A stretch of DNA of 42,850 nt. Origin: Gemmatimonadota bacterium. Lineage in GTDB: Bacteria > JAAXHH01. This document shows, in pieces, positions 1 through 42,850 of this stretch (its first letter is position 1; each line of letters opens with the position of its first letter). The notes beneath the pieces are model-generated. The model ran no database searches, was not told the DNA's origin, and worked only from the letters and a program-made list of their open reading frames with translations. The position numbers and the translations under genes were made by a program. The DNA is taken from NCBI GenBank assembly GCA_026706345.1, contig JAPOYX010000109.1, positions 1 through 42,850 of the forward strand. The letters are read 5' to 3'.

Positions 1-669
1 GCCCTGCTGGTGGCCCCGGGCTGCGTACTGGTGCTGTGCTTCCTGAACAACCGGAACTGGGTCTCCCACAGTTCCTACATGATGGTCGGCGTAATCCTGT
101 GGATCGCGCTGCTCAAGTCCGGTGTGCACGCGACACTGGCGGGCGTAATCCTGGCCGCATTCATACCCATGCGGTCCAGGACCGATCCCGACGTATCGCC
201 GCTCAAGGTCCTGGAGCACGATCTGCATACGGCCGTGGCCTTCGTCATCCTTCCTGTTTTCGCCTTCGCCAACTCCGGCGTCGTTTTAAGCGGCATTACG
301 TACGAGCAGGCATTCCACGGTGTACCCGTCGGGGTCGCACTCGGCCTGTTCCTGGGCAAGCAGATCGGGATCTTCGCGCTGTGCTGGCTGTTCATCAAGC
401 TCAAAGTGGCGACCCTGCCCTCGGGGATGACCTGGTCCGGTCTCTACGGGGCGAGCGTCCTGTGCGGAATCGGATTCACCATGAGCCTGTTCATCGGTTC
501 CCTGGCCTTCGGCGAAACCGAATTCCACGACATGTTCGACGAGCGGCTGGGAATCATCGTGGGTTCGCTGCTGTCGGGTGTGTTGGGTTTCTTTGTCCTG
601 CGATACAGTCTGCCGCCTGTCGTCAAGCCGGACGCGCCGGTTGAGGTGGAGGTTGAGAAGGTGGTTTGA
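1..669 (+). CDS. nhaA: Na+/H+ antiporter NhaA, C-terminal part (5' cut by window)
   Basis: This is the C-terminal 222 residues of an NhaA-type sodium/proton antiporter. The frame is open from base 1, so the true start lies outside the window. Inner-membrane NhaA exchanges two protons for one Na+ and serves pH and sodium homeostasis. What shows it: a run of hydrophobic helices with family hallmarks, including HATLAGVILAAFIP, VLPVFAFANSGV, LGKQIGIF and GIGFTMSLFIGSLAF near the end. These match the last helices of NhaA in order. The hydrophilic tail (PVEVEVEKVV) is short. The gene ends 71 bases before a small unrelated gene. A 12-bp perfect palindrome (709-720) lies in the gap but has no T-tract, so I do not call it a terminator. 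Confidence 0.95.
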   Translation, partial: ALLVAPGCVLVLCFLNNRNWVSHSSYMMVGVILWIALLKSGVHATLAGVILAAFIPMRSRTDPDVSPLKVLEHDLHTAVAFVILPVFAFANSGVVLSGITYEQAFHGVPVGVALGLFLGKQIGIFALCWLFIKLKVATLPSGMTWSGLYGASVLCGIGFTMSLFIGSLAFGETEFHDMFDERLGIIVGSLLSGVLGFFVLRYSLPPVVKPDAPVEVEVEKVV

Positions 670-740
670 GGTTGGCAGATGTTTCTACAGGGTGCGTCTG
701 AATAGTTAAGCTGATCAGCTACGTGAGCCTTCTGTTTCCT

Positions 741-977
741 ATGAATAAAGGAAGTAACAGAAACCCTGGTAATTACGTTGTCTGCATTGACAACACGGAC
801 TACACGGCATCATTGGAAAAACACAAAATCTACCGCGTTGTCGGTGACGAAGCGGCAAGGGATGATGGTGACCTCCGGGTAATTGACGAGAGTGGAGAGG
901 ACTATCTCTATCCTGCGGCAAGGTTCGTCACTATATCCGTACCGGCTGAGGTTGAGAAGTCGCTCGCTCTTGATTAA
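741..977 (+). CDS. Small conserved protein of unknown function (78 aa)
   Basis: A 78-residue soluble protein. Its core (VVCIDNTDYTASLEKHKIY, RVIDESGEDYLYPAARFV) resembles a widespread family of small uncharacterised bacterial proteins that read roughly 'C-I-x-N-x-x-Y-x-A-S-L-E ... L-R-V-I-D-E-S-G-E-D-Y-L-Y-P'. I recognise the family by pattern only and no function is known to me. I start it at the ATG at 741. A GTG at 723 is in frame and would add six residues, and neither has a clear ribosome-binding site. It stands alone between nhaA and the convergent PLP-enzyme gene. Confidence 0.75.
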   Translation: MNKGSNRNPGNYVVCIDNTDYTASLEKHKIYRVVGDEAARDDGDLRVIDESGEDYLYPAARFVTISVPAEVEKSLALD

Positions 978-1057
978 TGCTGGGGATTGACCGATTAGGT
1001 ATGAGAGGCCGCGCGGTCCCCATACCATCTTTCCATCACAGAAATGCACTGATAACC

Positions 1058-2218
1058 CTACGCCGCATCCAGCGCCTGGTCCAGGTCGGTGATGATGTCG
1101 TCCGGGTCTTCGAGTCCCACAGAAACACGCGCTCCAAAACCGCCCTTCTCGCCTTCGCTTTCGCCCGAGGGCAGAATCAACGTCTCCACGTCGCCCAGGC
1201 TGTACCACGGCTCGCACATTTTTAGACGGCCGATGAAAGTGTCGAGCGACACGCCGGAACGGGCATAGAAACGCATCATTCCGCCGAAACCGTGAAGGTA
1301 CCCGGTCGCGGCCCCGTGATTCGGATGGGAAGGCAGGCCCAGGTAGTCGACCCGGGCTACCTTTTCGTGCTGTCCCAGGTACTCCGCCACCTTCTGGGCA
1401 CTGGCACAGTGCCGTTCCATCCGGAATGCCAGGGTCTTGAGGCCCCGATGTACGAGGAAGGCGTTCATGGGCGCCAGCACGCCGCCCATCAGGATCCGCA
1501 TGTAATGAATCTGCTTTCGGACCTCTTCGTCACGACCGGAGACGATTCCGGCAAGGGCGTCGCCATGCCCGGCCATGTACTTGGTCATGGCGTGGAGGAC
1601 CACGTCGGCGCCGTAGTGCAGGGGCCGCAGAAGGTAGGGCGATAGAAAGGTGTTGTCGACCACGACCAGGGCGCCTGCATCGTGTGCCAGGTCGACGGCG
1701 CGGGCCAGGTCGATGAATTCCATGGAGTGGGCGTACGGCTCGAAATAGACCATCCGGGCGGGTTTCTCCAGCGCTTTCTTCAGGGCGTCCAGGTCGCACA
1801 TGTCGACCATGTGGACATCCACGCCCCATTTCACCGGCAGCACGTCCCGGAACAACATGCTTGTCCCGGCGTAAACGGTCTCGTGACAGACCACCCGGTC
1901 GCCGCTCCGAAGCAGGCCGAACAACGTCTGGCTGACCGCCGACATGCCACACGAGGTCGCCTGCGCCCACTCCGCGCCTTCCAGGACCTTCACCTGTTCT
2001 TCGAGCGCACCGCTGGTGGGTCCGCCCGCCTTGTCCAGTCCGCGGCCGTAGGAGTTCGTCCCTTCATAACCATCGCGGTAATTTGTATTCCCCTGGTAGA
2101 TCGGCACCGCGGATGACGTGCCGTGGTACCCACCGTGGATGGCGTCCGTGGTGAAATTCCGGTTGTTGGGTGACTGGTAGTCGTCGGCGGCGTACCGCAG
2201 GTCATGGTCGTTGGGCAT
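1058..2218 (-). CDS. Cys/Met metabolism PLP-dependent enzyme (cystathionine gamma-synthase/lyase family)
   Basis: A fold-type I PLP enzyme of 386 residues, the usual length for the trans-sulfuration family (cystathionine gamma-synthase, cystathionine or methionine gamma-lyase, O-acetylhomoserine sulfhydrylase). Visible motifs: VVVDNTF with D188, the Asp that pairs with the pyridine nitrogen, and MTKYMAGHGD with K213, the Lys that forms the Schiff base. The C-terminal domain has RVSVGLEDPDDIITDLDQAL, the standard family ending. The start is the ATG at 2218, preceded by AAAAGGAA. An ATG 45 bases upstream is in frame but has no ribosome-binding site. The exact substrate cannot be told from sequence, and no other methionine or cysteine genes are adjacent. 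A TATAAT-like box lies on this strand at 2381-2386, but no -35 is clear. Confidence 0.92.
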   Translation of the reverse strand: MPNDHDLRYAADDYQSPNNRNFTTDAIHGGYHGTSSAVPIYQGNTNYRDGYEGTNSYGRGLDKAGGPTSGALEEQVKVLEGAEWAQATSCGMSAVSQTLFGLLRSGDRVVCHETVYAGTSMLFRDVLPVKWGVDVHMVDMCDLDALKKALEKPARMVYFEPYAHSMEFIDLARAVDLAHDAGALVVVDNTFLSPYLLRPLHYGADVVLHAMTKYMAGHGDALAGIVSGRDEEVRKQIHYMRILMGGVLAPMNAFLVHRGLKTLAFRMERHCASAQKVAEYLGQHEKVARVDYLGLPSHPNHGAATGYLHGFGGMMRFYARSGVSLDTFIGRLKMCEPWYSLGDVETLILPSGESEGEKGGFGARVSVGLEDPDDIITDLDQALDAA

Positions 2219-2482
2219 GGTGGGTTCCTTTTCGGAGTGGCTTCGGAAACGGGCTGTATGCAAGGATGATTTTGTATTTCGTTACAACGGAGTATCACTC
2301 ATTCGGACTAGATGAAGGTAGAGACCAGGTCATTCGGATCAAGGTCTTTCAGTTCGTGTTCAACGGAGATCGGGACTTTCATTATACCTGTCCATACATC
2401 CACTCGATAGTTAGTTTAAGACAGGTAGTTCGACCAAAGTTGAACTATGGTTATCATTAAGATACATGCTGGAGCGCATCCG

Positions 2483-3478
2483 GTGCAGTATACTGAATCC
2501 AAGTCGATCATCGTGTCCCTTTTGGATAGTGCCGGAATCGAGCAAACGGTACACGGCGTAGAACCAATCGGTTATGGCGTAACCAACCGGACATCGTTGG
2601 TCACCCTGAATGACGACACGCGTTATATCCTTCGTGAATACGATTGGCCCTACGATTCAAGCGATAACCTCCACAGGCTAGAAAAAGAGCGCTATTTACA
2701 CGACCTGCTTCTCGAGTACGGTGTACCCGTGCCGGCCATCTTCGCAGAGCACGAAGATGAAAGCACACGTGCCGTGCTGATGGAATACAGGCCGGGACAC
2801 CTCCTGGGCAACGTCGTAGATACCTTGACCGAAGTGCAGCGCACTCAAGCCTGGCAGTCTGCCGGAACAGCTTTACGAAAAGTGCATTCGATCCAGTTGC
2901 CGGATCGCTGCTCGGGCGTGATCGTAGGGGAACGCGTCCAGCCGTTTGAGGAAGGGTCCTGGGGCGACTTCCAATTCCACCAGGCTGTACAGCACGCGAA
3001 TCGTCTGCTGAGGCGGGACTTGGGATTGCGTTTCGACCTGTCGTCGATGAAGAACGTGCTGGAACAGGCGGTTCCCCTGCTGAACGAAAGACCAATGGTC
3101 CTGTTGCACAACGACCCCCATCCCTGGAATGTGCTTGTTCACGAGGTAGCCGGCCACTGGACCTGTTCAGCATGGCTCGACTGGGAATACGCCTGGTCAG
3201 GAGACCCGACCTGGGACCTTGTCCGGTTGGACCTGTTCCGGTTGAAACAGATCGGTCCGACGCCCGACGCCTTCTACGAGGGATACGGCGCCTTCCCTCG
3301 AGAACCAAATCGAAGTATATACGAAATGGCGATTTACCTGTGGCTGGCGAATCAGTACCTGGACGGGGAGGTGGACGAGGAGCGTGTACTGATGCCCACC
3401 TATGAGGCGGCAATGCGGTACCTGGAGCAAATCGACGAATCGGTGGAGAGTATTGGAATCGGGCTTGAAAGGACATAG
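2483..3478 (+). CDS. Phosphotransferase of the APH / protein-kinase-like family
   Basis: A soluble small-molecule kinase of the aminoglycoside phosphotransferase (APH) superfamily, 331 residues from the GTG at 2483. The catalytic loop LLHNDPHPWNVL has the H-x-D-x-x-x-x-N Brenner pattern near residue 210. It is followed by LDWEYAWSGDPTWDLVRL, which holds the metal-binding Asp of the DxD-type loop. An N-terminal lobe with Y-I-L-R-E-Y (the Lys/Arg strand) precedes it. I prefer the GTG at 2483 because GGAG sits 8 bases upstream. An ATG at 2447 is also in frame but lacks a Shine-Dalgarno. The family acts on aminoglycosides, homoserine, choline, sugars and others, so the substrate is open. The next gene belongs to the BtrH/C39-like group, which makes the pair of interest. 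Confidence 0.85.
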   Translation: MQYTESKSIIVSLLDSAGIEQTVHGVEPIGYGVTNRTSLVTLNDDTRYILREYDWPYDSSDNLHRLEKERYLHDLLLEYGVPVPAIFAEHEDESTRAVLMEYRPGHLLGNVVDTLTEVQRTQAWQSAGTALRKVHSIQLPDRCSGVIVGERVQPFEEGSWGDFQFHQAVQHANRLLRRDLGLRFDLSSMKNVLEQAVPLLNERPMVLLHNDPHPWNVLVHEVAGHWTCSAWLDWEYAWSGDPTWDLVRLDLFRLKQIGPTPDAFYEGYGAFPREPNRSIYEMAIYLWLANQYLDGEVDEERVLMPTYEAAMRYLEQIDESVESIGIGLERT

Positions 3479-3512
3479 TGACTTCCCTGAACCGTTTTTC
3501 CTCTCGTATCCC

Positions 3513-3542
3513 TTGACGTATACTAAACAATTGTATAGTATA
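3513..3542 (+). promoter_or_regulatory. Sigma70-type promoter with overlapping inverted repeat
   Basis: TTGACG (3513-3518), 17 bases, then TAGTAT (3536-3541) reads as a -35/-10 pair for the gene at 3625. A perfect 7-bp inverted repeat, TATACTA (3519-3525) and TAGTATA (3536-3542), lies in the spacer and covers the -10. That is a typical place for a repressor site. This is inference from sequence alone. Confidence 0.45.
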
Positions 3543-3624
3543 TGTTCTGTAGAATGGATTCCGATACGGAGTCCATATCCCGTCCCGCCGACGTTCAGCA
3601 CCACCGCTGCGAGAGGAGAATCAA

Positions 3625-4551
3625 GTGTACACCGCATACACGGGGAACAGCCACTATTGCTACAGCAACAGTCTTCACATGTGTTTGAAACAGGCCGGCA
3701 TGGTCAATCTACCGGATGCCGGCCTGCTGGAGTGCATGACGGGTATGCCGTTCGGTACCCTTTTCATGCGGTTTGAAACGCCCCTGTTCTTCCCGAGTCA
3801 CGCCGACCTCAATCCGCACACCGGGCTGTCCCGTGCTCTGAACATCCTGGGCTGGAACTGTACCTTATGGGAGGGCGACGATGCCGAAGAAGCTCTAGAT
3901 GCACTGAAGGAATCCCTAAAGAAGGGTCCTGTACTGCTTGGCCCCCTGGACCTGGGCTTCCTTCCCTACGATCCGAATCACAAGCTGAAGCGCGGAGGAG
4001 ACCATTTCATTGTTGCCTTGAAACTCGAAGGCGACCGGGTGCAAGTGCATGATCCGCAGTTCTATCCCTTTGCGGTACTGCCGGTCGATGATCTCATGCG
4101 GGCGTGGAATGCCACTGAACTCGGTTACGCGACTTGCGCATACACGCTGCGCGGTGATTTTCTGGAGGAGCGCCAAGTGTCGACCGATGACATGCTGGAG
4201 GATACCCTTAAAAACGCACGGGAACTGATTCATGCGGCTCCTTCCGGCCCGCTCTTTTTTGGGGGGTCGAAGGCCTTCCGCCTGGCCGCCGAGGTGATCC
4301 GTGATCGTCCGTCGCAAGCCTTTGCGGGGATGCTGGTCCATTTCGTCCTTCCGATAGGCACCCGTCGCTGCCTGGATGCGGCCGACTTCATGAAGTCGAC
4401 GGGCCAAACGGAAACCGCGGAGTGGATGGTGAAGAAAGCCGAGTCATACGGCCTGGCGCAGTATTATGCCACGCAGGAAGATTGGAAACGTACGGAGGAG
4501 TTGTTCGAAGAATTGGCGGAGATCGAAGATCGAATCGCCGAATGCATGTAA
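3625..4551 (+). CDS. BtrH N-terminal-like / C39-peptidase-like protein
   Basis: A 308-residue soluble protein that I assign by pattern to the BtrH N-terminal / C39-like papain-fold group. A candidate Cys-His-Asp triad is visible: C12 in NSHYCYSNSL, H127 in RGGDHFIVAL and D143 in VHDPQFYP, with the order and spacing expected of the fold. The first 175 residues form this domain. The remaining helical part (about 180-308) includes a helix-rich region near FAGMLVHFVLP and ends in an acidic helical tail (EELFEELAEIEDR). BtrH in butirosin biosynthesis moves an acyl group between carrier protein and aminoglycoside, but most family members are uncharacterised. The start is the GTG at 3625 with GAGAGGAG 6 bases upstream. 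Its own promoter with an inverted repeat lies just upstream. It follows the phosphotransferase on the same strand. Confidence 0.65.
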   Translation: MYTAYTGNSHYCYSNSLHMCLKQAGMVNLPDAGLLECMTGMPFGTLFMRFETPLFFPSHADLNPHTGLSRALNILGWNCTLWEGDDAEEALDALKESLKKGPVLLGPLDLGFLPYDPNHKLKRGGDHFIVALKLEGDRVQVHDPQFYPFAVLPVDDLMRAWNATELGYATCAYTLRGDFLEERQVSTDDMLEDTLKNARELIHAAPSGPLFFGGSKAFRLAAEVIRDRPSQAFAGMLVHFVLPIGTRRCLDAADFMKSTGQTETAEWMVKKAESYGLAQYYATQEDWKRTEELFEELAEIEDRIAECM

Positions 4552-4645
4552 TCGACTGCGGCCTTGAGGGTTGATACGACCGGTCGGTATTTTACCTTGT
4601 TCTTCGACTGAGGATACGAACTTCTGGAGGGATTCAACACTTCTA

Positions 4646-5065
4646 ATGCAGATCAAGCACCTATCCATCACGGCGGAAAATCCGAAACGGGCGGCAGGGA
4701 TACTGGCGGAGTTGACGGTTGGATTCACGTACCCCTTCCCTTCCAGGACCATGGAAGGCGCGTGGGTATGTGCCTGGGATAAACAGATGGGCGAACTGGT
4801 TGAGTTTATTCCGAACCGCTACCTGCTCTGCCCCGGCCAGTACGCAGCAGAATACCTGTTGGCCGAAGAGAAACAAAACTTCAACTCAACCCATTGCATG
4901 CTTGAAACAGAGCAAAGCCTCGACCATTTGAAAGCGGTGGCAGAAAAACATGAACTCCACCACCGCTTTCGGCCGAGGCTGGGCGGACCGCTCTATGAGA
5001 TCTGGATCGAATCCCAGGTCCTGGTCGAATTCGTTTCTGACGAGATCAGGGACCTCAAAACCTGA
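4646..5065 (+). CDS. VOC-family (glyoxalase / bleomycin-resistance-like) protein
   Basis: A 139-residue single-domain protein. It opens with QIKHLSITAENPKRAAGIL, which matches the first beta-strand and helix of vicinal-oxygen-chelate proteins. The second module follows with NSTHCMLETEQSLDHLK and closes with YEIWIESQVLVEFV, where the metal-binding Glu normally sits. The size fits one VOC unit pair. Members include glyoxalase I, dioxygenases and fosfomycin or bleomycin resistance proteins, and the sequence does not say which. The open frame extends 25 codons further upstream, but homology begins at this ATG. GGAGG at 4625-4629 is rather far away. It is the third same-strand gene after the phosphotransferase and the BtrH-like gene. 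Confidence 0.7.
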   Translation: MQIKHLSITAENPKRAAGILAELTVGFTYPFPSRTMEGAWVCAWDKQMGELVEFIPNRYLLCPGQYAAEYLLAEEKQNFNSTHCMLETEQSLDHLKAVAEKHELHHRFRPRLGGPLYEIWIESQVLVEFVSDEIRDLKT

Positions 5066-5121
5066 CTTGAACCTCAATCCCTGACTACAACCTCGAGGCC
5101 TGATCCCTGCCTCAAACCTGA

Positions 5122-5697
5122 TCAACCCTCGATCATACCCAGGATTTCTACCAGGCTGTCGGTCGAAGGCCGGTCGAAGGGATCCGAGCCCACGTACTTG
5201 AACCGAAGGACGCCTTCCTTGTCGATGATGAAGGCGGTGGGTATGACTTCCTCACCCTTGTCGGTCGTTTTCTGGATCTTGAACTTGGTGGGTATGGCCC
5301 GATCCGGGTCGGCGAGTACGGGGAAGGAGAGCGCTTCCCGCGTGACTTTCGACTTGGCGACGAAGTCTCTGGTCTGGTCGAGATCTTCAGGATTGATGAA
5401 GAGTAGTTCCGTGTCGAGTGCCGCTATACGTTCGTAATCGGATTGCAACTGCCCCAGTTGCCGTAAGCAAAGGGGTCACCAGTAGCCGATCCAGCCGCGG
5501 TCGACGACCACCAGCAGGTTTCTGCTGCCCTTGAAATCGGCGAAGTTGACCGTCTCGCCGTTGACGTCCTGCAGGCTGAACTCCGGTGCGGGCTGGCCCA
5601 GCCTCGGAGCCAGGTTCCTGGGCTGGGCGTCGGCGGATTCCGCCACCAGGCCGACCAGCGCCAGGGCGAAGCACCACCGCGCCAGTACACGTATCAT
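5122..5697 (-). CDS. Exported AhpC/TSA-like redoxin, predicted selenoprotein (UGA = Sec74)
   Basis: A thioredoxin-fold redoxin of 191 residues if the single in-frame TGA (5476-5478) is read as selenocysteine. Residues 1-24 are a signal peptide (MIRVLARW, a hydrophobic run, then ADA), so the protein should act outside the cytoplasm. LGQPAPEFSLQDVNGETV is the classic entry to the AhpC/TSA fold, and DRGWIGYW-U-PLCLRQLGQLQ matches the W-C-P-x-C redox site with Sec74 in place of the first Cys and C77 as resolving Cys. The frame continues intact for 117 codons after the TGA through INPEDL, FPVLADPD and VIPTAFIIDKEGVLRF, all typical of the family. A hairpin follows the TGA. The start at 5697 has AGGAGG 6 bases upstream. 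An in-frame ATG at 5724 with a duplicated Shine-Dalgarno is an alternative. A nonsense pseudogene is the other reading, and I think it less likely. Confidence 0.82.
5445..5478 (-). promoter_or_regulatory. Predicted bacterial SECIS element with its UGA codon
   Basis: On the minus strand the TGA (5478-5476) is followed by 14 bases and then a perfect 7-bp stem GCAACTG / CAGTTGC (5461-5455 and 5451-5445) closed by a GGG triloop (5454-5452). Known bacterial SECIS elements lie within the coding region just after the UGA, with an apical loop roughly 16-37 nt downstream and a G among its first loop bases. This hairpin has its loop 21 nt after the UGA. There is no bulged U as in Escherichia coli fdhF. 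A competing CCCC/GGGG pairing is possible. Confidence 0.68.
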
Positions 5698-5766
5698 GGC
5701 ATGCCTCCTCGTTTCAGAAGTCATCCTTCTCGTTTCAGCGCAATTCGCTTGCGTTTTGTTCCTTTT

Positions 5767-5795
5767 AATATAACCTACCCTGGTACGTCTGTGAA
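5767..5795 (-). promoter_or_regulatory. Sigma70-type promoter for the redoxin gene
   Basis: TTCACA (5795-5790), 17 bases, TATATT (5772-5767). Each hexamer matches consensus at five of six bases with ideal spacing. It leaves a leader of roughly 60 bases before the start at 5697. Confidence 0.5.
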
Positions 5796-5863
5796 CTTCA
5801 ATTTTAATGTTCCACATCGATATGATGGATATGGAGGAACCGCTTCCAAGGAGCCGCTTTCCC

Positions 5864-6655
5864 ATGAAACCGGGCATTACCCAACTCTGTCTCCGCCGCC
5901 AGGATCTGGAGGAGGACCTTTCCAGGGCCCGCGGCCTGGGCTACGAGGCCATCGAACTGGTATTCTCCGATGAGGGATCTCCGAATATAGACGCTTCCAC
6001 GTTGGAGATCGCAGCCGTCGGGGACGCCTGCAGAGATCACGGACTCGAACTGTGCTCCATGATCGCCATACGCCGGGATGCCGGTTCCCTGTTATCGCCG
6101 TCCGCGGACGAACGGACGAAGCGGGTTGCTATCCTTAAGCGGGGTTTTGAAATAGCCGAGATCCTGGGTGTGGACGCCCTCCTCCTGCATCCCGGAGCGC
6201 TCGATCCGGCGAGTTCCTACGGGACGACCTGGGACAACTTCCGCGACGCCCTGCGCGCCCTGGCGCCCGAGGCGGAACGGCGCGGGACACGGATCGGCAT
6301 CGAGAACGTGTGGAACCAGTTCATGCTGAGTCCCCGGGAAGCCCGGCAACTCGTGGATGAGGTCGGGTCGCCCGCCGTCGGGATCTACCTGGATACCGCC
6401 AACATGATCCTCTACGGTTACCCGGACATGTGGATCCGGGAACTGGGAAGCCGGATCTTCAAGGTGCACGTGAAGGACTTCCGGCGCGGTGAAGGCGCCT
6501 GGGTCCAGCTGATGGACGGCGACACGGACTGGCCGGCGGTCATGGCCGAATTGCGCGGCATCGATTTCGACGGGGCCCTGGTCAGCGAGGTCGGTGGCGA
6601 CGACGGCGCCATGCGGGAAACCGCCGAGCGCATCCGGCGGATCATCGCCCTGTAG
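5864..6655 (+). CDS. Sugar phosphate isomerase/epimerase-like TIM-barrel protein
   Basis: A 263-residue protein of the xylose-isomerase-like TIM-barrel superfamily (AP endonuclease family 2 fold). Four likely divalent-metal ligands fall where the family places them: E148 in IGIENVWN, D177 in IYLDTANM, H202 in KVHVKDF and E242 in LVSEVGGDD. Relatives interconvert ketoses (tagatose/psicose epimerase, hydroxypyruvate isomerase, inosose isomerase), so the substrate is open. The start is the ATG at 5864 with AAGGAG about ten bases upstream. A longer frame from 5807 adds 19 residues without homology. It is transcribed divergently from the redoxin. The nearby sugar-acid operon could use it, but it is not part of that operon. 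Confidence 0.88.
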   Translation: MKPGITQLCLRRQDLEEDLSRARGLGYEAIELVFSDEGSPNIDASTLEIAAVGDACRDHGLELCSMIAIRRDAGSLLSPSADERTKRVAILKRGFEIAEILGVDALLLHPGALDPASSYGTTWDNFRDALRALAPEAERRGTRIGIENVWNQFMLSPREARQLVDEVGSPAVGIYLDTANMILYGYPDMWIRELGSRIFKVHVKDFRRGEGAWVQLMDGDTDWPAVMAELRGIDFDGALVSEVGGDDGAMRETAERIRRIIAL

Positions 6656-6750
6656 GATTTGATTCCAGTAGAATCTACCCTAAGAAGTACTTGATCTGCA
6701 GTAGGACTCTGCCGCGCAACAAGGCCTGATATATATCCGTTGAGCGGGCC

Positions 6751-7749
6751 TTAGCGCCTCGCCCAGACGGCCTCCGCATACTTGATCACGCCGTTGACGT
6801 ACGAGTCGAGGGGGTTGTAACTGAAGATGGCCTTTCGTCGCGCGGCGTCGGTAGGACCGTACTTTCCCCGTTCCTTGAGGTAGCGGGCCACGCTCATGAC
6901 GGCGTCGGGCCAGGAGTGCAGGTCGATTCTGCCGTCCCCATCGCCGTCCGCGGCGTGGGGCATGCTGGCGGGCATGAACTGGGGGTATCCGATAGCTCCC
7001 GCCCAGGAACCGTGGAGGGAAAGCGGATCGACGCCGGTTGCCTTGCTCTGGCGGAGCAGGGCCACCAGGTTGCCGACGCATCGACGCCGTATCTTGGCAA
7101 AGCGTTCTTCCTGTTTTTTGGCCACCTCGGCGGAGGCCAGCGGATCGGCTTCGCCCCTTGACTTGATCCTCCGGACCGCTGCCTGCTGCGCTTCTTCCAT
7201 GTACAGCAACTGGGCGACCAGGACGTTGAACACGCGGTAGTTGCCTGTAAACTCGCCCAGGCCCGATTCCCACATCAGGATAGACACGATATCCTTCCGG
7301 GCCACGCCATACTTCTGTTCCGCCGCGTCCAGCAGGTTTTTCTTTTCCTCGAGAAAATCGACACCGCGCTTCACTCGTTTTTCCGACAGAAACACGCGGG
7401 AGTAATCCTTGTGAGCCTTGTTCTGAATCGCGACGCTGCGAGGGGTGGCTACCTTGATCAACTGGGACGCATAGACTTCGCGGCTTTCGGGCCGGTCGAA
7501 CAGTGCGAGGAACTCCGCCTCGGATACCGGCTGGCCGCCGCCCTGGCTGGCCGCGAGACGCTTGACGAGGTCTGGCAGGTAGGGTGCCGCGGGGTGGGTC
7601 CGCGGGAGGTCGATAATTGCAGATTTATTAATTTCCCAGGATGTAGCGCTGTTTTGCGCCCGGGCCGCATCCGGCTGGGCAATAAACGCGGCTGCCAGCG
7701 TGCCGTATAACACGTATCGACTAAGGGTCCTGTAACGAAACTTCGACAT
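6751..7749 (-). CDS. mltB: Lytic murein transglycosylase B-type (MltB / SLT_2 family)
   Basis: A 332-residue exported enzyme that cleaves the MurNAc-GlcNAc bond of peptidoglycan to give 1,6-anhydroMurNAc ends. The N-terminus has a signal peptide ending AARAQ (about residue 32) with no lipobox Cys in view, so it is probably soluble in the periplasm. E161 in MWESGLGEFTGNYRVF is the catalytic Glu position of the MltB family. SWAGAIGYPQFMPAS and SFNPLDSY-like SYNPLDSYVNGVIKYAEAV are further hallmarks. A DGDGDGRIDLHSWPDAV stretch looks like the EF-hand-type calcium loop seen in MltB. The gene stands alone between the convergent TIM-barrel gene and the beta-propeller operon. Confidence 0.92.
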   Translation of the reverse strand: MSKFRYRTLSRYVLYGTLAAAFIAQPDAARAQNSATSWEINKSAIIDLPRTHPAAPYLPDLVKRLAASQGGGQPVSEAEFLALFDRPESREVYASQLIKVATPRSVAIQNKAHKDYSRVFLSEKRVKRGVDFLEEKKNLLDAAEQKYGVARKDIVSILMWESGLGEFTGNYRVFNVLVAQLLYMEEAQQAAVRRIKSRGEADPLASAEVAKKQEERFAKIRRRCVGNLVALLRQSKATGVDPLSLHGSWAGAIGYPQFMPASMPHAADGDGDGRIDLHSWPDAVMSVARYLKERGKYGPTDAARRKAIFSYNPLDSYVNGVIKYAEAVWARR

Positions 7750-7794
7750 GTGATTCCTCTTCTAAACTGACGATTCGGCTACAGTTGCTGCCTG

Positions 7795-7824
7795 ATAATT
7801 ACGGACGGCGGGAAGGGTTGTCAA
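7795..7824 (-). promoter_or_regulatory. Probable promoter of the transglycosylase gene
   Basis: A perfect TTGACA (7824-7819) on the minus strand, 18 bases, then AATTAT (7800-7795), four of six to the -10 consensus. It gives a short leader before the start at 7749. The remaining gap up to 7944 is AT-rich and I see nothing else in it. Confidence 0.4.
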
Positions 7825-7944
7825 GCACTATGTACCCGGTTCGTGGCTACAATGTGACCGGTTAATGAAAATAGGTATTATATCTATTTATTACAATTAT
7901 TTATACTACAAATACCCAGTCTGGACCTGGTTGGACTGTGCACT

Positions 7945-9741
7945 TCAGAAGACCAGTTTCTTCAGCTCGTGCTTCTTTGTGAAGTAGACCCCGTCCCTGG
8001 TCATCGGACCGGGATTCTGGAAGGCGCCGCGCTCTTCGTGAACTGCGGTTACAGTCCCGTCCGCCGGATCGAAACGGTAGAAACAGTCGGTCGTGAATCC
8101 GAACACGCCACCGTCCGGACCGATCTGGACTCCACCGTCCAGGGCGCGGCCGCCGGGCAGGGGAACCGTTTGCGTAAACCGACGGTCGCCGGGACGGAAA
8201 ACGAAGAAATGGGATTCGGAACCTGCATGGGCCGTCCCGCATAGCAGGTCGCCGTCAAGGACGGCCAGCGCGTTGACGGCCGTAGCCACAACCGGAAGCC
8301 GGTCTTCCCACACCTTCTCCTCCGCCTCGTAGTCCCACAGGAACAGCGACGCTTCCTCCACACGCGGCTGTGTGCCTGTACCACCATCGATCGTCGTCCC
8401 GACGGCGAGTAAATCATGGGCTCTAAGCCAGGCCAGCGACCAGCAACTGGCTTCCCCGGCGATGTCGCGGTAGGTCCCGAACTGGTCTGTGGACGGATCG
8501 TACCAGGACAGCGGTCCGCCCCACATGCCGTAGTTCGGTACCGAGGCCGTCCACACCCGGCCTTGGGGTCCGGCGACCATGGATCTCGGGCGATAGGATA
8601 TCTCGTCCATGCGGTCCAGGTCACGCGGGTTACTGCCGGGATCTTTACCAAATTGATAGGGCAGGGCGGGATCGTACACCGACAGCATGGCGCCCGGGTA
8701 GGAACAGATGTAGAGCTTGCCGTCCATGTTGGCCATGGAATAGGCTTCCCCGGTCGCCGTGGTGCAAATGCCGAGATCGTCCATGGCATGAGACCGGGGA
8801 TCGAAACGGAACAGGTGCAGCGGCAGGATGCTCGACCCGTAGATGTTGTCGTCGGGGCCGCGATGGACCAGGAAGATCTCGCTGCCCGCGGACTCGTAGG
8901 CTACGGGTAAAGTCCGCGTCTCGCCGGTCCCCGGACGGGTAATGGCCATCTCGTGGAACATCTGGGTTTCGCGGTCCGCGAAATCCGCCGTAGATCCATC
9001 GGAGAGGGTCGGGGGCGGCGCCGGGTCCGGAAGGTCTTCCACGGGTACGGCTTCAAATCCATCGACGCGGAAATAGCCCGCGGAGGACCGGATGTAGAGT
9101 TGCCCGTCGGCCGCCCGGTACAGGTTCAGCGAACCCCCGTCCTCTGTCACCACCGCAGGCCCCACGGTCCTGCGCTCGCCCGATGACGGATCGTAGACGA
9201 CCACGTGCGGGCGGGTCATCTTGATGTTGCAGGCGATCGTTCCCCCGGCGCCGACGTAGGGATAGCAATACATGTCGGTATCGTCCATCCGCCCGTGGCG
9301 GGTGAACGCACCGGTCGCCGGATCGTAGTTCGTCAGGCCGGCAGACCCGTAGCATCCGATCCAGATCACGCCGTCCGCGTCTTCATCCATGTTGCACGGA
9401 AAAGTATCGTCGGGCAGGTTGATGGCGCCCAGTTCGTCCAGTCGTTCCGTCGCGGGATCGTACCGGTAGAGGTGGCCGGCGTAGGCCGCGCCGATGTAGA
9501 CCCGGCCGTCGCGGGTGCGAAGCGCGCCCGTGGGGAAGTTGGCGGTGGGATCGGGCGACGTCGCCTGGGACGTAGTGCCGGTGGCCGGATCTATCTTCAC
9601 GACGGTGAACCCGGCCGCCTGCTGGCCCATCACGGCCACCAGGCAGTCCCGGCCGGCCGCGTCCAGGGTGGGGAAGACCCGGACCCAGTTGACGCTGCGG
9701 ACCGGTATGCCGATGGTCTGGATCGAGGGGATGGCGCTCAT
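7945..9741 (-). CDS. Beta-propeller protein, last gene of the sugar-acid operon
   Basis: A 598-residue protein built of repeated four-stranded blades. Each is marked by a 'Y-D-P-A-T-G' type turn (for example KIDPATG, RYDPATERL, NYDPATGAF, VYDPSSGER, RFDPRSH, WYDPSTDQF, RFDPADGTV), about ten copies along the chain. No signal peptide or membrane segment is seen, so it is probably cytosolic. The family resembles SMP-30/NHL-type and ligand-binding-sensor-type propellers. I cannot name a reaction. Its ATG overlaps the stop of the preceding DUF1932 dehydrogenase gene (ATGA), so the two are translationally coupled. That coupling suggests a shared pathway, perhaps lactone hydrolysis or substrate binding, which is inference. 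Confidence 0.85.
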   Translation of the reverse strand: MSAIPSIQTIGIPVRSVNWVRVFPTLDAAGRDCLVAVMGQQAAGFTVVKIDPATGTTSQATSPDPTANFPTGALRTRDGRVYIGAAYAGHLYRYDPATERLDELGAINLPDDTFPCNMDEDADGVIWIGCYGSAGLTNYDPATGAFTRHGRMDDTDMYCYPYVGAGGTIACNIKMTRPHVVVYDPSSGERRTVGPAVVTEDGGSLNLYRAADGQLYIRSSAGYFRVDGFEAVPVEDLPDPAPPPTLSDGSTADFADRETQMFHEMAITRPGTGETRTLPVAYESAGSEIFLVHRGPDDNIYGSSILPLHLFRFDPRSHAMDDLGICTTATGEAYSMANMDGKLYICSYPGAMLSVYDPALPYQFGKDPGSNPRDLDRMDEISYRPRSMVAGPQGRVWTASVPNYGMWGGPLSWYDPSTDQFGTYRDIAGEASCWSLAWLRAHDLLAVGTTIDGGTGTQPRVEEASLFLWDYEAEEKVWEDRLPVVATAVNALAVLDGDLLCGTAHAGSESHFFVFRPGDRRFTQTVPLPGGRALDGGVQIGPDGGVFGFTTDCFYRFDPADGTVTAVHEERGAFQNPGPMTRDGVYFTKKHELKKLVF

Positions 9742-10640
9742 CCTTTCCCGGCATCGCGTGAACGTCTGCGCACCTCTTCGGCGAAGATGGCCACCGTTTG
9801 TTCCAGGGTGCGGCCGCGATCCACGGTCTCGGGCCGTTCGTGCCCGATTGGGCTTTCGGCGATGAGGCGGAAGATGTGTTCGGCGCCCTCGTGAAAGCCG
9901 GACGATACCCCGGCCTGTTCGTACGTCGCCGCGATTTCACGCATTTCGCCGATCCAGCGGAAAGCCTTGGCCGACAGGCTGTTGACGCCGCCCATCGCCT
10001 TGAGGCGCGGTGCCTGGCTTTCGGCGAATTCCGCCAGCAGTTCCTCGCCCAGGCCCATGACCTCGGCGGCGGTAAGCGCCGCGGCATGGAGGGCGGAGGT
10101 CCCCTTGGTTACCGAGGCATAGCACATCTTGATACCCGACGCCCTGCCCACCTCACCGCCCAGCGGCCGGACAAGGATCCCGTGGCCATCCAGTTGCGCG
10201 AGTATGGCCTCGTGGGGACCCGAAGCATAGAAGCGGGTCTTTTCGTCTGCGCCGGGAGGTCCGCCGATGATGCCGGCGTCGATGAAGCGGCCTCCGGCGC
10301 CGGTGATGACCCGGCCGATCGCTCTTGCCGTATCCGGGGAGACGGCGTTGCAGTCTGCATAGGCCGGCGAGGATCCGCTCCGCTTCATTGCCTCCGCCAC
10401 CTGGCCGGCGAGCGCCAGGGCCTGATCGGGCACCAGGATGGCCAGGATCAGGTCGGAGTCCCGCACCAACGCGTCCAGGTCCGGCTCGTCACGTATACCC
10501 GCGGCCACCGTCAACGTGCGGGTCCTTTCGCTTCGGCCGGTTAGACAGGTTGCCACGTCGAAGCCACCCTCGAGGAGGCATCGTCCCACGGAATGGCCCA
10601 TCTCTCCCGGGCTCAATATGGCGATTCGTCGTCCTTGCAT
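9738..10640 (-). CDS. NAD(P)-dependent beta-hydroxyacid dehydrogenase with DUF1932 domain
   Basis: A 300-residue oxidoreductase of the 6-phosphogluconate / 3-hydroxyisobutyrate dehydrogenase superfamily. The N-terminal Rossmann motif is IAILSPGEMGHSVG (a variant of G-x-G-x-M-G). The middle has ADCNAVSPDTA and FIDAGIIGGPPG, which match the family's substrate-binding loop. K171 in SGIKMCYASVTKG is at the catalytic Lys position. The C-terminal helical part (about residues 185-270, AESQAPRLKAMGG and so on) fits the DUF1932 domain. It likely oxidises or reduces a 3-hydroxy acid made from a sugar acid, and the substrate is unknown. The start at 10640 has GGGAG 7 bases upstream. It is the fourth gene of the five-gene operon and overlaps the next by four bases. 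Confidence 0.88.
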   Translation of the reverse strand: MQGRRIAILSPGEMGHSVGRCLLEGGFDVATCLTGRSERTRTLTVAAGIRDEPDLDALVRDSDLILAILVPDQALALAGQVAEAMKRSGSSPAYADCNAVSPDTARAIGRVITGAGGRFIDAGIIGGPPGADEKTRFYASGPHEAILAQLDGHGILVRPLGGEVGRASGIKMCYASVTKGTSALHAAALTAAEVMGLGEELLAEFAESQAPRLKAMGGVNSLSAKAFRWIGEMREIAATYEQAGVSSGFHEGAEHIFRLIAESPIGHERPETVDRGRTLEQTVAIFAEEVRRRSRDAGKG

Positions 10641-10660
10641 ACTCGTCTCCCTGCCGGGTA

Positions 10661-11293
10661 TCAGTTCGGGTTCCTTCTGGTTGGGTTTCTCCTGGCCACC
10701 ATGCGCCGGATCACCCGGTGGCCTTCGTCCACATCCTCTTCGTGCAGCACGGTAAACTCGTCAGTGGGCAGACGGCTCGCCGGTTCTCCCGCCTTGAGGC
10801 ACCAGTCCGGGTTCTGCGCGGACCGGTATCGCAGGTGGTCCAGGGTAAAGCCCTGCCAGGCCAAAAGTCCGCCATCGGCGACCACGGGCCAGGCATAATC
10901 GAAGACCGCCTCCTCCCAGTACATCACGCAGATTACGAGCGCGAACCGCCGGCCCGCGGGCGGACGCCAGGCATTCAGGTCCGCTTCCACGCAGGTAAGC
11001 CGGGATTCGAGTCCCTGTTCCAGGGCCTCCGCGCGAAGACGGTCCAGGGCCACGTCCGATATGTCGACGGCAAGCACCTCGCGTCCGTCTCCGGCCAGGG
11101 CGAGGGCCTGGGCCGACAGGCCGCAGGCGAGTTCCAGTACCGGTCCTTCAGGATACCCCAGCCCGGCGGCGCTTTCGTACAGCGGGCAGAAACCCCTGGG
11201 CGCCAAGCGCTTCGGCGACAGGTACCGCGCGTTCCACTTCAGCCGGTCGGGATGGTCTTCGAGGCGTTGCGAGCGGGAATCCGTGTTTTTCAA
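10661..11293 (-). CDS. Class I SAM-dependent methyltransferase
   Basis: A 210-residue methyltransferase with the seven-beta-strand Rossmann fold. Motif I is VLELACGLSAQALALA, motif II has EVLAVDISDVALDRL with the acidic residue that binds the SAM ribose, and LTCVEADLNAW is motif III. ALVICVMYWEEAVFD follows as motif IV. An N-terminal helix with KWNARYLSPKRLAP resembles TehB/thiopurine-methyltransferase-like proteins. The target is unknown. The only start in reach is a TTG at 11293 with GGAAG 9 bases upstream. It lies 20 bases upstream of the dehydrogenase gene and 50 bases after the deacylase gene, within the same operon. Confidence 0.85.
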   Translation of the reverse strand: MKNTDSRSQRLEDHPDRLKWNARYLSPKRLAPRGFCPLYESAAGLGYPEGPVLELACGLSAQALALAGDGREVLAVDISDVALDRLRAEALEQGLESRLTCVEADLNAWRPPAGRRFALVICVMYWEEAVFDYAWPVVADGGLLAWQGFTLDHLRYRSAQNPDWCLKAGEPASRLPTDEFTVLHEEDVDEGHRVIRRMVARRNPTRRNPN

Positions 11294-11343
11294 TGCGAAT
11301 ACGCTTCCGTCTGCCGACTGGTGGGGATCGACTACTCAGGATT

Positions 11344-12378
11344 CTACCGCGACCGAAATTCCTGGGCCACGACGAGGATGTGGCTGCCCTGCCTGACCGG
11401 CTGACGGAACGCCTGCGACAGTACGTAGCCGTCCACGCCCGCGCGCACCGGCCAGGGCGGATCGTCCACGCGGTAGAAATCGTGCAGGTTACCCACGACC
11501 TGCCCAGCCTCCACGCGCGTTCCGCAGGCCATGAGCGGTTCGTAATGCCCCGGGAAAGGCGCCGGCACGTAGCATGCCCGGTCGATGATGGCCGTCAGCT
11601 TCTGGGTGCCGTCGGCGTGATGGGCGATGGGCTGGATGTCACCGGTGAGCTGGCCGTGGTGGACGGCCGCGGCAAGTATCCCTTGTCGCGCATAGCGGAC
11701 GCCGTCCGGGTTGACCGATTCTCCCCAGCCCAACTCGGTTCCGATGGTGATCTTTCCCAGCCGCTCCGCTTCGCTGACCATGAGTCCGGGCGTCTCGTTC
11801 TGGTACGCCATCACGAAGGGCGTGCCGAACCAGCGCGCCGTGTCTTCGATGACGGCCGCCTGGTCCGGGTCATCCACCTCGTGAAAACTGGAACACTGGG
11901 CGAAGTCGAGTTCGGCGCCGCCGGAATGGATGTCCGTCACGACGTGCACGCGGGGCCAGAGATATTCTCGCACGAACTGGGCGATACGGTGGGTGATGCC
12001 CGCAAGGGCCGGCGAGGTGCCCGCGCCATCCACGAATGCCCGGTTCAGGTTGACCCCGTCATCGGTGTCGCTCGCCCGGCGGCCCGCATGGAAGGCCGAG
12101 GGGTTGAGCACGGGGATGAAGATCAGCCGCCCGACCACCTCTTCCAGTTGGATCTCCGTCATCAGGCGCTTGATCGCCACCGGCCCTTCGTATTCGTTGC
12201 CGTGATTGGACCCGCTGGCCAGGAGTCCCCGGCCTTCGCGGACATCGGGCCCGACCATGACCGTCAAGGGGATGAGATGGTCCGCCCAGAGCGAATCGTG
12301 TTCGAGGGCGACCCAGTAGTCTCTGCGCCCCGGCGAGTCGAGATCCAGCCGGTCGGGTCGGACTATTTCACGAGGCAT
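11344..12378 (-). CDS. Succinylglutamate desuccinylase / aspartoacylase-family zinc deacylase
   Basis: A 344-residue zinc-dependent amidohydrolase of the M14-like AstE/AspA family. Zinc ligands are H59 and E62 in GSNHGNEYEG and H151 in DIHSGG. E215 in IGTELGWGE is the general-base position. DGVNLNRAF is the family's substrate-carboxylate loop. The C-terminal 80 residues (VRAGVDGYVLSQAFRQPVRQGSHILVVA) form the small beta domain typical of the DoeB/AstE-like subgroup. Known members remove succinyl or acetyl groups from amino acids (glutamate, aspartate, diaminobutyrate). Here the neighbours suggest an N- or O-acyl acid substrate, which is inference. GGAG lies 6 bases before the ATG. Confidence 0.88.
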   Translation of the reverse strand: MPREIVRPDRLDLDSPGRRDYWVALEHDSLWADHLIPLTVMVGPDVREGRGLLASGSNHGNEYEGPVAIKRLMTEIQLEEVVGRLIFIPVLNPSAFHAGRRASDTDDGVNLNRAFVDGAGTSPALAGITHRIAQFVREYLWPRVHVVTDIHSGGAELDFAQCSSFHEVDDPDQAAVIEDTARWFGTPFVMAYQNETPGLMVSEAERLGKITIGTELGWGESVNPDGVRYARQGILAAAVHHGQLTGDIQPIAHHADGTQKLTAIIDRACYVPAPFPGHYEPLMACGTRVEAGQVVGNLHDFYRVDDPPWPVRAGVDGYVLSQAFRQPVRQGSHILVVAQEFRSR

Positions 12379-12468
12379 TCAGGTCTCCGTAATCTTCAGG
12401 TTGATCGTGCGATGCGTGTCCGTCGGGGCTGCCAGTCATGACACCGGGCGGTCCGCATCCAGCGCGCT

Positions 12469-15177
12469 TCACACCGAGACGCCGAGGAGTCCGCGGGTAA
12501 CCTGGAAGTCGGTGTTGCCGAGTACCGCCGCCCTTGGCGGGTGATTCCCGGCGGCCGTGTTCCGGATCAGGTCCAGCACGCCTTCGCGCCACTTCGCCGG
12601 TCCACCGGTCAGGACGAGATCCACGTCTTCGTGAAAAGGCCCGGGCAGGTCATCTGCGCCTACTTGCAAGACCGGTATCATGGGATGGCCGGGGAGCGGG
12701 TGGGTGCCGACGCCGGCAACGACCAGCTCCACACCGGCCGCGCCCAGTCCGGTCAGGGTCTCCACCCAGTGGGTCGTCTGCGTCTCCATGACGTGCAGCC
12801 CGGGTACCGACGCGGACTCGCCGTAGGTCAACGTCGGGGAAGCGGCTCCGTCCACCAGGCGCGAAAGGAAAGCCGGATGCAGCAGCAGCGCGGCGTTGTC
12901 CGGCACGACGACCGTTCCGCCCTCGTTGACGACGTCGAGGGTCAAACGCGATAACGCTTCGGAAACGACATCGGAAACCGGACCGGACGTTGCCACGCCA
13001 AGTCTTAGACCGGAAACCCCGGCCTCTCCCGCTACAGGCGCCTCACAATGACGCAAGGTTTCGGCGAACCAGGCCTCGACACGCTCGATGACATTCTCGA
13101 TACCGCCATCGAGCTGCACGCTGGCCCAGCCGAATCCCGCGGGATCGATACCGCGGTCGACCAATTGATCCCGGTAAAAGTCGTTGTGCGTGCGCTCGCA
13201 ACCGTGTTCCAGGAGCAAGGCGGCCGCCGTCATCGGATGGGTCAGGTAGCTGGTCATGGTACGGATGTACATCTCCTCCGATACGCCGCCCGATACGCCG
13301 CACCCCTCGGTGTGCACCAGGGCGACGAAGCGGGAAATTCCGGCGCCGCGCCCCACGCCTTTTTCGCTCAGCCGTTCCGCTGCCATGCGGGCGATCTGGC
13401 CGGAGCACAAGCTGGTGGGCAGTATGAGGCCGATGCGGTCGGTCGCACGGGATCCGCTTGATTCGAACACGGGCATCGTAAAACGAGATGACGATGGCGG
13501 CGAATTCCCTTCCAGCCGGACCTCCAGCGGTCTGCCTGTCGGCGCGGGACGGTCGCGGAGGAGCTGGAGCCGGCTACCGTCCGTCTGCCGCCAGTCGCGC
13601 CAGATCTGGGTCTGGCTGTGACCCGCCTTTTCGCCGCAGGTAAGCGCTCCGGAGGCTGCCCGCAAAGTCAGTCCGATGGTCTGCCGGCCCAGGTCCTCCA
13701 TGGACTCCCCGTCCAGGTAAGCGCCGGCGTTCACGTCCATTTCTCCCGACAGCATCTGGTACCGCCTGGTAGTCGTCACGAACTTTATCGTCGGAACGAA
13801 GGGGAAGTTGGTGATCGATCCGTTCCCGGTTATAAAGAAGATGAGATTGCCGCCGGACGCCACCTGTCCCGCGATGGCTTCCAGGTCATTGCCCGGACTG
13901 TCCATGAAGTAGTACCCCGGATCCTTCATCGGTACCGCGTAGTCGATGGCGTAGTCGAGGCGTACGTCCGGGTGGCGCTTCCGTGCCGCGCCGATGGACT
14001 TGAGCACGATGTTGTAGATCCCCCTGAGTTTGTTTCCTCCGGACGGGTTGGCGTCGACCGACTGGCCGTGCCACGCCGTGCGTTCCTGAAACCGTTCGAT
14101 CATGTGGAGGAAGGTGCGGGCCGTCTCGATGTCACGGACATTGTCCAGCACGTAGGGCTCGCCGCCGATGAGTTCGTCCGTCTCCGCGAGATTGGCTTTT
14201 CCCCCGAAGCGAATGATCTCCCGGGCCACGAGCGCTGCGAGGGGATTGCCCGAAATGCCAGAAAACGAATCCGAACCGCCGCATTGGAGCACGATGTTCA
14301 GATGAGCCGCCGACGCCGGCTTCCGGGCGACGCGGTTGACCGTCTCGAACCATCCGGTGACGATCCCCGCGCAGCGCGCCAGGTCCTCTTCAAATCCACC
14401 TTCGAGCGTTTCGAATCGGTGCGGCACGTCGTTCAACGGATAGCGGTTGAGCCGCATGTAATTCTCAAGCATCCGGTCCGTCACGACTTCGGTCCCGCGG
14501 TCCACCGCGAGCACGGCACCCACGTTGGAATGGACCATGAATCCCGCCAGCGTCCGCAGCACGAGTTCCCGGTTGTTGGGGTCCACCCCCGCGCCGCCCT
14601 CGGTGTGGGCCACCGCCACCACGCCGTCTACGTTCGGGTACCGGTCCGCCTGGTCCTTCAGCATCGATTCCAGCCGCCGTACGAAACCGGCCGTCTGAGA
14701 CGTAATGCCCAGCAGGACGATATAGTTGCGGGTCCCGACTCCCCGCGTAGCGCCGCGGTCGTATCCCTCGAATGTCGGCGGGCTGTCGACGAGCGGAACC
14801 TGTTCACCGGGCGTGAAGACGGATTCGTCCAGTTCGTAGGGCACCACGCGGTCTTCGAAATTGGGCTGATCCGGGAGGGTGAATTTCACTTTCCGGACAC
14901 GGAGCGCATCGAGTATGTCGGCGTTGCGGATGTAATCGCCCGGCGCGATGTCCCGGGTCGCCCGGCCAAAGGGCAGTCCCCAGGAGAGGACGGACTCCCC
15001 GGCCGGTATGGGCCGGATGGCGAAGCGGTGCCCTTCCAGCAAGGTATGGGCGAGGGAAAAGGTCGCGCCGGAGTCGCCTATCACGTCCGTGCCGGCTTCC
15101 AATCGCCGGGAGACGATGGCCACGTTGTCGCCGGGGTCGGCCAGGCGCGCAATATCTTTCAACCGGCAGGCAGGCAC
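12469..15177 (-). CDS. Double UxaA/GarD-type sugar-acid dehydratase (902 aa)
   Basis: First gene of the operon. Residues about 1-100 are a SAF-like N-terminal domain (as in altronate and galactarate dehydratases). Residues about 140-560 are a UxaA/GarD catalytic domain with RGVGTRNYIVLL, VLQCGGSDSFSGISGNP, VPTIKFVTTT and MDVNAG. The enzymes dehydrate sugar acids such as altronate or galactarate to 2-keto-3-deoxy acids. Residues about 580-900 look like a second, diverged copy of the same domain (RIGLILPTSLCSGQIA, ALVHTEGCGVSGG). The first copy has HTEGGAG where the family H-x-x-G-C-G motif is expected, while the second copy has HTEGCGV but has lost QCGGSD. Typical family members are about 380-530 residues. 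The start is a GTG at 15177 with AAGGA upstream. The substrate is unknown. Confidence 0.87.
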   Translation of the reverse strand: MPACRLKDIARLADPGDNVAIVSRRLEAGTDVIGDSGATFSLAHTLLEGHRFAIRPIPAGESVLSWGLPFGRATRDIAPGDYIRNADILDALRVRKVKFTLPDQPNFEDRVVPYELDESVFTPGEQVPLVDSPPTFEGYDRGATRGVGTRNYIVLLGITSQTAGFVRRLESMLKDQADRYPNVDGVVAVAHTEGGAGVDPNNRELVLRTLAGFMVHSNVGAVLAVDRGTEVVTDRMLENYMRLNRYPLNDVPHRFETLEGGFEEDLARCAGIVTGWFETVNRVARKPASAAHLNIVLQCGGSDSFSGISGNPLAALVAREIIRFGGKANLAETDELIGGEPYVLDNVRDIETARTFLHMIERFQERTAWHGQSVDANPSGGNKLRGIYNIVLKSIGAARKRHPDVRLDYAIDYAVPMKDPGYYFMDSPGNDLEAIAGQVASGGNLIFFITGNGSITNFPFVPTIKFVTTTRRYQMLSGEMDVNAGAYLDGESMEDLGRQTIGLTLRAASGALTCGEKAGHSQTQIWRDWRQTDGSRLQLLRDRPAPTGRPLEVRLEGNSPPSSSRFTMPVFESSGSRATDRIGLILPTSLCSGQIARMAAERLSEKGVGRGAGISRFVALVHTEGCGVSGGVSEEMYIRTMTSYLTHPMTAAALLLEHGCERTHNDFYRDQLVDRGIDPAGFGWASVQLDGGIENVIERVEAWFAETLRHCEAPVAGEAGVSGLRLGVATSGPVSDVVSEALSRLTLDVVNEGGTVVVPDNAALLLHPAFLSRLVDGAASPTLTYGESASVPGLHVMETQTTHWVETLTGLGAAGVELVVAGVGTHPLPGHPMIPVLQVGADDLPGPFHEDVDLVLTGGPAKWREGVLDLIRNTAAGNHPPRAAVLGNTDFQVTRGLLGVSV

Positions 15178-15481
15178 GATGCCAGGGTCCTTATCGAATA
15201 AAGATCGTATGTGGGACTTGTCTCACTACATGGACTGCCAAGGTAACGTCCGTCACGATTCCATGTCAAAGGTAAATCGGTAGGCGCCGGTCCACCTGCC
15301 GGCCCGCCTGCCGACCGGTCTGCCGAAACCAGCGGGCGGCATGGTTGACGGCGGAGAAGCACGGTGTACATTGTGTACCGGGGCCGGGTTTGTTCCAGAC
15401 CGTCCGCGGTATTATCTCACAGTCCGCTTCTTTTCCCGTTTTCGAATGCGCCATCTGCCATCCGCCAGCCGGAGGTCCGAG
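15178..15481. other. Divergent intergenic region with a palindromic operator candidate
   Basis: This 304-base gap separates the divergent UxaA-type and dimethylformamidase-like genes. It holds degenerate copies of a CTGCCG motif around 15295-15325 (GC-rich, short direct repeats), an imperfect palindrome at 15362-15380 and a TATTAT box at 15410-15415. I see no coding frame with homology and no RNA gene. Confidence 0.5.
15362..15380. promoter_or_regulatory. Palindrome GGTnnACAnTGTnnACC, candidate operator
   Basis: The 19 bases at 15362-15380 are symmetric at all half-site positions of CGGT-N2-ACA-N-TGT-N2-ACCG. The TATTAT -10-like box for the plus-strand gene lies 30 bases downstream, and the start of the divergent UxaA-type gene is 185 bases away. 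The form resembles GntR- or LacI-type operators. No regulator gene is adjacent. Confidence 0.35.
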
Positions 15482-17074
15482 ATGCTTGTAGGTTACGTCA
15501 GCGACGAACGATACGTCGCCCTGCCGAATGTGCTCCTGGAATTCGAATCCGATGGCGAGTCCATCGAGGCGCTTTCGCGGGCCACGGGAGCGGTCTACAC
15601 GGACGTCGCGCCAGGCCGGGAGTACAAGGTCACGCTGGCTTGCCGGGACTACGGATTCAAGAGCGTGCTCATGACGCCGCAGGACGGCCGGCCCTATCAC
15701 TTCAGACTGCTGCGGGACGACCTGCTGGGCTACATGTGGCCCAAGTGGATCCGGTCCGGGGAGAAATCGGAATTCCGCGTGCACGCCGTGGAGGCCTACC
15801 AGCTCGAACTGTACCGCTACGGATGGAAGAAGGAATTCGTCCGGAACATCGGCTGGTACGATGAACACGGTCCCCGCGCCACCATGCAGATCACGCCCGA
15901 CGGCGACTACACCCGTACCGGCGTTCGCTGGAATACCCAGGGCTATACCAATCCCGCCCACAAGCAGTACGTCGAGGCCCCGGACCGGTCCGGGCTCCAC
16001 TACCTCCACGCCTCCACGGAGTCCGGAGGGTTCTTTTCCTTCCCCTGGATCGTCGCGCCTGCCGCGCCGACGACGGACGTCGCCGTGCTGGCCGCCAACA
16101 TGAACTGGAACGCCTACAACAACTTCGGGGGGCGCAGCAACTACATCCACGCCGACGCCTTTCCCCCGAAACCCACGGTCAACGCCCGGTACGACCTGAA
16201 GCGATATACCGATTCAGCGCACCGGATGTACAGCGCCGACGACTACGCGCCGCTTTCCTTCGACCGGCCGGAACCCATCAATCATATCCCCGCGGACACG
16301 GAGGCCACCGACATGATCCGGGGACGGGCGGCCTGCCACGTGGCGCCGGCGGAGTGGCGGTTCCTGGCGTGGATGGAGCGGGAGGGCTTCGAATACGACC
16401 TCTACGCGGAGACGCAGTTCCACGACGGCACGCTTCCCCTGGAAGGGTACCGGGTGCTGATCACCACGACCCATCCGGAATACTGGTCGCGGGACATGTA
16501 CTACCGGCTGAAGGAGTGGGTGTTCGATTCCGGCGGACGGCTCATGTACCTGGGGGGCAACGGACTAAACTGCGAGGTCGAGTTCGTCGACGAATACACG
16601 ATGAAGGTGAAGAACGGCAATATCGATTCGCTCGACCGCCCCGGGGAGGGCATCGAAAGCCGGTTCAACATCTACAACGAGTCCGAGGCCAACCTCCTCG
16701 GCGTGGCCTTTACGCGGACGGGGATCATGACCAGCGCGCCTTATCGCGTGATCGACGCGGACCACTGGGTCTTCGAAGGTACCGGCGTTGCGGAGGGAGA
16801 CATCTTCGGGGAGGCGAGCCTGCACGAACGGGTGCCCGGCGGAGCGTCGGGTCACGAGACCGACAAGATCACGTCCAACTCACCGCCGAACACCCATCTG
16901 CTCGCCAAGGGAACCAACGTGGACGACGGCGGGGCCGAGATGGTCGTCCACGAGACGGACAGCGGCGGGATGGTGTTTTCCGTGGGATCGATCACCTATC
17001 CTTCGTCGATCCTCGTGGACGACGTGGTATCAAGGGTCACGTCCAACGTGTTGAAACGGTTTCTGGAGGAATGA
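15482..17074 (+). CDS. N,N-dimethylformamidase large-subunit (DmfA2)-like protein
   Basis: A 530-residue protein resembling the large (beta) subunit of N,N-dimethylformamidase, which hydrolyses DMF to dimethylamine and formate with a mononuclear iron site. Visible blocks include GYVSDERYVALPNVLLEFE at the start, VLAANMNWNAYNNFGGRSNY, the glutamine-amidotransferase-like strand LEGYRVLITTTHPEYWS with YRLKEWVFDSGGRLMYLGGN, and a C-terminal GGMVFSVGSITYPSSI block. No small subunit (DmfA1) is seen nearby. Many genomes carry such large-subunit homologues alone, and their substrates are unknown. The start at 15482 is set by GGAGGT 5 bases upstream. A longer open frame from 15341 has no homology. The gene converges with coaA. 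Confidence 0.82.
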   Translation: MLVGYVSDERYVALPNVLLEFESDGESIEALSRATGAVYTDVAPGREYKVTLACRDYGFKSVLMTPQDGRPYHFRLLRDDLLGYMWPKWIRSGEKSEFRVHAVEAYQLELYRYGWKKEFVRNIGWYDEHGPRATMQITPDGDYTRTGVRWNTQGYTNPAHKQYVEAPDRSGLHYLHASTESGGFFSFPWIVAPAAPTTDVAVLAANMNWNAYNNFGGRSNYIHADAFPPKPTVNARYDLKRYTDSAHRMYSADDYAPLSFDRPEPINHIPADTEATDMIRGRAACHVAPAEWRFLAWMEREGFEYDLYAETQFHDGTLPLEGYRVLITTTHPEYWSRDMYYRLKEWVFDSGGRLMYLGGNGLNCEVEFVDEYTMKVKNGNIDSLDRPGEGIESRFNIYNESEANLLGVAFTRTGIMTSAPYRVIDADHWVFEGTGVAEGDIFGEASLHERVPGGASGHETDKITSNSPPNTHLLAKGTNVDDGGAEMVVHETDSGGMVFSVGSITYPSSILVDDVVSRVTSNVLKRFLEE

Positions 17075-17153
17075 TCACGACAGGCGGCTGCGGAGTACCG
17101 GTCGCACAGCGGATCCACTGCTCAGATGCGCCCGCCTGGGGACCGACTCACCT

Positions 17154-18104
17154 CTACAACTTCCGCTGGTATACGCCCGTCACCCGGTGGTTCGTGCCTT
17201 TTTCCAGGATCAGGTCCGCCCGTTCGCGCGTCGGTATGATGTTCTCGCGCAGGTTCACCAGGTTGATGTCCTGCCAGATACCTTTAGCCGTCTCCACGGC
17301 CTCTTCCGTGCTGAACCCCGCGTAGTGGTGAAAGTAGGATTCCGGATTCCGGAACGCGGTGTCCCGCAGCCTCAGGAAGCGATCGACGTACCACTGCTCC
17401 AGGTCGTGTTCCTCGGCTTCCACGTAGATCGAGAAATCGATGAAATCGGAGACGAAGACGCGGGGCGACGCGTCGCCGGTCAGGTGATGGCCGGTCTGAA
17501 GGATGTTCAGCCCTTCGAGGACGATGATATCCGGCTGCGTGATCGTCTTTTCGACGCCCGGCACGATATCGTAGATCAGGTGTCTGTAGACCGGGACAGC
17601 GACCGATTCGAGGCCCGACTTCACGTCCGCCATCATCTGCACCAGCCGCCTCAGATCGTAGCTTTCCGGGAATCCCTTCCGGTGCATAAGCCCTCTTTCC
17701 TCAAGCACGCGGTTGGGAAACAGGAACCCGTCTGTCGTGACCAGATCCACCCGGGGGTGATTCGGCCACCGGCTGAGCAGGGCCTGCAGGATACGGGCTG
17801 TGGTGCTTTTACCTACCGCCACGCTGCCGCCGATGCCGATTACGTAAGGCACCTTGGCGGCCGGCTTGCCGAGAAAAGTGTCCATGACCCGGTAAAGGTG
17901 CTGGGCCGCACCAACGTGCAGATTGATGAACCGCGACATGGGCAGGTAGACCTCGGCGACCTCGTCGAGGGAGACCATTTCGTTGATGCCGTGCAGTTCC
18001 TGCAGGTCTTCCTCGGACAGTGTCAGCGGCGTCGCCGCGCGCAGTTCCGACCACGCTTCGCGGGACAGGTAGTTGAAGGGGGAGAGGGATGACGATGGGG
18101 ACAT
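17154..18104 (-). CDS. coaA: Pantothenate kinase type I
   Basis: A 316-residue cytosolic kinase that phosphorylates pantothenate, the first step of coenzyme A synthesis. It aligns with E. coli CoaA along its whole length by eye: [10 protein letters not shown] near the start, [11 protein letters not shown], the P-loop GGSVAVGKS (residues 92-100), [28 protein letters not shown]-like [14 protein letters not shown] and [15 protein letters not shown]. The C-terminus has [19 protein letters not shown]. The ATG at 18104 fits the E. coli N-terminus. A GTG at 18161 would add 19 residues and sits inside a duplicated 22-base segment. It is the third same-strand gene after the Tm-1-like and MenC-like genes, separated by 133 bases. 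Confidence 0.95.
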
Positions 18105-18138
18105 GGTTTCGTTCCGCCTGGTGAGGCCCGGTTTTCTA

Positions 18139-18210
18139 TGGTCTTCGGGCCGGACAGTCACGATCCGCCTTGATCAGTACGACGTTCCTGGTCTTCGGGC
18201 CGGACAGTCA
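18139..18210. repeat. 22-bp direct repeat upstream of coaA
   Basis: Two perfect copies of a 22-base segment occupy 18139-18160 and 18189-18210, a period of 50 bases. They flank the possible GTG start at 18161 of the coaA frame. It looks like a local duplication rather than a mobile element. Confidence 0.8.
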
Positions 18211-18237
18211 GTCATGGCCCGTGGCCCGATCCATCAA

Positions 18238-19356
18238 TCACGGCGCGGCCTTAATCACGGCCCGATCGAGCGTTTGCTGTTCCAGCAGTTCCGGTACGGG
18301 TTCCGCCCCGGCCCCGGGACTGTCGGAAAGGACCATCTGCGACGGTCCTGATAGTTCCAGCGCGGGCGCGCTCAGGTCCTGTTCGTAAAACCGCGTGCTG
18401 GGGAAGACATCCGACGGGTATTTCATGTTGGGCAGCGTCGCCAGGGCCATGCAGAACGATGCGCCGAGGGCCGATTCCAGCATGCCGCCCGTCCAGCAGG
18501 GGATACCTTCCTCCTCGCAGATCCGGTTCACCTCAAGCGCCAGCGTCACGCCGCCGACCCGTGCGGGCTTGATGTTGATCCAGCGGGCAGCGCCTATGCC
18601 GATCGCCTTGCGGGCCTTGCCGGGCGAGGTGATGCTCTCGTCCAGGCAGACCGGGGTCTCGATCTGACGCTGCAGTGTCGCGTGGTCGACCAGGTCGTCC
18701 CGCATCAGGGGCTGCTCGATCATGGCCAGATTGTACCGGTCCAGTTTCTTGAACATGGGGAGGTCGTCCAGCGTGTAACCGCTGTTGCAATCGATATGGA
18801 AAACCGGGTCGGGATAGGCCGAACGTACCGCGGCGATCATATCGAGGTCCCATCCCCGGCTGAACTTCAGCTTGATCCGCTTGAATCCCGCCTCCACGGC
18901 CCGCTCGATATTGCCCAGCAGCATGTCTATGCTGTCCTGCACCCCAAAATCCGCGCCTACGTCGATGACCGGCCCGCTGCCACCGATGAGTCGCCAGAGC
19001 GGCTTGCGCTCCAGCCGGGCGTGAAGATCCCACCACGCCGCGTCCAGGCCGCCCTTGGCGAAGAAATTCCCGGCGACCCAGGCGCATGCCTCGTGCAGGT
19101 CCCGGCCGCTGTCGATCCGCCTGCCGACCAGCAACGGAGCGAGTACGTCCCGCGTTACGGCGAAGACACCTGCCGTGTATTCGGGACTGTACGTCGGGCG
19201 TGCAAGCGGGGTCGTTTCCCCCCACCCCACGTCATCGCCCGCGTGCATCTTGACGAGGACGCTCTCGATAACTTCGTCGCTGCCGTAGGCCGTGCGCCAC
19301 GGATAGATCAGGGGCATGGCGACATGGTAGAGCTCGACAGCGTCGATAACGGGCAT
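18238..19356 (-). CDS. Enolase-superfamily enzyme, MenC / N-acylamino acid racemase-like
   Basis: A 372-residue member of the enolase superfamily, muconate-lactonising subgroup, closest in pattern to o-succinylbenzoate synthase and N-succinylamino acid racemase. Catalytic residues in order: K162 and K164 (KIKLKF-type RIKLKFSRGW), D189 in HIDCNSGY, E214 in MIEQPL, D239 in CLDESITS, and K263 in NIKPARVGGV. The capping domain covers the first 120 residues with YPWRTAYG. No other menaquinone genes are present here, so a racemase, epimerase or dehydratase on another substrate is as likely as MenC. It starts 7 bases after the stop of the Tm-1-like gene, with AAGG 5-6 bases before the ATG, and forms an operon with it. 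Confidence 0.88.
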   Translation of the reverse strand: MPVIDAVELYHVAMPLIYPWRTAYGSDEVIESVLVKMHAGDDVGWGETTPLARPTYSPEYTAGVFAVTRDVLAPLLVGRRIDSGRDLHEACAWVAGNFFAKGGLDAAWWDLHARLERKPLWRLIGGSGPVIDVGADFGVQDSIDMLLGNIERAVEAGFKRIKLKFSRGWDLDMIAAVRSAYPDPVFHIDCNSGYTLDDLPMFKKLDRYNLAMIEQPLMRDDLVDHATLQRQIETPVCLDESITSPGKARKAIGIGAARWINIKPARVGGVTLALEVNRICEEEGIPCWTGGMLESALGASFCMALATLPNMKYPSDVFPSTRFYEQDLSAPALELSGPSQMVLSDSPGAGAEPVPELLEQQTLDRAVIKAAP

Positions 19357-19363
19357 TGCGGCC

Positions 19364-20575
19364 TTACCCTCTCAAATCGGACAGCAGCCGGCCGGTGACC
19401 GCTTCCGCGAAGGCCGCGTCGTTTATATTGCAGTCCATCTCCGTCACCGATACGTCGGCGGACACGTTGGTTTTTATGGCGTCGTACAACGCCTGGTCGG
19501 CTTCCGGCCACCAGAACTCGTTCCCGGGACTGTCGAGAATGGACACGCCCTTCAAAGGCAGAAAGATCGATACCGGCCCGCTCGAAGCATTGGCCTTCTC
19601 CGCGATGATCTCGCCGAGTCGGGCGTTTTCCTCCACGTTGGTCCGCATCAGCGTGATGTTCGGATTCCACTTGTGCAGCTTGCGGTCGCGGTACTTCTCC
19701 GGCACCGTGTCCGGCGCCCAGAAGTTCACCATGTCCAGGCAGCCCGGCACGATAACCTGGGGTATGCCGGCCCTTCCGGCTGCGTCCATTCGTTCGGGAC
19801 CGGCGGCCAGGACGCCTCCGGCCAGTTCGTCGGCCCACTCCGTGGTAGTGATATCGAGCACGCCCTCGATCAGGCCCTCGTCGATTAGTCCCTCCATAGT
19901 CCGTCCGCCCGCGCCCGTGCAGTGGAAGACCAGGACCTCGTAGCCCGCCTCCTCCATGATGGCCCGGGCCTGGTCCACGGCCTCGGTGGTATTTCCGAAC
20001 ATGCTGGCGGTAATCAGCGGCTTGTCCTCCTCCGCTTCCTTCACCTCGGCTTCCACCATGCCCACGATGGCGCCCGCGGCGTTTGCGAAGATCCTGCGGC
20101 TGATCCGGTTGATACCGGCAACGTCTACGACGGAAGGGATCATCGAAACGTCCTTAATCCCCACGTAATTGGTCGTGTCCCCGGCGGCGACGGTGGACAC
20201 CATCACCTTGGGGACCCCCACGGGCAACGCCCGCATGGCGCTCGTACCCACCGCCGTGCCGGCCGAACCGCCCATGCTGATGATCCCATCGAACACACCG
20301 GCATCATACAGTCCGCGCGCGATCTCCGCGACGCCGGCCGCCATGGCGTCAATGGCCTCTCCACGGTCGCCGCGCTTCTTCAACGTGTCGATCGTCGTGC
20401 CGCCGGCTTCGGCCACCTGTTCCCGGGACACGTCCGCCTCGAAGGCGGGATCTCCGATGACGCCCGTGTCGATAATAAGCGTGCTATGGCCCCGCCGTTC
20501 GATCTCGCCTTTGACGAAGGCGAATTCCTCTCCCTTGGTATCCAGGGCGCCTACGATGGCTATGGTTTTGGGCAT
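19364..20575 (-). CDS. Tm-1-like ATP-binding domain protein (UPF0261)
   Basis: A 403-residue protein of the UPF0261 / Tm-1 N-terminal family, named after the tomato resistance protein Tm-1 that binds ATP. Signatures: IAIVGALDTKGEEFAFVKG at the start, IISMGGSAGTAVGTSAMRAL, VPKVMVSTVAAGDTTNYVG, VFHCTGAGGRTMEGLI, QVIVPGCLDMVNFWAPDTVP and SIFLPLKGVSILDSPG. The bacterial role is unknown. Family members commonly sit beside TIM-barrel carbon-metabolism enzymes, and here an enolase-superfamily enzyme follows in a tight operon. The ATG at 20575 is preceded by AGAGGA. A longer frame adds 13 residues without homology. Confidence 0.93.
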   Translation of the reverse strand: MPKTIAIVGALDTKGEEFAFVKGEIERRGHSTLIIDTGVIGDPAFEADVSREQVAEAGGTTIDTLKKRGDRGEAIDAMAAGVAEIARGLYDAGVFDGIISMGGSAGTAVGTSAMRALPVGVPKVMVSTVAAGDTTNYVGIKDVSMIPSVVDVAGINRISRRIFANAAGAIVGMVEAEVKEAEEDKPLITASMFGNTTEAVDQARAIMEEAGYEVLVFHCTGAGGRTMEGLIDEGLIEGVLDITTTEWADELAGGVLAAGPERMDAAGRAGIPQVIVPGCLDMVNFWAPDTVPEKYRDRKLHKWNPNITLMRTNVEENARLGEIIAEKANASSGPVSIFLPLKGVSILDSPGNEFWWPEADQALYDAIKTNVSADVSVTEMDCNINDAAFAEAVTGRLLSDLRG

Positions 20576-20905
20576 AAGTGTTCCTCTTAAGTCTGTCATC
20601 GATTGCTGGTACAATCCTTCTTGCGCCGACTAATCAAGTTACAGGCGTACGAATCTATTGTACATATCTTTATGCCGTGAGTCCCAGGCCAGGACACCGC
20701 TATCACTTCGCTCCGGGAGACACCCCGACACCTGGCGCCTCGGCGTCCGGCATCGGCGAGCCGAGATACTATGACGTCGGAGGACGTAAACCGGTCGCGG
20801 GCAGTTTTTGGACTTTGTTCCTTGTCAAGGATGACCAAGAACATTACGTAACAATGAAGTTGTTGATCTGTTGTAGACTAAGGATGTTGTAGATTGGAGG
20901 CTCAG
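20576..20905. other. Divergent intergenic region with an inverted repeat
   Basis: The 330-base gap between the Tm-1-like and SRPBCC genes contains an imperfect inverted repeat, GTTCCTTGTCA (20817-20827) and TGACCAAGAAC (20832-20842), 9 of 11 pairs. It also holds a 16-base tandem duplication just before the SRPBCC start. I see no gene in it and no convincing -35/-10 pair. Confidence 0.45.
20869..20900 (+). repeat. 16-bp near-duplication of the ribosome-binding segment
   Basis: TGTTGTAGACTAAGGA (20869-20884) is followed directly by TGTTGTAGATTGGAGG (20885-20900). The second copy supplies GGAGG for the GTG start at 20906. The first supplies AAGG followed by ATG-TTG-TAG, a two-codon frame. Confidence 0.55.
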
Positions 20906-21364
20906 GTGATCAATCCAACAGTACACACACAGATGCTCGTCCGGCGGCCGATCGAAGAAGTGTTCAACGCGTTCGTAGATCCCGCCGTCACCACGCGCTT
21001 CTGGTTTACCGGAAGCAGCGGCAAGCTGGAACCGGGCGCGACGGTCACGTGGGCGTGGGAGATGTACGGAGTCTCTGCGGAGGTCCGCGTCAAGGCGATC
21101 GAACCGCCCTCCAGAATCCTCATCGAATGGGACGAGCCCGCGACGACCGTCGAGTGGCGTTTCACATCCCACGGAACGGAAGCGACCCTCGTTCAGATCT
21201 CCAACGCCGGGTTCCAGGGGACAGAAGAAGAGGTCGTCGGCATGGCACTCGACTCCATGGGCGGTTTCTCCCTCGTACTCGCCGCGCTCAAGGCGTGGCT
21301 GGAGCATGGCATCGCTTTGGACCTGGTGGCGGACCGCGATCCGGGGCACCACGTTTCTCACTAG
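20906..21364 (+). CDS. SRPBCC / AHSA1-type lipid- or ligand-binding protein
   Basis: A 152-residue single-domain protein of the START/Bet v1 (SRPBCC) superfamily, AHSA1 subgroup. RPIEEVFNAFVDPAVTTRFWF is the typical first strand-helix unit. PGATVTWAWEMYG, ILIEWDEP and VEWRFTSHGTEATLVQI form the sheet, and SLVLAALKAWLEHG is the long C-terminal helix lining the cavity. The family binds hydrophobic ligands or acts as a stress-linked accessory, and no ligand can be named. The start is the GTG at 20906 with GGAGG 5 bases upstream. The frame is open further up to a TTG at 20894, but that codon overlaps the ribosome-binding site. Confidence 0.88.
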   Translation: MINPTVHTQMLVRRPIEEVFNAFVDPAVTTRFWFTGSSGKLEPGATVTWAWEMYGVSAEVRVKAIEPPSRILIEWDEPATTVEWRFTSHGTEATLVQISNAGFQGTEEEVVGMALDSMGGFSLVLAALKAWLEHGIALDLVADRDPGHHVSH

Positions 21365-21507
21365 CCTTGCTGCTTCACCGGCTAGATGCGCTGCTGTTGA
21401 TCTGGTGAGACGCTTCCCGCGCGGACGAGCGCTTCGGTCTGGTTCGATGTCCTGCCGCAAAGCCTGATACCTTGACGGCGGTCGCCGGATCTCCTATACT
21501 CCACCGG

Positions 21508-21696
21508 ATGCAGAGAAAGGTCCCTCCATGCCCATCCTGCGGAGGACGGCTGCGTCACGTCCGGGGCGCAAGGTACTGCTGCGAGTCCTGTCGGGAAGAC
21601 TACGGTTTGTTCCGAAAACACGCTCCGTACACGGGTACGCATTGCGTCCGGCTTCAGTCGCCGGCCCAGATCAGACAGGCCGAGGAGGAATCATAG
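21508..21696 (+). CDS. Small zinc-ribbon protein
   Basis: A 62-residue protein with two Cys pairs, PCPSCGG near the N-terminus and ARYCCESCRED about 20 residues later, as in a zinc ribbon. The rest is basic with no further domain. It starts at the ATG at 21508, and the open frame reaches back 12 codons. No Shine-Dalgarno is clear. It sits between the SRPBCC gene and the YbhN-like gene, 40 bases before the latter, so co-transcription is likely. The function is unknown. Confidence 0.6.
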   Translation: MQRKVPPCPSCGGRLRHVRGARYCCESCREDYGLFRKHAPYTGTHCVRLQSPAQIRQAEEES

Positions 21697-21736
21697 CGGG
21701 AACCGGAACCGGGCCTTATCGTTTCCTGCGTTCAAA

Positions 21737-22759
21737 ATGAACCTGCTCAAGAAGATCTGGGGATGGCTCCGGTGGCTGGTCGCACTGGGCGCCCTCGCCT
21801 ACCTGATCTACCTCTACCGCGACCATTACGTCGATTTCATCCGCCGCGAAATCGACTTCACCTTCCTGGGCATCGGTGTCGTACTGGCCACGACAGCGAC
21901 CGTACTGGCCTTCTTCCGGTGGTTCCTCCTCGCCCGGGGCCAGAAGCTGGTGCTGGGATTCCGCGAGGCCGTCCGCCTGGGCTTCGTCAGCAACTTGTTC
22001 AACTACCTGGCGCCCGGGACCGCGGGCGGCGACATCGTCCGGGCCGTGGGCATTGCACGGCGTCAGAAGTCCAGGCGGACCGTCGCCGCGGCCACGGTGC
22101 TGCTCGACCGGTTGATCGGCATGCTCGCACTGCTGATCGTCGGCTCGGTGGCCGCGCTGCTGAACCAGGACCTCTGGCATCACCGCGAGATCATGATCGC
22201 CGTACTGGTCTTCTGGGGCGGTGCCTTGACCGGCCTGGTGTGCCTGGCAGTTTCCCTGCGGTTCCGGCTACTGAACTGGACCCTATTCCAACGGCTCACC
22301 CGTCTCCGGTTCGTCGGACCGTTCTTCGCCGAACTGGCCGGCAGCCTGGCACTCTACCAGACACGGCGCAGCGCGCTGACCGAGGCCCTGCTGATCGGCC
22401 TGATCGGCCAGGTCTTCATGCTGTCGGCTTTCTTCTTTTGCGCAATGGCGCTCCTGCCCGGACCGGCCGCACCGGATTACTGGGCCCACCTGATGCTGAT
22501 CCCCGCAGCAGAGATCATTGGCACCTTCGCGCCGGTGCCGGGGGGCGTCGGCGCGCTGGAAGGCGCGGTCATCTACATCTACCACCTCGTCAGCACGACC
22601 GCCGATGGATCGGTCCCGGGCACGGTCGCCCAGGCCACGGGACTGGCCGCCGCCCTGACGTACCGTATCGTTCGGGTCAGCGTCGCCGCCGTGGGCGCCC
22701 TGTACTACATGGTTACGGATAGAAACTGGAAGGAAAGGCTGGGGCTGGAGGATTCCTGA
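21737..22759 (+). CDS. YbhN / lysylphosphatidylglycerol synthase transmembrane-region protein
   Basis: A 340-residue integral membrane protein with about eight predicted helices. Hallmarks of the LPG synthase TM region (UPF0104/YbhN-like) are NLFNYLAPGTAGGDIVRAV with VAAATVLLDRLIGMLALL, and late in the chain PAAEIIGTFAPVPGGVGALEGAVIY. There is no cytosolic aminoacyl-transferase domain, so it is not MprF itself. The group includes lipid flippase-like proteins, and a role in lipid or polyprenyl-linked substrate movement is inference. No Shine-Dalgarno is obvious before the ATG at 21737. The following 194-base gap holds nothing I can support. Confidence 0.88.
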   Translation: MNLLKKIWGWLRWLVALGALAYLIYLYRDHYVDFIRREIDFTFLGIGVVLATTATVLAFFRWFLLARGQKLVLGFREAVRLGFVSNLFNYLAPGTAGGDIVRAVGIARRQKSRRTVAAATVLLDRLIGMLALLIVGSVAALLNQDLWHHREIMIAVLVFWGGALTGLVCLAVSLRFRLLNWTLFQRLTRLRFVGPFFAELAGSLALYQTRRSALTEALLIGLIGQVFMLSAFFFCAMALLPGPAAPDYWAHLMLIPAAEIIGTFAPVPGGVGALEGAVIYIYHLVSTTADGSVPGTVAQATGLAAALTYRIVRVSVAAVGALYYMVTDRNWKERLGLEDS

Positions 22760-22953
22760 CCGTACGGGCACGGAGAAAGTGCCGGGTCTCCCCGACGTAT
22801 CCCCGCACCCGGTCAGGGCCGAACCCCGGGTACTTAATTCCCCGGTGTCCGGCGGCTCAGAAAAGCTGGATCACTACACCGGCTGCCCCGGTCGCCCAAT
22901 GCCCCGAAATGCCGCCGCTCCCCGGGCGAGGAGCAGTGGTCGTTTCCGTTACC

Positions 22954-25770
22954 TCACGAACAACCGCTCGTCGATCCGCACTCACGGCACACGTAGCACG
23001 AACCGTTGCGGGTCATCAGGCTGCCGCAGTCCGAGCAGGACGGCGCGTCGGCCTGGGCTACATAGACCTCGTGTTCCTGGTTCTCCTGCGCGGTCATCGT
23101 CTGATCCATGGCGTTCGAATGCATGGTGTTGTCCATGTCCTTGTCCGCCACGATCTCCGAATGGCTGTCCTCGGGCAGGAACTTCACCGCGAGCCACCGG
23201 AAGATGTAATCGGTGATGGACTTGGCCATGGGCACTTCTTTACTACCCGTGAATCCGGCCGGTTCGAACCGCATGTGGCTGAACTTTCGGATCAGGCTTT
23301 CCAGCGGCACGCCGTACTGCAGCGACACGGATATGGCCGTGGCGAAGGCGTCCATCATGCCGGATACCGTGCTGCCTTCCTTGGACATCCTGAGAAAGAT
23401 CTCGCCGGGCTGGCCGTCTTCGAAGAGGCCGACGGTCAGGTAGCCCTCGTGGCCGGCTATGCTGAACTTGTGCGTGATCGCCTCGCGCTCGTCCGGCAAC
23501 CGCCGGCGAACGGGCTGGACCTCGGCGCCCTCTTCTTCGTTCTCCGAAGCCTTGGTGCTGAGCGGCTGGGTGCGCTTGGAACCGTCGCGGTAGATGGCCA
23601 GGGCCTTGAGCCCCATCTTGCCGCCCTGCAGGCACACGTTCATGACGTCTTCGACCGTGGCCTCGTTGGGGAGGTTGACCGTCTTGGAAATGGCGCCCGA
23701 AATGAAGGGCTGCGCCGCCGCCATCATCTTCACGTGTCCCATGTGGTGGATGGAACGGCTTCCGTTCTCGGTCCGGAACGCGCAGTCGAAGACCGGCAGG
23801 TGTTCCTGGAGCAGGTGGGGCGCGCCCTCGATGGTCCCGTGCTCATCGATGTAATGGACGATTCGCTCGATCTGCGGCTTGGAGTAACCCAGTTTCTCCA
23901 GGGCGGAATACACGGTGCGGTTCACGATCTTCATCGTGCCGCCGCCCACCAGGCGCTTGTACTTGACCAGGGCGATGTCGGGCTCGATTCCCGTCGTGTC
24001 GCAGTCCATCATGAAGGCGATGGTTCCCGTGGGCGCGAGCACCGTGGCCTGGCTGTTCTTGTACCCGTGCTTCTTGCCATGGGCGAGCGCATTGTCCCAC
24101 GCGGTGCGCGCGGCGTCCAGCAGGTTCTTGTCCACCATCTCCGCCTGGATGTCGTCCACCGCGTCCCGGTGCTTCTGCATGACCCGCAGCATGGGCTCGT
24201 TGTTGACCTCATAGCCTTCGAAAGTACCCAGGTTTTCGGCGAGCTCCGAGGACCGGTAGTATCCCTGCCCGGTCATCAGCGCCGTGATGGCGCCCGCGAA
24301 GGCGCGTCCCCCGTCGCTGTCGTAGGGCAGGCCCATGGCCATGAGCAGCGCGCCGAGATTGGCGTAGCCCAGTCCCAGCTGCCGGAAGGCGCGGGCGTTC
24401 ACGCCGATCTTTTCCGTGGGATAGCTCGCGTTGTCGACGATGATGTCCTGCGCCATGATCATGATGTTGACCGTGTGGATGAACCCCACCACGTCGAAGG
24501 TGCCTTCGTCGGTCAGGTACTTGAGCAGGTTGATGGAGGCCAGGTTGCACGCGCTGTTGTCCAGGTGCATGTACTCGGAACAGGGATTGCTGGCGTTGAT
24601 GCGGTCCGTGTTGGCGCAGGTGTGCCAGTCGTTGATGGTCGTATCGTACTGCATGCCGGGGTCGCCGCACTGCCACGCCGCTTCCGCTATCCAGGACATG
24701 ACGTCCGTCGCCTTCAGGCTCTCGATCGGCTTCTTCTTGGTGATCGACTGGAGCGTCCAGTCCTCGTCCTTTTCCACTGCGTCCAGGAAGTCGTCCGTCA
24801 CCCGCACGGAGTTGTTGGCGTTCTGGAATTGGATGGAGCTCCAGGCGTCGCCGTTCAGGGTCATGTCCCAGCCGGCGTCGCCGAGGGCGTAGGCCTTGCG
24901 CTCCTCGTTCGCCTTGCACCAGATGAACTCCACCACGTCGGGATGATCGATGTCCAGGACGACCATCTTGGCCGCCCGCCGGGTCTTGCCCCCCGACTTG
25001 ATGGATCCGGCCACCGAATCGGCCGCCCGCATGAAGGAGACCGGCCCGGAGGCCTGGCCGCCCGAAGAGAGGATCTCTTTGGACGAGCGGATCCGGGACA
25101 GGTTCACCCCGGCCCCCGAACCGCCCTTGAAGATCATGCCTTCGACCTTGCACCACTCGAGGATGGATTCCATGGAGTCGTCGACCGAAAGGATGAAGCA
25201 CGCCGAGCACTGGGGCGTGTCCTCGACGCCCACGTTGAACCACACCGGACTGTTGAAGGTGGCGCGCTGATGGAGGATGATCTGTTTCAGTTCGTTGTGG
25301 AAGGTGTCGGCGTCTTCCTCCGATGCGAAGTAACCCTGGGCGCGTCCCCAGCCCGCGATCGTGTCCGCCACGCGGTCGATCATGTGCTTGACGCTGTTTT
25401 CGCGCTTCGGCGTGCCGAGGGGGCCGCGGAAATACTTGGACACGACGACGTTGGTGGCCAGTTGCGACCAGTCGGCAGGGATCTCCACGTCCTTCTGCTC
25501 GAAGACGACATCGCCGCCGTCTCCCGCGATGGTGGCCGTCCGCTTCTCCCATTCCACCCCTTCATAGGGATCGACGCCCGGATTGCTGTACAGGCGCTCG
25601 ACGGCCAGGCCGCCATCCTTGAGCGGCACTTCAGCGACCGGCACTTCAGCGACCGGCGCGTCGACGGCGGACGCGTCTTCAACAGACACGCCGGCGGCAG
25701 ATTCCTCCGTATCTTCGATCATGAGATCGGGATCATCTTTTAGTTTTAAACCCAGTCTTTCTGTAGCCAT
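22954..25770 (-). CDS. nrdJ: Class II (adenosylcobalamin-dependent) ribonucleotide reductase
   Basis: A 938-residue B12-dependent reductase that converts ribonucleotides to deoxyribonucleotides without needing oxygen. C188 and C191 (QCSACFIL) lie at the redox-Cys strand, and C397 and E399 in SNPCSEYMHL form the finger loop with the radical Cys and catalytic Glu. APTGTIAFMMDCDTTGIEP and the C-terminal Cys-rich tail (CSDCGSLMTRNGSCYVC) with a zinc-ribbon pattern are typical of the NrdJ vitamin-B12 subfamily. The first 50 residues are acidic and low-complexity, with a 15-base duplication (25626-25655) giving VAEVP repeats. The start at 25770 has GAGGGG 6 bases upstream. It follows nrdR by 136 bases and should be under NrdR control. 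Confidence 0.97.
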   Translation of the reverse strand: MATERLGLKLKDDPDLMIEDTEESAAGVSVEDASAVDAPVAEVPVAEVPLKDGGLAVERLYSNPGVDPYEGVEWEKRTATIAGDGGDVVFEQKDVEIPADWSQLATNVVVSKYFRGPLGTPKRENSVKHMIDRVADTIAGWGRAQGYFASEEDADTFHNELKQIILHQRATFNSPVWFNVGVEDTPQCSACFILSVDDSMESILEWCKVEGMIFKGGSGAGVNLSRIRSSKEILSSGGQASGPVSFMRAADSVAGSIKSGGKTRRAAKMVVLDIDHPDVVEFIWCKANEERKAYALGDAGWDMTLNGDAWSSIQFQNANNSVRVTDDFLDAVEKDEDWTLQSITKKKPIESLKATDVMSWIAEAAWQCGDPGMQYDTTINDWHTCANTDRINASNPCSEYMHLDNSACNLASINLLKYLTDEGTFDVVGFIHTVNIMIMAQDIIVDNASYPTEKIGVNARAFRQLGLGYANLGALLMAMGLPYDSDGGRAFAGAITALMTGQGYYRSSELAENLGTFEGYEVNNEPMLRVMQKHRDAVDDIQAEMVDKNLLDAARTAWDNALAHGKKHGYKNSQATVLAPTGTIAFMMDCDTTGIEPDIALVKYKRLVGGGTMKIVNRTVYSALEKLGYSKPQIERIVHYIDEHGTIEGAPHLLQEHLPVFDCAFRTENGSRSIHHMGHVKMMAAAQPFISGAISKTVNLPNEATVEDVMNVCLQGGKMGLKALAIYRDGSKRTQPLSTKASENEEEGAEVQPVRRRLPDEREAITHKFSIAGHEGYLTVGLFEDGQPGEIFLRMSKEGSTVSGMMDAFATAISVSLQYGVPLESLIRKFSHMRFEPAGFTGSKEVPMAKSITDYIFRWLAVKFLPEDSHSEIVADKDMDNTMHSNAMDQTMTAQENQEHEVYVAQADAPSCSDCGSLMTRNGSCYVCRECGSTSGCS

Positions 25771-25906
25771 GCGTGCCCCCTCGAATCACCTTCTTCGATC
25801 TGTAATGATTGACCAATGTGTAGATTGCGTTGGTTGATTGCGCTGATTGTGTATTAAAAAGTAATACCTGATCCATGCGTGTAGACCAGGTACCTGAATC
25901 CTTTGC

Positions 25907-26422
25907 TTAATTCGGATCGGGTTGGTCTTTGACGACCGACTCGGGCTGGTCCTTGACGACCGAAGCCAGCTCCTGCTTCTCCAGTTGCTCGAGCTCTTCC
26001 GCGAATTCGCTCCGGTCCTTGAAATCCCGGTAGACCGAGGCGAAACGCACGTAGGCCACTTCATCGATCTTGCGCAGTTCCCGGATGATGAATTCGCCGA
26101 TCTTGTCGGAAGGGACCTCGCGGTCGTTCAGGTTGCTGACGTAGTATACCACCCGGTCCACGAGTTCGTGCAGTTGATCAGCGGAAATCATGCGTTTCGT
26201 GCAGGCCAGCTTCAGTCCGTGCATGATCTTTCCGCGGTCGAAGACCTCCCGGCGGCCGTCGGATTTCACCACCATCAATTCTTCTTCCTCGATGGCCTCG
26301 TAGGTCGTAAAACGCTTGGCGCAGGACAGACACTCGCGTCGTCTGCGGATGGTTCTTCCGCTCTGGATGGTGCGGGAGTCGACTACATGGCTGTTCAACG
26401 TGCCACACGCAGGACATCGCAT
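25907..26422 (-). CDS. nrdR: Transcriptional repressor NrdR
   Basis: A 171-residue regulator of ribonucleotide reductase genes. The N-terminal zinc ribbon has C3, C6, C31 and C34 (MRCPACGTLN and RRECLSCAKRF), followed by an ATP-cone (ELMVVKSDGRREVFDRGKI to about residue 140, FIIRELRKIDEVAYVRFASVYRDF), which senses ATP/dATP. The C-terminal 25 residues are an extra low-complexity tail with a duplicated SVVKDQP motif. It lies directly upstream of nrdJ on the same strand. Its own leader carries two NrdR boxes, so autoregulation of nrdR-nrdJ is expected. Confidence 0.97.
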   Translation of the reverse strand: MRCPACGTLNSHVVDSRTIQSGRTIRRRRECLSCAKRFTTYEAIEEEELMVVKSDGRREVFDRGKIMHGLKLACTKRMISADQLHELVDRVVYYVSNLNDREVPSDKIGEFIIRELRKIDEVAYVRFASVYRDFKDRSEFAEELEQLEKQELASVVKDQPESVVKDQPDPN

Positions 26423-26474
26423 CTGCGGCGGATCTCCGGTTGTAATTGATTGATAATTTATGAATTAAGAATCA

Positions 26475-26484
26475 CAAGGTGTTG
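26475..26484 (-). promoter_or_regulatory. NrdR box, proximal copy
   Basis: CAAGGTGTTG (26475-26484) inside the near-palindrome TCACAAGGTGTTGTGG fits the NrdR consensus (acaC-w-A-t-A-T-a-T-w-G-tgt) at 7 of the 10 core bases, with good flanks. It is 32 bases from the distal box, the three-helical-turn spacing known for NrdR pairs. Confidence 0.65.
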
Positions 26485-26506
26485 TGGTATAAAACGACGT
26501 AACAAC

Positions 26507-26516
26507 CAAGATATAG
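26507..26516 (-). promoter_or_regulatory. NrdR box, distal copy, over the likely -10
   Basis: CAAGATATAG on the plus strand (CTATATCTTG on the transcribed minus strand) matches the NrdR core at 9 of 10 positions. A weak TTGCAA (26536-26531), 17 bases, TATCTT promoter pair for nrdR overlaps it, which would suit repression. Confidence 0.75.
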
Positions 26517-26530
26517 TATTGCATCGGGGG

Positions 26531-26549
26531 TTGCAAGTATCTTTTGCAA
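26531..26549. repeat. Paired TTGCAA palindromes upstream of nrdR
   Basis: TTGCAA at 26531-26536 and again at 26544-26549, separated by seven bases. This lies just upstream of the distal NrdR box. It could be part of the promoter or a second binding site. Confidence 0.3.
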
Positions 26550-26590
26550 CTATTTTTCTTTTTGTCGTGTAAGTCGTTTTCGTGACCCGT

Positions 26591-26635
26591 AAACAAATAA
26601 AAACGCCCCCCGGTATCATCTGCCGGGGGGCGTTT
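26591..26635 (-). terminator. Rho-independent terminator of the beta-barrel gene
   Basis: A perfect 13-bp stem (26601-26613 with 26623-26635, AAACG-C6-GG paired with CC-G6-CGTTT) with a 9-base loop. Read on the minus strand it is followed by a T-rich run (TTTTTATTTGTTT). It lies 46 bases after the stop of the gene at 26682. Confidence 0.9.
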
Positions 26636-26681
26636 GCAAACGGTTTTCTGATGTCTGAGGCCGTAACTTCAGATCACGGCA

Positions 26682-27254
26682 CTAGGGACTGAACACAAGA
26701 GATACGGTGATCGGTATCCATTTTGTGGCCTCGCCTTCCGTCGCCGCGTGACTGTACCGCGCATCGATGGCCACGCCGATCGAAGGATTGATGGGAATAT
26801 GAACACCTCCCCCTATCGTAAAGCTAAAAACAGTCTCCGTATTACTGATACTGATCGATTCGCCAAGAAGGGAGCCAGTAACCTTCCATTCGCCTCGCGT
26901 CAACCCTATGCCTCCTTGCCCATACACACTTATAGGGGAAGTAGAGGAGCGGAGCATAACTCCGAGGTTCGCACCGGTGAGTTTTACATCTTCGCTCACA
27001 CCGGGGCCTAAGTCTTCTTCCGGACTATATTTGCTGTAGTGACCTTCCAATACCGCATGCAAGTTCTGAAAAACCGGCACAGATGCTCCAGCTCGTATCG
27101 CCGGTCCATTGTTTATTCCCTCGGCGTCTATGGGGATACCCAGACCGCCTCCTACGATAAACGACGGCGAAATCTCCTGGGCATGTACGGTTTTATGCGT
27201 AGATAACGGCACGAGGACAGTCGCGGCCAGGAAGGCAATCGCTGCCTTTCTCAT
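26682..27254 (-). CDS. Outer-membrane beta-barrel protein
   Basis: A 190-residue exported protein. Residues 1-26 are a signal peptide ending THKTVHAQ. The mature part has alternating hydrophobic/polar strands rich in Gly and aromatic residues, for example SFIVGGGLGIPID, AVLEGHYSKYSP, LGVMLRSS, VYGQGGIGLTRGEW and GGGVHIPI, ending in VSLVFSP. This is the pattern of a small eight-stranded OmpA/OmpX-type barrel (OMP_b-brl family). Its function is unknown. The start at 27254 agrees with the signal peptide, and the open frame reaches 30 codons further up into the promoter. It has its own promoter and terminator. Confidence 0.8.
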   Translation of the reverse strand: MRKAAIAFLAATVLVPLSTHKTVHAQEISPSFIVGGGLGIPIDAEGINNGPAIRAGASVPVFQNLHAVLEGHYSKYSPEEDLGPGVSEDVKLTGANLGVMLRSSTSPISVYGQGGIGLTRGEWKVTGSLLGESISISNTETVFSFTIGGGVHIPINPSIGVAIDARYSHAATEGEATKWIPITVSLVFSP

Positions 27255-27315
27255 AAGACTGCTCTTTAGATGAAAAGGGATACAGAAATGAGGAGTGATG
27301 AATGAGTGTATGACA

Positions 27316-27344
27316 AGTATACGTGATTCATCTCGGCATGTCAA
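27316..27344 (-). promoter_or_regulatory. Strong sigma70 promoter for the barrel gene
   Basis: A perfect TTGACA (27344-27339), 17 bases, TATACT (27321-27316; five of six). The leader to the ATG at 27254 is about 55 bases. The 165 bases between it and the permease gene at 27510 show nothing else. Confidence 0.75.
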
Positions 27345-27509
27345 TATGTTTCCGGGGAAATCAAGCAGCTATAAACGCTCGTAAGTCTTTGGAAAAACAG
27401 CTCATGCGAGTTGACTCTACAGGCCAAGATCAACGGTCCAGCAAAAGAACTGCAAGTCGGTTCTGTCGTGCGATATCCAGTGTTTACTATAATCTCGAAA
27501 ATCTCGAAG

Positions 27510-29945
27510 CTACTCCATCCGCAGGGATTCGACCGGATTCGCGGTGGCGGCCCGCAAAGCCTGGAAGCTCACCGTCAGGAGCGCAATGGCCATGGCGATG
27601 GTTCCGGCCAGGATGAAGGTGGTCCAACCCAGGTCTACGCGATAGGCGAAGTTGTCCAGCCAGGTGCTCATCGCAAGATAGGCGACCGGCCAGGCCAGCG
27701 CGTTGGCCAGGATCACGAGCCGGACGAATTCGCTGGACAACAGCGCGATAAGACTGGAGGGAGATGCGCCAAGGACCTTGCGGACCCCGATTTCCTTCGT
27801 GCGCCGTTCCGCGGTGAAGGAGGACAGCCCGACGAGCCCGAGGCAGGCGATGATAACGGCCAGTACGGCGAAGCTTACGAAGATCCTGGCAAAACGCTCC
27901 TCGGCTTCATGCAGGCGCGCAAAGGTGTCCTCCACGAAGAAGTATTCGAAAGCCCAATCGGGATTTACTTCATGCCATGCTTCCTCGATCGCCGAAAGCC
28001 CTTCCGACATGCGACCGGCATCGATTTTGATCATGGCGTAACCGCCCGGATAGTTCGGAAACAGCACCAGCGGTTCGATGGGTTCGTATAAGGCGGCGTA
28101 GTGGAAATCCCTGACCACGCCTACGATCGACGGCCGCAATTCACCGCGCTCATCGGAATCCGTGATCAGTTCCTGCAACCCTTCGATCTCCTTGCCCAAC
28201 GCCTCGCCGGCGGATGCATAGCCAAGCCGGTCAACGGCCGCTTCGTTGACTACGACCGCACCCGTCGCCGTCCAATCGCCGGTGAACGCGGAATCGAAGT
28301 TCCGACCCGCCACCAGTTCGATGCCGAAAATCTCGATGAAATCATCGTCTACCCAGGCCTGGTACATATCAATCGTCGATGATTCGTCCTGGCCCCGTCT
28401 GCGCGCCTTGATCGGCGCCGCGGCGTTCTTGTGCCCGGGAAGAAGGAAATTCATAGAGACGTTCGTCACCGCAGGTATCTCCTTCAGCCGCGCTTTGTAA
28501 ACGCTGGATTTTACGACCACCGGCGCGAAGGTCTGAGGCACCGCGACGACCTGGTCGGAATTGAGCCCCATGTTCCGTGCGCGTATGAAATCGAGCTGGC
28601 TGTAGACCACGCCGGTGCAGATGATCAGGGCGATCGAAATCACGAACTGGCCCACGACCAGGACCCGGCGGATCGTCACGTTTCCGGCGCCCGGGGAGCG
28701 CAGGCCGCTCAGCGCCCGGACCGGTGCGAGTCCGGACAGGTAAAGGGCCGGATAGCTTCCCGAGACGAATCCCACCACGGCGCCGATCGCCACGACGGCA
28801 CCCAGGGCGAACCAGGTGGTATCGGCATCCAGGGACAGGGATTTGCCCGTGAGCAGGTTGAACCACGGCAGGCTCAGCAAGGCAAGCAGAAGGGCAACGC
28901 AGACCGCAAGCCCGGTCATGATCATGGACTCGCTGATGAACTGCCGGATCACCTGGCCCCTGGCCGCGCCGAAGGTCTTTCTCAGGCCGATTTCCGCCGC
29001 CCTTCCCGCGGACCGTGCGGTGGCCAGGTTCATAAAGTTGATACACGCGATGAGGATGATGAATACGGCGATGGCGCCGAAGAGGTAGACGTACCGGACA
29101 TCGCTGTTCGGGGCCAGCTCCCGCTCGAGATGAGAGTGGAGGTGTATATCCGTGACCGGCTGCAGCCTCAAGGTCAATGTCGAAGATTCACCGTCATATC
29201 GGTCGCCCACGTACTTCTCCACGAAGTCGGGCAGTTTGGCTTCCAGTTCACCCGGATCGCTGCCCTCGCGAAGCAGGACGTAGCTGTACGACTTGCGCCA
29301 GTCCCACACGTCGGCCGGATTGGGCGAGTAGTGCTCCTGGATCCGGAACGCCGCGAGTATGTCGAATCCGAAGTGCGTGTTGGCGGGCAGGTCCCGCATG
29401 ACGCCGGTCACCTCGAAGTGGAAGGATCCTTCGGCGTCCAGGATCTTGCCCATGGGATTCTCGTCGCCGAAGTATTTCCGGGCGATGGACTCCGACAGTA
29501 CGACTTTGTCGATACCGGCCAGGGCCGTCCGGGGATCGCCGGTTATCAGCGGCACGTCGAACACGTTGAAGACCGACGAGTCGGCCAGGTAGAAGTTCCG
29601 TTCGTAGAAACCCCGGTCCCCGTACTTGATCATCCAGGCGTTGCCGGGCGGTACGAAACGCACCATGTCTTCCACTTCGGGGAAATCCTCGCGCATGAAC
29701 TTGACCGTGGGCATCATCACTTCGGCGGTCCGGATCACCTGGTCGCGGTCCCGCTCTTCCGAGATCACGCGGTAGATGCGGTCCGCCTTCTCATGATACC
29801 GGTCGTAACTAAGCTCGTCGCGGATGTACAGAAGGATGAGGAGCGCGCACGCGATCCCGAGCGCCAGGCTCATCACGTTGATGGACGCATAGCCCTTCTG
29901 GCGATTCAGATGGCGCACGGCCACCGTCAGGTAGTTACGGAACAT
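27510..29945 (-). CDS. MacB/FtsX-type ABC permease, paralogue 1 (downstream copy)
   Basis: An 811-residue inner-membrane permease with two MacB-periplasmic-core plus FtsX units in one chain, about eight helices. TM1 is INVMSLALGIACALLILLY. A periplasmic domain follows (to about residue 280), then FtsX helices with INFMNLATARSAGRAAEIG-type sequence, a second core starting after QFVISIALIICTGVVYSQ, and a final FtsX block GLSSFTAERRTKEIGVRKVL. It ends NPVESLRME. Such chains move macrolides, lipoproteins or peptides with an ATPase partner, but none is encoded here. It is one of three tandem paralogues, and 143 bases with a 24-base repeat separate it from the next. Confidence 0.92.
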   Translation of the reverse strand: MFRNYLTVAVRHLNRQKGYASINVMSLALGIACALLILLYIRDELSYDRYHEKADRIYRVISEERDRDQVIRTAEVMMPTVKFMREDFPEVEDMVRFVPPGNAWMIKYGDRGFYERNFYLADSSVFNVFDVPLITGDPRTALAGIDKVVLSESIARKYFGDENPMGKILDAEGSFHFEVTGVMRDLPANTHFGFDILAAFRIQEHYSPNPADVWDWRKSYSYVLLREGSDPGELEAKLPDFVEKYVGDRYDGESSTLTLRLQPVTDIHLHSHLERELAPNSDVRYVYLFGAIAVFIILIACINFMNLATARSAGRAAEIGLRKTFGAARGQVIRQFISESMIMTGLAVCVALLLALLSLPWFNLLTGKSLSLDADTTWFALGAVVAIGAVVGFVSGSYPALYLSGLAPVRALSGLRSPGAGNVTIRRVLVVGQFVISIALIICTGVVYSQLDFIRARNMGLNSDQVVAVPQTFAPVVVKSSVYKARLKEIPAVTNVSMNFLLPGHKNAAAPIKARRRGQDESSTIDMYQAWVDDDFIEIFGIELVAGRNFDSAFTGDWTATGAVVVNEAAVDRLGYASAGEALGKEIEGLQELITDSDERGELRPSIVGVVRDFHYAALYEPIEPLVLFPNYPGGYAMIKIDAGRMSEGLSAIEEAWHEVNPDWAFEYFFVEDTFARLHEAEERFARIFVSFAVLAVIIACLGLVGLSSFTAERRTKEIGVRKVLGASPSSLIALLSSEFVRLVILANALAWPVAYLAMSTWLDNFAYRVDLGWTTFILAGTIAMAIALLTVSFQALRAATANPVESLRME

Positions 29946-29999
29946 GGCGCACTCGCTTTATCTGATGGGCGAAAAAACGAAAACACGCGTTCTGCCGCG

Positions 30000-30066
30000 T
30001 CCTGCGTCGGAATGGACCGCGTCACGCGTCGGGATCTACGCATCCTGCGTCGGAATGGACCGCGTC
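30000..30066. repeat. 24-bp direct repeat between permease paralogues 1 and 2
   Basis: A 24-base segment occurs at 30000-30023 and 30043-30066 (period 43), with further partial copies of a CTGCGTCGG core. It lies in the 143-base gap. No ribosome-binding site or terminator is contained in it. Confidence 0.75.
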
Positions 30067-30088
30067 CTGCGTCGGTATTTTCCGCGCC

Positions 30089-32536
30089 CTATTCGGTCCG
30101 TAGAGACTCGACGGGATTGGCGGTGGCCGCCCGCACGGCCTGGTAACTCACCGTCAGGAGGGCGAGCGCGAGGGCAAGCGCGGCGGCCAGAACGAAGGTC
30201 ATCCCGTCCAGGGCGACACGGTACGCGAAATCGTCGAGCCAACGATTCATCGCGAAATAGGCGGCTGGCCAGGCGATTACGTTGGCCACGATCACGAGCC
30301 GGACGAATTCCCCCGACATCAACCCGATCAAGTTCGGCGTGGACGCGCCAAGAACCTTGCGCACTCCGATTTCCTTCGTGCGCCGTTCCGCGGTGAAGGA
30401 GGAGAGGCCCACGAGACCAAGGCAGGCGATAAACACGGCCAGTGCGGCGAAACTGACGAAAATCCTGCCGAAGCGCTGCTCGGATTCGTAGAGACGCGCA
30501 TAAGTGTCTTCCACGAAAAAGTATTCGAAGGCGAAGTCCGGGTTCAGGTCTCTCCATGCTTCGTCGATCGCCGACAGGCCTTCCGGAAGTTGATTGGCAC
30601 TGATCTTGACGACCACGTGGCTGTCGTCGGACTCGGGAAAGAGTACCAGAGGTTCTATCGGTTCATGCAGCGAAGCGTAGTGGAAGTCTTTCACGACGCC
30701 GACGATACTGCGCGGTTCCGCGGTTTCCTCATCGAAACCGTGTCGCTCGTCAAAAACCCAGTCAAACCGACCATCCAGGGCTTCCTCGGCGGAACCGTAA
30801 CCCAGCCGGGAAACGGCGGCTTCGTTTAATATCGTCCCGCCGCCCGCTCCATACCAGTCGGCGACGTACGCGCGATCGAAGAACCTGCCGGCGGCCAGTT
30901 CCATGCCGAACGTATCGAAAAACATGTCGTCCGTCCAGGCCTGGTTCATCTCGATCTTGGCGTCATCACCTTCGCCCGATCTGCGCACAACGGCGGTGAT
31001 CACGGCGTTCTTGTGAAAAGGCAGGATAAAGGTAGCCGTGGCATCCTCCACGTGCGGACTTTCCCGCACCCGCTGCCTATATAGTCGCGCCTTTTCAATG
31101 ACCGGGGTAAACGTCAGCGGCACGGCGACGAGCCGTTCCGTGTCCATACCCAGGTTCCGGTTTCGGAGGTAGTTGAGCTGGTCGTACACGACGCCTGTGC
31201 AGATGATCAGGGCGATCGAGATCACGAACTGGCCCGCGACCAGCGTTCTGCGCATGCCCACGTTTCCGGCGTCTCCGGACAACGCGCCCTTCAGGGTATC
31301 GATCGGAGTGAGTCCGGACAGGTAAAGCGCGGGATAGCTTCCCGATATCAGCCCGACCACGATGCCGGTCACCGTCGCGGAGCCCAGGATGAACCACGCA
31401 GTATCCGCGCCCAGTGAAATGGTTTTGCCTGATACCAGGCTGAACCAGGGCAACCCGATCACCACCGACAGCACCGCGATGCATACCGCCAGGCCACTCA
31501 TGATCAGGGATTCGCTCAGGAACTGCCGCATCACCTGGCCCCGGGCCGCGCCGAAGACCCTGCGCAAACCGATTTCCCGGGCCCGGCCCGCGGATCGGGC
31601 GGTCGCCAGGTTCATGAAGTTGATGCAGGCGATGAGGATGATAAAAACGGCGATGGCGGCGAAGAGGTATACGTACCGGATGTCGCTGTTCGGCGTCAGT
31701 TCCCGCTCGAGTCGGGAATGAAGGTGGATGTCCGTCACGGGCTGCAGCCGGTAGGTCAGCGATGACGTTTCACCGTCGTGGATATCACCGACGTACTTCT
31801 CCACGAAAGCGGGCAACCTGGCTTCCAGTGCGGCCGGATCGCTTCCCTCCCTGAGCAGGACGTAGCTGTGAGACTTGCGCCAGCCCCAGTCGTCGAGCGA
31901 CTGCTCTGTAAACGCCTCCTGGATCCGGAATGACGCGAGTATGTCGAATCCGAGGTGCGTATTGGACGGCAGGTCCGCCATGACGCCGGTCACTTCAAGA
32001 TGAAAGGTCCCTTCGGCGTCCAGGATCTTCCCCATGGGATTCTCCTCGCCGAAGTATTTCCGGGCGACGGACTCGGACAGCACGACCCTGTCGTTTCCGC
32101 TCAGCGCGGTCCGGGGATTGCCTGCCAGAAGCGGGACGTCAAAGACGTTGAATACCGAAGAGTCGGCCAGGTAAAAAGACCGTTCGTTGAATCTCCTGTC
32201 GCCGTACTTGACCATCCAGGCGTTCACGGGAGGGTTGAAGCGCACCATGTCTTCCACCTCGGGGAAGTCTTGGCGCATGAACCTGGCCGTAGGCGTCATG
32301 ACTTCGGCGGACCGTATGGAACGGACAACCCCGCCGCCCTGCCGTTCCTCCGAGATCACGCGGTAGATGCGGTTCGCATTTTCGTGAAACCGGTCATAGC
32401 TCAACTCGTCCCGGATATAGAGCATGATGAGCAGGCAACACGCGATCCCGAGCGCCAGGCTCATCACGTTGATGAACGAGTAACCCTTCCTGCGACTCAG
32501 ATGCCGGACGGCAACCGTGAAGTAGTTTCTGAACAT
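30089..32536 (-). CDS. MacB/FtsX-type ABC permease, paralogue 2 (middle copy)
   Basis: An 815-residue permease with the same order of parts as its neighbours: TM1 with INVMSLALGIACCLLIMLYI, a periplasmic core, a first FtsX block (NLATARSAGRAREIGLRRVF), a second core after QFVISIALIICTGVVYDQ and a final FtsX block GLSSFTAERRTKEIGVRKVL. It is highly similar to both flanking copies (many long identical stretches by eye), so the array arose by tandem duplication. It starts at the ATG at 32536, 41 bases after the stop of paralogue 3. No ATPase or membrane-fusion gene is adjacent. Confidence 0.92.
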   Translation of the reverse strand: MFRNYFTVAVRHLSRRKGYSFINVMSLALGIACCLLIMLYIRDELSYDRFHENANRIYRVISEERQGGGVVRSIRSAEVMTPTARFMRQDFPEVEDMVRFNPPVNAWMVKYGDRRFNERSFYLADSSVFNVFDVPLLAGNPRTALSGNDRVVLSESVARKYFGEENPMGKILDAEGTFHLEVTGVMADLPSNTHLGFDILASFRIQEAFTEQSLDDWGWRKSHSYVLLREGSDPAALEARLPAFVEKYVGDIHDGETSSLTYRLQPVTDIHLHSRLERELTPNSDIRYVYLFAAIAVFIILIACINFMNLATARSAGRAREIGLRRVFGAARGQVMRQFLSESLIMSGLAVCIAVLSVVIGLPWFSLVSGKTISLGADTAWFILGSATVTGIVVGLISGSYPALYLSGLTPIDTLKGALSGDAGNVGMRRTLVAGQFVISIALIICTGVVYDQLNYLRNRNLGMDTERLVAVPLTFTPVIEKARLYRQRVRESPHVEDATATFILPFHKNAVITAVVRRSGEGDDAKIEMNQAWTDDMFFDTFGMELAAGRFFDRAYVADWYGAGGGTILNEAAVSRLGYGSAEEALDGRFDWVFDERHGFDEETAEPRSIVGVVKDFHYASLHEPIEPLVLFPESDDSHVVVKISANQLPEGLSAIDEAWRDLNPDFAFEYFFVEDTYARLYESEQRFGRIFVSFAALAVFIACLGLVGLSSFTAERRTKEIGVRKVLGASTPNLIGLMSGEFVRLVIVANVIAWPAAYFAMNRWLDDFAYRVALDGMTFVLAAALALALALLTVSYQAVRAATANPVESLRTE

Positions 32537-32577
32537 GGAAAAATGATACCGTGTCTACAACGGACGAGAGATGCGAT

Positions 32578-35022
32578 CTACTCGGCCCGCAAAGACTCCA
32601 CCGGATTGGCCGTGGAGGCCCGGACGGCCTGGTAACTAACGGTCAGGAGGGCGATCGCCATGGCGAGAATGCCAGCCAGAATGAAGGTTGCCCAACCCAG
32701 GTCGACGCGGTAGGCGAAGTTGTCCAGCCATCTGTTCATTACCAGGTAGGCGGCCGGCCAGGCGAAAACGTTGGCCACGATCACGAGACGGACGTATTCG
32801 TTGGACAGCAGGCGAAACAGGTTCGGAATGGAGGCGCCCAGGACCTTGCGGACCCCGATTTCCTTCGTGCGCCGTTCCGCGGTGAAGGAGGAGAGGCCGA
32901 CGAGACCGAGGCAGGCGATGAGCACGGCCAGGGCGGCAAAGCTTACGAATATCCTGCCGAAGCGCTGTTCGGCCTCATACAAGCGCCCGAAGATGTCTTC
33001 CACGAAGAAATACTCGAAGGCAAACTCCGGGTTTACTTCCTGCCATACGTCTTCGATCACTGCAAGGCCTTCAGACAGGGATTCCGACTTGATCTTGATG
33101 ACGACGTGACCACCCTGGTAGTCGGCGAACATGACCAACGGTCCTATAGGTTGGTGCAAAGACGTGTAGTGAAAGTCCTTCACAACGCCGACGATCCTGC
33201 GCAGTTGCTTTTCTTCCTCTTCCCACCCCTGCCGCAGTTCCCGCACCCAGTTCACTTCCTTGCCCAGGGCTTCATCCGGTGAATCGTATCCCAGCCTGCT
33301 TACGGCCGCTTCGTTCAATATCGCAGCGCCCCCCGCCGTCTGCCATCCCCAGTCGCTGACGAAGGAGGGGTCGAAGTACCTGCCCGTGACGAGCTCAATG
33401 CCCAACGTCTCCACAAAGTCTTCATCCGTCCAGGCCTGGCTCATATCGATTTTCTCGAATTCGCTTTCGCCCGTCCGCTGCAACGTGATGGGTATCACGG
33501 CGTTCTTGTGACCGGGAAGGATGTACGTGGAGGTAGCGTTAGTAATGTACGGACTTTCCTTCACGCGTTGCTTGTAAATCCTCGCCGTTTCCTGGACCGG
33601 GTCGAAAGTCAGGGGGACGGCCACGACCATGTCCGTGTTCAACCCCATGTTTCTCTTGCGGATGAAATCCATCTGGCTGTAAACCACACCGGTACATAGG
33701 TTCAGTTCTGGCGAAGGGACGAACTGGCTTACGACCAGCACCCGGCGCATACCGGCCGTGCCGGAACCGGATGCGAGCGTTCCCTTGAGCGTCTCGATCG
33801 GCGCCAGTCCAGCCAGGTAAAACGCGGGATAGCTGCCCGACACGCACCCGACTACGACACCGATGGCCACCGCGGCGCCCAGGGCGAACAAGACGGTCCC
33901 CGAATCCAGGAACATGGTCTTGCCCGTAAGCAGATTGAACCACGGCAGACTGATCCACGCCAGAAGCAAAGCGAGGCACACGGCCATTCCGCTCATCAGC
34001 AATGATTCGACGAGGAACTGCCGCGCCATCTGGATGCGGACCGCGCCGAATACCTTTCGGAGGCCGATTTCCCTGGCCCTGCCCGCGGATCGGGCGGTCG
34101 CCAGGTTCATGAAGTTGATGCAGGCGATGACGATGATGAATACCGCGATAGCGGTGAAAAGATAAATGTATCTGATATCGCTGTTGGGCGTCAGTTCCCG
34201 TTCCAGGCGCGAATGAAGATGGATATCCGTTACAGGCTGCAGCCTGTATGTGAGTGAGGCTTCGCCGCTTTCGTAGCGGTTTCCGAGGTGTTTTTCCACG
34301 AAAGCGGGCAGCTTGGCTTCCAGCTCCGCCGGGTCGCTTCCTTCCCGGAGCACGATGTAACTGTGGGCCGTGCGCCAGCCCCACTCGTCGACCTTGTTGT
34401 AGGAGTAGGCTTCCTGGATCTTGAAGGACGCGAGTATGTCGAACCCGAGGTGGGTATTGGAGGGCAGGTCCGGCATAATGCCGGTCACTTCGAGGTGAAA
34501 AGTCCCTTCGGAGTCCAGGATCTTCCCCATGGGGTTCTCATCGCCGAAGTATTTTCTGGCAATGGACTCGGACAGCACGATCTTGTCGTTTCCGGTCAGC
34601 GCCGTCCTGGGATTGCCCGTCAGCAGGGGGACCTGGAACACGTCGAAAACCGTCGTGTCGGCCAGGTAGAAATTCCGTTCGTAGAACCCCTTGTCTCCGT
34701 ACTTGACCATCCAGGCGTTACCGGGCGGGACGAGGCGAACCATATCCTCGATTTCCGGGAAATCCTGGCGCATGTACCAGACCGTGGGTATCAGGACATC
34801 GGCGGTACGAACGACCTCGCCTCCCTGCCTTTGTTCGGCCGTTACGCGGTATGTTCGGTCCGCGCGGTCGTAATAACGGTCATAACTCAGCTCGTCCCGG
34901 ATGTAGAGCAGGATGAGCAGGCAGCACGCGATCCCGAGCGCCAGGCTCATGACATTGATGAACGAATAGCCCTTCTGGCGGTTCAGGTGGCGGATTGCCA
35001 CGGTAATGTAGTTTCGAAACAC
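32578..35022 (-). CDS. MacB/FtsX-type ABC permease, paralogue 3 (first gene of array)
   Basis: An 814-residue permease, first in transcription order of the three. I start it at the GTG at 35022 (VFRNYITVAIRHLNRQKGY), which aligns with the ATG starts of the other two and has GAGGG 5 bases upstream. An ATG 27 codons earlier lacks support. Domain order is as in its paralogues. One oddity: the helix that reads QFVISIALIICTGV in the other two copies reads QFVPSPELNLCTGV here, with two prolines, a Glu and an Asn in a membrane segment. The final block GLSSFTAERRTKEIGVRKVL is intact. Possible function is as for the other copies. Confidence 0.9.
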   Translation of the reverse strand: MFRNYITVAIRHLNRQKGYSFINVMSLALGIACCLLILLYIRDELSYDRYYDRADRTYRVTAEQRQGGEVVRTADVLIPTVWYMRQDFPEIEDMVRLVPPGNAWMVKYGDKGFYERNFYLADTTVFDVFQVPLLTGNPRTALTGNDKIVLSESIARKYFGDENPMGKILDSEGTFHLEVTGIMPDLPSNTHLGFDILASFKIQEAYSYNKVDEWGWRTAHSYIVLREGSDPAELEAKLPAFVEKHLGNRYESGEASLTYRLQPVTDIHLHSRLERELTPNSDIRYIYLFTAIAVFIIVIACINFMNLATARSAGRAREIGLRKVFGAVRIQMARQFLVESLLMSGMAVCLALLLAWISLPWFNLLTGKTMFLDSGTVLFALGAAVAIGVVVGCVSGSYPAFYLAGLAPIETLKGTLASGSGTAGMRRVLVVSQFVPSPELNLCTGVVYSQMDFIRKRNMGLNTDMVVAVPLTFDPVQETARIYKQRVKESPYITNATSTYILPGHKNAVIPITLQRTGESEFEKIDMSQAWTDEDFVETLGIELVTGRYFDPSFVSDWGWQTAGGAAILNEAAVSRLGYDSPDEALGKEVNWVRELRQGWEEEEKQLRRIVGVVKDFHYTSLHQPIGPLVMFADYQGGHVVIKIKSESLSEGLAVIEDVWQEVNPEFAFEYFFVEDIFGRLYEAEQRFGRIFVSFAALAVLIACLGLVGLSSFTAERRTKEIGVRKVLGASIPNLFRLLSNEYVRLVIVANVFAWPAAYLVMNRWLDNFAYRVDLGWATFILAGILAMAIALLTVSYQAVRASTANPVESLRAE

Positions 35023-35162
35023 AGCGCCCTCTAAGTCGATATGCCTGTCAGGGATGCCAGGTTGGTCTACCAGTCTTATGAAGACCGCATAAGACGGCCC
35101 CATATTCCACCGTCAGGGATGCACCGGCCCTTGATTCAATATCATTCGTGGCAATACTTCTG

Positions 35163-35168
35163 TATAAT
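35163..35168 (+). promoter_or_regulatory. TATAAT box in the permease/rarA divergent region
   Basis: A perfect TATAAT on the plus strand, 150 bases before rarA, with no clear -35 at 17 bases. The surrounding 296-base gap (35023-35318) is AT-rich and also has the palindrome TAAGTTTACTTA (35203-35214). I see no gene in it. Confidence 0.3.
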
Positions 35169-35318
35169 ACTCCATTAACATGGATTTCACCCGTATATTC
35201 TGTAAGTTTACTTAAAGAAACCCTGTGGGTACTCATTTACGAAAGTATCACGGTTAAGCGCTGATTTTCGTGGATCGGGAAGCCCGTACGTGACTTTATC
35301 GAAACAATTTCTGAAACC

Positions 35319-36653
35319 ATGACCGATCTCTTCTCCGACCAGGCCGAAAAGCAACTTCAGCGGGAAGCGCCGCTCGCGGCCCGCATGCGGCCGGATTCGC
35401 TGGAGGGCTTCCTCGGACAGCAGGGGCTGGTCGGCCAGGGACGTCTGTTGAACGAGTCCATCGAGCGGGACAGCCCATTCTCGATGATCCTGTGGGGGCC
35501 GCCGGGTTCCGGCAAGACCACCCTCGCCTTCATCATCGCCCGATCGACGGATTCCCACTTCGTCGCGTTGAGCGCCGTGAGCGCCGGCGTGAGGGACCTG
35601 CACAGGGCCACCTCCGAGGCCCGCGACCGGCTGGGCATGCACGGCAAGCGGACTATCTTGTTCATCGACGAGATCCATCGCTTCAACAAGCTGCAGCAGG
35701 ACGCCGTCCTGCCGACCGTGGAGAACGGCACGCTGACCCTTATCGGCGCCACCACGGAGAACCCCTCTTTCGAGGTCAACAACGCCCTGCTTTCCCGCTG
35801 CCGGGTGCTGCGCCTGGAGCCGCTGCCTGAGGAGGACCTGCAAAGGATCGTTCGTAACGCGCTGGAGGACGACGAGCGCGGCCTGGGCGGGCGGAACATC
35901 GAGATGGACGAAGAGGCAGTCGCACACCTGGCTTCCGTGGCCGGGGGCGACGCGCGAATAGCCCTGAACACGCTCGAAGTGGCCGCCATGACCACGCCGC
36001 GCGACGACGGGACCCGGATCCGGCTGACCGTGAAGGAGATCGACGAAGCCCTGCAGCACCGGTCGCCGCAGTACGACAAGGGCGGGGACTGGCACTTCGA
36101 CGCCATTTCCGCCCTGCACAAGAGTGTGCGGGACTCCGATCCGGACGGCGCGCTCTACTGGCTGGCCCGGATGCTCATCGCCGGCGACGATCCCCTCTAC
36201 ATCGCGCGCCGTATCATTCGCATGTCGGTGGAGGACATCGGACTGGCCGACCCCTTCGCCCTGACCCTGTCCACCTCCGCCCAGCAGGCCGTCCATTTCG
36301 TGGGTCAGCCCGAAGGCGACCTGATGCTCGCCCACGCGGTGGTTTACCTCGCCACCGCCCCCAAGAGCAACGCGGTCTACGCGGCCTTCTCGAAGGCGCG
36401 GCAGGACGCGGAGCAGACGAGCGACGAGCCGGTGCCAATGCATCTGCGCAACGCGCCGACCCGCCTGATGAAGGAAATGGACCACGGCAAGGGATACCGG
36501 TACGCCCACGACTACGACGGGGCGGCCGTGGACCAGGAGCACCTGCCCGATTCCCTCAAGGGGCGGCGCTACTACGAACCCACAGACCGGGGCCGGGAAG
36601 AGAAGATCCGTACCTGGATGGAGAAGATGCGGAAGATCAGGGAACGGGGCTGA
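35319..36653 (+). CDS. rarA: Replication-associated recombination protein A (RarA/MgsA AAA+ ATPase)
   Basis: A 444-residue AAA+ ATPase related to clamp loaders that acts at stalled replication forks. The Walker A is GPPGSGKT (residues 60-67), Walker B is ILFIDEIHRFN (DEIH 117-120), and sensor 1 is LTLIGATTENPSFEVN with the arginine finger in LLSRCRV. The C-terminal MgsA domain has GGDWHFDAISALHKSVRDSDPDGA (read in parts), ALYWLARMLIAGDDP and IARRIIRMSVEDIGLADP, then VPMHLRNAPTRLMKEM. The length is normal. No strong Shine-Dalgarno precedes the ATG at 35319. It is divergent from the permease array. Confidence 0.97.
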   Translation: MTDLFSDQAEKQLQREAPLAARMRPDSLEGFLGQQGLVGQGRLLNESIERDSPFSMILWGPPGSGKTTLAFIIARSTDSHFVALSAVSAGVRDLHRATSEARDRLGMHGKRTILFIDEIHRFNKLQQDAVLPTVENGTLTLIGATTENPSFEVNNALLSRCRVLRLEPLPEEDLQRIVRNALEDDERGLGGRNIEMDEEAVAHLASVAGGDARIALNTLEVAAMTTPRDDGTRIRLTVKEIDEALQHRSPQYDKGGDWHFDAISALHKSVRDSDPDGALYWLARMLIAGDDPLYIARRIIRMSVEDIGLADPFALTLSTSAQQAVHFVGQPEGDLMLAHAVVYLATAPKSNAVYAAFSKARQDAEQTSDEPVPMHLRNAPTRLMKEMDHGKGYRYAHDYDGAAVDQEHLPDSLKGRRYYEPTDRGREEKIRTWMEKMRKIRERG

Positions 36654-36773
36654 TTGGATTGCGCGCAGTGGGACCACACCCGGAATCCGCGCGACCGGTA
36701 GAACATCTTTTACGTGATCTCCTTGAGAACTGGTCGGGATGCCCAGGCCCTCGCGCGACCGGTACTACCTCTG

Positions 36774-37349
36774 TCACGCGGTCGCCTTGCGGTAGCAGAA
36801 GTCGAAGAGCAGTTCCCACTCGCGCTGCTGGATGCCGCGGCAGAGATCGCCGGCCGGGACGCCACCCACGTTGGCGCCCTCGCACAGGTCGATGAAGGCG
36901 AAGGGATCCCAGGAGGACTGAGACATCAGGTACGCGGCCTCTTCCGGCAGCTTGTCCGTACCTGACGCGATGGTCGCCGCCTCATCCCTCAGTTCGGGAT
37001 AGATGTCGTGGTCGCCGACGCGGCCGAACCAGTATTTCCCGTTGGGATAATCCGGTTCGCGGCGGTGCATGATGCCGTGCCAGAAGCTGCCCGTGGGCGT
37101 GGTGATCTGCTGGCTGAGGGTGTGCGAGGTGACCAGGAAATCGTGGTACAGCCACAGGCCGGACCGGCATCCCTCGGCCATCATCCGGTCGCTGATGCTG
37201 TTGGGCGCGAAGGCCTCGTCCAGGTCCAGGGCCTCCAGGCCGGCCTTCGCCGAACTGTTTTCCTCGCCCGGGTCCAGCGGCATGATGCGGGGCGTCTTGA
37301 GCAGTTCCGCGAACACGGGTCCGTATGCGGCAGGGTCGAAGGAAGACAT
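36774..37349 (-). CDS. Conserved protein of unknown function (191 aa)
   Basis: A 191-residue soluble protein. Its most striking part is SFWHGIMHRREPDYPNGKYW followed by FGRVGDHDIYPEL, which I recognise as a conserved block of uncharacterised proteins in several environmental bacteria. Other features are SGLWLYHDFLVTSHTLSQQI and a C-terminal DPFAFIDLCEGAN ... QREWELLFDFCYRKA. His, Arg and Glu residues in the central block could form an active or metal site, which is inference. It is convergent with rarA. The 120-base gap between them contains two copies of CGCGCGACCGGTA (36688-36700, 36753-36765). Confidence 0.75.
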   Translation of the reverse strand: MSSFDPAAYGPVFAELLKTPRIMPLDPGEENSSAKAGLEALDLDEAFAPNSISDRMMAEGCRSGLWLYHDFLVTSHTLSQQITTPTGSFWHGIMHRREPDYPNGKYWFGRVGDHDIYPELRDEAATIASGTDKLPEEAAYLMSQSSWDPFAFIDLCEGANVGGVPAGDLCRGIQQREWELLFDFCYRKATA

Positions 37350-37482
37350 AGTCGATCCTTTCGTGATTCCGGTTGTCTCTTGGTCGAAGTGCCGGGGTGT
37401 AACCGGGTAACGCCGTCTGGCTTAGCCGCAGGAGACCTTATAGCATCGCGGCCATAGCGGCTCCAGCGCAGTCAGGACTACC

Positions 37483-38331
37483 TCACGGCGTCTCGGTGGC
37501 TGCCGCTTTACGCTTCTTCAGCACCTCGTTCATGCTGCCTGTGCGGTAACCTTCCAGGTCCAGCGTGACGTAGTCGTAGCCGATTTCCTTGAGATACGCC
37601 GCAATCTCGCCATGGTGTTCGATGGCCTTCCCCAGGTCGGCGGGCTCCGTCTCGATACGGGCCATGTTCTTGTGGTGGCGCACCCGGAACTGCCTGAGAC
37701 CCAGGCCGCGGATGAACGCTTCGGCCCGGCCGACCTGCTTGAGGGCTTCGATGGAAATGGGATCGCCGTAGGGAAAACGCGACGACAGGCAGGCCAGGGA
37801 CGGCTTGTCCGCCGTGGGCAGGCCAAGACGCTCGGACAATGCGCGCACGTCGGCCTTTGAGAACCCGGCGTCCTTCAAAGGACTGCGCACGCCGTGTTCC
37901 CGGATCGCCAGCATGCCCGGACGGAAGTCGCTGATGTCGTCCACGATGCTGCCTTCGCAGATGAAGGCCGCGCCTTCTTCCCGGGCGATCTCCTTCAGGC
38001 GGCTGTAGAGTTCATCGCGACAGAAATAGCACCTGCGCGGGTTGTTCTGCATGTACTCCGCGTTGTGGACTTCCTCCGTGTCCACGTAGCGGTGGCGGGC
38101 GCCCATCCACCCGGCCAGTTCGGCGGCTTCGTTCTTCTCCTCTTCCGGCAGCGATTCGGACACGCCGGTTACGCCCAGTGCGCGGTCTTCCAGCACGTCG
38201 GAGGCTACCTTGAGCAGCAGCGTGCTGTCCACACCGGCGGAGAAGGCCACCAGGACGCTGCCCATGGCGCGCAGGTCTTCTCGGAGCGACTGGTACTTTT
38301 CGTCCAGGGTGGATGATTCGTTCCTGTTCAC
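37483..38331 (-). CDS. larE: LarE-type ATP-dependent sulfur transferase
   Basis: A 282-residue PP-loop ATP pyrophosphatase of the LarE family. LarE adds sulfur to the pyridinium cofactor of the nickel-pincer nucleotide used by lactate racemase. The PP-loop is VAFSAGVDSTLLLKVA (about residues 28-43). ALGVTGVSESLPEEE, NNPRRCYFCRDELYSRLK (C101, C104) and SLACLSSRFPYG (C181) are family blocks. C181 corresponds to the sacrificial Cys176 of Lactobacillus plantarum LarE. The additional C101-x-x-C104 pair recalls the three-Cys iron-sulfur LarE type. No larB or larC is in the window, so the client enzyme is unknown. It is transcribed away from trpS. Confidence 0.93.
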   Translation of the reverse strand: MNRNESSTLDEKYQSLREDLRAMGSVLVAFSAGVDSTLLLKVASDVLEDRALGVTGVSESLPEEEKNEAAELAGWMGARHRYVDTEEVHNAEYMQNNPRRCYFCRDELYSRLKEIAREEGAAFICEGSIVDDISDFRPGMLAIREHGVRSPLKDAGFSKADVRALSERLGLPTADKPSLACLSSRFPYGDPISIEALKQVGRAEAFIRGLGLRQFRVRHHKNMARIETEPADLGKAIEHHGEIAAYLKEIGYDYVTLDLEGYRTGSMNEVLKKRKAAATETP

Positions 38332-38648
38332 GTCCCGCTCCCTGATTGAACCCCGTTACACAGGTGGCAAAAGACCGCTGTCGATATCGGCGGATTCGCC
38401 ATTCCGGCTTACCTTCGGAAGCGGCCCGCCGCCATGATTTCGCTTGACAGAACGGGCGTTCCGCCGCTTTTTAACACGTCTGTTTCAGGTTGAAACAAGA
38501 TACGCTGCGCCCGGTATCATGACAACGGTTTTTTGCAGCGAATCGCCGTGAATGAAGGGTTCTGGAGGTCCTTGAAAGTTCGTAAAGGAGCAAGATCCGT
38601 CATGATCGTTGATGGGCCCTCGAGGTCCACGAAGGAGCAAGATCCGTC
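38332..38648. other. Divergent intergenic region between larE and trpS
   Basis: This 317-base gap holds a TTGACA (38444-38449) without a good -10, a perfect inverted repeat TGTTTCA-GGT-TGAAACA (38481-38497), a TATCAT box (38515-38520) with TTGAAA 19 bases upstream, and the duplicated ribosome-binding segment and mini-ORF just before trpS. I see no RNA gene and no T-box-type structure. Confidence 0.5.
38481..38520 (+). promoter_or_regulatory. Possible trpS promoter with a 7-bp inverted repeat
   Basis: TTGAAA (38490-38495) and TATCAT (38515-38520) form a weakly spaced promoter (19 bases). A perfect inverted repeat, TGTTTCA / TGAAACA with a three-base spacer (38481-38497), covers the -35 region and could be an operator. 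Confidence 0.33.

Positions 38649-38652
<4 letters not shown>
38585..38652 (+). repeat. Duplicated ribosome-binding and start region before trpS
   Basis: A 21-base segment beginning AAGGAGCAAGATCC and ending in ATGA occurs at 38585-38605 and 38632-38652, period 47. Each copy has AAGGAG and an ATG. The second copy is the trpS start. Confidence 0.85.
38602..38652 (+). CDS. Leader mini-ORF overlapping the trpS start (16 codons)
   Basis: From the first duplicated ATG at 38602 a frame of 16 codons (MIVDGPSRSTKEQDPS) runs to a TGA at 38650-38652. This TGA overlaps the trpS ATG (38649-38651) as ATGA. It has its own AAGGAG, so ribosomes could load on it and hand over to trpS. It contains no Trp codon, so it is not a classical attenuator peptide. 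It may simply be a by-product of the duplication. Confidence 0.35.
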
Positions 38653-39797
<1,145 letters not shown>

Positions 39798-39940
39798 CGG
39801 AGAAGACACGCGAAGACACCATGTTTCTACACAGGATGGAACCCCCGGGCATTCCCTGCGTTTATAACAACGTGTTACAATCTCCTCAACGGAATCGTCC
39901 GGTACACCACGCAGGAGCGCGGTACTTCTGACGGAATCCC

Positions 39941-39985
39941 GCGCCGGTTCGTTCCGCGCCGGTTCGTTCCGCGCCGGTTCGTTCC
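39941..39985 (+). repeat. Three perfect 15-bp tandem repeats
   Basis: GCGCCGGTTCGTTCC is repeated three times head to tail at 39941-39955, 39956-39970 and 39971-39985, within the 243-base gap between trpS and the tonB-like gene. The gap also holds TAACA-ACG-TGTTA (39865-39877). I find no gene or convincing terminator in it. Confidence 0.9.
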
Positions 39986-40040
39986 GCGCACCCGCACGCG
40001 GATCGGACGCCCGCTTGTAATCCTATCCTAAGAATCATGC

Positions 40041-41180
40041 ATGGATATTTACTCGAAAGACTACACCCACCATTCCCGGCTCCTGGGACGGACCGTATCC
40101 TTTCGCCGCAACACGGCCAAGTACCTGCTGATCGCCTTCGCAGTCGCCGGACTGCTCCACGGTCTCTCCCTGCTGGCCCTCCTGTCCACGGGCATGCTCG
40201 AAGACAAGGACATGATCGAGCTCACCCTCGCGCCCTACGAGCGCCTGGAACAGCTCGAACAGGCCTACATGGAGATGCAGAATCCGCCGACTCTGGTCGA
40301 CGTGCCGGAAGAAGCCCGCGTGGAGGAGCCGCCGGACGATCCAGACGCCGACGTGGCGGACAAGAATTCCATCGCGCGAGACCTGCTGGAGGACACGGAG
40401 TTGCCCGAAGGACCGGCTTATTCCGAAGGCGACCTGGAGATCAGGACGATGGAGGATGCGGACGAAGAGGAAGAACAGCAGCACGATCCCTTTGCCGGCG
40501 GCGTCCCGCTCACGCCCCGGGAGGGCGGCATCGAGAATTTCGAGGAGTTGGAAGACCCGCCGCTGTGGACCTCGGACCTGATCATCCGGCCCGAGTTCCG
40601 AGGCAGCGGCGGACGGGAAGGCCGCGGTGAAGGTGGGACGGAAGGATCCGAAGTCGCCTCGGCGCCGCGTCCTACCGGTCCGGAAGCCCCGGTTTTCATC
40701 CCCCAGGACGACATGAACGAACTGGCGCAAATGGCCCGCGAACCCGCGTACGAACGACACAGGCGGTTCGGATTCGGCTTCGGAAACACCGGGCCGAGGG
40801 TACCCCGGACGAACAACCGCCACACCTCGGTCAAGGACTACGGCGATTTCTCGCTCAGCACCTATGCCTGGGACTACGCGCCCTACCTGTACATCCTCCG
40901 CGAACGGGTCCGGCGGCGCTGGTTCGCACCGGAAGCATTCAATCTCGGCCTGGTGAGCGGGCGGGTCATCATACGCTTCAAGATCATGCCCGACGGCGCC
41001 CTGCGCGACCTTGAGGTCTTATCTTACAGAGACAATGATATCCCCTACCAATCCCTCGTCGCGTCGAGCCGCAACGCCATCGAATCCTCCAGCCCCTTCC
41101 CGCCGCTTCCCGCGGATTTCCTTCATCCCTATCTGGAAATCACCGGCACCTTCTACTACCAGATCCTCCGTGCGAGGTAA
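40041..41180 (+). CDS. TonB-family energy transducer-like protein
   Basis: A 379-residue protein with the TonB/TolA layout: a short cytosolic N-terminus, a single membrane helix (about residues 26-50, YLLIAFAVAGLLHGLSLLAL), a long acidic and Pro-containing periplasmic linker (residues 60-260), and a C-terminal TonB-like domain (about 290-379). The last has YLYILRERVRRRWFAPE, GRVIIRFKIMPDGALRDLEVL and NAIESSSPFPPLP. It would link inner-membrane ExbBD energy to outer-membrane receptors. No exbB/exbD or receptor is in the window. The linker is richer in Asp/Glu and poorer in Pro/Lys than classical TonB. No Shine-Dalgarno is clear before the ATG at 40041. Confidence 0.82.
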   Translation: MDIYSKDYTHHSRLLGRTVSFRRNTAKYLLIAFAVAGLLHGLSLLALLSTGMLEDKDMIELTLAPYERLEQLEQAYMEMQNPPTLVDVPEEARVEEPPDDPDADVADKNSIARDLLEDTELPEGPAYSEGDLEIRTMEDADEEEEQQHDPFAGGVPLTPREGGIENFEELEDPPLWTSDLIIRPEFRGSGGREGRGEGGTEGSEVASAPRPTGPEAPVFIPQDDMNELAQMAREPAYERHRRFGFGFGNTGPRVPRTNNRHTSVKDYGDFSLSTYAWDYAPYLYILRERVRRRWFAPEAFNLGLVSGRVIIRFKIMPDGALRDLEVLSYRDNDIPYQSLVASSRNAIESSSPFPPLPADFLHPYLEITGTFYYQILRAR

Positions 41181-41241
41181 AGGGCGTGGGGATTGTCGAA
41201 TGTGCTCGCTTCTCCGGAGCGTAGGCCTGTGAGAGCGCAAA

Positions 41242-41297
41242 CGAGGTAACCGTTGAAAGCGCAAATCGTGCGAGGTAACCGTTGAAAGCGCAAATCG
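41242..41297 (+). repeat. 29-bp tandem duplication spanning ribosome-binding site and start
   Basis: A 29-base unit (41242-41270) is followed directly by a second copy (27 of the next bases identical, 41271-41297). Each contains CGAGGTAACCG and TTG. A more diverged partial copy precedes them at 41229-41241. The second copy gives the channel start. Confidence 0.85.
41253..41285 (+). CDS. Mini-ORF overlapping the channel start (10 codons)
   Basis: TTG at 41253 opens a 10-codon frame (MKAQIVRGNR) ending at TGA 41283-41285, which overlaps the TTG start of the channel (41282-41284). It arises from the 29-base duplication. It could couple initiation or be a neutral by-product. Confidence 0.3.
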   Translation: MKAQIVRGNR

Positions 41298-42190
41298 GAC
41301 GGCTGGTAGACTCGAAGGGGTTTCAGCACACCGTACTCGGGGTGATCTCGGCGGCCGCCGTACTGGTGGGTCTGGAAACCTCGCGGGATCTGGTGGCCCG
41401 GTACGGCGTCTGGCTGCACCGGCTCGACCAGGTGGTCCTGTCGTTCTTCGTCGTGGAAGCCCTGCTGAAGATGGCGCGTCACGGCCGTCAGTGGTACCGG
41501 TATTTCGGCGACCGCTGGAACGTGTTCGATTTCCTCATCGTGGTGGCCTGCCTGTTGCCCGCGGGAGGACAATACGCGGCGGTGCTGCGCCTGGCCCGGG
41601 TGCTCCGGGCGCTGCGGCTGGTGACCGCGGTGCCGAAACTGCAGTTGCTGGTCAATTCGCTGCTCAAGTCGGTCACGTCGCTGGGGTATGTCGGCCTGCT
41701 GCTGGGCGTGCTGTTCTACGTCTACGCGGTACTGGGCGTCTACCTCTTTCGCGGCAACGACCCGGTCCACTTTCAGGACCTGTCGACGGCCCTGCTGACC
41801 CTCTTCCGGGTGGTGACCCTGGAGGACTGGACCGACGTGATGTACATCCAGATGTACGGCAGTGACGCCTACCCGAACTACGCGGACTTCGCGCAGGCCC
41901 ATTTGCGGGAAGCTTCGCGGGCCATGCCCGTCCTTGGCGCCGCCTTCTTCGTCACCTTCGTGATGCTGGGCACCATGATCATGCTGAACCTCTTCATCGG
42001 CGTCATCATCAACTCCATGTCGGAGGCCCAGGCCGACCGCGAGTCGGAGGAAAGGCGCCGGCACCTGGAACGGGATGGCCGAATCAGTGTGGGGGATGAA
42101 ATCGGGTTGATAGAGGAAGAGATCCAGAAACTCTCGAGGCGGCTGAAATCCCTGCGCGGAAGGGCGGACGAAGATAGGGGCGATGCCTGA
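41282..42190 (+). CDS. Voltage-gated cation channel, single-domain (bacterial Nav/Cav-like)
   Basis: A 302-residue six-helix ion channel subunit that should form tetramers. S1 is near VLGVISAAAVLVGL, S2 LDQVVLSFFVVEALLKM and S3 WNVFDFLIVVACLLP. S4 is RLARVLRALRLV with Arg at every third position, the voltage sensor. S5 is YVGLLLGVLFYVYAVLG and the pore loop LFRVVTLEDWTDVMY. S6 is LGTMIMLNLFIGVIINSM. The C-terminus (EIGLIEEEIQKLSRRLKSL) is a coiled coil, as in BacNav channels. The filter TLEDWTD has extra aspartates that suggest calcium preference. The TTG start at 41282 has GAGGT about 5 bases upstream. It follows the tonB-like gene by 101 bases. Confidence 0.9.
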   Translation: MKAQIGRLVDSKGFQHTVLGVISAAAVLVGLETSRDLVARYGVWLHRLDQVVLSFFVVEALLKMARHGRQWYRYFGDRWNVFDFLIVVACLLPAGGQYAAVLRLARVLRALRLVTAVPKLQLLVNSLLKSVTSLGYVGLLLGVLFYVYAVLGVYLFRGNDPVHFQDLSTALLTLFRVVTLEDWTDVMYIQMYGSDAYPNYADFAQAHLREASRAMPVLGAAFFVTFVMLGTMIMLNLFIGVIINSMSEAQADRESEERRRHLERDGRISVGDEIGLIEEEIQKLSRRLKSLRGRADEDRGDA

Positions 42191-42323
42191 TTAATCGCAG
42201 CGACGCCTGATTCGTGCGGACACGGAGCGTCTGAACCGCAGCCGACGCGGAATCTGCGTGGATACAGACCAACTGAACCGCTTCCGATACGTGATTGCGC
42301 AGAGGGGACGATTCACGCAGGAA

Positions 42324-42668
42324 TCAGATCTGCTCGCCGCCGTCCGGTCCGTAGAAGATGACCCACGTCTTCATCGACTCACCGAAATCCAGGAACCGGT
42401 GCTCGACCCCCGCGGGCACGAAGAAGAAATCGCCGGCCTCAAACGGCACGACCTCGCCCCTCATTTCGAACTTTCCCTCCCCTTCAACGATCACGTAGCA
42501 CTCGTCGCGGCGGTGAGGCGTCTGGTCGTCCACCCCCCGGGGGATGTACAGCTCGATCTGCAACTCGCCGCGCTCCAGGGCAACGAAGAACCGGTCTCCG
42601 TTCGGCGCGGGGATCTTCGCGGCGATTTCCGCGGGGGTGATTCTTCTGCATTCGGTTCTTTTCATCAT
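42324..42668 (-). CDS. Cupin-domain protein
   Basis: A 114-residue single cupin. Motif 1 is seen in TPHRRDECYVIVEGEGKFEM (H-x-x-x-E type, with one His replaced by Arg compared with the usual H-x-H) and motif 2 in PFEAGDFFFVPAGVEHRF (P-x-G-D ... H). A metal could still bind through His, Glu and the second His. Small cupins of this type act as sugar-acid or auxiliary isomerase/dioxygenase-like proteins or binders, and no substrate can be named. The ATG at 42668 has GGAAGG 4 bases upstream. A TTG 12 bases further up is also in frame. The 133-base gap on the channel side shows only a degenerate CGATGCCTGATT-type repeat. Confidence 0.85.
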   Translation of the reverse strand: MMKRTECRRITPAEIAAKIPAPNGDRFFVALERGELQIELYIPRGVDDQTPHRRDECYVIVEGEGKFEMRGEVVPFEAGDFFFVPAGVEHRFLDFGESMKTWVIFYGPDGGEQI

Positions 42669-42716
42669 GTAGCCTTCCAATCATGTCCGTAAATACCGCA
42701 TCGATCGGGCAAAAGC

Positions 42717-42850
42717 CTACAACGCTACTTCCTTCACGACGAGGTTCGTGATTCTCTCGAGCAAGTCCTCGAGGTATTCAAGATCGTGCCTCTCCTGCCG
42801 ACCGAGCACATACTTCTGGATATCCACAAGCTCATTCCGGAAGCCCTCAC
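42717..42850 (-). CDS. Partial protein, C-terminal 43 residues (5' cut by window)
   Basis: A frame open at the right edge of the window and ending with TAG at 42717-42719. It reads EGFRNELVDIQKYV and then an acidic, Leu-rich stretch (LEYLEDLLERITNLVVKEVAL), likely a helix or coiled coil. It is 49 bases upstream of the cupin gene on the same strand. No family can be named from so little. Confidence 0.45.
   Translation of the reverse strand, partial: EGFRNELVDIQKYVLGRQERHDLEYLEDLLERITNLVVKEVAL

Follow-up and report, generated by a model that had tools for sequence, protein, structure and literature searches.

Identification of a candidate selenoprotein gene

The in-frame UGA at codon 74 of a peroxiredoxin (Prx)-like gene in the 42,850-nucleotide stretch of DNA analyzed here (the window) is very probably decoded as selenocysteine, which would make this a real bacterial selenoprotein gene (we place the probability at roughly 0.95). 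Conservation of the UGA, conservation of a hairpin, and a complete set of selenocysteine-insertion genes support this interpretation, which a first-pass annotation based on the sequence alone had also reached. That annotation correctly placed the gene at positions 5122–5697 without naming a strand; the gene lies on the minus strand, and stops interrupt the same-frame reading on the plus strand of this interval. With TGA translated as selenocysteine (U), the reading runs from 5697 to 5122 (M1...W73-U74-P75-L76-C77...G191, then a TGA stop), the coding part spanning 5697 to 5125; the resulting protein is MIRVLARWCFALALVGLVAESADAQ...RGWIGYW-U-PLCLRQLGQLQ...EILGMIEG. The earlier count of 117 codons after the internal TGA holds on this translation. 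The features of the locus are listed below.

5122–5697, minus strand: probable exported Prx-like selenoprotein gene, 191 amino acids plus a TGA stop (5124–5122), from translation with TGA as U, Pfam, and dN/dS
5476–5478, minus strand: in-frame TGA, putative selenocysteine codon 74 in W-U-P-L-C, the same codon being TGA in relatives
5445–5461, minus strand: candidate bSECIS hairpin GCAACUG-GGG-CAGUUGC, 7 bp with loop GGG, from folding, covariation, and synonymous invariance
5623–5697, minus strand: probable Sec/SPI signal peptide, about MIRVLARWCFALALVGLVAESADA with Q following, by inspection
5706–5712, minus strand: ribosome-binding site GAGGAGG, upstream of the ATG at 5697, from the sequence
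5767–5795, minus strand: possible sigma-70-like promoter TTCACA-17-TATATT, from a consensus scan

The promoter call is weak, since the consensus scan found one site against 0.4 expected. The sequence joined across the TGA matches the Pfam AhpC-TSA model well above its cut-off (87 bits; cut-off 26) and Redoxin at 73.8 bits, and contains a U-x-x-C motif (U74-P-L-C77). By eye, the N-terminus shows a basic n-region, a hydrophobic core, and A-D-A before Q; a similar N-terminus occurs in loci L034–L036, and the signal peptide of the first-pass annotation is visible by inspection throughout the genus and in three relatives from the same order (G012, G014, and G015). The signal-peptide region evolves faster than the rest (dN/dS 0.25). 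Export of the selenoprotein thus appears likely from its N-terminal sequence.

Conservation and selection around the UGA

An open frame around a TGA is not in itself significant here, because a simple count finds 42 TGA codons within the GC-rich 42.9-kb window that are preceded by at least 60 and followed by at least 100 open codons. What sets codon 74 beyond chance is the combination of two-sided homology, position at the first Cys of CxxC, conservation of the TGA, dN/dS, and the conserved hairpin. Within the genus, the codon is TGA in the window gene and in all 11 relatives (12 loci); the same holds for G012, of the same family, and for G014 and G015, of the same order, which together stand for three further genera of that order at 47–52% identity. 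The TGA form also occurs in six loci of five distant genomes (G054, G060, G063 with two copies, G251, and G331) at approximately 29–39% identity. Across the 384 genomes searched, the sole stop-free match was in G287, with the motif R-G-F-G-G-T-I-C-P-Y-C. The gene had no match in G013, of the same family, though SelB is present there; a plasmid search recovered distant relatives only (26–33%), and the phylum-wide search around G063 covered a single genome. The comparison at residue 74 that the first-pass annotation had suggested finds TGA in close homologs and Cys in ResA/TlpA-type and CPYC relatives; as it had also claimed, the TGA stands at the first Cys of CxxC, U74 aligning with that residue of ResA/TlpA proteins.

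Purifying selection after the TGA is the same as before it: in the genus comparison, codons 75–189 have a dN/dS of 0.095 and codons 26–73 one of 0.114. The two other sense frames give values above 2, and one antisense frame gives 0.205; the latter is presumably the one in which wobble positions face those of the sense frame.

A conserved bSECIS-like hairpin

The tight hairpin reported after the TGA in the first-pass annotation is borne out, and fits the published bSECIS model, which specifies a stem of 4–16 bp, a loop of 3–9 nt with G in the first two positions, a UGA-to-loop distance of 16–37 nt, and an MFE of −7.5 or lower (PMC13188914). The observed hairpin agrees on every count, with a 7-bp stem beginning 14 nt after the UGA, a GGG loop beginning 21 nt after it, and −8.8 kcal/mol (z −3.9) for the hairpin alone. 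Measured by the MFE of the 48 nt that start at the UGA, the window hairpin could not be told apart from synonymously resampled sequences; the case for a bSECIS element therefore rests on the specific helix, its covariation, and synonymous invariance. An alignment of ten sequences, drawn from nine genomes, has the helix paired in 94.3% of cells and double changes at three pairs; helix covariation is 0.302 against 0.101 for shuffled alignments, with 0 of 500 shuffles reaching the helix score. Versions of the helix slid along the alignment are at most 47% paired, and RNAalifold predicts the same helix and nothing else. The clearest compensatory change involves the top pair: Gln at residue 83 (CAG) occurs with Leu CTG, and Glu (GAG) with Leu CTC.

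The hairpin overlaps codons 75–85, which are invariant in 11 genus sequences, without synonymous change, whereas 92 of 160 degenerate codons vary; no other unchanged run of degenerate codons is as long (permutation p 0.002). The hairpin nonetheless sits in Q-L-G-Q-L codons, which favor pairing anyway: synonymous-codon resampling matches the hairpin pairing in approximately 2–20% of cases per sequence. The control with Cys homologs comprised one usable sequence. When the whole stretch beginning at the UGA is folded, a different structure is favored (−12.3 kcal/mol), the base of which a ribosome positioned at the UGA would be expected to melt.

Selenocysteine-insertion genes in the host genome

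The host genome (4.49 Mb, 98% complete, 4.6% contamination) contains all four genes that the first-pass annotation had proposed to look for, and this complete set supports its view that the organism decodes selenocysteine. The tRNA-Sec (anticodon UCA, 70.6 bits) follows the selB match (334 bits) on the same contig at a distance of 132 nt, while selA (445 bits) and selD (257 bits) are found elsewhere in the genome. Of the 20 genomes carrying the TGA form, 18 have a SelB that scores above its curated cut-off; the exceptions are G010 (87% complete) and G015 (85% complete). G287, the genome of the CPYC relative, has no SelB reaching that score.

The host SelD (L019, G000:C171) is encoded as a fusion, in a 746-aa frame whose N-terminal domain is oxidoreductase-like; the SelD active site carries Cys instead of selenocysteine. 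Fusions of Ndh and SelD with a CxxC motif are already known (PMC2398784).

Fold, proposed chemistry, and alternative interpretations

Sequence and predicted fold point to different relatives. The best PDB sequence matches are ResA/TlpA-type thioredoxins, whose first CxxC Cys aligns with U74; in peroxiredoxins of Streptomyces and others, the Thr of TxxC aligns with U74 and the peroxidatic Cys with C77. The AlphaFold2 model (pLDDT 82.8, with low confidence at residues 7–27) has Bcp/AhpC/AhpE peroxiredoxins as its nearest solved folds. Together, these matches describe a Prx-like UxxC redoxin intermediate between ResA/TlpA proteins and peroxiredoxins. Of the PxxxTxxC motif that surrounds the peroxidatic Cys in canonical peroxiredoxins, I70...U74-P-L-C77 retains the Cys alone.

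In the proposed mechanism, SelB and the Sec-tRNA(UCA) would bind the 7-bp hairpin and outcompete termination at UGA-74, and the product would leave the cytoplasm through the Sec pathway. The selenolate of Sec74 would then be the attacking nucleophile of the U-x-x-C pair on an oxidized substrate, yielding a selenenic acid or a mixed selenosulfide; Cys77 would resolve this intermediate to form a Se–S bond, which an extracytoplasmic thiol donor would reduce. Fold and motif make this division of labor between Sec74 and Cys77 probable. On the same grounds, the likeliest substrate is a peroxide or a protein disulfide, with even odds for either alone.

It is almost an even proposition that the protein, as a real selenoprotein, serves solely as a thioredoxin/ResA-like disulfide reductase without reducing peroxides; this would refine the main interpretation rather than exclude it. 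Consistent with such a role, the closest sequence matches among solved structures are CxxC thioredoxins, UxxC stands where these have CxxC, PxxxTxxC is lacking, and Pro153, preceding a Thr, aligns at the cis-Pro place of the thioredoxin fold, a role that it presumably shares. However, AhpC-TSA is the best Pfam model, the predicted fold lies nearest to peroxiredoxins, and Cys77 aligns with their peroxidatic Cys.

It is very improbable that the UGA is instead read as another amino acid, through a code change or suppressor tRNA, or that the two halves are produced as separate proteins through a translational restart. UGA encodes Trp in some lineages, and an open reading frame with a TTG start does begin at 5448. 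However, UGA still serves as a stop, since it terminates the window gene and some relatives at a position where others carry TAA or TAG; the genome has a complete selenocysteine system; position 74 is the redox Cys of homologs; and a restarted product would be without the active-site residues and first strands. Both possibilities were rejected on these grounds. Least probable of all, and also rejected, is a nonsense mutation or sequencing error that split an ordinary Cys redoxin and left its downstream half to decay: a single third-position base does separate TGA from TGC or TGT, and long open frames flanking a TGA are common in the window, but the TGA is shared by 12 separately assembled genus loci and by lineages only 30–50% identical, and the downstream frame, with its dN/dS of 0.095, is likewise conserved.

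Relationship to known selenoprotein families

With selenocysteine at codon 74, the window protein is of a kind already known. Prx-like thiol:disulfide oxidoreductase selenoproteins (PF00578, UxxC/UxxU) have been tabulated (PMC9312934 Table 1; PMC13188914 Table 1) and are common in marine metagenomes, as 'Prx-like 1' of the GOS survey (PMC2398784). The window protein shares with them the Pfam domain, UxxC, a bSECIS element right after the UGA, and the existence of Cys homologs; it differs in the RGW-x-GYW before U, in its probable export, and in its Latescibacterota lineage. Compared with RGW-x-GYW, the stretch before U is three residues shorter in the G054 and G060 members, which have RG-x-x-U-P. 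The best NCBIfam match is the SelL-related redox protein (NF040769; 62.9 bits, residues 35–145 aligned), but this lies below the curated cut-off of 120 bits, and the window protein has UxxC, whereas SelL carries UxxU. Like ResA/TlpA thiol-disulfide oxidoreductases, the window protein has a thioredoxin fold, probable export, and UxxC in the place of CxxC, and these are its best PDB sequence matches; unlike ResA (NF002854), it scores 48.2 bits against a cut-off of 170, and its predicted fold is nearer to peroxiredoxins. It resembles PrxU (TxxU) in its AhpC-TSA fold and active-site selenocysteine, but its selenocysteine lies three residues earlier, and Cys77 rather than selenocysteine occupies the peroxidatic position.

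What is new is only the probably exported RGW-x-GYW-U-P-x-C sub-clade and its lineage; the gene reveals no new mechanism. We regard as doubtful the broader proposition that this motif marks a distinct, undescribed redoxin sub-clade, with selenocysteine in every member seen, working outside the cytoplasm and tying the lineage's use of selenium to envelope redox defense. A literature search for selenoproteins in Latescibacterota or sponge symbionts found no relevant report, and the gene adds a well-supported, probably exported selenoprotein to this candidate phylum. Standard annotation would split or truncate it, losing the active site across the whole lineage.

Gene neighborhood and additional observations

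The neighboring genes encode a Cys/Met-metabolism PLP enzyme, a phosphotransferase, a TIM-barrel isomerase-like protein, and a transglycosylase, none with a functional link to selenium. A divergent xylose-isomerase-like TIM-barrel gene (5807–6655) adjoins the selenoprotein gene in seven genus loci and in G015.

Other redoxin genes were recovered beyond the window. A second TGA-interrupted AhpC-TSA protein in the host genome (L128; G000:C217:2248–2622, minus strand) carries a signal-like stretch at its N-terminus together with D-F-T-P-G-U-T, the motif of a TxxU peroxiredoxin of the PrxU/Bcp kind, and is probably another selenoprotein. The distant UPFC relative in G054 (L040/L155; G054:C101:3462–3905) makes up the C-terminal portion of a probable lipoprotein of 374 aa that has repeat-like domains upstream, and a second redoxin-like match lies ~1 kb downstream. 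G063 encodes a Prx-like protein with UGDC (L041/L156; G063:C31) alongside a UPYC paralog, both with the same hairpin. Elsewhere in the window, positions 27510–35103 encode three consecutive similar proteins of ~810–840 aa, probably tandem MacB/FtsX-like permeases, that have in common FRNYxTVAxRHLxRxKGYxxINVMSLALGIAC near the N-terminus.
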